From Sphingopyxis sp. GW247-27LB (lineage in GTDB: Bacteria; Pseudomonadota; Alphaproteobacteria; Sphingomonadales; Sphingomonadaceae), in the NCBI RefSeq assembly GCF_002277025.1, contig NZ_NIWD01000002.1, positions 62,001 to 126,000 of the forward strand: a stretch of 64,000 bases of DNA. Reading direction: 5' to 3'. Shown in pieces: positions 1-64,000 of this stretch. Each line of letters opens with the position of its first letter. The stretch's first letter is position 1. A program made the position numbers and the translations under genes. The notes beneath the pieces are model-generated. The model was not told the origin of the DNA, searched no databases, and saw only the letters and a list, made by a program, of their open reading frames with translations.

Positions 1-300
1 CTGCTGACCGGTCCCACGGCGCTTGCGACCTCCACCGATCCGGTGGCGGCTGCGAAGATCGCCGTGGAATTTGCCAAGACCAACGACAAGCTCGAGATCG
101 TTGGTGGCGGCATGGGGGATGTGCTCCTCGACGTCGATGGCGTGAAGGCGCTGGCTTCGCTTCCCTCGCTCGACGAGCTCCGCGCCAAGATCATCGGTCT
201 GGTGCAGGCTCCGGCCACCAAGGTTGCGCAGATTGCCGCGGCCCCGGCGGGCCAGTTGGCGCGGGTTTTTGGCGCATATGCCGCCAAAGAAGCAGCGTGA
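1..300 (+). CDS. rplJ: 50S ribosomal protein L10 (C-terminal part)
   Basis: This is the last 99 codons of a gene that starts before the window. L10 forms the base of the L12 stalk on the large ribosomal subunit; its C-terminal helix holds the L7/L12 dimers. The visible peptide contains [18 protein letters not shown] and the alanine-rich tail ending [10 protein letters not shown], which match the L10 C-terminal region. The gene reads in frame from base 1; internal GTG at 43 is not the start. It lies 57 bases before rplL in the usual order, so the two should be cotranscribed and translationally regulated together. Confidence 0.95.
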
Positions 301-325
301 TTTCGAACTGAACTGAAACTTACTG

Positions 326-339
326 CCGGGATATCCCGG
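326..339. promoter_or_regulatory. 14-bp perfect palindrome between rplJ and rplL
   Basis: CCGGGATATCCCGG lies in the short rplJ-rplL gap, just before the rplL ribosome binding site. It could be a small RNA hairpin affecting the higher translation that L12 needs relative to L10, or simply chance. No function is shown. Confidence 0.4.
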
Positions 340-357
340 TTCTGATGGAGAATGAAC

Positions 358-735
358 ATGGCTGATCTTGCAAAGATCGTTGAAGACCTTTCGGCGCTGA
401 CCGTCCTCGAAGCGGCTGACCTGTCGAAGCTGCTCGAAGAAAAGTGGGGCGTTTCGGCCGCCGCTGCCGTGGCGGTTGCCGCTCCGGGCGGCGCGGGCGC
501 CGCTGCTCCCGCCGCTGAAGAGAAGGACGAGTTCGACGTCATCCTGACGGGCGACGGTGGTCAGAAGATCAACGTCATCAAGGAAGTCCGCGCGATCACC
601 GGCCTGGGTCTTGGCGAAGCCAAGGCGCTCGTCGAAGGCGCGCCGAAGGCCGTCAAGGAAGGCGTGAACAAGGCCGAAGCCGAAGAGCTGAAGAAGAAGC
701 TCGAAGCCGCCGGCGCGACCGTCGAACTGAAGTAA
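358..735 (+). CDS. rplL: 50S ribosomal protein L7/L12
   Basis: L7/L12 is the multicopy stalk protein that recruits translation factors to the ribosome. The 125-residue product has the N-terminal dimerisation helix ([20 protein letters not shown]), the alanine-rich hinge around residues 36-55, and the C-terminal domain with the conserved [20 protein letters not shown] stretch and the GATVELK end. Two ATGs lie close together (352 and 358). The second is chosen because GGAG at 347-350 then has a normal 7-base spacing, and because L12 proteins start MADL. A strong terminator follows at 786. Confidence 0.97.
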
Positions 736-785
736 TTCGGTTCGCGGACGGGGGCCGGTTCGCCGGCTCTGTTCCGATGAAAAGA

Positions 786-819
786 AAAAGGGCGGTGCCG
801 CGAGGCACCGCCCTTTTTT
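786..819 (+). terminator. rho-independent terminator after rplL
   Basis: A 9-bp stem GGCGGTGCC / GGCACCGCC (791-799 and 804-812) with a GCGA loop is followed by six T. A-rich sequence before it makes it workable on the minus strand too, where it would end the convergent gene that stops at 841. Confidence 0.9.
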
Positions 820-840
820 CATGGCGTTCCAGCGGAGCGA

Positions 841-1878
841 TCAGCGACGGGTCCAGCCAGGGCGAAGATCGCCGGAGCGGCCGCGGGCGGGCTCGGGGCG
901 GCGCACTTCCTGCTCGACCGGCGCGGGTTCGACGCGGTGCGAGATTTCCCACGCGCTCGCGGGCTTGCGGCGCAGGTCCTTCTGCCCGGCCAGCGTGTCC
1001 TCATAGGCCTGGCGCTCCTGCTGATCGAGGAAGCGCGCACGTTTCAGTCGCTTGGCAAGGGTAGCGAACGGATTGTCGGGCGTCGGCCCGGCGAGCGCCA
1101 TCGCTTCGTGGCGACCCATGCTGCCGTGCGGCGCCGCGGCGAAAGCCGGCGTGGAGCGCGGCTCGGGCGGTGCGGCGGGCGCAACCGGCTCGGCGGCGGG
1201 CGGGCTATAGGGGACCGCTTCGGCCGCCGCCATCTCCTCGTAACTCATGCCTTCGTCGATCGCTTCGCCCGCGTGGCGGCGGCGGCGGGCAAAGGCAAGG
1301 CCGGCACCGCCGACGATCAGCAGCGCGGCGGCACCGCCCGCCAGCTCCCAGGGAAAATCACCGTCGGCCGGGGCGGCCGTTTCGACCGGAGCCGGCACGG
1401 CGTCGGCGACCGGTTCGGGCAGGGTCGTCATGGGCGCGGTTGTCGATCCGGCTTCCGTTCCAGACACCGCATCGGCCGACGCTTCGGCAGGGGCGGGCGC
1501 GGCGGCTTTCGGCGAAGCGGCGGGGGCCCGTTCGGCGCTGCGCTGGCGGGGCGCGGGGCGCTCGGCGCGCTCGGACGCCGTCGAGGCGGCGGGCGCCTCG
1601 GCCTTGGGCGCGGGCTCGTCGGGAACGGGCGGCAGGTCGAGCGGCACGCGGATGACGGGCTTGGGCGCCGGCGTTTGCGCGGTCTGCTGCGCCGGGGCGG
1701 GTGCTGTCGGGTTGGGTGCAGGGGCAGGCGCCGGGGCTGCGACCGGCGGCGGCGTGCCGACGGGCGAGGTCATCGGAACGGTCGGGGTCTCCTGCGCCAA
1801 AGCGGCGGGAGCGGAGAGAGCCAGGAACGCGGCAATCGCGCTCATGGCGGGGCGGGAGAGGGGAATATTCTTTGTCAT
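841..1878 (-). CDS. proline/alanine-rich single-pass membrane protein, unknown function
   Basis: Not recognised as a named family. The 345-residue product has a signal peptide (about residues 1-29, ending ALAQ), a long Pro/Ala/Glu-rich, probably disordered region (30-175), one transmembrane segment (about 178-197), a positively charged RRRRH stop-transfer signal, and a charged cytoplasmic tail with an EAMALAGPTPDNPFATL segment and an Arg-rich end. The low-complexity periplasmic part suggests a wall-spanning spacer. The ATG at 1878 is chosen because the signal peptide starts there; no clear ribosome binding site is seen, and the frame stays open further upstream into what looks like shadow sequence. 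It converges on the rplL terminator. Confidence 0.7.
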   Translation of the reverse strand: MTKNIPLSRPAMSAIAAFLALSAPAALAQETPTVPMTSPVGTPPPVAAPAPAPAPNPTAPAPAQQTAQTPAPKPVIRVPLDLPPVPDEPAPKAEAPAASTASERAERPAPRQRSAERAPAASPKAAAPAPAEASADAVSGTEAGSTTAPMTTLPEPVADAVPAPVETAAPADGDFPWELAGGAAALLIVGGAGLAFARRRRHAGEAIDEGMSYEEMAAAEAVPYSPPAAEPVAPAAPPEPRSTPAFAAAPHGSMGRHEAMALAGPTPDNPFATLAKRLKRARFLDQQERQAYEDTLAGQKDLRRKPASAWEISHRVEPAPVEQEVRRPEPARGRSGDLRPGWTRR

Positions 1879-2009
1879 GGCGAAGGAGAAACGAGCGGCG
1901 CTCGCAAAGTGCTGCCGAAAAGCGCCGGTTTTCGCGATGAACGGTGGCCGCCGGGCGGCTGGACGAAGAATCGGGCCCCCTTCGTCGTGTCCAAGAACCG
2001 CTTTTGCGG

Positions 2010-3521
2010 TCAGCCGAGCGCGGCGGCTTCGTGCTTGTCGAGCGTTGTCGATGCCGCTGCGGAGATCGCGGCGCCGACGAGCGCCATGTCGCGGTCGAGC
2101 CGGTCGTCGAGTGCGGGATCGGGCAGGGCGGCAAGCTCCGCGATCAGCGGCATCGACAGCGACAGGCGCAGCGTGCCGGCGGCACGGCCGTCGGACATCC
2201 GGTGAGTGCGGACGGGTTGCCCCAGCCGCACCTCGCGTCCCAGCCAGAGGCGCGAGCGGCGGGCGATATGGCCGTGTATCGTGCGCGCGGCGTCGAAGTC
2301 GCAATCGGGCCAGCGCGCGGTGAGATCGAGCGTGCGCAGCGTCTCGGTGGCGAGGCAGGCCGTGCCGGTGCCCGGCACCTCGGCGAGCTCGAGCCGCTGC
2401 GCGAGCCGGGCGGCGTGGTGACCGAAACGCGCGGCGACGGCGCCCGCGCGCTCGGCGGGCAGCGCGGCGAAGCGCTCGAGCTCGATCATCGCCGCTTCGA
2501 GCCGCAGCAGCAGGCCGAAATTGCCCGACGCGGGTAGCGCGTCGGCGCCCGGCCAGTCGGCGGGCCATTCGGCGCGGTTCGCGATCCGGCGGTAGCCGAC
2601 GGGTAGCGGCAGCGCCCGTTCCCGCATCGCTTCGGGAATCAGCGCGAAGCCGCTGAAGGGTGGGCCGCCCGCGAATTTCGACCCGGTGAGCAGGACGACG
2701 CAGCCGAGCGCGAGATATTGCCGGATCGCCGCGGCGGCGATGCGGAGCTGGCAGGCATCGACGACGATCGTGACCGCATCGCCGTGCGTCGCGACGAGCC
2801 GCTCGACGTCGGCGAGCACGGGCAGCGTCAGGCCTGATTTCGACCCGTGCACGACATGCACCACCGCGCGGCGGCCGCGCGTGGCGGCGCGCTCGATATG
2901 GAGCGACAGTTCGGCGGCGACGGCGGCCGAGGCGCGCGGCGCTCCCGCCGCGTCGCGGATGGCGACGTCGACGAGCTCGGTTCCCGCGAAGGCGGGGTCG
3001 ATCGCGGCCTGCGCGACGACGCGCGCGCCCGTCGCGGTCTCGCCCGCGAAGAAGCGGCCCGCCGCGCTGTGGACGCAGCCGCTGCCGACCTCGTCGCGCC
3101 CGAGCAGGACCGCGGTGACCGGCCGCCCGTCGTGCCGCGCGGCGAGCCCCGCATATTCGAGGTCGGTGCCCGACGCCGCGAACACGATCGCGGTGTCGGT
3201 AAGGCCGAAATAGGCGGCGAGCTTGAAGCGCAGGATCGCCAGCCCCTCGGCATAATCCTCGTCGGCGACGGGGCGGTCGAGGCGCGTGCCCCAGCGCGCG
3301 GCGAGTGTGTCGAACGCCGGGCGCGAAATGCTGCTGATCGTCGACGAACCATAAGCGAGCGCGTCCGACGGCAGCACGCTGGCGTAATATAGGTTGCAGC
3401 CGCTGGCGTCGGGCCGGATGCGGGCGTCGCCGCCGCTCACCAGCGCGGACGCGAGCCGGGCGGCGTCGCGGGGCCAGGGCGCTGCGCGGCCTTGGTGGGA
3501 TGCGGACGCGGTGAGCAGCAT
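2010..3521 (-). CDS. PLP-dependent fold-type I enzyme (aminotransferase class V-like)
   Basis: A 503-residue protein with the layout of a fold-type I pyridoxal-phosphate enzyme: FAASGTDLEY near residue 114 (phosphate-binding turn), VVDACQLR with Asp255 (contacts the pyridine nitrogen), and LLTGSKFAGGPPFSGF with Lys282 as the likely Schiff-base lysine. VVHVVHGSKSG near 221-230 is also conserved-looking. No signal peptide is seen, so it should be cytoplasmic. The reaction cannot be told; desulfurase, lyase or transaminase are all possible. It is divergent from an ATP-grasp ligase 129 bases away that is coupled to a nucleotidyltransferase, which suggests one pathway. The start at 3521 has AAAGG upstream. 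It is longer than typical class V enzymes (about 400 residues). Confidence 0.75.
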   Translation of the reverse strand: MLLTASASHQGRAAPWPRDAARLASALVSGGDARIRPDASGCNLYYASVLPSDALAYGSSTISSISRPAFDTLAARWGTRLDRPVADEDYAEGLAILRFKLAAYFGLTDTAIVFAASGTDLEYAGLAARHDGRPVTAVLLGRDEVGSGCVHSAAGRFFAGETATGARVVAQAAIDPAFAGTELVDVAIRDAAGAPRASAAVAAELSLHIERAATRGRRAVVHVVHGSKSGLTLPVLADVERLVATHGDAVTIVVDACQLRIAAAAIRQYLALGCVVLLTGSKFAGGPPFSGFALIPEAMRERALPLPVGYRRIANRAEWPADWPGADALPASGNFGLLLRLEAAMIELERFAALPAERAGAVAARFGHHAARLAQRLELAEVPGTGTACLATETLRTLDLTARWPDCDFDAARTIHGHIARRSRLWLGREVRLGQPVRTHRMSDGRAAGTLRLSLSMPLIAELAALPDPALDDRLDRDMALVGAAISAAASTTLDKHEAAALG

Positions 3522-3567
3522 GAGGGGCCTTTCCGGAAGAGGAGCCTCGGCCGGGCTAGCGCGCCAA

Positions 3568-3607
3568 GATGACAGTGATTTGGCGTTTCGGTTTCAGCGC
3601 TGTCATC
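3568..3607. promoter_or_regulatory. inverted repeat in the PLP-enzyme / ATP-grasp divergent promoter
   Basis: GATGACAG (3568-3575) and CTGTCATC (3600-3607) are perfect inverted arms 24 bases apart, in the 129-base gap between two divergent genes. A further GGTCATG follows at about 3612. It could be a shared operator; nothing shows which protein would bind. Confidence 0.35.
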
Positions 3608-3650
3608 GAACGGTCATGCCCCTGCAACCTGGCTGTGGTCGGATCGCAAC

Positions 3651-4682
3651 ATGCAAACGACCGACCTCGTCCCGACCCGGCTGCCCGATCGCCTTCGCGA
3701 TACGCAGCGGCTTCTGTTCATCGCCAAGCACGCCCGCTGGACCGGGGGCCTGCACCCCGAAGACGGCAATCACGCCCTCTACCACCGCGAGGTGCGCGAG
3801 ATATTGGAGGGGCTGGGCCTGCGACTGTCGGTGGCGGACAGCTATGCCGCGCTGTTCGACCGGCCCGACGCCGACTTCGTCTTTCCGCTGCTCAACCGCG
3901 GCGGCTTCTTCAATTCGGAGATGCTGCTGCCGCTGCTCTGCAACCGCGTCGGCCTTTCCTATGTGGGTGCCTCGCCGATCGTGCGCGGGCTGTCGGACGA
4001 CAAGCATCTGACCAAGCTGGAGGCGGCGGCGCGCGGCGTGCCGACCGCGCCCTGGACGCTGTTCCGCCGCGGCGCGCCGGTCGACGTCGCGCGCTGCCCG
4101 CCCGCGCGGCGCTGGGTCATCAAGCCGAACAACAGCTCGGCCTCGTGGGGGATTCGCGACGCGCACGACCGCGGCGAGCTGGCGCAGGCAGTGGCCGAGA
4201 TCCACGCGCTCGACCATGACGCGATCGTCGAACCCTTCATCGACGGCAGCGATGTCGAGGTGCCGGTGATCACGGTAGGCGGCGCGCCCGCTATCCTGCC
4301 GATGATGATCTTCGAGCAGACCGATCCGACGCACCTTCGAACCTATCAGGAGAAGCGCGACCTCGTCGACCGCAGCGCCAAATACAGCCTGCGGCTGTTC
4401 GACGACGCCGAACTGGAGGCGCGGATCGCCGCCCATGTAGAGCAGATGGTCGAGGTCTTTCGGCCGTTCGACTATGGCCGTTTCGAGTTCCGGGTCGATT
4501 TCGCGAGCGGCGAGGTGCGGCTGCTCGAGGTCAATCTGAACTGTAACCTCTGGTCCGAGAAGGTCTTCGGCCGCGCGGCGGTGGCGGCGGGCTTCACCCA
4601 GGCCGACCTGATCGAGACGATCGTCGCCGAAAGCATGATCCGGCAGGTAGAGGCCGCCGGCGCGCGGCGCGACGCCGCATGA
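3651..4682 (+). CDS. ATP-grasp ligase, D-Ala-D-Ala ligase-like fold
   Basis: A 343-residue ATP-grasp protein. Visible signatures are RWVIKPNNSSASWGI (ATP-binding lysine and loop, about residues 154-168), AIVEPFIDGSDVEVPVI (the E-F-I-x-G-x-E-like segment), and FEFRVDF...LLEVNLNCNLW near the C-terminus (metal-binding Glu/Asn). Such enzymes join a carboxylate to an amine or another nucleophile through an acyl phosphate. The N-terminal region does not match amino acids usual for Ddl itself, and no cell-wall genes are adjacent, so a peptide-like ligase for a small metabolite is likelier. Its stop overlaps the next start by four bases (ATGA at 4679), so the two genes are translationally coupled. 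Confidence 0.8.
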   Translation: MQTTDLVPTRLPDRLRDTQRLLFIAKHARWTGGLHPEDGNHALYHREVREILEGLGLRLSVADSYAALFDRPDADFVFPLLNRGGFFNSEMLLPLLCNRVGLSYVGASPIVRGLSDDKHLTKLEAAARGVPTAPWTLFRRGAPVDVARCPPARRWVIKPNNSSASWGIRDAHDRGELAQAVAEIHALDHDAIVEPFIDGSDVEVPVITVGGAPAILPMMIFEQTDPTHLRTYQEKRDLVDRSAKYSLRLFDDAELEARIAAHVEQMVEVFRPFDYGRFEFRVDFASGEVRLLEVNLNCNLWSEKVFGRAAVAAGFTQADLIETIVAESMIRQVEAAGARRDAA

Positions 4683-5540
4683 CCGGCTCGATCCTGATCC
4701 TGGCCGGCCGCCGCCCCGGGGCGGTCGACGCGCTCGCGGCGGCGCACGGCGTCGCCGACAAATGCCTGGTGCCCGTCGCCGGGCGGCCGATGATCGCGCA
4801 TGTCCTCGACAGTGCGGCGGCAAGCGGTGCCGAGCGGATCTTCGTGTCGACGCACCACACCACGCTTCTCGAAGACATCGACGATCGGGTCATCGCCGCG
4901 CTGGGCGAGCGGCTGGTCGTGGTTCCCGCCGCCGATAATCTCGCGGACTCGGTGCTCGCGGTCGCCGGCCTCGCGGCTTTTCCGCTGCTGATCACCACCG
5001 CCGACAATTGCCTGCTCACCCCCGACACGATCGCCGAGATCGGCCGCGAAGCGGCGCGGCTCGGCGCCGGCGCGGGGGGTCGCGCTCGCGCGGCGCGAGG
5101 ATGTGCTCGCGGTCCATCCCGAGGGACAGCGGCGCTTCTATGAATTTTCGGATGTCGCGGTGTCGAACTGCAACGCCTATTGGATCGGCGACCGCGGTGC
5201 GCTGAAGGCCGCCGAGGCGTTTCGCGGCGGCGGCCAGTTCGTCAAGAAGCCGATCCGGGTGATGCAGGCCTTCGGGCTGATCAACCTGCTGCGCTTCCGC
5301 TTCGGGCTCGGCCCGATCCACCACATCTTCCGCCGCATCTCGCGCCAGTTGAAGGTCGACATCGCTCCGCTGCTGGTCAGCGACGGGCAGACGGCGATCG
5401 ACGTCGACAACGAACGCTCGCTGCGCGTCACCGAGACGCTGATGGGGCGCCGGGCCGCGGTCAGTCCGCGACCCAGTTTCCGTGAAAGCCCGGCGGCACC
5501 CGATGCGGCAGATGCACGACGGCTTGCGGCGGTCCCATAA
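4679..5540 (+). pseudogene. MobA-like nucleotidyltransferase, interrupted by a frameshift
   Basis: The first frame (from ATG 4679) has a nucleotidyltransferase start: ILILAGRRPGAVDAL, then DKCLVPVAGRPMIAHVL (signature lysine) and LLITTADNCLL (metal-binding Asp). This frame leaves the family pattern at a run of six G at 5074-5079. Dropping one G continues as GVALARREDVLAVHPEGQRRFYEF and then SNCNAYWIGD in the next frame, to a stop at 5540, giving about 286 residues. The gene is therefore either a recent pseudogene, a phase-variable gene, or carries a sequencing indel. The family transfers NMP to sugar or alcohol phosphates. Its last 80 bases overlap the end of the convergent carotenoid oxygenase gene. 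It is coupled to the preceding ATP-grasp gene. Confidence 0.75.
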
Positions 5541-6900
5541 AGTCGTCGGCGTTCAGGATCATGAGGTCGGTGGTCTCGTCGTTCCTGTCGACGACGAGGC
5601 CGACCAGCCAGCCGTCATCCTCGGCCCCTTCGGTAGCGCGCGGCACGAAGACGAACTCGCCGGGGTGGCGGCCGGGGCCGAAATCGCGCGTCTCGGTGAT
5701 CCCGCGTTCGAGGTCGTGGCGGAACAGGCGGGTGTCGGCGATCGCCAGCTCGCCCGGCCCGTCGGGTAGCGCGACGCTGTAGACATAGCGATAGGGCCGC
5801 GTCGTCCGCCGCTCGTCGTAGCGCGGGAATTCCTGGTTGTGATCGTGGATGACGGCGCGGGTCGTGGTGCCCGCGGCCGGATCGATCGTCCAGCGCTCCA
5901 TGCGCGAGCGCGGGCTGTCGGGGCCGCGTTTCGATTCCGCGAACATCGTCTCGTGCGCGGCGACATCGACGATCACCTTACCGTCCGCCGTCTCGAACGC
6001 GTTGGCGGGGTGGAAGACATAGCAGGGGTCGACCGGCACCCAGACGATCTCGCTGCCCGCGCCGGTGCGCGGGAGAAGGCCGACGCGCGCCGGGTGCGCC
6101 TCGTTCCACGCATAGGGGAAGCGATAGCCCGCGAGCAGCGACTTCATCGAGAAGGTCACGGGCAGATCGAAGACGAGGACGTAATTCTGCGTGATCGCGC
6201 AGTCGTGGATCGACGGGCCGTCGGCGACCGCGACCGCTTCCTCGCGGATCACATGCGCGTTGGCGTCGAGCACGACGTGCCACACCTTGTTGGGCTGCTC
6301 GCCCTGATAGGTGATCGCGTGCGTTTCGCCCGCGAAGGGGTCGTGGTGCGGATGCGCCGTGTAGGGGCCGGCGAGCGTGCCGTCGAAAGGGTTGTGCGCG
6401 ATGGTGTCCAGCGTGTCCGACATTTCGACCGGCTTGCCCCCCGCCTCGACGATCGCGAAGGTGCGGCCGGCGAGGCCGACGACATTGGTGTTGGGCGCGT
6501 CGAAGCCCTCGGCGCGCGGGCCGGGAGGTATCTCCTCGCCGAGCTTCGCGCACGCCTCGGCACCGCGCACCCAGCGGTTGCGATACCAGAGCGCGGCGCC
6601 GCCCTCGATGCGGATGCCGTGGACCATGCCGGCGCCCGTGAACCAGTGATAGCTCGCGGGATCGGGGGGGAGAGCCGGGTTGGGACCGTTGCGCAGATAG
6701 CGGCCGGAGAGCGCCGTGGGGATCTCGCCCTCGACGCGCAGTTCCTCGAGGGTGAACTCCTCGGTCATCGGCTTGTGGATGCCGGTGAGATACGGATGGG
6801 CGTCGGTGGGGCGGGGGAGGCGCTTGCGGTTGAAGTCGGCGACCTTGCCGATGCCTTTGGTCACCGCGCTGCGGATCAGGGTTTCGACGTTGCTGGCCAT
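5461..6900 (-). CDS. carotenoid cleavage oxygenase (RPE65 / lignostilbene dioxygenase family)
   Basis: A 479-residue non-haem iron oxygenase that splits a C=C bond of a carotenoid, apocarotenoid or stilbene. The four iron-binding histidines of the seven-bladed propeller are visible: His183 in TAHPHHDP, His232 in SIHDCAITQNY, His297 in CYVFHPANAF and His473 in GFHGNW at the extreme C-terminus. YLRNGPNPALPP and WFTGAGMVHGIRI near the N-terminus are also family hallmarks. The start at 6900 follows AAGGAG, so the longer open frame upstream is not coding. It is divergent from a TetR regulator 84 bases away, whose likely operators cover its promoter. No carotenoid biosynthesis genes are nearby. The substrate cannot be told. 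Confidence 0.92.
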   Translation of the reverse strand: MASNVETLIRSAVTKGIGKVADFNRKRLPRPTDAHPYLTGIHKPMTEEFTLEELRVEGEIPTALSGRYLRNGPNPALPPDPASYHWFTGAGMVHGIRIEGGAALWYRNRWVRGAEACAKLGEEIPPGPRAEGFDAPNTNVVGLAGRTFAIVEAGGKPVEMSDTLDTIAHNPFDGTLAGPYTAHPHHDPFAGETHAITYQGEQPNKVWHVVLDANAHVIREEAVAVADGPSIHDCAITQNYVLVFDLPVTFSMKSLLAGYRFPYAWNEAHPARVGLLPRTGAGSEIVWVPVDPCYVFHPANAFETADGKVIVDVAAHETMFAESKRGPDSPRSRMERWTIDPAAGTTTRAVIHDHNQEFPRYDERRTTRPYRYVYSVALPDGPGELAIADTRLFRHDLERGITETRDFGPGRHPGEFVFVPRATEGAEDDGWLVGLVVDRNDETTDLMILNADDFMGPPQAVVHLPHRVPPGFHGNWVAD

Positions 6901-6967
6901 GACGCTTCTCCTTAAGCCGGAAGTTGGCGAAGGTGCCGCGGAGCGTGGGTTGCGGAACCGACTCGCA

Positions 6968-7016
6968 ATGTTTACAGTGGAAACATGATGGCGAACAAAG
7001 ATAACAGTGTCAACAT
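6968..7016. promoter_or_regulatory. twin operator-like sites at the carotenoid oxygenase / TetR promoter
   Basis: Site 1 (6968-6986) is the inverted repeat ATGTTTACAGTGGAAACAT. Site 2 (7000-7016), read on the minus strand, is ATGTTGACACTGTTATC, sharing ATGTTxACAxTG with site 1. Their centres lie about 31 bases apart, close to three helical turns. Both overlap the first codons of the TetR gene and the likely minus-strand promoter, as expected for autoregulation plus control of the oxygenase. Confidence 0.55.
6985..7013 (-). promoter_or_regulatory. sigma-70-type promoter for the carotenoid oxygenase gene
   Basis: On the minus strand a perfect TTGACA (7013-7008) is followed after 17 bases by CATCAT (6990-6985, four of six matches to the -10 consensus). 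Transcription would start near 6978 and run into the oxygenase gene. The -35 lies inside operator site 2 and the -10 overlaps the TetR start codon. Confidence 0.5.
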
Positions 7017-7596
7017 AAAAGATGCGCCCGCGAAGGCCGGGCGCGCTTACCATCATGGCGACCTGCGCGCGGCGGTGATCGCGGCGGGGCTCGAGCGGCT
7101 CGCCGGAGGCGACGCGGGCGAGCTGGGGCTGCGCGCGCTGGCGCGCGATGTGGGGGTCAGCGCGACCGCGCTCTATCGGCATTTCCCCGACAAGGAGGCG
7201 CTGCTCGATGCGCTCGCCGAGGAAGGGCTGCGGCGATTGGGCGCGCTGCAGGCGCAGGCGTGGCTGAAGGCGGGCGGCGGGCGCGCGGGGTTCAAGGCGA
7301 CCGGCATCGCCTATGTCCGCTTCGCGCATGACGAGCCCGCGCTGTTCCGCCTGAGCTTCACGCGCCAGATGCCTGAGCGCAAGGGCGAGGATGAGGGCGA
7401 CGGCGGCGAGGTCGCCTATAATCTGCTGCGCGCCGGGGTGGGCGAGGTGTTCCCGGCGGAGTCGGTCGACGCCGCCGCGCTCCACGCCTGGGCGCTGGTC
7501 CACGGCCTCGCGATGCTGGTGCTCGACCGGCGCGTCGACTGGGACGAGGCGATGGTCGCGCGGGTGGTCGGGCTGACCTTCGGCGGGGTGGATTGA
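6985..7596 (+). CDS. TetR/AcrR-family transcriptional regulator
   Basis: A 203-residue repressor-type protein. The helix-turn-helix lies at about residues 25-65: HHGDLRAAVIAAGLERL then LALARDVGVSATALYRHFPDKEALLDALA-like sequence, the classic TetR pattern. The C-terminal half resembles the ligand-binding domain of small TetR proteins, including an AYVRFAHDEPALFRLSF segment that is common in this family. It is divergent from the carotenoid oxygenase and very probably controls it in response to a hydrophobic ligand. ATG at 6985 or 6988 may be the start; no strong ribosome binding site is visible and the first codons overlap operator-like sequence. Confidence 0.9.
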   Translation: MMANKDNSVNIKDAPAKAGRAYHHGDLRAAVIAAGLERLAGGDAGELGLRALARDVGVSATALYRHFPDKEALLDALAEEGLRRLGALQAQAWLKAGGGRAGFKATGIAYVRFAHDEPALFRLSFTRQMPERKGEDEGDGGEVAYNLLRAGVGEVFPAESVDAAALHAWALVHGLAMLVLDRRVDWDEAMVARVVGLTFGGVD

Positions 7597-7649
7597 GGGA
7601 TCGGTTCGGGCGCTGGCGGATGGCGGTTTCGGGGTGGATTTGAGCCATT

Positions 7650-7759
7650 CCCCTCCCTTTTAGGGAGGGGTTAGGGGTGGGTGCGCGAGCGGAGCGAGCC
7701 CACAAAGGACGCCGCCTTCGGCGGCTACCCACCCCCAGCCCCTCCCTAAAAGGGAGGGG
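7650..7759. repeat. nested double-hairpin intergenic repeat (CCCCTCCC family), copy 1
   Basis: Two 21-base near-palindromes, CCCCTCCCTTTTAGGGAGGGG (7650-7670) and CCCCTCCCTAAAAGGGAGGGG (7739-7759), are themselves inverted copies, and the stretches inside them (TTAGGGGTGGGT and ACCCACCCCCAG) also pair. The whole can fold as two small hairpins or one long one. Similar architecture is found at 22402, 36681 and 40846. It occupies the gap between the TetR gene and the next terminator. Confidence 0.85.
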
Positions 7760-7810
7760 AGAAGCTATGGCCGAAACCGGCCGAAAGCTCCTTCGCTCCA
7801 TGCGCAAGCA

Positions 7811-7845
7811 AAAGGGCGCGAGAACCGTTGTTCTCGCGCCCTTTC
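7811..7845 (-). terminator. rho-independent terminator for the triplicated-domain gene
   Basis: A 12-bp perfect stem (7814-7825 with 7830-7841) and CGTT loop; on the minus strand it is followed by TTTTGC. It lies 18 bases after the stop of the gene ending at 7863. On the plus strand only three T follow. Confidence 0.8.
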
Positions 7846-7862
7846 GTGAAAGCCCGCCGAGC

Positions 7863-8726
7863 TTAGTTGGCTTCCTTCGCCTGCGGTTCGTCCGCGGCCG
7901 CGGCGGCCGCATCGGCGTCGGCCGTTTGCGGGGCCTCGGCGCCGGTCGCCTGGGCGACGGCGGCGGCGAACTGATCGGCGGTGTAGGCGGCGGTGAGGCC
8001 GCTCGCGCCCATGTTGAAGGCGCTGCGCGGCAGCGCGACGTCGCCGCTCGTCGTGGTGACGACCACATTGGCGGCGTCGAACGACTTGACCGTGCCGAGC
8101 ACCGCCGTGCCCTGGAGGCCGCGCACTTCGGCGCCCGGCTTCAGCGCCGCGGTCACCGCGGCGTCATCGGCCGCCGAAGCCTGGCTCGCCTGCTGCATCG
8201 CGGCGGCGAACTGGTCGGCGGTGAAGCTGGTCTGGAGGCCGTTCTGCGCGACGAAGAAGGCGTTCTTCGGCACTTTGACGTCGCCGGTCGGGGTGGTCAC
8301 GACAACGCCGGACGCGTCGGCGAGCTTGACCGTGCCGAGCACGGTCGAGCCGTTGGCGCTGCGCACCTCGGCGCCGGGCTTGAGCGCGGCGTCGAGCGCC
8401 TGGGCACTGGCGGCGGCGGCCTGATCGACCGCGGCGGTCAGCTGGGCGACGGTGACAGTGATCGTCGGGCCCTTCTCGCCCTTTGCAAAGGCGTTCTTGG
8501 GCAGGGTGACCGGCTTGCCGTTCAGCGTCACGACGACATTGTCGCCGGCGTCGCTGGCGACGGGGCCGATCGTCGCGCCTTCGCTGTCGTAGACGACGGT
8601 GCCGGGCGCAAGGTTGGGGCCGGCGGCCGGGGCAGCGGCGGGCGTACCCTGCGCCATCGCGGGCGCACCGGCCGCGAGGGCCATGCCGAGGGAAAGGGAA
8701 GTCACAAAAGCAGCGATCTTTCGCAT
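7863..8726 (-). CDS. secreted protein with three tandem PRC-barrel-like repeats, unknown function
   Basis: Function not recognised. The 287-residue product begins with a clear signal peptide (MRKIAAFVTSLSLGMALAAG, cut after AMAQ near residue 26) and then carries three copies of an about 80-residue unit, starting near 41, 117 and 197. Each copy has PGxxVxxxxGxxxGxV followed by a V-V-V-T strand and an LPKNAF-like turn; copies 2 and 3 are closest. Two copies are followed by ADQFAAAxxQA helices. The GxxxGxV beta pattern resembles PRC-barrel strands, but this is only a resemblance. The C-terminus is Ala/Asp-rich. AAGGAG precedes the start at 8726. The protein should be periplasmic or exported. Confidence 0.8.
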   Translation of the reverse strand: MRKIAAFVTSLSLGMALAAGAPAMAQGTPAAAPAAGPNLAPGTVVYDSEGATIGPVASDAGDNVVVTLNGKPVTLPKNAFAKGEKGPTITVTVAQLTAAVDQAAAASAQALDAALKPGAEVRSANGSTVLGTVKLADASGVVVTTPTGDVKVPKNAFFVAQNGLQTSFTADQFAAAMQQASQASAADDAAVTAALKPGAEVRGLQGTAVLGTVKSFDAANVVVTTTSGDVALPRSAFNMGASGLTAAYTADQFAAAVAQATGAEAPQTADADAAAAAADEPQAKEAN

Positions 8727-8962
8727 CGCGTCGTCTCTCCTTGAAAATTTGGTGATTGCGGTCAGAGTCTCAACGCATCCGCGCGGGCGATGACCACGGA
8801 AATGCTGCCGAGCCGTGGCTGTTGCGGGATGAACCGTTTCAAAGTGGCGCACATCCTGCTGCGCTGAGCGGCAGAAGGTCGTGGTTTATACTCGGGGTTC
8901 GCCGCCCTAGGATCGCCGAATACGCCGGTCGACCGAGTCCCGGCGCGCGAAAGGAAAGGCGG

Positions 8963-9505
8963 ATGACGACCATGACCGCAGCGACGGCACCCGAACTCGA
9001 CATCGCGCGCTGGTTCAACAGCGCGCCGCTGTCGCTTGCCGACCTGCGCGGGCGCGTCGTGGTCATCGGGGCGTTCCAGATGCTGTGCCCCGGCTGCGTC
9101 GCCGAGAGCCTGCCGCAGCTTCGGCGCATCCACGAGATCTTTCCCGGCGACGCGGTAACGGTGATCGGCCTGCATAGCGTGTTCGAGCATCACGCCGCGA
9201 TGACGCCGGTGTCGCTCGAGCCCTTTCTTCATGAATATCGCATCGCCTGGCCTGTCGCGGTCGACCGCCACGACGATCCGGCGGGGGTGCCGGTCACCAT
9301 GGCGCGCTATGGCCTGCGCGGCACGCCGAGCCTGTTGCTGATCGACCGGCAGGGGCGCCTTCGCCTCCACCGCTTCGGCCATGTGCCCGACCTCGCGGTC
9401 GGCGCGGCGATCCAGCAGCTGCTCGACGAAGGCGAAGGGAAGGGCGTGGCCGTGGTGGCCGAAGGCGGCGGCGAAAGCTGCGCGGTCGGGGGCGATTGCG
9501 GCTGA
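8963..9505 (+). CDS. thioredoxin-fold redox protein (TlpA/AhpC-TSA-like)
   Basis: A 180-residue thioredoxin-like protein with the active-site motif Cys42-Pro-Gly-Cys45 in GAFQMLCPGCVAESLPQL, the segment VTVIGLHSVFEHH, and the cis-proline region RGTPSLLLIDRQGRLRLHRFG. There is no signal peptide at the chosen start, so it should act in the cytoplasm. An extra Cys pair sits in the tail (ESCAVGGDCG), which could serve as a resolving pair or bind metal. The start at 8963 has AAGGAAAGG upstream; a longer upstream frame lacks such a site. The gene stands alone, 236 bases from its divergent neighbour. Confidence 0.85.
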   Translation: MTTMTAATAPELDIARWFNSAPLSLADLRGRVVVIGAFQMLCPGCVAESLPQLRRIHEIFPGDAVTVIGLHSVFEHHAAMTPVSLEPFLHEYRIAWPVAVDRHDDPAGVPVTMARYGLRGTPSLLLIDRQGRLRLHRFGHVPDLAVGAAIQQLLDEGEGKGVAVVAEGGGESCAVGGDCG

Positions 9506-9547
9506 TGGTGGCGAAATTCGGTGGAGCGGGTGATGTTTTTCTTTCTT

Positions 9548-9623
9548 CGTCACCCCGGACTTGATCCGGGGTCCCGCTTTTCGACGTTGCTGAGCGGGAC
9601 CCCGGATCAAGTCCGGGGTGACG
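9548..9623. repeat. 31-bp perfect inverted repeat, CCCCGGACTTGATCCGGGG type
   Basis: Two perfectly complementary 31-base arms (9548-9578 and 9593-9623) flank a 14-base spacer, and each arm contains its own small palindrome CCCCGGA..TCCGGGG. This type of element is widespread between genes in alphaproteobacteria. It lies in the 394-base gap before rpoB. It may act as a bidirectional terminator or be a non-autonomous mobile palindrome; there is no gene inside. Confidence 0.9.
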
Positions 9624-9691
9624 AGGGTGGACGGGGTAACGGAGCCTTCGCAAGTCAAGCGACGTCGCACTCGAACCACGCCCCCCCAGCG

Positions 9692-9720
9692 TTGACTTCG
9701 CGCGCCCCCAATCCTATATG
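9692..9720 (+). promoter_or_regulatory. sigma-70-type promoter upstream of rpoB
   Basis: TTGACT (9692-9697), a 17-base spacer and TATATG (9715-9720) form a good housekeeping promoter. It predicts a start near 9727 and an rpoB leader of about 170 bases. This would give rpoBC its own promoter in addition to any read-through from rplJL, which is cut off by the terminator at 786 and the accessory genes between. The rest of 9624-9899 shows no gene. Confidence 0.55.
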
Positions 9721-9899
9721 GCTTGCACACCCCAGCGTCCGGGACGCGGCCTGACTTTGCGCATCGGGCCACAGGAATAGGGCGCCGGGGATTTCGAGAT
9801 GCGTTGAGAAGCTGCGGTAAACCGGCAACGGTTGCTCGCGGCCTTTTTGCGTCTCTATCGCGCTCGCGATTTGATTTTATTGAGGCGAGACAATCACAT

Positions 9900-14078
<4,179 letters not shown>

Positions 14079-14083
14079 AGCAA

Positions 14084-14298
14084 ATGCAGGTGAGGCATGC
14101 AGCGTTGACCTTTCTGGTCATCGAGCATGCCTTGCTTGCAGGCTTCCTGTCGGCCGATCCTCGATCGATTAACTGGGGTGTCTTCGTATTCTTTCTTATC
14201 GGTGGATTAGCACTCTACTGGATCTACGAGACTGCCGCGCCGGATAAAATTGACCGCGAGATCGAAAAGTTTTTGTCCCAACCCAAGGGAACTGAAAA

Positions 14299-14302
<4 letters not shown>
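14084..14302 (+). CDS. small two-helix membrane protein between rpoB and rpoC, unknown function
   Basis: A 72-residue protein of no recognised family, lodged between rpoB and rpoC. It has two hydrophobic segments, about residues 6-23 ([18 protein letters not shown]) and 29-48 ([20 protein letters not shown]), then a charged tail ([16 protein letters not shown]). GGAG at 14072-14075 gives it a proper ribosome binding site, and its stop overlaps the rpoC ATG (ATGA at 14299), so rpoC translation may be coupled to it. Bases 14101-14220 hold 61 G+C of 120 (51%), lower than the flanking rpo genes, which suggests later acquisition. It looks like a real gene, since the reading frame fills the gap exactly. 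Confidence 0.7.
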
Positions 14303-18582
<4,280 letters not shown>

Positions 18583-18613
18583 GCCTCGCCGGCCCGATGG
18601 CCTGACGGAAAAG

Positions 18614-18645
18614 AGCCCCGCCGGAGCGATCCGGCGGGGTTTTTT
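18614..18645 (+). terminator. rho-independent terminator after rpoC
   Basis: A 9-bp perfect stem CCCCGCCGG / CCGGCGGGG (18616-18624, 18631-18639), a six-base loop and six T in a row. It ends the rpoBC unit. Confidence 0.93.
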
Positions 18646-18693
18646 CTTTGGGTGAAGATGGTTTGGGGTGGGGAGCGGATGTTGCATAACTCG

Positions 18694-18779
18694 TCGCCCC
18701 CGCGAAGGCGGGGGCCGCCGTCGTCTTACGCAGCGGCGCAGGAGAAGGCCGACAGCGGCCCCTGCCTTCGCGGGGGCGA
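18694..18779. repeat. double-hairpin repeat (CGCCCCCGCGAAGGCGGGGG family), copy 1
   Basis: Arms 18694-18718 and 18755-18779 are 25-base inverted copies with one mismatch, and each can also fold on itself through CGCCCCCGCGAAGGCGGGGGC. A second member of the family lies at 21127-21213, and a half-site remnant near 49241-49265. It sits between the rpoC terminator and the next gene; no coding sequence is seen there. Confidence 0.85.
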
Positions 18780-18871
18780 GGGCTGTTATCGGCCGTCAGC
18801 GGCCTGCTACCTCGGGCCTTCCCCTTTGCCGCCAAGCTGATAGCTTCGCCCTTCCGATCGGGAGGAGAGGG

Positions 18872-19576
18872 ATGATGCGGGCTTTTCTGTTTGGCGCCGC
18901 GCTGTTCGCGGCGGCGACGCCGGCCGTGGCGCAGGACAACAGCAATATCGTGGGCGAGGTGGTGGTGACGGGGCAGCGCGCCTCGGCCGACTATCTGTCC
19001 GATGAGCAGACGGTGGTCGGACTGCGCCGCACCGCCGACAGCGCGATCCAGCCGGTGAAATTCACCTCGGACTCGCGCGACGAGGATATGCGCAAGCAGG
19101 AAATCCACGCGATGCTGGAGGCGGCGATCCGGCGCGCCGACGCGGCGGGGGTCGAGCTGGCGACCGGCGACTTCGAACTCGCGAAGGTGACGCTGGCGAA
19201 TTACAAGGATCTGGCGTTCGCGCGCGGCGCGCGGCCCGACACCAGCGAGATCGGGCTGTTCGTCAAGGCGAGCCTCGCGGGGTCGGTCGGCGGCGCGCAG
19301 GGGCGGATCGACAGCTTCATCAAGTCGGTGCCGGCGACCGGGCGCGCGCTGATCGAAAAGCGCGGCGGCATCACGCTGACGATCATCAACCCCGACCAGT
19401 ATCGCGAGCCGATCGTCAAGCTGGTCGCCGCCGAGGCGCTGAAGACCGCCGCGGCGTTCGGACCCGACTATGGGGTCGAGGTCGCGGGGCTCAACGAACA
19501 GCTGATCTGGGCGCAGGCGAGCGCCACCGAGGTGTTCCTCTATATTCCCTATCGGTTCTCGGTGCGGCCGAAATGA
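18872..19576 (+). CDS. secreted protein of unknown function
   Basis: Not recognised. The 234-residue product has a signal peptide (MMRAFLFGAALFAAATPAVAQ) and starts its mature part with NIVGEVVVTGQRAS, which resembles the first beta-strand of TonB-dependent receptor plugs; the rest, though, is too short and unlike a receptor. A helical segment (EMLEAAIRRADAAGVEL-like, about residues 85-105) is followed by alternating beta strands ending FLYIPYRFSVRPK. GGAGGAGAGG lies just before ATG 18872. It stands alone downstream of the rpoC terminator; its role cannot be guessed from neighbours. It should be periplasmic. Confidence 0.75.
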   Translation: MMRAFLFGAALFAAATPAVAQDNSNIVGEVVVTGQRASADYLSDEQTVVGLRRTADSAIQPVKFTSDSRDEDMRKQEIHAMLEAAIRRADAAGVELATGDFELAKVTLANYKDLAFARGARPDTSEIGLFVKASLAGSVGGAQGRIDSFIKSVPATGRALIEKRGGITLTIINPDQYREPIVKLVAAEALKTAAAFGPDYGVEVAGLNEQLIWAQASATEVFLYIPYRFSVRPK

Positions 19577-19624
19577 TCGGGACTCGCCGCAGCGATCGAT
19601 GTTGGGGACGCGTTGGAGGACGTA

Positions 19625-20464
19625 ATGGCATTTCAGCCATTTGGTTATAAGTTTGACATCCGCTCGGCATCGAGAGTGGCCGATGTGAAAGCCGACATAC
19701 GCGCGCGAAAAAAGGGATGGTTCGATCCGGGCTATGGCGCCCGCGGCTGGATTTGCGGCCCGTTCATCTGCCTCTGGTTCAGCGCGTTCGACCGTTACGG
19801 CCCGATGCTGTTCGGCCTGATACGGCAGGATGGCTTCGGTTCGCGAATTCATGGCAGAGCCGGTTCGGACCTCAACGGTGTGTTGCTGGTCGCGATATCG
19901 CTTCCCTGGCTTGTTCTCGTTCTTTTCGGGATGCTTGCCGCGGTGCAGCATGAGTGGAGTGATATTGCCGTCATCGGCGGCTTCATTTTGCTGATGCTTC
20001 TATGTTTCTGGTTGGCCCATAGCGATCGCCGCGAAGCGGAGCCCCTGGTGCGTTTCTTGCGTGATATTCTTACCGCGACCGGCCGTTCGCTTCGTGCCAC
20101 GTCTGAACGGCATGAAATATCCGAGGGCTTGACCCTCATAGTGGGGAGCCGGGAGCGCGATGCTCCGGCTTCGGCGTTGGCCGTTCACGATGCACTGCTT
20201 GGTTTGGGGGAGGGGGATTTCGCAATCTTAGAGAGGGCGTCCGAAGATTATATCCAGACCATGTTGCGCGATGGGAGCTTCACGATCGAAATGCGCCGCG
20301 GGACCGGATCGCATTTTCAGGCGGCGCGGCGGGGGGTTCTGGATACCGATGACGCGCGTCTCCGCTTCTCCTTCGAACAAGCCCTGGCCGCGTTTCTTGC
20401 CTTCGGTTCGGGAAAGGAGATGCCGTCAACATTCCTCTGGCTCCCGATGTCATTGCCCGGCTGA
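19625..20464 (+). CDS. two-helix membrane protein of unknown function
   Basis: Not recognised. The 279-residue product has a cytoplasmic N-terminus, a Gly/Trp-rich segment (GWFDPGYGARGWICGPFICLW), two transmembrane helices (about residues 88-108 and 114-136, e.g. GVLLVAISLPWLVLVLFGML) and a hydrophilic C-terminal domain of about 140 residues. GGAGGA lies four bases before ATG 19625. The line at 19981-20040 has 31 G+C of 60, lower than the neighbouring housekeeping genes, which hints at different origin or relaxed constraint. It is followed by a minus-strand terminator. Confidence 0.75.
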   Translation: MAFQPFGYKFDIRSASRVADVKADIRARKKGWFDPGYGARGWICGPFICLWFSAFDRYGPMLFGLIRQDGFGSRIHGRAGSDLNGVLLVAISLPWLVLVLFGMLAAVQHEWSDIAVIGGFILLMLLCFWLAHSDRREAEPLVRFLRDILTATGRSLRATSERHEISEGLTLIVGSRERDAPASALAVHDALLGLGEGDFAILERASEDYIQTMLRDGSFTIEMRRGTGSHFQAARRGVLDTDDARLRFSFEQALAAFLAFGSGKEMPSTFLWLPMSLPG

Positions 20465-20483
20465 AGCTCTTTTGCGTCCAAAT

Positions 20484-20515
20484 AAAAGGGCCCACCGGCG
20501 CGGCCGGTGAGCCCT
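20484..20515 (-). terminator. terminator for the PspC-like gene
   Basis: Stem GGGCCCACCGG (20488-20498) pairs with CCGGTGAGCCC (20503-20513) with one G-T/A-C type mismatch. On the minus strand it is followed by TTTTATT. It lies downstream of the gene ending at 20577. Confidence 0.7.
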
Positions 20516-20576
20516 TGGTCCTTGGGAATGTGCGGGCCGGTGCGACTGCGCCTGGAAGGCGGCCGGCCCGGGGCTG

Positions 20577-20756
20577 CTAGGGTGCGAGGATCGCGACCGT
20601 GATATAGAGCAGCAGCGGCAGGCCGAAGCCCAGCAAGGTCAGCGCCACGAAGGCGACGCGCGTCCACAAGACGTCGAAGCCGAAGTGGTCGGCCATGCCG
20701 GCGCAGACGCCGAAGACCATGCCATCGCGACGATTCTTGCGAAAACCCTGTTTCAT
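20577..20756 (-). CDS. PspC-domain membrane protein
   Basis: A 59-residue protein made of a single PspC-type domain: RDGMVFGVCAGMADHFG followed by DVLWTRVAFVALTLLGFG and the hydrophobic LPLLLYITVAILAP end. In enterobacteria PspC is an inner-membrane sensor of envelope stress; stand-alone short versions like this are common in sphingomonads, and their role is not clear. AAGGA precedes ATG 20756. It follows another small membrane protein gene on the same strand, 61 bases upstream, so both may form one transcript. Confidence 0.88.
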   Translation of the reverse strand: MKQGFRKNRRDGMVFGVCAGMADHFGFDVLWTRVAFVALTLLGFGLPLLLYITVAILAP

Positions 20757-20817
20757 TTTTTTCCTTTCCGTCCCGGCGCGAGGGCCGGCATCATGGGGTG
20801 GGCGAACCGGCCGCTGG

Positions 20818-20946
20818 TCAGATGACCAGGCGGCCGAGTTCGGCACCGTTCGGGCCGACAGCGGCCAGGAACATCAGCGAGCAGTAGAGCGAGGCGACCG
20901 CGGCGATCGCGTAGCTCTTGAGCGATTCGGTGGTGAAGTGAGCCAT
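20818..20946 (-). CDS. 42-residue single-pass membrane protein, unknown function
   Basis: A small protein with a short hydrophilic start (MAHFTTESLKS), one transmembrane helix (YAIAAVASLYCSLMFLAAVG) and a polar tail (PNGAELGRLVI). AAAGGA lies before ATG 20946. It precedes the PspC-like gene on the same strand. No family was recognised. The good ribosome binding site and the fit with its neighbour support it. Confidence 0.65.
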   Translation of the reverse strand: MAHFTTESLKSYAIAAVASLYCSLMFLAAVGPNGAELGRLVI

Positions 20947-21126
20947 GTTGAAATCCTTTCGTTCCTCCCATCCGGACCATCCGGTGGATGCCGACACTGT
21001 TGCAGGAGGCGTGCCAATTTCATTCATGGGCGGTTAAGCGCGGTTTTTCCGGTTTTGGAATTTTGTTTCGTTGGAAGTTTTGCCGTCATATGGTGAAAAT
21101 TTCAGATTATGAGAAAAATTTTTCAA

Positions 21127-21213
21127 CGTCGCCCCCGCGAGGGCGGGGGCCGGCGGCGGTTTACGCAGCGACGCAGCCTTGAGCCTCCAGCGCCCCCCTT
21201 CGCGGGGGCGACG
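21127..21213. repeat. double-hairpin repeat (CGCCCCCGCGAAGGCGGGGG family), copy 2
   Basis: CGTCGCCCCCGCGAGGGC at 21127 and CGCCCCCCTTCGCGGGGG ending ACG at 21213 are inverted copies, each self-complementary. It fills part of the 337-base gap 20947-21283 before recF. The remainder (20947-21126) is AT-rich with short T tracts and holds no gene that I can support. Confidence 0.8.
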
Positions 21214-21283
21214 AGGAGTGGGCAGCAGGGAAGGAAGAAAGGACATTTCCCTCCACGCAGGAAATATCCTACGCGCGATCGGG

Positions 21284-22393
21284 ATGACGCTGACCCGCCT
21301 TTCGCTGACCGATTTTCGCAATCATGCCGGCGCGGATCTGGGCGCGGGGCCGGGTCTGGTCGCATTGCATGGCGACAATGGCGCGGGCAAGACCAACATA
21401 TTGGAGGCGATCTCGCTGCTCGCACCCGGGCGCGGGCTGCGGCGCGCGCCGCTTGCCGAGATGGTGCGCGACGGCGCGGGCGGGGGCTTCGCGGTGTTCG
21501 CGGAGGTGCTCGCGGGCGAGGGACTCGCCCCGGTCGCGCTCGGCACCGGGATCGAGCCCGCGCATCCGGGGCGGCGGCTGGTGCGGATCAACGGCAGCCC
21601 CGCGGCGGCGACCGCGCTCGGCGACTGGCTCGCGGTATTGTGGCTGACCCCCGCGATGGACCGGCTGTTCGTCGAGACGGCGGGAAACCGGCGGCGCTTC
21701 CTTGACCGGCTCGTCCTCGCGCTCGACCCGCGCCACGCGCAGCACGGCAACCGCTACGAGGCGGCGCTGCGCGCGCGCGGCAAGCTGCTCGCCGATCTCG
21801 CGGGGGCCGACGCGCGGTGGCTGACGAGCCTCGAGGCGCAGCTCGCCGAGCATGGCGCGGCGATCGACGCGGCGCGGCAGCGCACGCTCGCCGCGCTGTC
21901 GGCGGAGCTGGCGGAGCAACCCGACGCCCCCTTCGCGCGGCCGCTGCTCACGCTCGTCGACAGCGAAGGCGCGGCGCGCGAGGAACCGTGGAGCGAGGAG
22001 GCGCTACGCACGCTGTTCGCGGGGCGGCGGCGGATCGACGCCGCGGCGGGGCGCGCGACCGCGGGACCGCACCGCGACGACCTTGCCGCGGTCCACGCCG
22101 CCAGCGGCCGCGCGGCGGCGCGCTGCTCGACCGGCGAGCAGAAGGCGATGCTGCTGTCGCTCGTCCTCGCGCACAGCGATTGCGTCGCGCGGGCGCGCGG
22201 GCGGCGGCCGGTTCTGCTGCTCGACGAGGTCGCCGCGCATCTCGACCCCTCGCGCCGCGCCGCGCTTTACGAACGGCTCGCGGGGCAGGGCGGACAGGCG
22301 TGGCTGACCGGGACCGAGGCGGCGCTGTTCGAGGATATGCCGGGGCCGGTGACGCGGTTTCGGATTGCGGGGGGGCGGATTTCGGCGGGGTAG
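21284..22393 (+). CDS. recF: DNA replication and repair protein RecF
   Basis: The 369-residue RecF ATPase loads RecA at single-strand gaps with RecO and RecR. Walker A is [14 protein letters not shown] (residues 30-37 core), followed by [17 protein letters not shown], the QNP/signature-like region [18 protein letters not shown], and Walker [35 protein letters not shown] is a typical RecF start. ATG 21284 fits this, though the ribosome binding site is poor. In many bacteria recF sits with dnaA and dnaN; here it stands apart between repeats. Confidence 0.95.
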
Positions 22394-22401
22394 CTTATGC
22401 T

Positions 22402-22517
22402 CCCCTCCCGCTTGCGGGAGGGGTCGGGGGTGCGCAGCGACCGTGCGATAGCTCACCCCGCTGCGGCTGGGCAGCAAGCTGCCAAGCCTCGCTGCCCCCT
22501 CCCGCGAGCGGGAGGGG
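22402..22517. repeat. nested double-hairpin intergenic repeat (CCCCTCCC family), copy 2
   Basis: CCCCTCCCGCTTGCGGGAGG (start 22402) and CCCCTCCCGCGAGCGGGAGG (start 22496) each form a hairpin and pair with one another. It lies in the convergent gap between recF and arsC and could serve as a terminator for both. Confidence 0.85.
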
Positions 22518-22539
22518 AGATGAGCGTTCATTCCCGAAT

Positions 22540-22884
22540 CTACAAAATCTCCCGCACCACATCCTGCGGGCGGCAGAAGCGGACGCCCTTGTCGGTCTCG
22601 ACGAACGGCCGGTTCACATAGGCGGGATTGGCGACCATCGCGGCGATGATCGCATCCTCGTTCGCGTCCGGCAGGCCGCGCTCCTCGGCGTCGGTGCCGC
22701 GGAGGCGCAGCGCCTCCTTTGCGGTCAGGCCGGCGCCGGCGAAAAGCTGGCGCAGCTTGTCCGCCGCGTAGGGCGTCTTCAGATATTCGACGACGGTGAC
22801 GTCGACGCCCGGCGTCTCCTCGAGGATTGCGAGGGTCTTGCGCGAGGTGCCGCAGGCGGGGTTGTGCCAGATGGTCGCTTTCAT
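22540..22884 (-). CDS. arsC: ArsC-family arsenate reductase (glutaredoxin type)
   Basis: A 114-residue thioredoxin-fold protein with the ArsC motif NPACGTSRKTL, catalytic Cys11, and the later arginines in LRLRGTDAEERGL and NRPFVETDKGVRFCRP that bind oxyanion in this family. ArsC reduces arsenate to arsenite using glutathione and glutaredoxin. No arsR, arsB or acr3 is nearby, so arsenic resistance is not proven; family members of this kind also include uncharacterised Spx/YffB-like reductases. No clear ribosome binding site is seen before ATG 22884. It converges on recF. Confidence 0.85.
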   Translation of the reverse strand: MKATIWHNPACGTSRKTLAILEETPGVDVTVVEYLKTPYAADKLRQLFAGAGLTAKEALRLRGTDAEERGLPDANEDAIIAAMVANPAYVNRPFVETDKGVRFCRPQDVVREIL

Positions 22885-23084
22885 GGGAGCGGCTCTATCG
22901 CGCCGGTGCGGGCGGGGCAAGGGCGGGTGGGGGCGGCGCGTAAACCCGCTGTTCATGGCGATTATGGCACAACACCCCGCATGAAGACGATGATGCGTCT
23001 TGCCTTTAGAGGGCAAGCTGCGGCTAATGTCCCGACGAAGGACCGCCAGAGGCGGCATGCGGGGTTGGGTTGCACGTGAACAAG

Positions 23085-23807
23085 ATGATCGATCGCAGGT
23101 CGATGCTGGCGGGGCTCGCGAGTGCGGGCGCCTTCGCGGCGGCAGAGGCGCGCGCGCAGGTGCCGGACTGGATCGCCCAGCACCCGCAGGCGCCGGCGGC
23201 TCCGCCCGTCGACTATCTCGCGGTGGCGCGCGCGCAACTCGCGCGCGAGGGCCGTCATATCGCGCTGACCGACCGCGTTGGCATCGTCGATTTCGGGCTT
23301 CCGTCCTCCCGCCCGCGCTTCGCGCTCGTCGACATGGTCGCGGGGCGGATCGACCTCTATCCGGTGACGCACGGCCGCGGCTCGGACCCGCAGCACGACG
23401 GCTGGCTCAAGAGCTTCTCGAACGCCCCCGGCAGCCTCGCGAGCTCGCGCGGCGCCTATCGCACCAGCGACTATTATTGGGGATCGAACGGCTCGTCGAT
23501 GCGGCTCGCCGGGCTCGATCCCGACAACAGCAACGCCGACATGCGCGCGATCGTCGTCCACGGCGCCTGGTACGCCGAACCGTCGCTGATCGCGACGCAG
23601 GGCAAGCTGGGGCGCAGCGAGGGCTGTTTCGTGTTCGGCGAGGAATTGCTGCCGCAAATCCTCTACAAGCTCGGCCCGGGCCGGCTGCTGTTCGCCGACA
23701 AGCTGAGCCTTCCGCCGCCGCAACCCGTGCTGCCGCCGCCGCCGGGGACCGAGGCTATCGTCCGGACGAGCGCGACGAGCGGGGTGATGCCGGGGACCGC
23801 GGATTGA
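23085..23807 (+). CDS. murein L,D-transpeptidase catalytic domain protein (exported)
   Basis: A 240-residue member of the YkuD-like, PF13645-type family. The N-terminus has a twin-arginine-like start (MIDRRSMLAGLASAGAFA) and a signal-peptide cut near ARAQ. Catalytic elements are His159 in AIVVHGAWYAEPSL and Cys181 in KLGRSEGCFVFGEEL. Such enzymes form 3-3 crosslinks in peptidoglycan or attach proteins to it. The C-terminus is proline-rich (SLPPPQPVLPPPPG). The start may also be GTG 23076; no good ribosome binding site is seen. Another L,D-transpeptidase lies 520 bases downstream on the other strand. Confidence 0.85.
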   Translation: MIDRRSMLAGLASAGAFAAAEARAQVPDWIAQHPQAPAAPPVDYLAVARAQLAREGRHIALTDRVGIVDFGLPSSRPRFALVDMVAGRIDLYPVTHGRGSDPQHDGWLKSFSNAPGSLASSRGAYRTSDYYWGSNGSSMRLAGLDPDNSNADMRAIVVHGAWYAEPSLIATQGKLGRSEGCFVFGEELLPQILYKLGPGRLLFADKLSLPPPQPVLPPPPGTEAIVRTSATSGVMPGTAD

Positions 23808-23811
23808 ATCG

Positions 23812-24321
23812 TCAGAGGGCGGCCGAAGCCGTCACGAATACGCGCGCGGGCTCGCGGGTGAGGAAAACAATCACCGGATGCTTTGTAAAGGGCGCGCACC
23901 CCAGGCCGGCGGCAAAGACATGGAGGTCATTGCCGCTCCAGCGAACGTTGAGTGTGGGTCGACCGGTGGGAAACACCGCACGCACCAGATAGGCATGATA
24001 CTGATCGCCCGGCGGGATGGTTTCGGAGGCCTTCGTTCCCATGAACTCGACAAGTTGACCGTGCGTCAGGGGAATGGCGCTTCGATCGCCCAGCAGCGCG
24101 ATCGCCCGCTTGATATTGCTTGATATGGGGCGAACGAGCGCCGGATCGATTTTCTCGCCTTCGTCCACGTTGGAAGGGGAGGCGAGCCATTCGTTCCTTG
24201 TCGTCGCGTCGCATTGAAATTGCGCGTCGGGACGTTCTGCGGAGATGGCAGGCGGCACAACCAAGGAAAGCAGGATCGCCAGCGCCATCAGACCTTTGCC
24301 AGTTGAGCGCCCAGCTTCCAT
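23812..24321 (-). CDS. secreted protein of unknown function
   Basis: Not recognised. The 169-residue product has a signal peptide (KGLMALAILLSLVVPPAISA, about residues 9-28), two cysteines (FQCDATTRNEW and AAGLGCAPFTKHP) that could form a disulfide, and a beta-rich C-terminal half (TLNVRWSGNDLHVFAAG, VIVFLTREPARVFVTAS). It begins six bases before the end of the L,D-transpeptidase gene upstream on the same strand, so both may be cotranscribed; a cell-envelope role is therefore plausible but unproven. The ribosome binding site is weak. Confidence 0.65.
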   Translation of the reverse strand: MEAGRSTGKGLMALAILLSLVVPPAISAERPDAQFQCDATTRNEWLASPSNVDEGEKIDPALVRPISSNIKRAIALLGDRSAIPLTHGQLVEFMGTKASETIPPGDQYHAYLVRAVFPTGRPTLNVRWSGNDLHVFAAGLGCAPFTKHPVIVFLTREPARVFVTASAAL

Positions 24322-24327
24322 GACTGC

Positions 24328-25731
24328 TCAATAAATCCCCGAGGTCCCCGGCGCGGTTGCGCTCGGCGCGCTCGCCGGTGCCGGCTGGCGCGCAGCGGTC
24401 GTCGTCGTCGGGACGACCGGCGGGGGGGTGGGGGAGATCAGCACCGCGGTCGGGCGGCCGGGCTTGGCGAAGCTCGCGACGACGGGCGCATCGCGGCCGT
24501 AGAGGTCGGCGAGCTTCTTCACGCCGCCCTTGCCGTCGGGCACCACCGTCCAATAGGCGACATAGACGGGGAAAGGCTGGTCGAAGCCAAAGCGCGTCGT
24601 CTTGCCGCTGGCGATCGCCTCGCCGAATTCCTCGGGCGATTTGCCCGCGAACATCACCGCCATCAGGCCCGAGAAATGCAGCGCCTTTTCGGTGCGGATG
24701 CAGCCGTGGCTGAACGCGCGCTTGTCGGCGGCGAAGGCGCCTTTCGACGGCGTGTCGTGGAGGTAGATGGCGTGCGGGTTCAGCATCTCCATCTTCATCA
24801 CGCCGAGCGAATTGCCCGGCCCCGGCTGCTGCACGACCGATAGCGTCTTGCCCTTGCCGGTCCAGGTATAGCCCTGCGCGCGGGCACGGGCGGGGTTGCT
24901 GGCGATCGTCGCGCCGATGCCCTCGTTGATGATGCTGCGCGGCAGCGTCCAGGTCGGGTTGACGATGACGCCGGTCGCCATCGGGTTGAGCTGCGGCGTC
25001 GGGGTGGTGGGCTTGCCCACGACCGCCTTGTGCGTTGCGATGACGACGCCGTCGTGGATGACGCGGGTCAGATATTCGGGGACGTTGCTGACGACATAGC
25101 CGGTGCCGAGGTCGCGCGGCATCCAGCGCCAGCGCTCCATGTTGACGCGGATCGCATTGGCCTCTGCAGGGGTCTTGGCGGAGGCGAGCGACGCCTTCAA
25201 AAGCGCGAAGGTGGGGTGGACGGGATCGAGGCCGCCGAGCGCCACCGGAATGTCGTTCGCCGTCAGCGCATAGCTGAGCAGCGGGATCAGCGGGGTGCCG
25301 TCGGCGTCGCTGTCGGTCATGAACCACTGCTTGCGGGCCGCGTTCGGCGTGCGGCCGTCGCGCAGGTGCGTCGCGAGCAGCAGGAAGCTGTCGGTCGCCA
25401 CCTTATCGAGTTCGACCTGATTGCCGCTGGCGATCGCCGCCTCGATCCCTTCGGAATTATAATCTTTCGGGAAGAGCCCTTCGCCGCCGACCGTCGCGAT
25501 GAAGGCGAGCAGCGCGCGGGCGTTGTCCTTCGACCAGCTCGGCAGGTTCGCCTCGGCCAGCGTTTCGACGACGGGCGCATCGTCGGCCACCTTGTCGGGC
25601 TGGAAGACGACCGAGTCCTCCTTCACATCCGACGTCTGGGCCAGTGCGGGAGCGCCAGCGAGCGCGAGCGGGAGGAGAAGCGCCGCGGCGGGTGCGGAAA
25701 AGGGAGAGTTTTTGACCATGGGGGCCGCCAT
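24328..25731 (-). CDS. L,D-transpeptidase, YcbB/LdtD-like
   Basis: A 467-residue exported L,D-transpeptidase. It has a signal peptide (AAALLLPLALAGAPALAQ, ending near residue 32), an N-terminal scaffold domain with LLATHLRDGRTPNAARKQ, and a catalytic YkuD domain including NMERWRWMPRDLGTGYVVSN-type sequence, His325 in AIYLHDTPSK and the catalytic Cys344 in AFSHGCIRTEKAL. This is the layout of the large YcbB type, which crosslinks peptidoglycan between mDAP residues. The tail is Pro/Thr/Ala-rich. ATG 25731 or 25719 may be the start; neither has a strong ribosome binding site. It lies just downstream of accC on the same strand. Confidence 0.9.
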   Translation of the reverse strand: MAAPMVKNSPFSAPAAALLLPLALAGAPALAQTSDVKEDSVVFQPDKVADDAPVVETLAEANLPSWSKDNARALLAFIATVGGEGLFPKDYNSEGIEAAIASGNQVELDKVATDSFLLLATHLRDGRTPNAARKQWFMTDSDADGTPLIPLLSYALTANDIPVALGGLDPVHPTFALLKASLASAKTPAEANAIRVNMERWRWMPRDLGTGYVVSNVPEYLTRVIHDGVVIATHKAVVGKPTTPTPQLNPMATGVIVNPTWTLPRSIINEGIGATIASNPARARAQGYTWTGKGKTLSVVQQPGPGNSLGVMKMEMLNPHAIYLHDTPSKGAFAADKRAFSHGCIRTEKALHFSGLMAVMFAGKSPEEFGEAIASGKTTRFGFDQPFPVYVAYWTVVPDGKGGVKKLADLYGRDAPVVASFAKPGRPTAVLISPTPPPVVPTTTTAARQPAPASAPSATAPGTSGIY

Positions 25732-25817
25732 AGCCAAAAAAACAGAGGTTTGGAAGGAGCGCGCGCGCGATCGGTGACCGCCCCTCCCCTTCAGAGGAGA
25801 GGGCAGGCGGTCGGTGC

Positions 25818-27176
25818 TCAGGCCTCCGCCGCGTCCTGCTGCGCGAGCCATTCCTCGAGCCATTTGATCGTATAGTCGCCATGGATCACGTCGGGCGCGG
25901 CGAGCAGCGCCTGGTGGAGCGGGATGTTGGTCTTGACCCCGCTGACGACCATTTCCTCAAGCGCGCGGCGCATCCGCATCATGCAGCTTTCGCGCGTGCG
26001 GCCATAGACGATCAGCTTGCCGATCATGCTGTCGTAATAGGGCGGGATCGCATAGCCCGCGTAGAGTCCGCTATCGACGCGGACGTGCATGCCGCCCGCG
26101 GGGTGATATTGGGTGACCTTGCCCGGCGAGGGCAGGAAGCTGCGCGGATCCTCGGCATTGATGCGGCATTCCATCGCATGGCCGCGAAATTCGAGATCCT
26201 CCTGCCGCACCGACAGGCCGCGGCCGTCGGCGATGCGAATCTGCTCACGGACGAGGTCGAAGCCGGTGATCATCTCGGTCACCGGATGCTCGACCTGGAT
26301 GCGGGTATTCATCTCGATGAAGAAGAACTCGCCGTTTTCCCAGAGGAATTCGATCGTCCCCGCGCCGCGATAGTGCATCTTGGCCATCGCGTCGGCGCAG
26401 ATCTTGCCCATCCGCGCGCGCTCCTCGGCCGAGATGACGGGCGAGGGGGCTTCCTCGAGCACTTTCTGGTGGCGGCGCTGGAGCGAGCAGTCGCGCTCGC
26501 CGAGGTGGATGGCGTTGCCGTTGCCGTCGCCGAACACCTGGAATTCGATATGGCGCGGGTTGCCGAGATATTTCTCCATATAGACGGTCGGGTCGCCGAA
26601 CGCCGCCGCCGCCTCGCTCGACGCCTGGCCCATCAGGCTTTCGAGGCTGTCCTCGTCGGGAACGACCTTCATGCCGCGCCCGCCGCCGCCCGAGGCGGCC
26701 TTGATCAGCACCGGATAGCCGATCTCGCGCGCGAGCGTCTTCGTCTCCTCGCCATAGGTGACCGCGCCGGGCGAGCCCGGGACGACCGGCAGGCCGAGCT
26801 GGACCGCGGTGCGCTTCGCCTCGACCTTGTCGCCCATCGTGCGGATATGCTCGGGCTTCGGGCCGACGAAGACCAGGTCGTGCGCCTCGATGATCTCGGC
26901 GAAGCGGGCGTTTTCCGACAGGAAGCCGTAGCCCGGATGGATCGCGTTGGCGTTGGTCACCTCGGCGGCCGAGATGATCGCCGGAATGTTGAGATAGCTG
27001 TCCTTCGCCGCGGGCGGGCCGATGCACACCGCCTCGTCGGCCAAGCGGACGTGCATCGCGTCGGCGTCGGCGGTCGAGTGGACCGCGACGGTCTTGATGC
27101 CCATTTCATGACACGCGCGATGAATGCGCAGCGCGATCTCGCCACGATTGGCGATCAGGAGCTTTTCGATGCTCAT
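25818..27176 (-). CDS. accC: acetyl-CoA carboxylase, biotin carboxylase subunit
   Basis: The 452-residue enzyme carboxylates biotin on AccB with ATP and bicarbonate, the first step of fatty-acid synthesis. Signatures: [18 protein letters not shown] at the start, [15 protein letters not shown], the glycine-rich ATP loop [51 protein letters not shown] and RINAEDP. Length and order are those of the normal single-subunit form. It begins 8 bases after the accB stop, in the aroQ-accB-accC operon. Confidence 0.98.
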
Positions 27177-27184
27177 GGGCTGGA

Positions 27185-27664
27185 TCAGCCGATGGTGAAC
27201 AGCGGCTGGTCGAACTCGACCGGCTGGCTGTTCTCGACATGCACGGCCTGAAGCGTGCCCGACTTGGGGGCGGTGATCGGGTTCATCACCTTCATCGCCT
27301 CGATGATCAGGATGGTGTCGCCTTCCTTCACCGCGGCGCCCGAGCTCGCGAAATTGGGCGCGCCGGGTTCGGGGGCAAGATAGACGGTGCCGACCATCGG
27401 CGACTTCACCGCATCGGCGAAGCTGTCGGGGGCGGGGGCTGCCGATGCGGCTGCCGGTGCGGCCGGCGCAGCGGCGGCCGCGGCGACCGGAGCGGGGGCG
27501 TAAGCCAGCGGCGCGGCGGCGGCGGTCAGCGTGCGCGCGACGCGCACCTTGCGATCGCCGTCCTCGACCTCGATTTCCGAAAGCTGCGTGTCGTCGAGCA
27601 GTTCGGCCAGCGCGCGGACGAACGCCGGATCGATGTTGATGCCCTGCTCCTTATGGTCACCCAT
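27185..27664 (-). CDS. accB: acetyl-CoA carboxylase, biotin carboxyl carrier protein
   Basis: A 159-residue carrier protein. Residues 1-45 form the N-terminal helix and strand pair, followed by an Ala/Pro-rich linker (about 48-80) and the C-terminal biotinyl domain, with the target Lys125 in [17 protein letters not shown]. The ending FDQPLFTIG is typical. It lies between aroQ (69 bases upstream) and accC (8 bases downstream). Confidence 0.97.
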
Positions 27665-27733
27665 ATGTAATTTCCCGTTGTTGCGGCGCCGGATTGGAGG
27701 CGCCCTGACCCCTGTTTCTGATCGCGCCTCTTG

Positions 27734-28186
27734 TCAGAAGCGCGCGGCGGCGTCCAGCGCCAGCGTGTAACTGTCGGCGCCATGCCCGGCGAAATGCGCG
27801 GCCGCCGCCATGCCCACATAGCTGATATGGCGGAAATTTTCGCGTTTCATCGGGTCCGACAGATGGACCTCGATCACCGGCACCTTGATCGACTTGATCG
27901 CGTCGTGGATCGCGATCGACGTGTGGGTATAGCCGCCCGCGTTGAGCAGCACCGCCTTCGCCCCCGCGACATAGGCCTCGTGCAGCCAGTCGATCAGCAC
28001 GCCCTCATGGTTCGTCTGCCGGCATTCGACGCGGAGGCCGAGTCCCGCAGCCTGCGCCTCGAGCCGGGCGTGGATATCGTTGAGCGTGTCGTGTCCGTAA
28101 ATCTCCGGCTCGCGCGTGCCGAGCAGGTTGAGATTGGGGCCGGAAAGGACATAGACGGTCGGAAGTTCGGAACGCTCTTGGGGCAA
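27734..28186 (-). CDS. aroQ: 3-dehydroquinate dehydratase, type II
   Basis: The 150-residue product is a type II dehydroquinase, third step of the shikimate pathway. [17 protein letters not shown] is the N-terminal signature with the catalytic Tyr; [26 protein letters not shown] and [17 protein letters not shown] (catalytic His and the substrate loop) follow. No ATG is available before the conserved start; TTG 28186, giving [18 protein letters not shown], is the best choice. It heads the aroQ-accB-accC operon and is divergent from thiS, 79 bases away. Confidence 0.93.
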
Positions 28187-28265
28187 GGGGGCGGGCTTTC
28201 GGTTGCTACGTTGCTCGCTCCCCCTATATGGGCTGCTCGGCAAAAGGCAAAGCAAGGGTGCAGCG

Positions 28266-28466
28266 GTGATTTCGATCGTCCTCAACGGCGAACAGCGGCA
28301 GGTGCGGAGCGGCAGCATCGCCGATCTCGTCGCCTCGCTCGGGCTCGACGTGAAGAAGGTCGCGGTCGAGCGCAACCGCGAGATCGTCCCCCGCTCGACC
28401 CTTGCCGACGTCGCGCTCGCCGAGGGCGATGCGCTGGAAATCGTTCATTTCGTAGGAGGCGGTTGA
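28266..28466 (+). CDS. thiS: sulfur carrier protein ThiS
   Basis: A 66-residue ubiquitin-fold carrier whose C-terminal Gly-Gly becomes a thiocarboxylate that gives sulfur to the thiamin thiazole. It ends EIVHFVGGG. The middle has [23 protein letters not shown], the ThiS core. The start is GTG 28266 with AAGG upstream. It precedes thiG by one base in the same operon. The 79-base gap to aroQ is too short for a TPP riboswitch and none is seen. Confidence 0.93.
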
Positions 28467-28467
28467 G

Positions 28468-29241
28468 GTGTCAGCGGACCAGTGGAGTGTCGCCGGACGG
28501 ACGTTCACGTCGCGGCTGATCGTCGGCACCGGCAAATATAAGGATTTCGAGCAGAACGCCGCCGCGGTCGCGGCGTCGGGGGCGGAGATCGTCACCGTCG
28601 CGGTGCGCCGCGTCAATGTCTCGGACCCGGCCGCGCCGATGCTCACCGACTATATCGACCCCAAGAAGATCACCTATCTTCCCAACACCGCCGGCTGCTT
28701 CAACGCCGACGACGCGATCCGCACCCTGCGGCTGGCGCGCGAGGCGGGGGGGTGGGACCTCGTCAAGCTCGAGGTGCTCGGCGAGGCGAAGACGCTCTAT
28801 CCCAACATGCGCGAGACGCTGGAGGCGACCGAAGTGCTCGCGAAAGAGGGCTTCCTGCCGATGGTCTATTGCGTCGACGATCCGATCGCCGCGAAGCAGC
28901 TCGAGGATGCGGGCGCGGTCGCGATCATGCCGCTGGGCGCGCCGATCGGGTCGGGGCTCGGCATCCAGAACCGCGTGACGATCCGCCTGATCGTCGAGGG
29001 CGCGTCGGTGCCGGTGCTCGTCGATGCGGGCGTCGGCACGGCGAGCGACGCGGCGGTGGCGATGGAACTCGGCTGCGACGGCGTGCTGATGAACACGGCG
29101 ATCGCCGAGGCGAAGGATCCCGTCCGCATGGCGCGCGCGATGAAGCTCGCGGTCGAGGCGGGACGTGACGCCTATCTGTCGGGCCGCATGGGCCAGCGCC
29201 GCTATGCCGATCCATCGAGTCCGCTCGCGGGACTAATCTAG
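28468..29241 (+). CDS. thiG: thiazole synthase ThiG
   Basis: A 257-residue TIM-barrel enzyme that makes the thiazole of thiamin from deoxyxylulose phosphate, dehydroglycine and ThiS-thiocarboxylate. Signatures: [23 protein letters not shown] (with the Schiff-base lysine [14 protein letters not shown] further on), [16 protein letters not shown] and [19 protein letters not shown]. The start is GTG 28468 with AGGAGG at 28454-28459. No thiO, thiH or thiE is adjacent, so the dehydroglycine source is encoded elsewhere. Confidence 0.96.
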
Positions 29242-29356
29242 GTTAGTTTTCTCTTTTAATTGAATGGCTTGATGCGTTTCCATGGAACGCCGACGGCGCG
29301 CGCTCGTTGATCGGGCACGAGGCTATGCCGCCTCGTGCCAGCCAAGGAGACTCCCC

Positions 29357-29539
29357 GTGGGTGAATTCAAGGACAAAGCCAAGGGCCTCGCCAACGAAGC
29401 CGCCGGCAACGCCAAGCAGGCGGTCGGCAAGGCGACGGACAACGAACGTCTGCGCGCCGAAGGCGAAGCGCAGGAGCGCAAGGGCGAAGCCCAGAATCTG
29501 AGCGGCAAGGTCAAGGGCGCGCTCGGCGACAAGATCTGA
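29357..29539 (+). CDS. CsbD-family stress protein
   Basis: A 60-residue, highly charged helical protein of the CsbD family (general stress response, function at the molecular level unknown). It has GEFKDKAKGLANEAAGNAKQ and the repeat-like GEAQERKGEAQNLSGKVKG. The start is GTG 29357 with AAGGAGA ending seven bases before. A strong terminator follows at 29561. It is monocistronic, separated from thiG by 115 bases. Confidence 0.9.
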   Translation: MGEFKDKAKGLANEAAGNAKQAVGKATDNERLRAEGEAQERKGEAQNLSGKVKGALGDKI

Positions 29540-29560
29540 CGCTCGACCTTTCCCGAACAG

Positions 29561-29590
29561 AAAAGGCCCCCGGACGACCGGGGGCCTTTT
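29561..29590. terminator. bidirectional rho-independent terminator
   Basis: AAAAGGCCCCCGG (29561-29573), ACGA-type loop and CCGGGGGCCTTTT (29578-29590) form a long perfect stem with A/T flanks on both sides. It serves the CsbD gene on the plus strand and the DUF1254 gene on the minus strand. Confidence 0.92.
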
Positions 29591-29609
29591 CTTTGCGTGC
29601 GCCGCCGGT

Positions 29610-31019
29610 TCAGGGCAGCCGCTTCAGCGGCGGTGGCGTCCAGCGCCCTTCGAGTGCCTCGCGCCGCGGCAGGTAGAGGCGCAGGTTCATCGTGAACGGT
29701 CCCGCGGGCGCGGGGAGCCAGTTGGCTTCCTTGTCCGCACCGGGATTATCCTTCTGGATATAGAGGTCGAGCGAGCCGTCGGGGTTGAAGGCCAGCTTGT
29801 CGCGGTCGCCGATCGCGAAGCGGTCGATCGGGTTTGCGACGAAGAACTGGTCGGCGCCGTACATGGTCAGCGACCAGAAGGCGTCGGCGGGCGGAATCTG
29901 GTCCTTGTCGAAGTGCAGGACGTAGCGCGCCGCGCCGCTGAGCGGCTGGCCCTCGCCGTCGAGCGGCACCATCGGATAGATGGCCTCCTCGGGCGGCAGC
30001 GCGCCGAGGCCCGCATAGCCGATGAAGGCGCGCTGGAGATAGTCGTTGCCATAGACGCCGAGCGCGTTGCCCATCGCGACCCAGCCGTTCTTGGTCAGGC
30101 TGAGCCCCTTGCGGCGGTTCAGGATCCGCGCATAGGCGTCGGCCGCGGCGCGGGTCAGGCCGCGCTGCACCGCGGGGTCGGCGGCGGCGAGGTCGAAGCT
30201 CTTCCCCGGCACCAGCCCGACGCGCTCCATGCGCAACAGCATGGCATAGTCGCTCGCGTGCGGCGGGTTGCGCTTCAGCGTCTCGGCGAACAGCGCGAAG
30301 AAGGCGCCGGGCGCCATCTGCGCGACCTGCTCGACCGGCGGAGTCTTCATGTCGACCGACGGATCGGCCTTCGCCTCCGCCGCGGCCTGCGGCTTGCCCC
30401 AACCCGACAGCGGCGTCGCGGCATAGCCCGCCTGCAGCTGGTGGACATGGTCGTAATCGGCGGCGCCGTTGGTCTGGATGCGCCCGATGATCCAGCCCTG
30501 CTCGGTCGGGCTGCGCACCATCCGCATTCCCGCGGGCAGCGTCCCCTGCCAGTGCGGGCCGACGAGCGCCACGGTGCCGCCGTCGTTGCCCGTGGTGCGC
30601 GTGCCGAGCGTCGCGAACACCTCGGTCCACATGTCCATGATCGGCACGACATGATAGCGGCCCGCAGTGTCCGGCAGGGTCAGGATCAGCGGTTCCCGGC
30701 CGACGTCGAACCACAGCGTCGAATAGAGGGTGTCGGCGTTGGGGCGCACCACATCCTTGAAGCTCGCGTCGGGATAGGTCTTCATGTGCGCGAATTGGTT
30801 CACCGGTGCGCGCAGCCGGCCTTCGCGGGCGTTGGTCGACACGCGGCGCGTCACGTCCATCAGCACCATCGGATAGGCGTAGGTATAGGCTTCGAGGCCG
30901 ATGGCGTAGGCGTCCTCCTCGGTCGTCGTCGTTTCCTGGGGTGTCGCTTGCGGCGCGGCGCGCGCCGGGCCGGACAGGACGGCCGCCGCCATCGCGGCCA
31001 GGGCAAGAAGCATCTTCAT
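29610..31019 (-). CDS. DUF1254/DUF1214-domain exported protein
   Basis: A 469-residue protein with a signal peptide (MKMLLALAAMAAAVLSGPARA) followed by the DUF1254 domain (AYTYAYPMVLMDVTRR, VRPNADTLYSTLWFDV, DTAGRYHVVPIMDMWTEVFA) and a C-terminal DUF1214 domain (FWSLTMYGADQFFVANPIDRFAIGDR, LYIQKDNPG, APAGPFTMNLRLYLPR). The biochemical role of this pair of domains is unknown; it is common in environmental proteobacteria. AGGAGA precedes ATG 31019. It is divergent from a Crp/Fnr regulator 129 bases away, which may control it. Confidence 0.9.
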   Translation of the reverse strand: MKMLLALAAMAAAVLSGPARAAPQATPQETTTTEEDAYAIGLEAYTYAYPMVLMDVTRRVSTNAREGRLRAPVNQFAHMKTYPDASFKDVVRPNADTLYSTLWFDVGREPLILTLPDTAGRYHVVPIMDMWTEVFATLGTRTTGNDGGTVALVGPHWQGTLPAGMRMVRSPTEQGWIIGRIQTNGAADYDHVHQLQAGYAATPLSGWGKPQAAAEAKADPSVDMKTPPVEQVAQMAPGAFFALFAETLKRNPPHASDYAMLLRMERVGLVPGKSFDLAAADPAVQRGLTRAAADAYARILNRRKGLSLTKNGWVAMGNALGVYGNDYLQRAFIGYAGLGALPPEEAIYPMVPLDGEGQPLSGAARYVLHFDKDQIPPADAFWSLTMYGADQFFVANPIDRFAIGDRDKLAFNPDGSLDLYIQKDNPGADKEANWLPAPAGPFTMNLRLYLPRREALEGRWTPPPLKRLP

Positions 31020-31148
31020 GCGATAGGTCTCCTCTCGATCTCGCCTTCCGCTAGCGATGGCCGCGCCGCCAGTCTGTCATCCAGCCGACAATCTCTTGGG
31101 ATTTTCGGATGTGCGGCATAGAGGTCGGCAGCGAAGGGGAGCGAAAGC

Positions 31149-31889
31149 ATGTCGACGAGGCCGCAGGCGAACCGATCGCCCGAACATTGGGGCCCCGACG
31201 CGCGCCTCCGCGCGCTGCGGCTCTGCCCGTTGTTTCGCGACTGGCCCGAGGCGCGGCTGACCGAGGTCGCGGCGATCGCCCGCGCGCGATCCTATGCGCG
31301 CGGCACGGATATAGGCACGCACCACCATCCCCGCAGCCGCGACGTGATCATCGTCGCCGCGGGCGGCGTCGAGATCAGCAGCGCCTCGGCGGAGGGCAAG
31401 CGCTTCGTCCTCGGCCTCGCGAGCGCGCCTGAGGTGCTGGCGCTCGTCTTGCTCCTGTCGGATGTGCGATTACCCTATGATTTCCGCGCCTATGCCGACA
31501 GCGTGCTGTTGCACCTGCCTTGCGACGCGCTGACCGCGATCCTCGATGCCGAACCGATATTGTGGCGCGACGTCGCGCTGCTGCTCTGCACCCGCCATGG
31601 CGACAGCCTGCGCCTGCTCCACGACCAGACGCTTGGCACGCTCGAGCAGCGCATGGCGGCGACGCTCGCCCATCTCGGCCGGATTCACGGCATCGCGGCG
31701 GATGGAGGCACCGAACTGGGGCTGCGGCTGCCGCAGGAGCAGCTCGGCGCGATGCTGGGGGTCACGCGGCAGAGCGTCAACCGCGTGCTGCGCGACATGG
31801 AGCGCGCCGGCGTGATCGCGATCGACTATAACCGCATCACGATCCGCGATGCAGCGGCATTGGACGGGATCGCAGCGCGGGTAGCCTGA
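31149..31889 (+). CDS. Crp/Fnr-family transcriptional regulator
   Basis: A 246-residue regulator with an N-terminal cyclic-nucleotide-binding fold (about residues 25-140) and a C-terminal winged helix-turn-helix: LGLRLPQEQLGAMLGVTRQSVNRVLRDMERAGVI, the recognisable Crp HTH. The N-terminal part lacks the cysteine cluster of FNR and lacks a clear cAMP-binding RxS motif, so its signal is unknown. GAAGGGGAG-like sequence is upstream of ATG 31149. It is divergent from the DUF1254 gene. Confidence 0.9.
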   Translation: MSTRPQANRSPEHWGPDARLRALRLCPLFRDWPEARLTEVAAIARARSYARGTDIGTHHHPRSRDVIIVAAGGVEISSASAEGKRFVLGLASAPEVLALVLLLSDVRLPYDFRAYADSVLLHLPCDALTAILDAEPILWRDVALLLCTRHGDSLRLLHDQTLGTLEQRMAATLAHLGRIHGIAADGGTELGLRLPQEQLGAMLGVTRQSVNRVLRDMERAGVIAIDYNRITIRDAAALDGIAARVA

Positions 31890-31893
31890 AGAC

Positions 31894-32643
31894 TCAGCGG
31901 CCGCCCGAGGCGACGATGTCGACGTCGGTCATGCCGCCGTCACGGCGCAGCATCACGACATAGGCAAGCTCGCCCTTGGTGCCGCCGAGCGTATGCTCGT
32001 TGCCGCGCACGCGATGATCGCTCGTGTAGCCGGCGCGGATTGCCATCGTGTGATAATAGTCGAGCACGCCCTGGATCGAGGCGGCGGTCTGGAAATTGAC
32101 GACGCGGATGTTGCACTTGCCGCCGTTTATGCCGGCCGCTTCGCGCAGAGTCGCGCGCGGATAGACGGGGAAGGCCGCGGGCATGCGGTCGGCCCAGCCG
32201 TTGCCATAGGTCAGCTTCGCGTCGCAGCTGCCCTTCGTCTGCTCGCGCGCGAGCGCGCCGATAGTGGCGGGGCGCTTGGCGGCGCAGTCGCCGGCGCAGC
32301 CTTCCTCGAAGGGCAGCGCCCTGGGCGCGGCGAGCAGCTTGCCCGCCTTCATCGCCGCGGCGGCTTCGGCGGCGGTCGCCGCCTTGCCCGCGGCGATACC
32401 GGGAACCCCGCCATCGACCGGCCGGTTGCCGGGGCCGGCGGCGTTGCGGTTGGCCTGGCCCGCGAGCTTGGGGTCGACCATGATCTTGTCTTCGAGCGCG
32501 CCCTTGATCGCGGGATCGGCATTGGTCAGCCCGTCATCGAGCGGCGCGAGTTCGGCCTTGCCGTCGGGATTGTCCCGGCAGCCGGCGAGCCCCGCGGTTG
32601 CCATCAGCAAGCCGGCAACGAGCCATTTTCCCCGCAACATCAT
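31894..32643 (-). CDS. lipoprotein of unknown function
   Basis: A 249-residue lipoprotein. The N-terminus has a lipobox (LLMATAGLAGC, cut before Cys), then low-complexity Ala/Asp sequence, and a conserved-looking C-terminal part with cysteines (EEGCAGDCAAKRP, GSCDAKLTYGNGWADRMP, GGKCNIRVVNF) and SIQGVLDYYHTMAIRAGYTSDHR. The latter resembles periplasmic proteins that adopt a small alpha/beta fold, but no family was identified. AAGGGAG precedes ATG 32643; ATG 32640 is an alternative. It converges on the Crp/Fnr gene. Confidence 0.75.
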   Translation of the reverse strand: MMLRGKWLVAGLLMATAGLAGCRDNPDGKAELAPLDDGLTNADPAIKGALEDKIMVDPKLAGQANRNAAGPGNRPVDGGVPGIAAGKAATAAEAAAAMKAGKLLAAPRALPFEEGCAGDCAAKRPATIGALAREQTKGSCDAKLTYGNGWADRMPAAFPVYPRATLREAAGINGGKCNIRVVNFQTAASIQGVLDYYHTMAIRAGYTSDHRVRGNEHTLGGTKGELAYVVMLRRDGGMTDVDIVASGGR

Positions 32644-32730
32644 CGCTAACACTCCCTTAATCTTTCATCCGGACTAGCCGAATTCTGGTTAAGAAGATGT
32701 GAGGAAAAAGCGTTAATCGGTAAGGCTTTG

Positions 32731-33171
32731 TTAGCCGAAAACTGTCTCGGGCCGGGACGCTTTCGGGTCGCAACGGATGAGGCGCGAGGTTTCGACCGCC
32801 GCCTGGCGATGGACCACCGCCTGCCGGTAGACGGGGTCGGTGACCATCTCCATGAAGGCGCCGCTGTTCGGATATTCGGCGACGAAGATCGCGTCCCAGC
32901 GTTCGCCCTCGGGGCCGATCACCATCGTTTCCATCGTGCCGCGCCAGACGATGCGCCCGCCGACACGCTGGAATATCGGGCCGCTGTCGGTGCCGTAATG
33001 GGCATAGGCCTCCGCGCCGGTCAGATCCTGTCCGGCGAGCGGATGGTCGGCGGGATAGGCGGCCGTGTCGCGGAAGCGCACGAGGTTGAGCATATGGATC
33101 ACCGTGTCGCGCGGCAGCGCCTTGAAGGCGTCGAACTGCGCGCGTTCGGGGTCGACATGATGGTCGGTCAT
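32731..33171 (-). CDS. DUF1330-domain protein
   Basis: A 146-residue dimeric alpha-beta barrel-like protein: LPRDTVIHMLNLVRFRD, GAEAYAHYGTDSGPIFQRVGGRIVWRG and WDAIFVAEYPNSGAFMEMV match the DUF1330 pattern. Such proteins are small, cytoplasmic, and of unknown role, possibly binding small molecules. ATG 33171 overlaps the TGA of the GNAT gene upstream (ATGA), so the two are translationally coupled. AAGGAG precedes the start. Confidence 0.88.
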   Translation of the reverse strand: MTDHHVDPERAQFDAFKALPRDTVIHMLNLVRFRDTAAYPADHPLAGQDLTGAEAYAHYGTDSGPIFQRVGGRIVWRGTMETMVIGPEGERWDAIFVAEYPNSGAFMEMVTDPVYRQAVVHRQAAVETSRLIRCDPKASRPETVFG

Positions 33172-33719
33172 GGCGTCAGCTCCTTCCGCTTTTGCCGCCA
33201 CTGGTCGGCGCTTTGCGTCCAGGCGTCGACCGGGGCGTCCTGAAAGGGGGCGGGGAGGCGGGTGGGGCCGCTGTTCGTCGCGCCGAGCCGCTTCGCGAGC
33301 GCCTGCGACCGGGTGTTGGCGGGGTCGATGCTGTGCATCAGCTCGGGCCACTTCAGGAACTCGACCGCGAAGTCGCACGCGGCCACCGCGCCCTCGAAGG
33401 CATAGCCCTTGCCGGCGAATTTCGCGCGCACGCCATAGGCGATTTCGGCGCCCGGCCAGCCGTCGGGTTCCCACGGCCCGAGCCGCCCGACCCATTCGCC
33501 GGTTGCGCGCTCGATCACCGAGAACATCGAAAAGCCGCGGATGTGCCACGCGCCCGCGAGCGTGCACCAGAGCCGCCACGCCTGCGCGCGCGGGCAGGTG
33601 CCGCCGATGAAGCGCATCGTGTCCTCCTCGCCGCACATTTCGGCGAAGGCGTCGAAATCCTCGGCGGCGGGCGGGCGCAGGATCAGCCGCTCGGTGACGA
33701 GAAGGGGGCCGTTCAGCAT
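33168..33719 (-). CDS. GNAT-family N-acetyltransferase
   Basis: A 183-residue acetyltransferase of the RimJ/RimL type: LVTERLILRPPAAEDF at the start, then FSMFSVIERATGEWVGRLGP, GAEIAYGVRAKFAGKGYAFE (acetyl-CoA pyrophosphate loop) and DPANTRSQALAKRLGA. It transfers acetyl to an amino group of an unknown substrate. AAAGGA lies before ATG 33719. It overlaps the DUF1330 gene by four bases. Confidence 0.92.
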   Translation of the reverse strand: MLNGPLLVTERLILRPPAAEDFDAFAEMCGEEDTMRFIGGTCPRAQAWRLWCTLAGAWHIRGFSMFSVIERATGEWVGRLGPWEPDGWPGAEIAYGVRAKFAGKGYAFEGAVAACDFAVEFLKWPELMHSIDPANTRSQALAKRLGATNSGPTRLPAPFQDAPVDAWTQSADQWRQKRKELTP

Positions 33720-33904
33720 GGCGATCCTTTCGGGGCGGCGGGACAAGGCTTTCGTTTCTGGGCGAAGACGCCAGCGGGGGCAAGGCGCAATCGCTGGCGC
33801 ATCGGGCGCAAACGACGAGGGCGCCGACCGAAGTCGACGCCCTCTCCATCACGCGGTGCGGGTGGAGGGGTCTCGGACCCGCACCCGTAACGGTTTCCTG
33901 TGCC

Positions 33905-34309
33905 TTAGCGGCAGCGATATTTGTCGCGGTCGATCTCGCGACCCAGCAGCGCGCCGCCGGCGGCGCCGAGCACGGTGCCGAGCAGCTTGTCGCCGTCGCC
34001 CGCGATCTCGTGACCCGCGAGGCCGCCGACCGCGCCGCCGATCAGCAGGCCGGTGGTGCCATTGTCCTTCTTGCAGCGATAGCGGCCGTCGCTACCGCGC
34101 CAGATGCGCGTGTTCGAATTGACGCGCTGGTCGCGCGCATAATTGCGGTGGTGGCGCTTCTTGCGATAGAAGCCGGCGTCCTGATCGGCCTTGAACAGGC
34201 CGTGGCCCTGCGCCGGCGCCGCGGTCGACAGACCGGCGTAGGCGGGGGCGGTGGCGGCAACGCTGATCGCCGCGAACGCGCCCAACAGGCCCTTGGTGAA
34301 TTTACGCAT
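33905..34309 (-). CDS. glycine-zipper 2TM-domain outer-envelope protein
   Basis: A 134-residue exported protein. Signal peptide MRKFTKGLLGAFAAISVAATAPAYA, a basic His/Arg-rich middle (FYRKKRHHRNYARDQRVN), then two glycine-zipper segments (TGLLIGGAVGGLAGHEIAG and LLGTVLGAAGGALLGREIDR) that can insert in membrane as a pair. This matches the Gly-zipper_2TM (Rick_17kDa/OmpA-like) type. ATG 34309 is preferred to 34312 because AAGGA then has a six-base spacing. Confidence 0.88.
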   Translation of the reverse strand: MRKFTKGLLGAFAAISVAATAPAYAGLSTAAPAQGHGLFKADQDAGFYRKKRHHRNYARDQRVNSNTRIWRGSDGRYRCKKDNGTTGLLIGGAVGGLAGHEIAGDGDKLLGTVLGAAGGALLGREIDRDKYRCR

Positions 34310-34487
34310 CATAAGTCCTTTCCTGGTTCGACGCCTGTGTCCATGAGGGCATCCGGCGCTTCGATGGGAGAACGAGCGCAGGCTGAACTGCGTTGCATGA
34401 ACCCTGGGCAACAAGACGAAGCGAGTGCTGGCGTCGACGAACCGAAAGGCCCTTGCTCCCCTTTTCTCCGCGTGCGAGAATGGCGCC

Positions 34488-34709
34488 ATGCTCAACATCG
34501 TATCGATCGTCATCGGGGTTATCGCCTTGATTCTGGCCATTCCCGCCTTCATCCCGCTGCTCGGCTGGGCGAACTGGGTGGTGGTGCCGATCGCGGTCGT
34601 CGGGCTCGCGCTCGGCGCGATGTCGAACCGGACCAGCGGCCGCAACCTCAATATCGTCGTCATCGTCATCGGCGTGCTGCGCCTGATGATGGGCGGCGGC
34701 ATCATCTGA
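34488..34709 (+). CDS. small two-helix membrane protein, unknown function
   Basis: A 73-residue protein with two hydrophobic helices (MLNIVSIVIGVIALILAI and WVVVPIAVVGLALGA) and a third at the end (NLNIVVIVIGVLRLMMGG). It contains no charged loop of note except NRTSGR. The start is ATG 34488; the ribosome binding site is weak. It may be a member of the common sphingomonad small membrane proteins. It lies 25 bases before rarD and may be cotranscribed. Confidence 0.65.
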   Translation: MLNIVSIVIGVIALILAIPAFIPLLGWANWVVVPIAVVGLALGAMSNRTSGRNLNIVVIVIGVLRLMMGGGII

Positions 34710-34734
34710 TCCCACCGACCGCACGAGCAAGACC

Positions 34735-35652
34735 ATGAACCGACCGCCGGCCCCCGCGGGGAGCGACCAGGGAGGGCTGCCCTATGCCTTGGGCGCCTAC
34801 ACGATCTGGGGCTTCGTCCCGCTTTTCTTCAAGCTGCTCGAAAGTGTGCCGCCGGTCGAGGTGCTGTCACAGCGCATCATCTGGTCGCTGCCGCTCTGCT
34901 TCGTGATCATGCTCTTCCGCCGCCAGATCGGCGATTACCTGGCGGCGCTGAAGGACTGGCGCGTACTGCGGCTGCTGCTCGCGAGCGCATTGCTGATCGC
35001 GCTCAACTGGCTCGTCTATATCTATTCGATCTTCTCGGGCCATGTGCTCGCGTCGAGCCTCGGCTATTATCTCAATCCGCTGGTCAATGTGATGCTGGGC
35101 ATGGTTTTCCTCGGCGAGCGGCTGAGCCGGCTGCAGGTGGTCGCGGTGGCGATCGCCGGGGTCGGGGTCGCCATCCTGCTCGCGGGCGCGCTCGACACGC
35201 TGTGGATCAGCCTGACGCTGGCGCTCAGCTTCGGCGTCTATGGCCTGCTCCGCAAGGTGGCGCCGGTCGGCGCACTGCCGGGGCTGGCGGTCGAGACGAC
35301 GCTGCTGTTTCTGCCCGCGCTCGCGATCGCGGCCTTCTATGTCCAGGCCGGCGACGGCGTCGGCTTCGGGTCGGGCAGCGCGATCAGTTGGCTGCTTGTC
35401 TCGGCGGGCGCGGTGACCGCTATCCCGCTGCTGATGTTCGCGACAGCGGCGCGGCGGATGAGCTATGCGGCGCTCGGCTTCTGCCAATATCTCGCGCCGA
35501 GCATCGTCTTCCTGCTCAGCCTCTTCCTGTTCGACGAGCCGCTGAAGCCCGCGCAGCTCTTCTGCTTCCTGCTGATCTGGATCAGCATCGCGGTGTTCAG
35601 CTTTGACATGTGGGTGAAGGCCCGCGCGCCGCGCGTGCCGCCGACGCCCTAG
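34735..35652 (+). CDS. rarD: EamA-family permease RarD
   Basis: A 305-residue, ten-helix drug/metabolite transporter. The RarD signature is seen: [19 protein letters not shown] at the start, [47 protein letters not shown] and [20 protein letters not shown]-like sequence near the end. RarD was first linked to chloramphenicol sensitivity; its natural substrate is unknown. Its TAG stop shares the CTAG tetranucleotide with the convergent pyrC stop. Confidence 0.92.
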
Positions 35653-36671
35653 ACGATCCGCCAGCCGAGCGTTTCGCCGGCGTGGAAGGGAACGACTTCG
35701 CCGACCCGGTCGGGAACGACGGTTTCGCCGCGCTCGAGGGTGATGGTGCCCTCGTTGAGCGGCAGGCCGTAGAAGCGCGGGCCATGTTCGCTCGCGAAGC
35801 CTTCGAACCGGTCGAGTGCGCCATCCTCGTCGAACGCCGTCACATAGGATTCGAGCGCGTAAGGCGCGTTGAAGATTCCGGCGCAGCCGCACGCCGCTTC
35901 CTTGGTGTGGACCGCGTGCGGCGCGCTGTCGGTGCCGAGGAAGAATTTGGGCGATCCCGAGGTGGCGGCGGCGCGCACCGCGAGGCGGTGATGCTCGCGC
36001 TTGGCGACCGGCAGGCAATAGGCGTGCGGCCGGATGCCGCCGACGAGCATCGCGTTGCGGTTGATGTGGAGATGCTGCGGGGTGATCGTCGCGGCGACAT
36101 GGGCGGGCGCGTCGGCGACGAACTGCGCCGCTTCGGCGGTGGTGATATGTTCGAGGACGATCTTGAGCTCTGGCAGCGCCTTCGCCAGCGGCGCGAGGGT
36201 GCGCTCGATGAACACCGCCTCGCGGTCGAAGATGTCGACGTCAGCGTCCGTAACCTCGCCGTGGATCAGCAGCGGCATGCCGATGGCCTGCATGCGTTCG
36301 AGCACGGGCATGATGTTCGCGACGTCGGTGACGCCATGCGCGCTCCCGGTCGTCGCATGCGCGGGGTAGAGTTTCGCGGCGGTGAAAATGCCCTCGGCAT
36401 GGCCGCGCGCCATCTCGCCCGCGTCGCTGTGGTCGGTCAGATAGGCGACGATCAGCGGAGTGAAGTCGAGATCGGCGGGAACCGTGGCCCGGATGCGGTC
36501 GCGATAGGCGATGCCCTCGGCGGCCGTCGTCACCGGCGGCGACAGGTTCGGCATCACGATCGCGCGCGCGAACTGGCGCGCCGTGTACGGAGCGACATGC
36601 GCCAGCATCGCGCCGTCGCGCAGATGCACGTGCCAGTCGTCGGGGCGGCGGATGGTCAGGCGGTCGGTCAT
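35649..36671 (-). CDS. pyrC: dihydroorotase
   Basis: A 340-residue zinc amidohydrolase, third step of pyrimidine synthesis. It is the short E. coli-like type, with [14 protein letters not shown] (first metal pair), the carboxylated-lysine region [51 protein letters not shown] and [14 protein letters not shown] (catalytic Asp). GGAG lies five bases before ATG 36671. It converges on rarD with a shared CTAG stop, and a double-hairpin repeat lies just upstream. Confidence 0.95.
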
Positions 36672-36680
36672 ACTGTCTCC

Positions 36681-36775
36681 CCCCTCCTCTTCAGGGGAGG
36701 GGCCGGGGGTGGGGTCTCGAAACATAGAGCAAGGTCGATGGACCCCACCCCAACCCCTTCCCTGAAGGGGAGGGG
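36681..36775. repeat. nested double-hairpin intergenic repeat (CCCCTCCC family), copy 3
   Basis: CCCCTCCTCTTCAGGGGAGG (start 36681) and CCCCTTCCCTGAAGGGGAGG (start 36754) are hairpins and inverted copies of each other. It fills most of the divergent gap between pyrC and ygfZ, so promoters of both genes must lie in or next to it. Confidence 0.85.
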
Positions 36776-36811
36776 CTTTAAGTTGGCTCACGCGCTCCCT
36801 ATTGTCCGCTC

Positions 36812-37540
36812 ATGTCTAACACAACCCTCAACGATCGTGCCCTCATCCGCCTGTCGGGCGACGATGTCCGCGGCTTCCTCCAGGGCCTCGTCACCAACGA
36901 CGTGGCGGGCAATCTGCCGGTTTGGGCGGCGCTGCTGACCCCGCAAGGCAAGGTGCTGTTCGACTTCCTCATCTGGGGCGACGAGGACGATTTGCTGATC
37001 GATTGCGAGCGCGAGGCCGCCGACGACCTTGTCAAGCGCCTGACCCTCTATCGCCTGCGCCGCGCGATCACCATCGCGCGCGAAGAGGGGCTCGCGGTGC
37101 ATTGGGCGCCCTTTGGCGATCTCGGCGAACCCGACCCGCGGCTCGCCGACCTCGGCCAGCGCTGGCTCGGGCCGGCGGACGAGGGCGAGGGCGTCGACGC
37201 CGGCTGGCGCGCGCACCGGCTGCCGCTCGGCGTCACCGAAGGGCGCACCGAGCTCGGCGACGGCACGACGCTGTGGCTCGAATGCAATGCCGCCGAGCTG
37301 AATGGCGTTAGCTTTTCCAAGGGCTGCTATGTCGGGCAGGAGAATACCGCGCGGATGAACTGGCGGCAGAAGGTCAACCGGCGGCTGGTCGTGGTGCCGA
37401 TCGCCGCGGCCGAACCAGCGCGGCAGATCGTCGCCTATCCCGAACTCGGCTGGTCGGTCGAGCATCGCCGCGTCGAGACGATCGACGCCGCAAAGGCGCC
37501 GGGGTGGCTGCGCGAAGGGCTGGCCGCATCCGGTTCATGA
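36812..37540 (+). CDS. ygfZ: folate-binding protein YgfZ (GcvT-like)
   Basis: A 242-residue member of the YgfZ/GcvT family involved in maturation or repair of certain Fe-S proteins with tetrahydrofolate. The diagnostic motif is SFSKGCYVGQENTARMNW (K-G-C-Y-x-G-Q-E). The N-terminal IRLSGDDVRGFLQGLVTND is also typical. It is shorter than E. coli YgfZ (326). The next gene may start inside its stop codon (ATGA at 37537). Confidence 0.93.
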   Translation: MSNTTLNDRALIRLSGDDVRGFLQGLVTNDVAGNLPVWAALLTPQGKVLFDFLIWGDEDDLLIDCEREAADDLVKRLTLYRLRRAITIAREEGLAVHWAPFGDLGEPDPRLADLGQRWLGPADEGEGVDAGWRAHRLPLGVTEGRTELGDGTTLWLECNAAELNGVSFSKGCYVGQENTARMNWRQKVNRRLVVVPIAAAEPARQIVAYPELGWSVEHRRVETIDAAKAPGWLREGLAASGS

Positions 37541-37560
37541 CGCATGCAGCGGGACGTGAT

Positions 37561-38181
37561 ATGATGCCGGCCATGCGCGCGCTTCTGATCCCGTCGGCGC
37601 TGATCGCCGCTTTCGCAGCCCTGCCGGCCGCAGCACAGGACTGCGCCGCGCCCCCTGCGCCGATCGCCGGCACGGCGCCGCTGGTGCCGATCGAGCCCGA
37701 ACCCGCCGCCGAGCCCGCGAGACTTGCGCCGCTCGCCGCGGATTCGCCCTGGCTCGCGCGCTTCGCCGCGGCGGCGGACGAGCTGCTCCCCGCGCTGCGC
37801 TCGCGCGAACCCGCGCGCTGGCAGCCGCTGCTCGGCGGACGCTGGCTCGGCGCGGCCGAACGGCGGGCGGTCGCCGCGCTGCTCGCCGACCGCTGCGCCG
37901 CCTTCGCACCGCTGTTCGCGGCGTCGGAGCCTATCGAGCGCCGGATCTTCGGCTGGAGCATCCCCGCCACCTACAGTGCCGCCGACCGCGCCCAGATCGC
38001 GGCGCGGCCCGAGGCCGAGGCGCTGGTGTGCTGGGCCGCCGGGCAGGACGGCGTGGCGGCGTGGCCGGAAACCGCCGCCGAGGCGGACAACAGGGCGGGG
38101 CGGCCCTATGCCTGCGCGCGCATCACCTATTCGCTGCGCGGCGGCGCGCCGAGCTGGCGCGCCTTCGTCGAGCGCGGTTGA
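37561..38181 (+). CDS. secreted protein of unknown function
   Basis: Not recognised. The 206-residue product has a signal peptide (MRALLIPSALIAAFAALPAAAQ), a Pro/Glu-rich start (APPAPIAGTAPLVPIEPEP), then helical segments rich in Ala, Leu and Arg, and four cysteines, for example in QDCAAPP, DRCAAFAPLF, ALVCWAAGQ and YACARITY. Start choice is uncertain: ATG 37537 overlaps the ygfZ stop by four bases (coupled), while 37561 and 37573 give a more typical signal peptide. It is probably in one operon with ygfZ. Confidence 0.7.
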   Translation: MMPAMRALLIPSALIAAFAALPAAAQDCAAPPAPIAGTAPLVPIEPEPAAEPARLAPLAADSPWLARFAAAADELLPALRSREPARWQPLLGGRWLGAAERRAVAALLADRCAAFAPLFAASEPIERRIFGWSIPATYSAADRAQIAARPEAEALVCWAAGQDGVAAWPETAAEADNRAGRPYACARITYSLRGGAPSWRAFVERG

Positions 38182-38232
38182 GCCCGCTTCGCGTTTAACC
38201 ATTCCCCAACGCCATTGTGCGAAAAGCGCGGC

Positions 38233-38787
38233 ATGTTGGGGCGATTTCTCGGTCTGGCCGCGGTGATCGCGGCGGCGTCGATCGGCATGGCGGGGATCGC
38301 CAGCCGCTCGGCCCCCGATCGCGCGCAGGCGTCCTCGGATTCGGGTGGCGACAACGGCAATTGGACGACCGAGCACCGCGCCCAGGGCGGCTGGTCGCCG
38401 GCGCCGGCGGCGGCCGGAGCATCAGGCGAGGTCCGGCTCGACCGCGCGGGCGATTCGCATTTCTATGCCGACGCCGACGTCGACGGCGCGAACATCCGGA
38501 TGATGATCGACAGCGGCGCCTCGATCGTCGCGCTCACCCGGCGCGACGCCGAGGCGATCGGCATCGACGTCGATCGCCTTCCCGTCGCGGGCAGCGCGCG
38601 CACCGCGGGCGGCGACGTCCCGGTGCGCCCGGTGATGCTGCGCAGCGTCGAGGTCGACGGTATCGAAGTGCGCGGCGTCGCGGCGGCGGTGGTCGACACC
38701 GACATGGGCGTCTCGCTGCTCGGCCAGAGCTATTTGTCGAAACTCGACGCGGTGACGATCGAAGGCGACACGATGACGCTGCGGTAG
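38233..38787 (+). CDS. retropepsin-like aspartic protease, membrane-anchored
   Basis: A 184-residue protein with an N-terminal membrane anchor (GRFLGLAAVIAAASIGMAG) and a periplasmic retropepsin-type domain: FYADADVDGANIRMMIDSGASIVALTRRDAEAIG with the catalytic D-S-G-A, and SLLGQSYLSKLDAVTIEGDTMTLR as the C-terminal strand (the GQSxL pattern). This is the TIGR02281-like family, which works as a dimer. The substrate is unknown. ATG 38233 is chosen; the ribosome binding site is weak. Confidence 0.9.
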   Translation: MLGRFLGLAAVIAAASIGMAGIASRSAPDRAQASSDSGGDNGNWTTEHRAQGGWSPAPAAAGASGEVRLDRAGDSHFYADADVDGANIRMMIDSGASIVALTRRDAEAIGIDVDRLPVAGSARTAGGDVPVRPVMLRSVEVDGIEVRGVAAAVVDTDMGVSLLGQSYLSKLDAVTIEGDTMTLR

Positions 38788-38923
38788 GAGCCGCGGGTAA
38801 CGCATTGACTCGCGCATCGGCACGGACCGATAAGGTGCGGGACGGGCCGACGCGGACGCCCGTTCAGACGGGTTCGTTCAAGTTCCGCTCCACCCGCCGC
38901 GTTCGCGGCGCTCGGAGCGTTAT

Positions 38924-40117
38924 ATGACGACCAACATCCCCGCCTCTGTCCACCCGTTGCGGCTGAGCCTGACCGCGCTGTTCCTGAAATTCTTGCGCTT
39001 CGGCTTTCTGGCTTTCGGCGGCCCGGTCGCCCAGATCGCGATGATCCGGCAGGCGCTGGTCGAGGACGAACGCTGGATCGAGCCGGCCCGCTTCAACCGG
39101 CTGCTCGCCGTGCTGCAGATATTGCCGGGACCCGAGGCGCACGAACTGTGCGTGCATCTGGGCATGGTCGCTCGCGGCCGGGTGGGGGGACTGCTCGCGG
39201 GGCTGGGCTTCATGCTGCCGGGGATGGCGCTGATGCTGCTCGCGGGTTGGCTCTATGTGACGTGGATCGCCGGCGATGCCGGCCTGTCGAGCCTGTTGCT
39301 GGGGGTGCAGATCGTCGTGCTGGCGATCATCCTGCGCGCGGTGGTCCGGATCGGCGAGCATATCGTCGAGGACTGGCTGTCGGGAGCGATAGCGGTGGCG
39401 AGCCTGATCGCGACGCTGGCCGGGGTTCCCTTCTGGATTCCGCTCGTCGCGGCGGGTCTGGCCTATGCCGCGTCCGACCGGCCGCTCGTCGCGGCCGCCG
39501 TTCTGGTCGCGGCCATCGGCGTCGCCGCGGCAGTGCATGGCTTGGCGCCGTCGGGTGCCACCGCATCGGCTGTCGCCGAACCCGTGACGCTCGCGGCGCT
39601 GTTCGTGGCGGGGCTGAAGGGCGGAATGCTGACCTTCGGCGGCGCCTATACCGCCATTCCCTATGTTCGTGCGGACACCGTGGGGCGCGGCTGGATCGGC
39701 GACGCGACCTTCCTCGACGGCATCGCGCTCGCGGGCGTGCTGCCGGCGCCGCTGGTCATCTTCGCGACCTTCGTCGGCTATGTCGCCGGCGGGATCGGCG
39801 GGGCGCTGGCGATCACCGCCGGCATGTTCCTGCCCGCCTTCGCCTTTTCGCTGATCCTGTTCGAACGGCTGGAGGCGGTGGTCGAGAGTCACGCGCTCCA
39901 TCGTCTGCTGGCGGGGGTCGCCGCCGCGGTCGTCGGCATCATCGCCGCGACCTTCGTCCAGCTCGGCGAGGCGACGGGCGCGCGCATATCGAACGGGGTG
40001 GCCGCTGGCCTGCTGTTCGGCGTCGCGCTGGTCGCTGCCTGGCGCCTCAAGGGCATGTGGGTGACGCCCGCGCTCGTGGCGGGCGGGGCCATCGCCGGTT
40101 GGCTGGTCATGCCGTAG
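38924..40117 (+). CDS. chrA: chromate transporter ChrA (two-domain)
   Basis: A 397-residue CHR-family membrane protein with two homologous halves. The first half has FLKFLRFGFLAFGGPVAQIAM, ILPGPEAHELCVHLG and FMLPGMALML; the second has FVAGLKGGMLTFGGAYTAIP, DGIALAGVLPAPLVIFATFVGY and AGMFLPAFAFSLI. The family exports chromate or sulfate-like anions. GGAG lies before ATG 38924. No chrB regulator is nearby, so a chromate resistance role is not certain. Confidence 0.92.
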   Translation: MTTNIPASVHPLRLSLTALFLKFLRFGFLAFGGPVAQIAMIRQALVEDERWIEPARFNRLLAVLQILPGPEAHELCVHLGMVARGRVGGLLAGLGFMLPGMALMLLAGWLYVTWIAGDAGLSSLLLGVQIVVLAIILRAVVRIGEHIVEDWLSGAIAVASLIATLAGVPFWIPLVAAGLAYAASDRPLVAAAVLVAAIGVAAAVHGLAPSGATASAVAEPVTLAALFVAGLKGGMLTFGGAYTAIPYVRADTVGRGWIGDATFLDGIALAGVLPAPLVIFATFVGYVAGGIGGALAITAGMFLPAFAFSLILFERLEAVVESHALHRLLAGVAAAVVGIIAATFVQLGEATGARISNGVAAGLLFGVALVAAWRLKGMWVTPALVAGGAIAGWLVMP

Positions 40118-40174
40118 AGTTGGGGGGGGCGACAACCCTTGCCATCCCCGCCGCTTTTCCCCACATCAGCGGCC

Positions 40175-40840
40175 ATGAACGCTCCCAATCCGCCCCTGCG
40201 CGCCGCCGTCGTGCCCGTCACCGCCTTTCAGCAGAATTGCACCTTGCTCTGGTGCACCGAGACGAACAAGGCGGCCTTCGTCGACCCCGGCGGCGATCTC
40301 GACAAGCTCAAGGAGGCGGTGCGCCAGACCGGGGTCGAGGTCGAGAAGATCCTCGTCACCCATGGTCATATGGACCATTGCGGGCAGGCGGGGGTGCTCG
40401 CGAAGGAACTGGGCGTGCCGGTCGAGGGGCCGCACGAGGACGACCGCTTCTGGATCGAGCGGCTCGGCGAGGACGGCGCGCGCTTCGGCATGTCGGGCGA
40501 GCCGTTCGAGCCCGACCGCTGGCTCGTCGACGGCGACACCGTCACGGTCGGCAATCTGACGATCGACGTTATCCACACCCCCGGGCATACGCCGGGGCAC
40601 GTCGTCTTCTATCACCGCCCCTCGAAGCTGGCGATCGTCGGCGACGTCCTGTTCCAGGGCTCGATCGGCCGCACCGATTTCCCGCGCGGCGACCATCAGC
40701 AGCTGCTCGCATCGATCACGCAAAAGCTGTGGCCGCTCGGCGACGACACCGTCTTCCTGCCGGGGCACGGCCCGCACAGCAATTTCGCGCAGGAGCGGCG
40801 GACCAATCCCTATGTCGGCGATGCGGCGCTCGAAGCGTAG
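40175..40840 (+). CDS. metallo-beta-lactamase-fold hydrolase (glyoxalase II-like)
   Basis: A 221-residue member of the MBL-fold family. The metal motif THGHMDHCGQAGVL is complete (H-x-H-x-D-H), followed by DVIHTPGHTPGHVVFY, AIVGDVLFQGSIGRTDFPRGD and VFLPGHGPHSNFAQERRTNPYV, typical of the YcbL-type hydroxyacylglutathione hydrolase branch. It probably hydrolyses a thioester. ATG 40175 is chosen because conserved sequence begins there. A double-hairpin repeat follows its stop by six bases. Confidence 0.92.
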   Translation: MNAPNPPLRAAVVPVTAFQQNCTLLWCTETNKAAFVDPGGDLDKLKEAVRQTGVEVEKILVTHGHMDHCGQAGVLAKELGVPVEGPHEDDRFWIERLGEDGARFGMSGEPFEPDRWLVDGDTVTVGNLTIDVIHTPGHTPGHVVFYHRPSKLAIVGDVLFQGSIGRTDFPRGDHQQLLASITQKLWPLGDDTVFLPGHGPHSNFAQERRTNPYVGDAALEA

Positions 40841-40845
40841 AATTT

Positions 40846-40961
40846 CCCTTCCCGCAAGCGGGAGGGGCAGCGAGGCTTGCGAGCTTGCTCGCTAGTCGCA
40901 GCGGGGTGGGCGGATGCGACGTTGCTGGCCCACCCCCGACCCCTCCCGCCTGCGGGAGGGG
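40846..40961. repeat. nested double-hairpin intergenic repeat (CCCCTCCC family), copy 4
   Basis: The first hairpin starts CCCTTCCCGCAAGCGGGAGG at 40846 and the second starts CCCCTCCCGCCTGCGGGAGG at 40940. It lies in the convergent gap between the MBL-fold gene and the MAPEG gene and could terminate both. Confidence 0.85.
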
Positions 40962-40967
40962 AGGCCG

Positions 40968-41408
40968 TCAGTTCGGAGCGACGGACTCGGTTTCCTGCAC
41001 TTCGGTCGCGACGATCGTCGTCGGGGTCGTGTAGACCGCGATCAGCGCGGTGATCGCGAGTCCGGCCTGGGTGAGCATGGTGATGGCGGTCCCCGCCATG
41101 CGCCCCCACATCATGCCGTCCATGCCCAGCGCGTGGAGGATGCGCCCGACCAGATAGAGCGCGCCGACCGCCCACAGCCAGATCGACGAACCGAGTCCCA
41201 GTTCGACGAGAATGAGCAGGATCAGCACGAAGGCGGTGTTCTCGACATAATTGCTGTGCGCGCGCATCCGGCGGATCACCGCCTCGTTGCCGCCGTCGCC
41301 GACGAAGATCTTTTCCTTCGTCCGCACCCGGCCGACGCGCGTCGCGAGCCAGATGTTGAGCAGCGCCGCCCCCGCGGCGATCGTCAGGCTGATCGGCAAC
41401 ATCGTCAT
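40968..41408 (-). CDS. MAPEG-family membrane protein
   Basis: A 146-residue, four-helix protein of the membrane-associated eicosanoid/glutathione metabolism family: [49 protein letters not shown] (the R-A-x-x-N-x-x-E core) and [12 protein letters not shown]. Bacterial members are glutathione-linked detoxification or unknown. AGGAGG lies before ATG 41408. Confidence 0.93.
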
Positions 41409-41693
41409 CGGCTTTCCCCTCCTGCGGTTATCGCATCCGATGTGGCATTGTCGCGCCTCGCGGGCAAGCATTGCCGAGGGGCTTGCCTTTGCGGGCAGAA
41501 ACGCTATAGCCGCGCCCGATCCGGCACCCGACACCATCAGGCGTTGAGGCACCTTCCGGCGGAAGATTTTCCTGTCCTTTTCGAACGGGAACAGCCTTCG
41601 GCGCGGCGGGCGGGCCAGTCGTTTCCGGTAACGGGCACGACAAATCCGGGTTTGCCGATTCGTAACGAACAGTTTGAGAATACAGGATATATC

Positions 41694-41870
41694 ATGGCCG
41701 TCCCCAAGCGAAAAACATCGCCCTCGAAGCGCGGCATGCGTCGCAGCCACGACAGCCTGAAGGTCGAAGCCTATCAGGAATGCCCGAACTGCGGCGAGCT
41801 GAAGCGTCCGCACAACCTCTGCAACGCTTGTGGCCATTATAACGGCCGCGAAGTGGTGGCCGGCGCTTAA
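41694..41870 (+). CDS. rpmF: 50S ribosomal protein L32
   Basis: The 58-residue product begins [20 protein letters not shown] and has the zinc ribbon [20 protein letters not shown], both diagnostic for L32. AGGA lies before ATG 41694. It heads rpmF-plsX-fabH, a classic arrangement that links ribosome and lipid synthesis. The upstream 285 bases hold no gene. Confidence 0.98.
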
Positions 41871-41891
41871 GCCAAGCCGGAGAGTGTCCCG

Positions 41892-42926
41892 ATGAGCCTG
41901 ACACCGCGAATCGCGATCGATGCGATGGGCGGTGACGTCGGCGTCCGCGTGATGTGCGCGGGCGCGGCGATGGCGCGTCATCAGCACGACGGTCTCCGCT
42001 TTCTGCTTGTCGGCGACGAGACGCGGATCAAGACCGCGCTCGACAACCATCCGAACCTGCGCGCGGCGTCGGAGATCATCCACACCGACAAGGTCGTGTC
42101 GGGCGAGGACAAGCCGAGCCAGGCGCTCCGCAACGGCCGCGGCAGCTCGATGGGGCTCGCGATCGACGCGCTGAAGCGCGGCGACGCGGGCGGCGCCGTC
42201 TCGGCGGGCAACACCGGCGCGCTGATGGCGATGGCGAAGCTAGCCCTCAGGACCATGCCGGGGATCGACCGGCCGGCGCTCGCGGCGCTGCTGCCGTCGC
42301 TTGGCGACAACGACGTCGTCATGCTCGACCTGGGCGCCAACACCGATTGCGACGCGACCAACCTCGTCCAGTTCGCGGTGATGGGCGCCGCCTATGCGCG
42401 CACCGCGATGGGGCTCGAACGCCCGCGCGTCGCGCTGCTCAACATCGGCACCGAGGAACTCAAGGGCACCGACGAGATTCGCGACGCTGCCGCGATGCTG
42501 CGCGGCGCCGAGCATCTGCCGATGGAATTCACCGGTTTCATCGAGGGCGACAAATTGTCGCGCGGCCATGTCGACGTGGTCGTTCACGACGGCTTTTCGG
42601 GCAACATCGCATTGAAGACGATCGAAGGGACGGCGCGCTTCGTCACCGACCTGCTCCGCCGCGCCTTCACCTCGTCGGTTCGTTCGAAGATCGGCTTCCT
42701 GATCTCGCGCCCGGCGACCGAATTGCTGCGCCACCATCTCGACCCCAATAATCACAATGGCGCCGTGTTCCTCGGCCTCAACGGCGTGGTGCTCAAGAGC
42801 CACGGCAGCGCCGACGCGAAGGGCGTCGCCAATGCGGTGCATCTGTGCGCCGAACTCGTCGAAAAGGATATCACGCGTCAGGTGACCGAGGATCTCGCCA
42901 ATTTCCGCGGGAGTGCCGCGGCATGA
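41892..42926 (+). CDS. plsX: phosphate acyltransferase PlsX
   Basis: A 344-residue enzyme that turns acyl-ACP to acyl phosphate in phospholipid synthesis. Signatures: [90 protein letters not shown]. Start ATG 41892 has GGAGAG upstream. Its stop overlaps the fabH ATG by four bases. Confidence 0.98.
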
Positions 42927-43888
42927 CCCTTCGCGCCATCCTCGCCGGCACCGGCTCGGCGCTGCCGCGCACGCGCGTCTCGAACGAAGAACTCGCGCGG
43001 CGCGTCGATACCAGCGACGAATGGATCGTCGAGCGCACCGGCATTCGCTTCCGCCATATCGCCGAGCCCGACGAGACGACCGCGACGCTTGCCGCCGCCG
43101 CGGCGAAGGAAGCGCTGGCCGCCGCGGGGCTCGAGCCATCGGACATCGGGCTGATCATCGTCGCGACCGCGACCCCCGACAATACCTTCCCGGCGAGCGC
43201 GACCAAGGTGCAGGCGCTGCTCGGCGCGCCCGACTGCATCGCCTTCGACGTCGCCGCGGTCTGCTCGGGCTTTCTCTACGCGATTTCGGTCGCCGATTCG
43301 ATGCTGCGCACCGGCGCGGCGAAGCATGCCCTGATCATCGGCTCCGAAACCTTCAGCCGCATCCTCGACTGGGAGGACCGCACGACCTGCGTGCTGTTCG
43401 GCGACGGCGCGGGCGCGGTGGTGCTGTCGGCCGAGGAGGTCGCGGACGACCGCGGCATCCTCGCGACGCGGCTCCATGCCGAGGGCCAATATTGCGACAT
43501 GCTCTATGTCGACGGCGGCCCCTCGACGACGGGAACCGTCGGCCATGTGCGGATGCAGGGGCGCGAGGTGTTCCGCCACGCCGTCACCAATCTCGCCGCC
43601 GTGCTCGGCGAGGTTCTGGCCGACGTCGGGCTGTCGGCCACCGACATCGACTGGGTCGTGCCGCACCAGGCGAACAAGCGCATCATCGACGCGACCGCGA
43701 AGAAACTCGGCCTTCCCGCCGAGCGCGTCGTGTTGACCGTCGACCAGCACGCCAACACGTCGGCTGCGTCGGTGCCGCTCGCGCTCGACCTCGCGGTGCG
43801 CGACGGGCGAATCCGGCGCGGCGACCTCGTCGTGCTCGAGGCGATGGGCGGCGGCTTTACCTGGGGGGCGGCGGTCCTGCGGGTCTGA
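42923..43888 (+). CDS. fabH: 3-oxoacyl-ACP synthase III
   Basis: A 321-residue condensing enzyme that starts fatty-acid chains from acetyl-CoA and malonyl-ACP. The catalytic triad is visible: Cys114 in [12 protein letters not shown], His248 in [12 protein letters not shown] and Asn278 in [28 protein letters not shown] and the end [14 protein letters not shown] are conserved. ATG 42923 overlaps the plsX stop. Confidence 0.98.
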
Positions 43889-44069
43889 ATCCGGGATACC
43901 CGCGGCAACAAGGCCGCGTTTGCGGCGTTCGTCGCTTCAACTTCTCCGTCCATCCGTTTCAGTTTTGCGGATTTATTCGCTTTTGTTACAACTGTGCGCG
44001 GGACTCGTGACGGTGGGGGCCTTCCGGGAACCGGCTTCGGTTATCGTTTCAGGAGGGGAAGGGATTAAC

Positions 44070-44363
44070 ATGGCTGCAGGAACGCTTACCCGCGCCGACA
44101 TCGCGGCGCGAATCAACCAGATGGTGGGTCTGTCGCGCAATGAATCGGCGACGATCGTCGAGAGCATCTTGTCGCACATGTCCGACGCGCTGTCCGAAGG
44201 CCAGAATGTGAAGATTTCGGGGTTCGGCACCTTCGTGTTGCGCGACAAGGCGCAGCGTATCGGCCGCAATCCCAAGACCGGCATCGAGGTGCCCATCCTT
44301 CCACGCCGCGTGATGACCTTTCGCGCCAGCCAGGCGATGCGGGCCCGCGTCGCCGGCAGCTGA
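44070..44363 (+). CDS. ihfA: integration host factor subunit alpha
   Basis: A 97-residue DNA-bending protein that pairs with Ihf[33 protein letters not shown] and [18 protein letters not shown] (with the intercalating Pro in R-N-P) are diagnostic. A strong AGGAGG lies upstream of ATG 44070. Position after fabH is standard in alphaproteobacteria; the 181-base gap before it likely contains its own promoter. Confidence 0.97.
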
Positions 44364-44377
44364 GCCGGGGATCGGCC

Positions 44378-44779
44378 ATGCCCGATTTCGACGAGCGCGG
44401 CGACGGCAGCAAGGCGGCGGGCGCGATGCTGTCGATCGGCGAGCTTGCTGACCGGATCGGCGTTCCCACCCATGTGCTGCGCTATTGGGAAACCCGCTTT
44501 CCCGAGCTTCGGCCGCTGCAGCGCTCGGGCCGCCGCCGCTATTATCGCCCGGGGGATGTCGCGCTCGCCGAGCGTATCCATCATCTGCTGCATGTGAAGG
44601 GCTTCACCGTCGAGGGCGCGCGCAAGGCACTGTCGGGCAGCGAAGCGGCTGAACCGGCTGCCGCGCCCGCGCCGCCCCTGGACACTGCGTCGCCGCCGGT
44701 GCCTGCCGCGGGCGGCGTGCCGCTCGCGGCGCTCGTCGCGCTTCGCCAGCGGCTGGCCGCGGCGCTCGACGCCGCCTAA
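44378..44779 (+). CDS. MerR-family transcriptional regulator
   Basis: A 133-residue regulator with the MerR winged helix: LSIGELADRIGVPTHVLRYWETRFPELRPLQ then GRRRYYRPGDVALAERIHHLLHV. The W-E-T-R-F-P-E-L type is the common companion of ihfA in alphaproteobacteria. The C-terminal part is short, Pro/Ala-rich and has no cysteine, so no metal sensing is suggested. It lies 14 bases after ihfA, in the same operon. It converges on the next gene with a three-base overlap. Confidence 0.93.
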   Translation: MPDFDERGDGSKAAGAMLSIGELADRIGVPTHVLRYWETRFPELRPLQRSGRRRYYRPGDVALAERIHHLLHVKGFTVEGARKALSGSEAAEPAAAPAPPLDTASPPVPAAGGVPLAALVALRQRLAAALDAA

Positions 44780-45321
44780 TCTATCGCGGGTGACAGCGCC
44801 GGGTCGAGGTCGCGCGGGCGGATGAACAGCGCGAAGCGCGCCTGTCCCGCCTCGAGCGCGTGCCAATCGTCGATGTCGAGTTCGAGCCGCGCGAGCGCGG
44901 AGGTCGGCAGCTTTTCCTCGACCTCGGCGCGCAGCGCATCGCCCGCCGATTCGGGGACCAGCATCAGGATCAGATCCTCGAGCCCGGGATTATGCCCCGC
45001 GATCAGCACATGATCGGCGTCGCCGCCGGTGTCGCGGACCACCTCCATCAGCGTCGCCGCCGAGGCGAGATAGATGCGCCGGTCCCAGTGCGGCTCGATA
45101 GCCACGAGTCCCGCCGCGGGCTGGAAGATGTCGAGCGTCTCGGTGACGCGCACCGCGGGCGAGGCGACGATGCGTTCGACCGGCAGCCCCTGCCGCTTCA
45201 GATATTGGCCGACCAGTTCGGCGCCGCGCCGGCCCCGCGCGTTGATCGGACGGTCGAAATCGCGCTCGACGGGGGCGTCCCAGCCCGATTTGGCGTGGCG
45301 CAGGATCGTCAACGTCTTCAA
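44776..45321 (-). CDS. SixA-like histidine phosphatase
   Basis: A 181-residue phosphohistidine phosphatase-type protein: LTILRHAKSGWDAP (R-H-G/A catalytic His), ASPAVRVTETLDIF and VLIAGHNPGLEDLILML (second His). The family dephosphorylates histidine on phosphotransfer proteins or small substrates. The start is TTG 45321, six bases after GGGGAG, since no ATG or GTG fits before the conserved sequence. Confidence 0.9.
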   Translation of the reverse strand: MKTLTILRHAKSGWDAPVERDFDRPINARGRRGAELVGQYLKRQGLPVERIVASPAVRVTETLDIFQPAAGLVAIEPHWDRRIYLASAATLMEVVRDTGGDADHVLIAGHNPGLEDLILMLVPESAGDALRAEVEEKLPTSALARLELDIDDWHALEAGQARFALFIRPRDLDPALSPAID

Positions 45322-45375
45322 AGTCTCTCCCCACCTGTCGGCGCTGTCCCCGAATCGCCGCCTTGTGCCGCAAAC

Positions 45376-48108
45376 TCATGACGGTGGGAAGGCATATGCG
45401 CGGCCGCGCTGCGCGACATTGGCGGCGGCGACATGGTTCACCACCTCGTCGAGCGGCAGGCGGCGGATCGGCGTCCCTTCGGGAAAAGCGCTGAGCAGCC
45501 GCGAGGGGAAGGAGGGCGAGAGCATCACGAACTGCCCGAAATCGTCGGCGCGGCGGATCAGCCGGCCGAACGCCTGCGCGATGCGGCCGCGGATCACCAT
45601 ATCGTCATAGGCGCCGCCGCCCTGCGCTGCACGGCGCGCGGCGTGGAGGATTGTCGGGCGCGGCCAGGGCACGCCCTCCATGACGACGAGCCGCAGCGAA
45701 TCGCCCGGAACGTCGACGCCATCCCTCAAAGCATCGGTGCCGAGCAGCGAGGCGTGCGGATCGGCGCGGAAGATGTCGACGAGCGTGCCGGTGTCGAGCG
45801 GGTCGACATGCTGGGCATAGAGCGGCAGGCCCGCGCGCGCGAGGCGGTCGGCGATGCGCGCATGGACGATGCGCAGCCGCCGGATCGCGCTGAACAGGCC
45901 GAGCGCCCCGCCGCCCGAGGCCTCGATCAGCCGGCTGTAGGCGCCCGCGAGCGCGGGGAGGTCGCCGCGCGCGATGTCGGTGACGATCAACACCTCCGAC
46001 TGGCGCGCATAGTCGAAGGGGCTCGCGACGGCGAAATGCCCGACATTGCCGTCCATGTGCCGCGCCCCGGTGCGAATGTCGGCGTCGGCCCAGCCCGCGC
46101 CGGCATGATGCCCGCCGCGCAGCGTCGCCGAGGTGACAAGCACGCCCTGCGCCGGGCGGTAGACGATCTCGGCGACCGGGCGCGCGGGGTCGAGCCAGTG
46201 GCGATGCAGGCCGCAATCATATTCGCGTCCGTCGAAGCGGTCGACCGCGAGCCAGTCGACGAAGTCGGGGTCGGCGGGCCCGCCGACGCGGCCGAGCAGC
46301 GACAGCCACGCGCCCAGCGTATCGATCCGCCTGCCGAGGCTGGCGCGCGCCCCGTCGACGCGCGCGCGCGCCTGTCCGTCGAGCCAGTCGGGCGGGTCCT
46401 CGATCAGCGCGTCGAGCCGCTTGCCGAGCGTGAGCAGCGGACGCAACAGCGCCTCGATCGCGTCGCTCGCCGCGGCGGCGGCGCCGACCAGCGCGCCGTC
46501 GGGATCGGCGAGTTCGGTTTCGAGGCCATAGCCGCTGTCGGCGCCCTTCGGGTCGGCGCCGCGCGCATAGACCTGCGCGCGCACCGCCGCGAGCAGCCGC
46601 TCGATCGCGCCCCACGGCTCGTTCTCGGCGAGCCGCGCGAGCCAGCCGTCGCCGGGCAGCTCGGCGGCGGCGGCGATCGCCATCTGGATCGCCTGCTCGC
46701 CCGCCTCGTCATAGCTCGCGACGTCGGCGAGCCGCGCCGCGAGCCCGCGCCGCCGCCCGCGCGACTTGCCCTCGGGCCCCAGGATCCAGCGGCGGATCTC
46801 GACCGCCTCTTGCCCCGTCAGCGCCGCGGCGAACATCGAATCGGCGGCGTCCCACAGATGATGGCCCTCGTCGAAGATCAGCCGCGTCGCGGGCCCCCCG
46901 CCGTCCCGCGGGCGCGCCGCCTGCACCATCGTCAGCGCATGGTTGGCGATGACGATGTCGGCCTGGGTCGCCGCGCGCGCCGAGCGCTCGATGAAGCATT
47001 TGCGGAAATGCGGGCAGCCCGCATAGATGCACTCGCCGCGCCGGTCGGTGAGCGCGGTGGCGCCGTTGCGGCGGAACAGCGCGGGAAGCCAGCCGGGCAG
47101 GTCGCCGCCGATCATGTCGCCGTCGCGCGTATAGGCGGCCCAGCGCGCGACGAGCTGCGCGAGGATCGCGGCGCGGCCCGAAAAACCGCCCTGCAGCGCG
47201 TCCTCCAGGTTCAGAAGGCAGAGATAATTCTCGCGCCCCTTGCGCACCACGACCTTTTCGCGGTGCGTCGCGGCGTCGGGGTAGAGCTTTTCGGTCTCGC
47301 GCGCCAACTGGCGCTGCAGCGCCTTGGTGAAGGTCGAGATGCAGACCGCGCCCGCCGAGGCGTCGATCCACTGCTTGGCGGGGGCGAGATAGCCCAGCGT
47401 CTTGCCGATCCCTGTGCCCGCTTCCGCCACCAGCATCTGCGGCGCATCCTTGCGCTCGCGCGGTTCGAAGATGGCGGCGACGGCGCGGGCATAATCCTGC
47501 TGGCCGGGGCGGCGCTCGGCGCCGTCGCCGGTCAGCCGGTCGAGCCGCGCCGCGACATCGGCCGCTTCGATACGGATCTGGCGCGGCGCCCCGCGCGGTG
47601 GCACCTCCTCCCATTCGGGCAGGCGCGCGAACAGCCAGCGGTCGGCCTTGTCGGGCGTATCGAGCCGCGGCTGGATCAGCGGTGCCCACGGCCAGCGCTG
47701 CCGCGCGAGCGCCTGCAGGCTATGCCAGGCGCCCTCGCGCTCGGGCCAGCCCGAATCGCCAAGGCTGTTCAGCATCGCGGCGGCGGCGCGCGGCAGGAAG
47801 GCCGCGATCTCGGCCTCTGCCTTCGGCGGATCGATCCCGAGCGCGGCGGCAAAGCCCGCCGGCGTCGGCACCGCGAAGCGCGCGGGATAAAGAAAGGCGA
47901 AGAGTTCGAGCAGGTCGAGCCCCGACAGCTCGGGATAGCCCAGCCGGTCGCCGGTCAGCGGCGCGCCGAGCAGCAGGTGCGGAGTCGCCGCGACCGCCGC
48001 GATCGCCTCGCCGCGCCCGACCCGCTGCACGCGCCCGGCGGCGTCGGCGATCCAGATACCGACATGGCTCGCATGGATCGCGGGGAGGGGGAGCGGAGCG
48101 GACGCCAT
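45376..48108 (-). CDS. DinG-like ATP-dependent DNA helicase
   Basis: A 910-residue superfamily 2 XPD/DinG-type helicase. RPGQQDYARAVAAIF is the Q-like region; Walker A is VAEAGTGIGKTLGYLAP; the Fe-S cluster cysteines lie between it and the DEGH box, including ECIYAGCPHFRKCF plus the earlier Cys in ENYLCLLNLE; LIFDEGHHLWD is motif II; VLVTSATLRGG, GTDALRDGVDVPGDSLRLV and GRIAQAFGRLIRRADDFG are motifs III-VI. The N-terminal ~190 residues are less familiar and may be a nuclease-like or regulatory domain. It probably acts in DNA repair. No neighbour helps. Confidence 0.92.
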   Translation of the reverse strand: MASAPLPLPAIHASHVGIWIADAAGRVQRVGRGEAIAAVAATPHLLLGAPLTGDRLGYPELSGLDLLELFAFLYPARFAVPTPAGFAAALGIDPPKAEAEIAAFLPRAAAAMLNSLGDSGWPEREGAWHSLQALARQRWPWAPLIQPRLDTPDKADRWLFARLPEWEEVPPRGAPRQIRIEAADVAARLDRLTGDGAERRPGQQDYARAVAAIFEPRERKDAPQMLVAEAGTGIGKTLGYLAPAKQWIDASAGAVCISTFTKALQRQLARETEKLYPDAATHREKVVVRKGRENYLCLLNLEDALQGGFSGRAAILAQLVARWAAYTRDGDMIGGDLPGWLPALFRRNGATALTDRRGECIYAGCPHFRKCFIERSARAATQADIVIANHALTMVQAARPRDGGGPATRLIFDEGHHLWDAADSMFAAALTGQEAVEIRRWILGPEGKSRGRRRGLAARLADVASYDEAGEQAIQMAIAAAAELPGDGWLARLAENEPWGAIERLLAAVRAQVYARGADPKGADSGYGLETELADPDGALVGAAAAASDAIEALLRPLLTLGKRLDALIEDPPDWLDGQARARVDGARASLGRRIDTLGAWLSLLGRVGGPADPDFVDWLAVDRFDGREYDCGLHRHWLDPARPVAEIVYRPAQGVLVTSATLRGGHHAGAGWADADIRTGARHMDGNVGHFAVASPFDYARQSEVLIVTDIARGDLPALAGAYSRLIEASGGGALGLFSAIRRLRIVHARIADRLARAGLPLYAQHVDPLDTGTLVDIFRADPHASLLGTDALRDGVDVPGDSLRLVVMEGVPWPRPTILHAARRAAQGGGAYDDMVIRGRIAQAFGRLIRRADDFGQFVMLSPSFPSRLLSAFPEGTPIRRLPLDEVVNHVAAANVAQRGRAYAFPPS

Positions 48109-48207
48109 GTCCCGACGCTAGGGACAAAAGAGGAACGCGGCAAGGGCGGGGCGCCACCTCGATTTCGCTATTCCGGCAAAGCCTATCGGAAAACGCGAGG
48201 AGCGGGG

Positions 48208-49050
48208 TTACTGCGATTTCGCGAACCCGCACTGCGCCTGTTCCATCTCGATCTGCTTGGTGATGCGGCTGGCATTCTCCGCATAGGCTTCCGTCACGGA
48301 GCCTTGATTCACGGTCTTTCCAGCGAGCGGACTCACATTCGCGCAAAGATGAAAGACATGCGGTGTCGCGGATTTCTTGGCCCCGTTTTCGGGAGCGATC
48401 CAGTACACGACATCCTGACCAGCCGGGTTTTCGGCGTTCTTCGTCGCATCGGCCACCGCGTTTGAATCGCGGGCGATGTCCTGCGCCTGAGCCGCGACCT
48501 CGGGTGAACAGGCCGTGGTGGGCTGGCCGGCTTTGATCTGGGCCGCGCACTGGTTCATATCCTGGGTATATTGCTCGACCGACGGCGGATTATAGCTCAC
48601 CCCGATCAGCGTGGCGACGACAGCCAGGACGGCCCCGACACCCCCGGCGATCTTCTTGTTCTTCGGATCCATATCCTTGTCCATGAAGATCAGGACAACC
48701 AGGGGGAGGAAGGCGACCAGGGTGATGATCGCCCCAAGCTGGTTCTGGATAAAGAAGCGGAACTTTTCCGATGCGCGGGCCGGATCGTGCTTGTTGGCCG
48801 CCTTCCACATCAAGCTGCCGGCAATCGCAAAGACAGCGATCCCGACCAGAAGCCCTATCAGCAGCCCGAGGTTTCCGTGATCGAACATGTGCCGGTACAG
48901 CATGACGATGCCGGCGACCTCGCCGCCGATGGCGACGATCCATGCGATCAGGGCAAAAATTCGAAGACGCTTGGCCGTCGAGGTCTGGGCCTGGGTTGCC
49001 TGCCAGTCTTTCGTGACATCGGCCTTTGCGGCCGGATCGTCGTCGGGCAT
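48208..49050 (-). CDS. multi-pass membrane protein of unknown function
   Basis: Not recognised. The 280-residue product has four hydrophobic helices in the N-terminal half (about residues 30-50, 62-82, 105-125, 133-150), for example IFALIAWIVAIGGEVAGIVMLY and LGLLIGLLVGIAVFAIAG, and a hydrophilic C-terminal domain with cysteines in DMNQCAAQIK, TTACSPEV, HLCANVSP and AQCGFAKSQ. GGGAG lies before ATG 49050. It is alone between the DinG-like gene and the PilZ gene. No function is proposed. Confidence 0.75.
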   Translation of the reverse strand: MPDDDPAAKADVTKDWQATQAQTSTAKRLRIFALIAWIVAIGGEVAGIVMLYRHMFDHGNLGLLIGLLVGIAVFAIAGSLMWKAANKHDPARASEKFRFFIQNQLGAIITLVAFLPLVVLIFMDKDMDPKNKKIAGGVGAVLAVVATLIGVSYNPPSVEQYTQDMNQCAAQIKAGQPTTACSPEVAAQAQDIARDSNAVADATKNAENPAGQDVVYWIAPENGAKKSATPHVFHLCANVSPLAGKTVNQGSVTEAYAENASRITKQIEMEQAQCGFAKSQ

Positions 49051-49286
49051 GCTCGGATCTCCCTATCGACATGTCTGCACGATGGACGTCGACCGGAAAG
49101 CCTCCGCTGCCTCGCGCACAGCTTCATCGCAAGATCTTCTTCACCCGCTAACTAGCCGACGTGCCTGGCCGGGACCAGAAAAAACGCCGTTGTCGCCTCC
49201 TGCCGGATCGCGATCGGCCGGGAATGAGCGCCAGTCGGTGTCCCCGCCTTCGTGGGAATGAGGAAGATCGGGTTTGGTGCTGGGAC

Positions 49287-49655
49287 TCAATTCAGCCCGC
49301 GGCGCCCGAAGCCCGTCGGGCGCATCGCCCGGAAAATCTGTCCCGGCTCGACCATCGCCGCGCCGCGCGCGCGTTCGAGCGCCTTGTGGAGCGGGCCGTG
49401 GGTCAGTTCATAGGGGAAGCGCACCCCCATGCGGTCGACCTCGGACCACATGACGACGGCATAGACGGTCTGGCCGCCATAATGGATCTCGCACCGCGAT
49501 CGCGCGGGTAGGCTCGCGCCGTCGATGCGCGCGCCGCCTTCGGAAAGGTCGATGATCCGCCCCTCGACATGGTTGAGGACGCCGTTGACGACGATGTCGA
49601 GGTCGACGGTGGTGCGCTTGTGATGGCGCGGCGTGCGGGGCAGGGAGCTGGTCAT
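49287..49655 (-). CDS. PilZ-domain protein
   Basis: A 122-residue stand-alone PilZ protein that may bind cyclic di-GMP: an R-x-x-x-R-like basic start (RTPRHHKRTTVDLDIVV) and IIDLSEGGARIDGA (D/N-x-S-x-x-G) are visible, followed by MGVRFPYEL. The c-di-GMP motif looks nearly complete. It is divergent from lysK. A GGDEF-EAL-PilZ protein is encoded about 3.5 kb away. Confidence 0.88.
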   Translation of the reverse strand: MTSSLPRTPRHHKRTTVDLDIVVNGVLNHVEGRIIDLSEGGARIDGASLPARSRCEIHYGGQTVYAVVMWSEVDRMGVRFPYELTHGPLHKALERARGAAMVEPGQIFRAMRPTGFGRRGLN

Positions 49656-49761
49656 GCCGCGACGCTACGGCAAAGATGGTAAATTTCGGGTAACCATGAT
49701 GCGCGGCGTGCGGGCAATTTTGCCTTTCGATTCCGCCCTGCTTGCCGCTATGGGCGCTGCC

Positions 49762-51378
49762 ATGACCGACTTGCACCTTCATCCGTCGCTACGCGAACCC
49801 GCGCAAAGCTCCAAGGCCTGGCCGTTCGAGGAAGCGCGCAAGCTGGTCAAACGCTATCCCGATGGCAAGCCGGGCGGCGAGCCGGTGCTGTTCGAGACCG
49901 GCTATGGCCCATCGGGGCTGCCGCATATCGGAACCTTCAACGAAGTGCTGCGCACGACGATGGTGCGCCGTGCCTATGAGGCGCTGACCGCCAATGAATC
50001 CGGAGTGCCTGCGGCGACGCGGCTCGTCGCGTTCAGCGACGACATGGACGGGCTGCGCAAGGTTCCCGACAATGTGCCGAACGGCGACATGCTGCGCGAA
50101 TATCTGGGCAAGCCGCTGACGGCGATCCCCGATCCGTTCGGAAAGTATGAAAGTTTCGCGCATCATAACAATGCGATGCTGCGCGAATTTCTCGACCGTT
50201 TCGGCTTCGACTATGAATTCGTCAGCTCGACCGAGCGCTACCGGTCGGGGGCGTTCGACGAGGCGCTGAAGAATGTCCTGCGCCACAACCAGGATATCCT
50301 CGACATCATGCTTCCGACGCTGCGCGCGGAGCGCGCGGCGACCTATTCGCCGATCCTGCCGGTCAGCCCCAAGTCGGGCATCGTGCTCCAGGTCCCGGTG
50401 ACGGTGGTCGACGCCGACGCCGGACTCGTGGCGTTCGAGGACGAGGGCGAGACGGTCACGCACAATATCCTGTCGGGCGGCGCCAAGCTGCAGTGGAAGG
50501 TCGACTGGGCGATGCGCTGGGTCGCATTGGGCGTCGATTACGAGATGTACGGCAAGGATCTGACCGACAGCGGCGTGCAGTCGGGCAAGATCGCGAAGGC
50601 GCTCGGCGGGCGCAAGCCCGAGGGGCTGATCTACGAGATGTTCCTCGACGAAAAGGGCGAGAAGATCTCGAAGTCGAAGGGCAATGGCCTCAGCCTCGAA
50701 CAATGGCTCGACTATGGCAGCGAGGAAAGCCTTGCCTTCTACATCTATCGCGAACCCAAGTCGGCGAAGCAGCTCCACATCGGGGTGATCCCGAAGGCGG
50801 TCGACGAATATCTGCAGATGCGCGGCAATTATCCGGCGCAGGAAGCCGACAAGAAGCTCGGCAACCCGGTGCATCATGTCCATGTCGCGCGCGGCGAGGA
50901 TATGCCGGATGCGGTGCTGCCGGTCACCTTCGGCCTGCTCCTCAACCTCGTCGGGGTGATGGGCGCCGATGCGTCGAAGGATCAGATCTGGCGCTACCTC
51001 GGCCAATATGTCGCGGGCGCGAATGCGGGCAGCTATCCCGAGCTCGACCGGCTGATCGACAATGCGATGGCGTATAACCGCGACTTCGTCGCGCCAACCT
51101 TGCAGCGCCGCAAGCCACAGGGCGGCGAGGGCGCGGCCTTGCGCGACCTCGACGACAAGCTCGCGGCGCTCCCCGCCGACGCCTCGGCCGACGATATCCA
51201 GAATATCGTGTATGAGATTGGCAAGAACGAAGCCTATGGATTTGAAAATCTTCGCGATTGGTTCAAGGCGCTCTACGAGACCCTGCTCGGGTCGAGCGCG
51301 GGCCCGCGCATGGGCAGCTTCATCGCGCTGTTCGGGGTGGAGAATACGCGGCGGCTGATCGCCGAGGCTTTGGCGTGA
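49762..51378 (+). CDS. lysK: lysyl-tRNA synthetase, class I
   Basis: A 538-residue class I LysRS, the type found in archaea and alphaproteobacteria and unrelated to E. coli LysS. The HIGH-like motif is GYGPSGLPHIGTFNEV and the KMSKS motif is KISKSKGNGLSLEQWL. SDDMDGLRKVPDN is also typical of the family. ATG 49762 (MTDLHLHPSL) is preferred; ATG 49750 is possible. A palindromic repeat follows immediately after the stop. Confidence 0.95.
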   Translation: MTDLHLHPSLREPAQSSKAWPFEEARKLVKRYPDGKPGGEPVLFETGYGPSGLPHIGTFNEVLRTTMVRRAYEALTANESGVPAATRLVAFSDDMDGLRKVPDNVPNGDMLREYLGKPLTAIPDPFGKYESFAHHNNAMLREFLDRFGFDYEFVSSTERYRSGAFDEALKNVLRHNQDILDIMLPTLRAERAATYSPILPVSPKSGIVLQVPVTVVDADAGLVAFEDEGETVTHNILSGGAKLQWKVDWAMRWVALGVDYEMYGKDLTDSGVQSGKIAKALGGRKPEGLIYEMFLDEKGEKISKSKGNGLSLEQWLDYGSEESLAFYIYREPKSAKQLHIGVIPKAVDEYLQMRGNYPAQEADKKLGNPVHHVHVARGEDMPDAVLPVTFGLLLNLVGVMGADASKDQIWRYLGQYVAGANAGSYPELDRLIDNAMAYNRDFVAPTLQRRKPQGGEGAALRDLDDKLAALPADASADDIQNIVYEIGKNEAYGFENLRDWFKALYETLLGSSAGPRMGSFIALFGVENTRRLIAEALA

Positions 51379-51386
51379 AACGGAAC

Positions 51387-51481
51387 GTCATTGCGAGCGA
51401 AGCGAAGCAATCTCCAACCATCGGCCATGCGCTAGGGCCGAGAGCTGGAGATTGCTTCGTCGCTGCGCTCCTCGCAATGAC
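51387..51481. repeat. inverted repeat with GTCATTGCGAGCGAAGCGAA arms
   Basis: Left arm 51387-51416 and right arm 51446-51481 are imperfect inverted copies (both end in an ATTGCTTC-type core). Repeats of this GTCATTGCGAG..AAGCAATC type are dispersed in many alphaproteobacterial genomes. It fills the gap between lysK and the asparaginase-like gene. Confidence 0.8.
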
Positions 51482-51493
51482 CAAGGGGTGCTT

Positions 51494-51973
51494 ATGATCG
51501 ACATCTTCACCACCGGCGGGACGATCGACAAGGTCTATTTCGACGCGCTTTCGGAGTTCCAGATCGGCCCCGCGGCGATCCCCGACATGCTGCGTGAGAA
51601 TAATGTCCATGTCCCGCATCGCGTCACCCAGCTTATGCGCAAGGACAGCCTCGAGCTTACCGATGCCGACCGCGAGGCGATCCGCGCCGCGGTCGCGGCG
51701 AGCGATGCCGCCCGCATCCTCGTCACCCACGGGACCGACACGATGGTCGTCACCGGCCGTGTGCTCGCGGGGATCGCGGGAAAGACGATCGTGATGACCG
51801 GCGCGATGCAGCCGGCTTCGGTGCGCGCGAGCGATGCCGAGTTCAACGTCGGCTTCGCGCTCGCCGCGGTGCAGACGCTGCCGCCGGGGGTCTATATCGC
51901 GATGAACGGGATGCTCTTCGACCCCGCGACGACGGTAAAGGACCGCGCCGGCGCCCGCTTCGTCGCCGAATAG
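51494..51973 (+). CDS. asparaginase N-terminal-domain protein (single domain)
   Basis: A 159-residue protein matching only the N-terminal half of type I/II L-asparaginases: IFTTGGTIDKVYFD (first catalytic Thr region) and ILVTHGTDTMVVTGRVLA (second Thr-Asp), followed by KTIVMTGAMQPASVRASDAEFNVG and GVYIAMNGMLFD. The C-terminal domain of the usual ~330-residue enzyme is absent, and the gene ends with a clean stop, so it is a half-length family member rather than a visible truncation. Activity cannot be assumed. ATG 51494 is chosen. Confidence 0.88.
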   Translation: MIDIFTTGGTIDKVYFDALSEFQIGPAAIPDMLRENNVHVPHRVTQLMRKDSLELTDADREAIRAAVAASDAARILVTHGTDTMVVTGRVLAGIAGKTIVMTGAMQPASVRASDAEFNVGFALAAVQTLPPGVYIAMNGMLFDPATTVKDRAGARFVAE

Positions 51974-51976
51974 GGC

Positions 51977-53008
51977 TCAGCCCAGCGCGGTCACCTGGCG
52001 CAGGACCGCGCCGTAGCTGGGCGCGATCGTCATCGCCTCATGCTTGCCCGCGCGGCCGAGCGCGGCGTGGACCTCCGGCAGGCGATAGCAGGGCACGCCC
52101 ATGAACAAATGATGTTCGGCGTGATAATTGACCCAATAGGGTGCGACCGTCGCCCGCGCGATCCAGCCCGCATGGGTGGTGCGCGCATGGGTGAAGGGGT
52201 CCTGGCTCCCCGTCGTCGTGCAGGCGTGCTCGGCGATGTTGCGGATGCGCAGATAGAGCTGGAAAGTCGTCGCGAGCCCCGCGAGCCACAGCAGATAGGG
52301 TGTCCACCCATAGAGCAGCAGCGATGCCGCGAGCAGCACTGCCTGGACCAGCAGGAAGCGGCCGACCGCGCGGGTCACCGCCATCGCGCCCGCGACGTCG
52401 GCGGTCGGCGACGTCATGCCGTCGTCGGACTGCTTGTTGAACGGCGTGCCCGCCTTCGTCCCGGCGGGGGCCTTTTCCGGCCTTTCGCCGCGCAGCATCG
52501 CCTTGAGGCCGGCGATCGCATAGGCGAACTGCGCCATGCGCTGCTTGAAGAAGGTCTGCCCGGTCAGGTCGCGCACGATCTTGCGCGCCAGGCTGGCGCG
52601 GGTGGTGGGGAAGGGCTTCGACAGCGAGAGGTCGGGGTCCTCGGGCTGCTGCGTGTATTTGTGATGCTGCAGGTGATAGGTGCGATAGGCGATCAGGTCC
52701 GATCCGACCGCGGCGCCGGTGAGCCACTGGCCGAGGAAATTGTTGACCTTGCGGTTCGGGTGGAGCGCGCCATGCGCCGCATCGTGCATCAGGATCGCAA
52801 GGCCGAGCTGGCGCCCGCCGACGAGGATTACCGCGAGCAGCCATGCGGCCGGATTGCCCGACCAGGCGGCGAGGCCGATCGCCGCGATGCTGACGATCCA
52901 GGCGTGCGCGACTAGCCAGACGCCGCGCCACGACGAAGCGCGCGTCACCGCGGCCCATTCGGTGCGGTCGAAGAAACGGTCGGGCGGCAAGAGGCGGACG
53001 GCGGGCAT
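51977..53008 (-). CDS. fatty acid desaturase-family membrane enzyme
   Basis: A 343-residue di-iron membrane enzyme with the three histidine boxes: LMHDAAHGALHPNR (HxxxH), YHLQHHKYTQQPEDPD (HxxHH) and NYHAEHHLFMGVPCYRL (HxxHH). Hydrophobic segments surround them. Family members desaturate fatty acyl chains or hydroxylate/ketolate other lipids; the exact substrate is not visible. ATG 53008 is chosen; weak ribosome binding site. It is divergent from the GGDEF-EAL gene. Confidence 0.92.
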   Translation of the reverse strand: MPAVRLLPPDRFFDRTEWAAVTRASSWRGVWLVAHAWIVSIAAIGLAAWSGNPAAWLLAVILVGGRQLGLAILMHDAAHGALHPNRKVNNFLGQWLTGAAVGSDLIAYRTYHLQHHKYTQQPEDPDLSLSKPFPTTRASLARKIVRDLTGQTFFKQRMAQFAYAIAGLKAMLRGERPEKAPAGTKAGTPFNKQSDDGMTSPTADVAGAMAVTRAVGRFLLVQAVLLAASLLLYGWTPYLLWLAGLATTFQLYLRIRNIAEHACTTTGSQDPFTHARTTHAGWIARATVAPYWVNYHAEHHLFMGVPCYRLPEVHAALGRAGKHEAMTIAPSYGAVLRQVTALG

Positions 53009-53154
53009 GACTTGGGTATAACAAGTTGCGAACCGAAACCCAACCCCTCCCGATATGGCGCAACAATGGGGGGATTTCGCCTTTCGGAATAAGGATTTGG
53101 AAACCCCTTTCTGACAGTGCTCCATCCGGGTCGAACCAGCAGGATCAAGGGATT

Positions 53155-55803
<2,649 letters not shown>

Positions 55804-55813
55804 GCGTTACAAA

Positions 55814-55838
55814 AGAAGGGCCGGCAAGGCCGGCCCTC
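55814..55838 (-). terminator. terminator after the RcnB-type gene
   Basis: GGGCCGGC (55818-55825) and GCCGGCCC (55829-55836) form an 8-bp stem with a three-base loop. On the minus strand it is followed by CTTCTTTTG. It lies about 30 bases after the stop at 55868. Confidence 0.7.
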
Positions 55839-55867
55839 CAGTTGGCTTCCGGTAACCGAAAGGAATA

Positions 55868-56728
55868 TTACCAGAAGAAGTCGTAGATGACGTCGACCAC
55901 CTGACCCGAGTAGACATCGACGAGCAGCGCGTCGTCATAATAACGAATCCAGCGGTAATTGCCGTAGGCCGGCGGCAGGCGATAATACCAGGGATCGTTG
56001 ATCCAGTAGCGCTGGCCGTAATAGAGCGACCCCAGCGTGAAACCGATGCTGAACCGCGTATAGCGATGGTTGCGATACGGCGAATAATAGCGCGGCATGC
56101 GGTAATAGCTGCGGTGCGAATTGCGGTAGTCCCGCCAGTCGTAGCGGCGGTCATGGCGCCAGTCGCGGCTCCAGTTGCGCCGGTCGTTGTCGCGGTAGCG
56201 GCGGTTATCGTTGCGGTCCCACCGGCGGTTGTCGTTCCGATCCCAGCGGCGATTGTCGTTGCGGTCGTAGCGCCGGTTATCGTTGCGGTTCCAGCGGTTG
56301 TCGTTCCGGTCTCGATCATAGCGCCGGTCGACCTGGCCGTTGCGGTTGCGGTCCCACTGACGGTCGGGGCGGCCGTCGCGGTTGCGGTCGTAGCTGCCGC
56401 CGCGGCGCTGCGTCTGCTGGGTGCGCTGGCGGTCGCGCCAGCGATTGTCGCGCTCGCTGCGCTGCGGGCGCTGAACCTGCTGACGTTGCACCTGCGGGCG
56501 CTGCGACCGGTCGCGCTGGACCTGCGGGCGTTGCCGCTGGACTTGCGGTCGCGGTGCGCGCTCGCGCTGGACGCGAGCCTCGCCGCGACGGCCTTCCGAG
56601 CCGCGGTGGCCGCGTTCGCCGCCGCGCTGCGCCACCTGCACGCCCGCACTGTCGGGTCGCGCGAAGGCGGGGCCCAGCGGGGTCAGGATCGTTGCTGCCA
56701 TCAGCAACCCTCCGAACATCTTCTTCAT
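55868..56728 (-). CDS. RcnB-domain exported protein with Asn/Asp/Arg repeats
   Basis: A 286-residue protein. Signal peptide MKKMFGGLLMAATILTPLGPAFA, a Gln/Arg-rich region (QVQRQRPQVQRDRSQRPQVQ), two EF-hand-like DxNxDGxxD loops (residues 114-122 and 126-134), a tandem NDNRR[W/Y]DR repeat (about 141-182), and a C-terminal RcnB-like domain with many Tyr and Trp (SIGFTLGSLYYGQRYWINDP, YRLPPAYGNYRWIRY, YDDALLVDVYSGQVVDVIYDFFW). RcnB proteins are periplasmic and linked to metal homeostasis or envelope stability in E. coli. GGAG precedes ATG 56728. Confidence 0.85.
   Translation of the reverse strand: MKKMFGGLLMAATILTPLGPAFARPDSAGVQVAQRGGERGHRGSEGRRGEARVQRERAPRPQVQRQRPQVQRDRSQRPQVQRQQVQRPQRSERDNRWRDRQRTQQTQRRGGSYDRNRDGRPDRQWDRNRNGQVDRRYDRDRNDNRWNRNDNRRYDRNDNRRWDRNDNRRWDRNDNRRYRDNDRRNWSRDWRHDRRYDWRDYRNSHRSYYRMPRYYSPYRNHRYTRFSIGFTLGSLYYGQRYWINDPWYYRLPPAYGNYRWIRYYDDALLVDVYSGQVVDVIYDFFW
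56183..56308 (-). repeat. tandem 24-base coding repeats inside the RcnB-type gene
   Basis: Repeats encode NDNRR[W/Y]DR about five times in a row (residues 141-182), seen on the DNA as recurring gttgcggtc/gttgtcgttccg units. Tandem coding repeats change copy number easily by slippage. Part of the gene at 55868-56728. Confidence 0.85.
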
Positions 56729-56839
56729 GTCGCCAGTCTCCAATCCATGTCCCGCATACTGGAGGCGCCAGTCGGGATGATGGAGCGATTCCTACGCCCC
56801 GCAAGATGAGTCGGTGCTGACCGGGGCGTTGTCTGCGGT

Positions 56840-57385
56840 TCAGCTTCCGCGCGGCGGGCGCATCGCGGGGACCGCGCGCGCGGCGTCCTCGGGCCGGATG
56901 CCCGGCGGCGGCGCGGCGGCGACCCGTTCCTCTCCGCGCAGCACGCGCCCGGCGAGGCGGATCGCGCCGCGAATGCGCGGATAGGTGCCGCAGCGGCAGA
57001 TATTGGTCATCGCCGCGTCGATCTCGGCATCGCTGGGATTGCTGTTGGTGCGCAGCAGCGCGGCGGCCGCCATGATCATTCCCGACTGGCAGAAACCGCA
57101 TTGCGGCACCTGCTCGGCGACCCACGCCTGCTGCACCGGATGGCTGCGGTCGCGCGACAGGCCCTCGATGGTGGTGACGAAGCGCCCCTCGCATTCGGCG
57201 ATGGTGACCAGGCAGCTGCGGATCGCCTCGCCGTCGATGTCGACGGTGCAGGCGCCGCAATCGCCGGTGCCGCAGCCATATTTGGTGCCGGTCAGGTTCG
57301 ATGCGTCGCGCAGCGCCCACAAAAGGGGCGTTTCGGGCTCCATCCGATATTCGACCGGCCGGTCGTTGACCGAGAATTTCGTCAT
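56840..57385 (-). CDS. [2Fe-2S] subunit of a xanthine dehydrogenase-family oxidoreductase, orphan
   Basis: A 181-residue small subunit with two [2Fe-2S] sites: GTKYGCGTGDCGACTVDID with DGEAIRSC (plant-ferredoxin type) and PQCGFCQSGMIMAAAALL with NICRCGTYPRIR (the alpha-helical type). This is the IorA/CoxS-like arrangement, which passes electrons for a molybdenum large subunit. No large subunit or FAD subunit gene lies next to it in this window; the neighbours are a class II aldolase upstream and the RcnB-type gene downstream. ATG 57385 is chosen. Confidence 0.92.
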   Translation of the reverse strand: MTKFSVNDRPVEYRMEPETPLLWALRDASNLTGTKYGCGTGDCGACTVDIDGEAIRSCLVTIAECEGRFVTTIEGLSRDRSHPVQQAWVAEQVPQCGFCQSGMIMAAAALLRTNSNPSDAEIDAAMTNICRCGTYPRIRGAIRLAGRVLRGEERVAAAPPPGIRPEDAARAVPAMRPPRGS

Positions 57386-57412
57386 GCGGGTCTGATGGAC
57401 CGGTTTGACGGA

Positions 57413-58177
57413 TTAGTCACGCCAGCTTGTGTCGATCTTGTCGACCTTGCGCACCATCGCGTCGAATTCGGCCTTGCCGGCCTGTCCGGGGATCGAGGCC
57501 ATGAACAGGTCGCGCTGGTGGACCGCGATCACTTCGTCCGGAACGACGATCGGCTTGCCCATGCTCATGGTCGCGAGCTGGATCTCGCACGCGCGCTGGA
57601 GCGCCCAATATTTGATGAAGGCTTCGGTCAGCGTCTTGCCCATCACGACGGGACCGTGATTCCTCAGCATCAGGATGCGCTTGTCGCCGAGGTTCTGGAC
57701 GAGGCGCTCGCCCTCCTCCTCGCGCACCGTCACGCCCTCGAAATCATGATAGGCGAGCTGGCCGGCGAAGTTGCAGGCATAGAAATTGACCGGCTGCAGC
57801 CCGCCTTCGAGCGCGCAGACCGCGGTCGTCGCGGTGGTGTGCGTGTGGATGATCGCGTGGGCGTCGGGCAGGACGCGATGGAACAGGCTATGCTGGACGA
57901 AGCCCGCCTTGTTGACGTGCCAGGGATTGTCGGCGTCGACCTTGTTGCCGTCGATGTCGATCTTGATCAGGCTCGACGCGGTGACCTCGCTGAAATGCAT
58001 GCCATAGGGGTTGATCAGATAGCTGCCCTCCTCGTCGGGCACCTTCACCGTGATATGGTTGAAGATCATCTCGTCCCAGCCCATCATCGCGAAGATGCGA
58101 TAGCAGGCGGCGAGTTCCTGCCGCGCCGTCCATTCGGCTTCGCTATATTTGCTGTTGCGCTTGAGCTGGGTCGCCAT
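57413..58177 (-). CDS. class II aldolase/adducin-family protein
   Basis: A 254-residue zinc-dependent aldolase-type protein: GWDEMIFNHITVKVPDEEG, HAIIHTHTTATTAVCALEGGL (metal His pair) and ILMLRNHGPVVMGKTL (third His). Members act on sugar phosphates or related substrates, or lack activity. GAGGGACAGG lies before ATG 58177. It is 27 bases from the [2Fe-2S] subunit gene on the same strand, so they may be cotranscribed. Confidence 0.9.
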   Translation of the reverse strand: MATQLKRNSKYSEAEWTARQELAACYRIFAMMGWDEMIFNHITVKVPDEEGSYLINPYGMHFSEVTASSLIKIDIDGNKVDADNPWHVNKAGFVQHSLFHRVLPDAHAIIHTHTTATTAVCALEGGLQPVNFYACNFAGQLAYHDFEGVTVREEEGERLVQNLGDKRILMLRNHGPVVMGKTLTEAFIKYWALQRACEIQLATMSMGKPIVVPDEVIAVHQRDLFMASIPGQAGKAEFDAMVRKVDKIDTSWRD

Positions 58178-58455
58178 GGCCTGTCCCTCGTCCTGATGTT
58201 AGTTTCGTCCTGCTACCTATGCCACAAGGCAAGGGGCGGGCACAATCCCGGCAGGGCGCTGGGCGGTTCGATGGCGCGCTGGCGGCAGTTCGCCGCGCGG
58301 GGCTTGCATTTTGCCGCGAATCTCTTTAGTCGGCGCTTCATCGGAACGTCGCGCTTTCGCGGCGCTCTTTTTATTGCCCGAATATCGGCGGTTTACGGCA
58401 GACCGGAGCATCCGGCGGCCCAGATCGTTTGGACGAACAGGAGACGACACGGCGT

Positions 58456-58662
58456 ATGCAGATCATCGTTCGCGACAATAATGTCGACCAGGCCCTTCGC
58501 GCGCTCAAGAAGAAGCTGCAGCGTGAGGGCGTGTATCGCGAAATGAAGCTGCGCCGTCACTACGAGAAGCCCAGCGAAAAGCGTGCGCGCGAACGCGCCG
58601 CCGCTGTCCGCCGCGCCCGCAAGATGGAGCGCAAGCGGATGGAGCGCGACGGGATCAAGTAA
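58456..58662 (+). CDS. rpsU: 30S ribosomal protein S21
   Basis: The 68-residue product starts [20 protein letters not shown] and is strongly basic ([20 protein letters not shown]), the S21 pattern. It helps mRNA binding near the 16S 3' end. AGGAG at 58438-58442 has a slightly long spacing to ATG 58456. A strong terminator follows. The 278 bases upstream hold no gene; 58178-58455 probably carries its promoter. Confidence 0.97.
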
Positions 58663-58694
58663 GACCCGTTTCCCGTTCGGGATCCTGATCGTGA

Positions 58695-58726
58695 AAAGGG
58701 CGCCGCGGCAACGCGGCGCCCTTTTT
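58695..58726 (+). terminator. rho-independent terminator after rpsU
   Basis: GGGCGCCGCG (58698-58707), GCAA loop and CGCGGCGCCC (58712-58721) followed by five T. Confidence 0.92.
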
Positions 58727-58816
58727 CGTTGCCCTCGAAGCGCGGATGGCGGCGGGAGTCGACGGTGGACGCGCCTGCGAAGCCAGGGTCGGGTCGATGG
58801 CGATCCCGGGGCCTGC

Positions 58817-58836
58817 GCTATATAATCATATAATAA
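58817..58836 (+). promoter_or_regulatory. AT-rich promoter/operator region before the aldehyde dehydrogenase gene
   Basis: Two overlapping TATAAT boxes (58821-58826 and 58829-58834) lie in an AT-rich patch, and the AATCATATA at 58824-58832 recurs in the divergent promoter near 63848. No good -35 box is seen at normal spacing, so a regulator may be needed. It is about 103 bases before the start of the dehydrogenase gene. Confidence 0.45.
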
Positions 58837-58938
58837 CGTGATTTACACAGCGCCTGTCGAGCCTGTATAGCCGGGACAGACGGCGAGGTGCACCCCCGCC
58901 CATTCGCCCCCAGCCCGCCACCGGTCAGCGAGGATCGC

Positions 58939-60381
58939 ATGCAGCTCACCCATTTCATCGGCGGCAAGCCCGTCGCCGCCGACACGCCGTTCGAGAGCCT
59001 GAACCCTTCGAACACCGACGAGATCGTCGCCACCTATCCCGCCGGCGGCGCGGCCGAGGTCGATGCGGCGGTCGAGGCCGCGACCGCCGCCTTCCCGGCC
59101 TGGTCGCAGGCGTCGCCCGAGCTGCGCTCCGATCTGCTCGACCGCGTCGGGACCGAGCTGTTCGCACAGGCGGCCGCGCTCGGCGAGCTGCTCGCGCGCG
59201 AGGAAGGCAAGACCCGCGCCGAGGCGACGGGTGAAGTGCTGCGCGCCGCGCGCATCTTCAAATATTTCGCGGGCGAGGCGCCGCGCCGCCACGGCCAGAC
59301 GCTCGAATCGACGCGCCCCGGCGTCGACGCCGCGACGTATCGCGAGGCGGTCGGCGTGTTCGGCCTGATCACCCCGTGGAATTTCCCGATCGCGATCCCG
59401 GCGTGGAAAGCCGCGCCCGCGCTCGCCTTCGGCAACACTGTCGTCATCAAGCCCGCCAACGCGACCCCGGCGATCGCCCACGCGCTCGCGGCGATCATCC
59501 ACGAAGCCGCCGACAGCCTGAAGGCGCCGGCCGGCATCTTCAACCTGGTGCTCGGCCAGGGCGGGGTCGGCGCGGCGATCGCCGACCATCCCGGTATCGC
59601 GGGGGTCAGCTTCACCGGATCGCAGGCGGTCGGCGCCAAGGTCGGCATGGCCGCGATGGCGCGGCAGGCACGGGTGCAGATGGAGATGGGCGGCAAGAAT
59701 CCGCTCGTCATCCTCGCCGACGCCGATCTGGACAAGGCGGTGGCCATCGCGCTCGACGGCGGTTTCTTCCAGACCGGCCAGCGCTGCACGGCGTCGAGCC
59801 GCGTGATCGTCGAGGACGCGATCCACGATCGCTTCGTCGCCGCGCTCGCCGAACGCGCGCGGGCGCTGAAGGTCGGCGCCGCGCTCGACCCCGATACCCA
59901 GGTCGGTCCGGCGGCGAGCGAGCAGCAGTTCGAACAGAACCGCCATTATGTCGAACTCGCCCAGCAGGAGGGCGGCCGGCTCGTCACCGGCGGCGAGGCG
60001 TTGCGGCTCGCGGCGCCCGGCTATTATATGAGCCCGGCGCTGATCGCCGACACCGATCCCGCGATGCGGATCAACCAGGAGGAGGTGTTCGGCCCTGTCG
60101 TCTCCACCGTGCGCGTCAACTCTTACGAGGAAGCGCTCGCGCTGGCCAACCAAGGGAATTTCGGACTGTCGGCGGGCATCGTCACGACCTCGCTCAAGCA
60201 CGCGCGCCATTTCCGCCGCAATGTCCGCGCGGGGATGGTCATGGTCAACCTGCCGACCGCCGGAGTCGACTATCACGTCCCCTTCGGCGGCACGCGCGGG
60301 TCGAGCTATGGTCCGCGCGAACAGGGTTTTGCCGCGGTCGAATTCTACACGCAGATGAAGACCGTCTATACCGCCGACTGA
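58939..60381 (+). CDS. aldehyde dehydrogenase, likely alpha-ketoglutaric semialdehyde dehydrogenase
   Basis: A 480-residue NAD(P)-dependent aldehyde dehydrogenase. ITPWNFPIAIPAWKAAPALA, VSFTGSQAVGAKV, MEMGGKNPLVILADADLD (catalytic Glu) and FFQTGQRCTASSRVIV (catalytic Cys in Q-R-C) are all present. The overall pattern is that of KGSADH enzymes in non-phosphorylative pathways for pentoses and sugar acids. GAGGATCGC precedes ATG 58939. It is followed 25 bases later by an SDR on the same strand, which fits a sugar-acid operon. Confidence 0.9.
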   Translation: MQLTHFIGGKPVAADTPFESLNPSNTDEIVATYPAGGAAEVDAAVEAATAAFPAWSQASPELRSDLLDRVGTELFAQAAALGELLAREEGKTRAEATGEVLRAARIFKYFAGEAPRRHGQTLESTRPGVDAATYREAVGVFGLITPWNFPIAIPAWKAAPALAFGNTVVIKPANATPAIAHALAAIIHEAADSLKAPAGIFNLVLGQGGVGAAIADHPGIAGVSFTGSQAVGAKVGMAAMARQARVQMEMGGKNPLVILADADLDKAVAIALDGGFFQTGQRCTASSRVIVEDAIHDRFVAALAERARALKVGAALDPDTQVGPAASEQQFEQNRHYVELAQQEGGRLVTGGEALRLAAPGYYMSPALIADTDPAMRINQEEVFGPVVSTVRVNSYEEALALANQGNFGLSAGIVTTSLKHARHFRRNVRAGMVMVNLPTAGVDYHVPFGGTRGSSYGPREQGFAAVEFYTQMKTVYTAD

Positions 60382-60406
60382 CGGCGGCGCCGACGAGGAG
60401 GAAGTC

Positions 60407-61171
60407 ATGGCCGATCTTGCGTCGCCCTTCGGTCTCTCCGGCCATCATGCGCTGATCACCGGCGGCGGCAGCGGGATCGGCCTCGCGGCGGCGCGCTGCA
60501 TGCGCGATGCCGGGGCGGCGGTTACGATCGTCGGGAGCGACGCGGCGAAGCTGAGCCGCGCTAAGGCCGAGCTGGGTGACGTGTCGGCGGTGGCGTTCGA
60601 CGTCACCGCGGTCGATGCGGCGGAGGATTTCGCCGCGCGCGTCGCCGATAGGCATGGTCCGGTATCGGTTCTGGTCAACAATGCCGGCAACACGGTCAAG
60701 AAGCCGCTCGACGCGATGACGCCCGCCGATTTCCAGTCAGTGCTCGACGTCCATGTTTCGGGTGCCTTCGCGCTCACCCGCGCCTTCCTGCCTCAGATCG
60801 CCGCGCAGGACGCGGGGTCGGTGCTGTTCACCGCGTCGATGGCGTCGTTCCTCGGCATCCCCGAGATCGCGGGCTATTCGGCGGCGAAGGCGGCGCTCGT
60901 CGGCCTGACGCGCTCGCTGGCGACCGAGCTGGCGCCGCGCGGCGTGCGCGTCAACGCGGTCGCGCCGGGCTGGATCGACACGCCGCTGTTCCGGAGCGCG
61001 AGCGCGAAAGACCCCGCGCGCGTCGACCGGATCAACCGGCGCATCCCAATGGGCCGCTTCGGCACGCCCGAGGAGATCGGGCTGGCGATGGTCTATCTCG
61101 CCTCCCCCGCCGCCGCCTATGTCACCGGGCAGGTGCTGGCGGTCGACGGCGGCGCGCTCCACGCCTTCTGA
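60407..61171 (+). CDS. short-chain dehydrogenase/reductase
   Basis: A 254-residue classical SDR: ALITGGGSGIGLAAARCM (NAD(P)-binding glycine loop), VLVNNAGNTVKKPLDAM, and the catalytic YSAAKAAL with Ser in FTASMASF. RVNAVAPGWIDTPL is the substrate-side strand. It is probably a sugar or aldonate dehydrogenase or a related oxidoreductase in the same pathway as the upstream dehydrogenase. GAGGAGGAAG precedes ATG 60407. Confidence 0.92.
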   Translation: MADLASPFGLSGHHALITGGGSGIGLAAARCMRDAGAAVTIVGSDAAKLSRAKAELGDVSAVAFDVTAVDAAEDFAARVADRHGPVSVLVNNAGNTVKKPLDAMTPADFQSVLDVHVSGAFALTRAFLPQIAAQDAGSVLFTASMASFLGIPEIAGYSAAKAALVGLTRSLATELAPRGVRVNAVAPGWIDTPLFRSASAKDPARVDRINRRIPMGRFGTPEEIGLAMVYLASPAAAYVTGQVLAVDGGALHAF

Positions 61172-61190
61172 CGCGCCCCAGGTCCTGACC

Positions 61191-63824
61191 CTAGTCGGCG
61201 ACGATATCGACCGCCGAGACGATCGGTTCGCCGACCCGCTTTGCAAAGTCGATCGTCAGCATCCCGTCCGACACGCTCGCCGGCAGGACGATCGTCGCCG
61301 CCTTCAGCTTTCCCTTGCCGAGCGCGAAGGGGTCGACCCCGCGTCGCGTGGCGCCGCCGCTGACCGCGACGTCGAACACGCGCTTGCCCGCGGTGTCCTC
61401 GGCCGGCTCGAAGAGATGGAGCGTCACGCGGTAGCTGCCGTTGGCGACGGGAACGCGGTAGGCGGCGATGCCGCTGCGGTAATTCTCGTAGAGAGCGGGC
61501 GCGTCGGTCCCGGTCACCTGCAGCACCGGGTCCTGCTTCTCGCTGCCCGGCGCGGCATAGATCTCGCGGCGGAAGCGGTTGAGCGGCGCGCCCTTGCCGC
61601 CCTCGAAATAATTGTCCGAGCCATAGCGGACGCCGCCCACCACCGTGCCGGTCAGCGTGCCGCTGCGGATATGGACGTCGTTTGCGCCGCCGTCGTAACG
61701 CCATTCGGCGCTGTCGCGCACCGATCCCGCCTCGGCGACGAGGTTGTTCGCGCCCGCATCGAGCCGGACGGATTTCCACACGCAAACCGCGTCGATGCAA
61801 TTCGTCCAGCCGATGTCGCGGCCGTTGACCGACAGGCGCGCGCGCGGCTGGTTCGAATAGGCGCGCACGTCGATGCTGCGATAGGCGCGGTCGGTGTAGC
61901 GCTTGCCGGTCAGGTGCAGCACCGGCACGTCGGTCCGCCACGCGGCCTGATAGAAATAATAGGCGTCCTTCTTCACCTTGCGGTCGAAGCTGACCAGCCC
62001 CTTGGTATTGACGTCGGTGGTGTCGCCTTCTTCGCGCACCTCGCTCGCGGCGTCGAACATCTGCCAGACCCATGCGCCATAGAGCCACTCGAGCCCCTTG
62101 ATCTGCGCCCACGAGCGCTCGTGGATATAGCTTTCGATCTCTTCGGGCTGCGGGCGCGACACGTTCATGACCTTGCCGCCATGGACGTTGTCGGTGTGCT
62201 GGCTGAGCGCGCCGCCGCCGCCATATTCGCCGAGCGAAACGGGCAGGCCGGGGAATTTGCGATGCAATTCGGTCAGATGCGCGGCGAGATCCTCGACCTC
62301 GTCGACATAGCCCTTGCCGTACCAGCCGATATAGCGGTTGAAGCCGACGGTATCGGCGATGCCGGTCAGGATCGGGCGGTCGTCATCCTCGCCCGGCAAC
62401 GGCTCGCAGCAGGTCGCCATCGTCGTCGGGCGCGTCGGGTCCTCGCGTTTGGCGAGCGCGTTCAGCGCCTCCATCAGCGGCCGCGGGTTGGACGGGGTCA
62501 GTCCCTTCCAGCTCCAGTTGGTGACCTCGTTGCCGATCGACCACATCGCGACCGAGGGATGGTTGTAATTCTGCCGGATCAGTTCGGTGAGCTGCATCTG
62601 GGCATTGGCGAGCATTTCGGGCGGCGTGTCCTTCACCCCCTTGGGCGCGGTCTGGTTGACGAGGCCGAGTTCGGCCCACAGGATCATGCCGGTGCTGTCG
62701 GCGAGGTCATAGAAGGGCGTCGCCTGATTATAGTGCGACAGCCGCACCGTATTGGCGCCGAGGTCGCGGATCAGCTTCATATCCTCTTCATGGTCGGCCT
62801 GGTCGAGCGCCCAGCCCTTGGCATAGCGGTCCTGGTGGCGCGACACGCCATGGAGCTTGAGCGGCTTGCCGTTGAGGAAAAAGCCCTTTTCGGCGTCGAT
62901 GGCGATGGTGCGGATGCCCAGCGGCTGTTCGACCCGGTCGATCAGCCGTCCCTTCGCGTCGCGAACCTCGGCCAGGATGCGATAGAGATAAGGGTCGGCG
63001 AGCCCGTCCCAGCGATGCGGATCGGCGACGCGCAGCCGCGTCTCGTCGCTGGCGACCGTGTCGGCGGCGAGCGGCATCTTGCGGTCGCTGCGCGCGACCG
63101 CCTTTCCATCGGCGTCGAGGATGGTCACCCGCAGCCGCGCCTCGGCCGCCTTCGCGCCGTCGTTCGCGAGGCGCGTGCGCACCACGACCTCGGCCCCCGC
63201 CGCGTCGAGCGCGGCGACATGGCCGTAAACGCCGGGGCCGCCATGATCCATCAGGTCGATATGGACGGGATCGACGGCGATCTGCGTCACCGGGCGATAG
63301 AGGCCGCCGAACATCATGAAGTCGCCCGACAGCGGCACGACATGCCATGTCGCGCTGCCCGGATCGGGCTTGCTGTTGTCGGTCCGCACCGCCAGCACAT
63401 TGTCGCAGCCGGGCCGCATCGCCGCGGTCGCGTCGAGGCGAAAGCGCGAGAAGGCGCCCTCGTGGCGGCCGAGCTTGACGCCGTTCAGCCAGACGTCGGC
63501 GACGATGCTCGCCGCGTCGAATTCGAGGAAGCTGCGCTTGCCCGCCGCGGGCGCGCAGAGGGGGCGGCGATACCAGCCCATGCCGCGGTCGGCGTCGATC
63601 GTCGCGTCGCGGGCCATGCCGGGATTGCCGAGCCGGTTCCACGTGTGCGGCACCGCGACCTTCGCCCAGCCTTTATCGTCGAAGCCCGGCTGCACGGGAG
63701 ATTCGTCGGCGATGCCGAAGTCGAAGGACCAGCCGTCGGCAAGCGCCTGCGTCTCGCGCGCCTCGGCGGGCATCGCCGCCGCCAGGGCCAGAACCGAAAT
63801 CGTCGCGATCCACCGCACATCCAT
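61191..63824 (-). CDS. glycoside hydrolase family 2 beta-galactosidase-type enzyme, exported
   Basis: An 877-residue GH2 enzyme with a signal peptide (WIATISVLALAAAMPAEA). The sugar-binding jelly roll (VAVPHTWNRLG, GWYRRPL, FDAASIVADVWLNGVKLG), the Ig-like domain, and the TIM barrel are visible: KLHGVSRHQDR, LGANTVRLSHYNQ, acid/base Glu in MWSIGNEVTNW and nucleophile Glu in VSLGEYGGGG. The C-terminal part carries DUF4982 and malectin-like domains, which suggests an oligo- or polysaccharide. ATG 63824 is chosen because the signal peptide begins there. It converges on the SDR gene. Confidence 0.92.
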   Translation of the reverse strand: MDVRWIATISVLALAAAMPAEARETQALADGWSFDFGIADESPVQPGFDDKGWAKVAVPHTWNRLGNPGMARDATIDADRGMGWYRRPLCAPAAGKRSFLEFDAASIVADVWLNGVKLGRHEGAFSRFRLDATAAMRPGCDNVLAVRTDNSKPDPGSATWHVVPLSGDFMMFGGLYRPVTQIAVDPVHIDLMDHGGPGVYGHVAALDAAGAEVVVRTRLANDGAKAAEARLRVTILDADGKAVARSDRKMPLAADTVASDETRLRVADPHRWDGLADPYLYRILAEVRDAKGRLIDRVEQPLGIRTIAIDAEKGFFLNGKPLKLHGVSRHQDRYAKGWALDQADHEEDMKLIRDLGANTVRLSHYNQATPFYDLADSTGMILWAELGLVNQTAPKGVKDTPPEMLANAQMQLTELIRQNYNHPSVAMWSIGNEVTNWSWKGLTPSNPRPLMEALNALAKREDPTRPTTMATCCEPLPGEDDDRPILTGIADTVGFNRYIGWYGKGYVDEVEDLAAHLTELHRKFPGLPVSLGEYGGGGALSQHTDNVHGGKVMNVSRPQPEEIESYIHERSWAQIKGLEWLYGAWVWQMFDAASEVREEGDTTDVNTKGLVSFDRKVKKDAYYFYQAAWRTDVPVLHLTGKRYTDRAYRSIDVRAYSNQPRARLSVNGRDIGWTNCIDAVCVWKSVRLDAGANNLVAEAGSVRDSAEWRYDGGANDVHIRSGTLTGTVVGGVRYGSDNYFEGGKGAPLNRFRREIYAAPGSEKQDPVLQVTGTDAPALYENYRSGIAAYRVPVANGSYRVTLHLFEPAEDTAGKRVFDVAVSGGATRRGVDPFALGKGKLKAATIVLPASVSDGMLTIDFAKRVGEPIVSAVDIVAD

Positions 63825-63829
63825 CTCCC

Positions 63830-63874
63830 GCGTTTCTGAAATATAAGAATCATATATTGATATCTCAGAAACGC
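63830..63874. promoter_or_regulatory. 10-bp inverted repeat flanking an AT-rich core, divergent promoter
   Basis: GCGTTTCTGA (63830-63839) and TCAGAAACGC (63865-63874) are perfect inverted arms, separated by a 25-base AT-rich core that contains AATCATATAT. It lies in the 94-base gap between the GH2 gene and the plus-strand gene at 63919. The shared AATCATATA with the region at 58824 suggests one regulator for the locus. Confidence 0.5.
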
Positions 63875-63918
63875 CAAGGCATAACGTCGCCCGAAACGCA
63901 AAATCGGGGAGACGCGAC

Positions 63919-64000
63919 ATGCCGGGCCGAATCGGAACGACAAGCCTTGCGGTGCTGGGCGCCGCGATGCTGGCGCCGTCGGCCGCGGCGCAGACCGAGG
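63919..64000 (+). CDS. exported protein, start only
   Basis: The first 27 codons of a gene cut off by the window edge. MPGRIGTTSLAVLGAAMLAP followed by SAAAQ is a signal peptide with a likely cut after AAAQ. GGGGAGACGCGAC gives a good ribosome binding site for ATG 63919. It is divergent from the GH2 gene and probably belongs to the same carbohydrate-use locus, but its product cannot be identified. Confidence 0.65.
   Translation, partial: MPGRIGTTSLAVLGAAMLAPSAAAQTE

Follow-up and report, generated by a model that had tools for sequence, protein, structure and literature searches.

A conserved three-gene module of sphingomonads with a possible role in tailoring an exported lipid or sugar

Three genes in a 64,000-nucleotide stretch of Sphingopyxis DNA (hereafter the window), which encode a PLP-dependent enzyme, an ATP-grasp ligase and a MobA-like nucleotidyltransferase (NTase), form a real conserved module of sphingomonads. 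We tentatively read this locus as a tailoring module that would build an activated group, bearing an amino acid, to be placed on an exported lipid or sugar, a proposal to which we give slightly less than an even chance. If true, it would mean unknown envelope or metabolite chemistry common to many sphingomonads. Titles and abstract openings in the open-access PMC literature yielded no paper on the locus, and its genes are easy to overlook, since the PLP protein lacks a Pfam or NCBIfam match and the ligase resembles a D-Ala ligase.

Organization of the locus

The module sits between rplL (352-735) and rpoB (9723-14078) in the window, and the original observation of the locus holds with one correction, which concerns the NTase reading frame. 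The PLP-enzyme gene (2010-3521, minus strand) is confirmed as an ORF of 503 aa with Lys282 in TGSKFAGG; it is divergent, as claimed, from the 343-aa ORF of the ATP-grasp ligase (3651-4682, plus strand), the ORF coordinates leaving 129 bp between the two starts (3522-3650), the presumed site of both promoters. The coupling of the ligase to a MobA-like NTase by ATGA also stands, both in the stop/start overlap itself (4679-4682, plus strand; sequence and pattern match) and in the match of the first NTase piece (4679-5143, plus strand; 154 aa in its own frame) to PF12804 (NTP_transf_3; 40.6 bits, cut-off 27), but the NTase is not one frame here. It continues in a second piece (5103-5540, plus strand; 145 aa as listed, in a frame open further upstream), and the switch falls near a run of six G (5074-5079, plus strand), which all 27 same-genus relatives (L008-L034) read across in a single frame. 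Same-genus relatives have NTases that match the second piece at up to 93% identity, and the frame change is either a sequencing error or a true mutation. Across 16 NTase sequences R12, K28 and D109 are invariant; the homologue in G384, a genome of another genus, reaches 47.8 bits against the NTP_transf_3 cut-off of 27, and a PDB search with the NTase profile puts TTHA0179, labelled hypothetical, first.

The three genes are linked and their presence is nested

Starting from a short motif, we collected 551 stretches encoding relatives of the PLP enzyme from 84,980 species genomes (tblastn E≤1e-3, where E is relative to the candidate stretches only). Among the 80 named PLP loci, which are the best 80 of the 551 and favour close relatives, an ATP-grasp gene lies on the opposite strand within 1.3 kb of the PLP gene in 76, and an NTase is in the locus in 45; in three of the four loci with no ATP-grasp gene nearby, 3-508 bases separate the start of the PLP match from the edge of the sequence stretch. 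The module proteins are 67-93% identical among same-genus relatives. The wider surroundings are conserved within Sphingopyxis too, so linkage there is weak evidence, and it would agree with three genes of separate pathways that are adjacent through inherited synteny only. We consider that account decidedly unlikely, given that the trio stands in a different gene order in G384, that an ATP-grasp/NTase pair recurs in other contexts in two genomes of other families (ATP-grasp identity 39%), and that these two genes also co-occur when they are not adjacent.

This last point comes from 199 Sphingomonadaceae genomes, in which presence was nested: the NTase was found in 78, the ATP-grasp gene in 71 and the PLP gene in 32, counts that are not independent of ancestry. 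NTase classes were split at a score gap (≥257 bits vs. ≤200 bits) that was set after the scores had been seen, in a score list that stops among the lower values, below the high class; the window's own genome (G000) was entered in the high class by hand because its split NTase gene scores only as pieces. All 32 PLP genomes also carried the ATP-grasp gene, in every case within 2.5 kb, and 70 of the 71 ATP-grasp genomes had the high-scoring NTase class (Fisher p=2e-43 for co-occurrence, uncorrected for ancestry), 42 of them within 2.5 kb and 28 not, so that the co-occurrence is more than synteny. The original prediction had named wide separation of the three genes in relatives as evidence against it; separation is indeed seen between ATP-grasp and NTase genes in those 28 of 70 genomes, but the NTase class is retained there, and the PLP gene, where present, stays close to the ligase gene. 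The PLP gene is absent from 39 of the 71 ATP-grasp genomes, and the trio is therefore not obligatory; the nesting fits an NTase product that is elaborated by the other two enzymes. Across the class, the ATP-grasp gene (E≤1e-25) and the PLP gene (E≤1e-5) were each found in 6 of 385 alphaproteobacterial genomes, the window's own genome included. The genes cluster across genera, co-occur in a nested pattern and are rare in the class, and on these grounds the predicted dedicated product, outside core metabolism, is well supported. Nested presence also provides natural strain sets, with the NTase only, with NTase and ligase, or with all three, for a direct comparison of lipids and glycans, so a test need not presuppose what the product is.

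The ATP-grasp ligase resembles D-Ala-D-Ala ligase but lacks two of its motifs

The ATP-grasp protein matches the C-terminal domain of D-Ala-D-Ala ligase (Ddl; PF07478, 59.4 bits, cut-off 24) and shares the Ddl fold (Z 30.6, rmsd 2.6, 303 residues aligned, 21% identity), and its K158, R277, E293 and N295 match the genome's own Ddl. In this it is like the Ddl/VanA family, from which it differs in falling below the NCBIfam Ddl cut-off (TIGR01205, 78.5 bits vs. 245.65) and in two motifs of the genome's own Ddl, EGSS and PGMTPLSL, which we take to have a role in substrate binding and which become SSAS and CNLWSxKV in the ATP-grasp family. At own-Ddl positions in 49 members, Glu142 is replaced by S (49), Ser144 by A (48), Gly277 by N (49), Thr279 by W (49) and Ser282 by K (49). 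The Lys-Tyr pair of the own Ddl is kept in one alignment (K244 in 46/49, Y245 in 45/49), and a second alignment pairs the region differently. The genome's ddl lies elsewhere, among murC, murB and fts genes (neighbours named by eye).

We rejected plain Ddl identity on the TIGR01205 score, the motif changes and this separate ddl. A role as an additional D-Ala-D-X ligase for peptidoglycan variation, with the PLP enzyme and NTase as unrelated passengers, would account for the PF07478 match, the fold, the retained ATP/Mg residues and perhaps the Lys-Tyr pair; it is nevertheless highly improbable in view of the same three findings and of an NTase class that accompanies the ligase in all but one of its 71 genomes. 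Clear clustering of the ATP-grasp protein with a family of known function had likewise been named as a point against the original prediction. Ddl is the nearest family by profile and by fold, but nearness to Ddl does not refute the prediction, because both motifs are replaced throughout the 49 members.

The predicted fold places the PLP enzyme in a broad structural group

Neither Pfam nor NCBIfam has a model that matches the PLP protein at E≤1. Membership of a known PLP family by sequence was rejected, as phmmer of the window protein against the PDB gave no match at E≤10, hmmsearch reached a best E of only 0.84, and hhalign of the PLP profile with the genome's own SufS-like protein was insignificant (probability 0.2%). 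PF00266 likewise gave no match to the window protein and matched 2 of 46 family members at E≤0.1 (best 0.0036). Five elements, D255-A-C-Q258, T279-G-S-K282, S117-G-T-D120, R340 and R452, are each kept in 54/54 aligned PLP sequences. Asp255 and Lys282 are 27 residues apart, a spacing that fits a pyridine-binding Asp and a Schiff-base Lys, and K228 is likewise invariant. Before R452 the sequence reads RLGQPV, vs. RAGHHCAQP in the SufS-like protein (the cysteine desulfurase Cys loop; equivalence by eye).

A confident AlphaFold2 model (pLDDT 90.0, pTM 0.90) predicts a class-V-like fold, with a best fold-type-I match to a NifS-like protein (Z 24.3, rmsd 3.4, 340 aligned). The predicted structure and the DACQ and TGSK motifs recall the class-V group (NifS, AGT, PhnW), whereas identity is just 10-16% across the 50 listed rows, in which most chains are ~100-160 residues shorter than the enzyme. 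Several fold-type-I subgroups are mixed among the top 50 Foldseek rows, and the structure searches place the enzyme in a broad fold group only.

Relatives of the PLP gene also occur on plasmids, in 33 records that are all <60% identical and all from Rhizobium, Sinorhizobium or Neorhizobium; among 20 of these records, genes with a name are called 'hypothetical protein'. Two annotated plasmid neighbourhoods have no ATP-grasp or NTase annotated, and near the ATP-grasp gene of pNGR234a no PLP gene or NTase is annotated.

Neighbouring genes in other genera and the nature of the product

The original prediction had stressed that no cell-wall genes are near. This is true of the window's first 20 kb, the part covered, where we saw no envelope gene, but some loci of other genera adjoin envelope-type genes; with these neighbours, and with the module lodged between rplL and rpoB, the local absence tells us little. 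Of the 79 genomes that carry at least one of the NTase, ATP-grasp and PLP genes, at least 30 have a Polysacc_synt flippase within 2.5 kb of such a gene; for the NTase by itself the figure is at least 24 of 78. We took regions from 20 of the 39 PLP-less ATP-grasp genomes and from 20 of the 28 solitary-NTase genomes; an ATPgrasp_ST-family gene adjoins the ATP-grasp/NTase unit in 7 of the 20 PLP-less regions, and a GT4-family gene is present in 3 of those 7. In four named loci a DAGK_cat-family gene follows the PLP gene and flippase. Neighbour ORFs were called by a simple script that misses genes, so the cluster counts are lower bounds. Cluster labels were checked against Pfam with one member each (flippase, GT4, ATPgrasp_ST) or with two from different clusters (DAGK), and the gene names sdhB, zapE, rne, flagellin and FlbT were assigned by eye. 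We considered the ATPgrasp_ST gene as a replacement for the PLP gene in its divergent position, and dropped this idea because it shares a strand with the ATP-grasp gene.

The flippase, glycosyltransferase, ATPgrasp_ST and DAG-kinase neighbours in some loci of other genera favour a role in tailoring a lipid or glycan destined for export, and thereby lend indirect support to the conjectured head group, be it on a lipid or on a sugar. The flippase link could be incidental, however, since the flippase is not near the module in most genomes and also adjoins NTases of the other class (e.g. in G452); a search of the window's genome for the co-located flippase type found nothing at E≤1e-30. The module may instead make a soluble small molecule with no envelope attachment, such as a modified dipeptide-like or nucleotide-linked metabolite, a signal or a protectant. 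We found no transferase conserved with the trio, the Sphingopyxis locus is free of envelope neighbours in the stretches examined, and some PLP relatives keep company typical of secondary metabolism, one on a Sinorhizobium plasmid standing after NRPS and AMP-binding genes and two distant ones lying near amino-acid decarboxylase genes. The recurrence of the four envelope-type families in other genera argues the other way, as do the many genera involved and the stable PLP/ATP-grasp linkage, which are less typical of a secondary metabolite, and we regard a soluble product as a serious contender that is on the unlikely side.

For the tailoring module that we favour, we infer the following route from the genes and their predicted folds. 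The NTase would join a nucleotide, probably CMP, to a small acid or sugar that carries a phosphate; the ligase would then use ATP to join a carboxylate and an amine in an amide (or ester) bond on that intermediate, the amine partner being made or modified by the PLP enzyme with an amino acid as its substrate. The resulting group would be transferred to a lipid or glycan, and a flippase may carry this acceptor across the inner membrane. AEP transaminase is a class-V enzyme and PntC an NTase; a phosphonate route of the PntC/PhnW type was nonetheless rejected, because nothing in the genome passes the PEP mutase cut-off (TIGR02320, best 28.5 bits in G000 vs. 319.55).

Comparison with known systems

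The capsule amidation of Campylobacter jejuni, a surface-glycan pathway, likewise combines PLP chemistry with an ATP-grasp amide ligase (Cj1436/Cj1437/Cj1438C). In the portions of the two papers used here, Cj1437 and Cj1436 make serinol-P and ethanolamine-P, a TupA-like ATP-grasp domain amidates glucuronate in the growing chain, and no dedicated NTase is described for the amidation branch (PMC11800397, PMC11800379). By analogy, our PLP enzyme would make an amine, the ligase would amidate a uronic acid and the NTase would activate a sugar, and the GT4, ATPgrasp_ST and flippase genes that adjoin some loci would suit such a capsule. We think this quite unlikely, as the C. jejuni ligase domain, so far as those portions describe it, is TupA-like whereas ours is Ddl-like, and an unsystematic look at the neighbours noticed no uronate-forming gene.

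Caulobacter offers a second comparison. There CpgD, a CTP:phosphoglycerate cytidylyltransferase for which R16, K26 and D112 are named, makes CDP-glycerate for a phosphoglycerate head group, and the excerpts consulted mention no ATP-grasp or PLP partner for it (PMC12275187, PMC13228409). On that description both CpgD and our NTase are MobA/IMPCT-like nucleotidyltransferases, and R12, K28 and D109 of the NTase could correspond to the three CpgD residues, paired here by motif order and unaligned. A fully specified version of the tailoring proposal, speculative and rather unlikely in all its detail, is that sphingomonads carry an undescribed surface-lipid or glycan head group in which a CMP-activated small acid bears an amide derived from an amino acid. 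The NTase, the Ddl-like ligase and the PLP enzyme, whose family is unrecognised by Pfam and NCBIfam, would make this group and a flippase would export it; such a group would possibly be the counterpart of the Caulobacter phosphoglycerate head group.

Layout of the locus

The original prediction placed a pyridoxal-phosphate (PLP) enzyme, an ATP-grasp ligase and a MobA-like nucleotidyltransferase (NTase) in one locus; we found that the locus is real, but that the NTase is not one intact frame here. The PLP-enzyme ORF (503 aa; 2010-3521, minus strand) is divergent from the ATP-grasp ORF (343 aa; 3651-4682, plus strand; Pfam Dala_Dala_lig_C, 59.4 bits vs. a cut-off of 24), whose end overlaps the NTase start in an ATGA pattern match (4679-4682, plus strand). 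The NTase was called in two plus-strand frames, 4679-5143 (NTP_transf_3, 40.6 bits vs. a cut-off of 27) and 5103-5540, and the frame changes near six G at 5074-5079 (plus strand). At this place all 27 of 27 same-genus relatives keep a single frame throughout; judged by its reading frame, the NTase in this assembly is broken, or else wrongly sequenced.

The window lies within contig C12 of a 4.79 Mb genome, and the module sits between rplL (352-735) on one side and rpoB (9723-14078), then rpoC, on the other; past the NTase lie an RPE65-type gene, in convergent orientation, and a TetR gene. As a rule rplL and rpoB are close neighbours. The gap between them here is ~9 kb (735-9723) and holds the module, the carotenoid-oxygenase-type gene and the TetR gene. 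Parts of these surroundings are common to several Sphingopyxis relatives, some of which look alike in the rplL-rpoB gap.

Properties of the three proteins

By sequence, the PLP protein matched nothing in Pfam or NCBIfam at E≤1 and nothing in the PDB at E≤10, and Aminotran_5 (Pfam) was weakly touched by 2 of 46 members. Its model, predicted from 46 sequences (pLDDT 90.0, pTM 0.90), resembles class-V fold-type-I enzymes in a structure search (NifS-like, AGT and PhnW; Z 24.3 to 22.1, identity 10-16%, among the 50 matches listed). Invariant in 54/54 sequences are S117-G-T-D120, D255-A-C-Q258, T279-G-S-K282, R340 and R452. The Asp-Lys spacing of 27 supports Lys282 as the putative Schiff-base lysine, though K228 is likewise invariant.

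The ATP-grasp model (pLDDT 89.5) has the fold of D-alanine--D-alanine ligase (Ddl; Z 30.6). Like the genome's own Ddl, the protein keeps K158, R277, E293, N295 and perhaps the Lys-Tyr pair; unlike it, the family has SSAS for EGSS and CNLWSxKV for PGMTPLSL across 49 members. The best PDB match of the NTase profile was TTHA0179 of Thermus (E 2.5e-12), labelled a hypothetical protein.

Distribution and co-occurrence

Among 60 genomes searched, 35 were of the same genus (own genome not counted), and 27 of these carry close ATP-grasp homologues (79-87% identity). The same 27/35 carry NTase homologues on the same strand, the match (the query being the second piece only) starting ~0.4 kb past the ATP-grasp end, while the PLP gene occurs in 10/35, adjoining the ATP-grasp every time. 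Across 385 alphaproteobacterial genomes, evenly drawn from the class, ATP-grasp (E≤1e-25) and PLP (E≤1e-5) matches were each found in six, own genome included. One genome of another genus in the family (G384) has the full trio, ordered differently (ATP-grasp <-, PLP ->, NTase <-) and set in surroundings other than those in Sphingopyxis. In two genomes of other families (G042, G045) the ATP-grasp, at 39% identity, adjoins an NTase, and the PLP search of these genomes found no match.

Distant PLP relatives in G393, G137, G119 and G420 lie in contexts that differ from the module, with Pyridoxal_deC genes nearby in G137 and G119 and flagellin-like genes in G119 and G420. Distant PLP relatives at L074:4033-10807 and L075:7738-10735 lie with flagellin-like and FlbT-like genes (by eye) and a 400-411-aa protein, ATP-grasp-like by eye at its C-terminus, that had no above-cut-off match in Pfam. 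Another (L159:7956-9491, 30% identity), which matched nothing in Pfam at E≤0.001, lies on a Sinorhizobium medicae plasmid right after NRPS and AMP-binding genes, with a phosphopantetheinyl transferase gene nearby. Two related genomes (L068, L069) have divergent ATP-grasp paralogues either side of a substrate-binding-protein-like gene, among histidine-kinase-like genes (both by eye).

Scanning a species-genome collection with one motif from the PLP alignment gave 551 stretches encoding relatives, and we analysed the best 80, whose titles include Sphingopyxis, Sphingomonas, Novosphingobium, Erythrobacter, Altererythrobacter, Croceicoccus, Sphingorhabdus, Blastomonas and Sphingobium; a locus among the 80 that is labelled Chloroflexi (72% identity) is probably a mis-binned contig. 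Within these 80, an ATP-grasp lies ≤1.3 kb from the PLP gene on the opposite strand in 76, and an NTase lies within the locus in 45. The four loci lacking an ATP-grasp are L102, L115, L137 and L142; in the first three the retrieved stretch ends 3-508 bases from the start of the PLP match.

Profile searches of one set of 199 Sphingomonadaceae genomes found PLP in 32, ATP-grasp in 71 and NTase in 78, counting NTases of the high class (≥257 bits; low class ≤200 bits) and the window's own genome. ATP-grasp was present in 32/32 PLP genomes, always ≤2.5 kb away, and NTase in 70/71 ATP-grasp genomes (exception G490), ≤2.5 kb away in 42/70 and ≥54 kb away or on separate contigs in the other 28. The Fisher p of 2e-43 for ATP-grasp with NTase overstates the case, because the genomes are related by descent. 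Eight genomes have NTase without ATP-grasp and 39 have ATP-grasp without PLP. This nested presence points to the NTase product as the base, which the ligase would elaborate, with the PLP enzyme as a further addition.

Neighbouring genes and possible function

Near the pair, the 61 named loci analysed have sdhB-like (33), zapE-like (31) and rne-like (15) genes, named by eye. A flippase of one cluster (one member Polysacc_synt in Pfam) occurs in 12 of 20 fetched solitary-NTase regions; this type lies ≤2.5 kb from the NTase in at least 24/78 of the 199-set genomes, and from any trio gene in at least 30/79, both as raw counts. Among 20 PLP-less regions that were fetched, seven have an ATPgrasp_ST-cluster gene adjoining the ATP-grasp/NTase unit, and three of these seven also have a GT4-cluster gene. 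Four named loci have a flippase gene and one of the DAGK_cat cluster after the PLP gene, and in two Sphingobium loci (L131, L135) the trio is followed by a different flippase and a low-class NTase. Counting against the flippase link, the first type also adjoins low-class NTases; it had no match in the window's own genome at E≤1e-30. We tentatively read the module as tailoring the envelope; that it makes a soluble metabolite instead appears rather unlikely, and other readings are rated lower still.

The window's genome has genes similar to the L131/L135 flippase and low-class NTase in a cluster of their own, close to a DAGK_cat gene. A second NTase of this genome (L076:7129-9757, contig C14; 31% identity by profile alignment) lies near a DAGK_cat gene, with alpha/beta-hydrolase-like, phosphoesterase-like and flippase-like genes (by eye), and this stretch is a candidate lipid head-group locus. 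Separately, 10 of 20 fetched solitary-NTase regions have a gene of cluster C22 (L189:8205-9164 and homologues), of which the one member tested by Pfam carries the domain Nmad3 (nucleotide modification associated).

The module is robust, unannotated and testable, and includes a PLP family without a recognised match. By analogy, the closest characterised logic is that of Caulobacter CpgD, a CTP:phosphoglycerate cytidylyltransferase for which two reports describe CDP-activation of small phospho-acids (PMC12275187, PMC13228409), and that of the Campylobacter jejuni capsule, tailored by a ligase plus a PLP enzyme according to two others (PMC11800397, PMC11800379); the likeness is one of logic, from which membership of either system would not follow.
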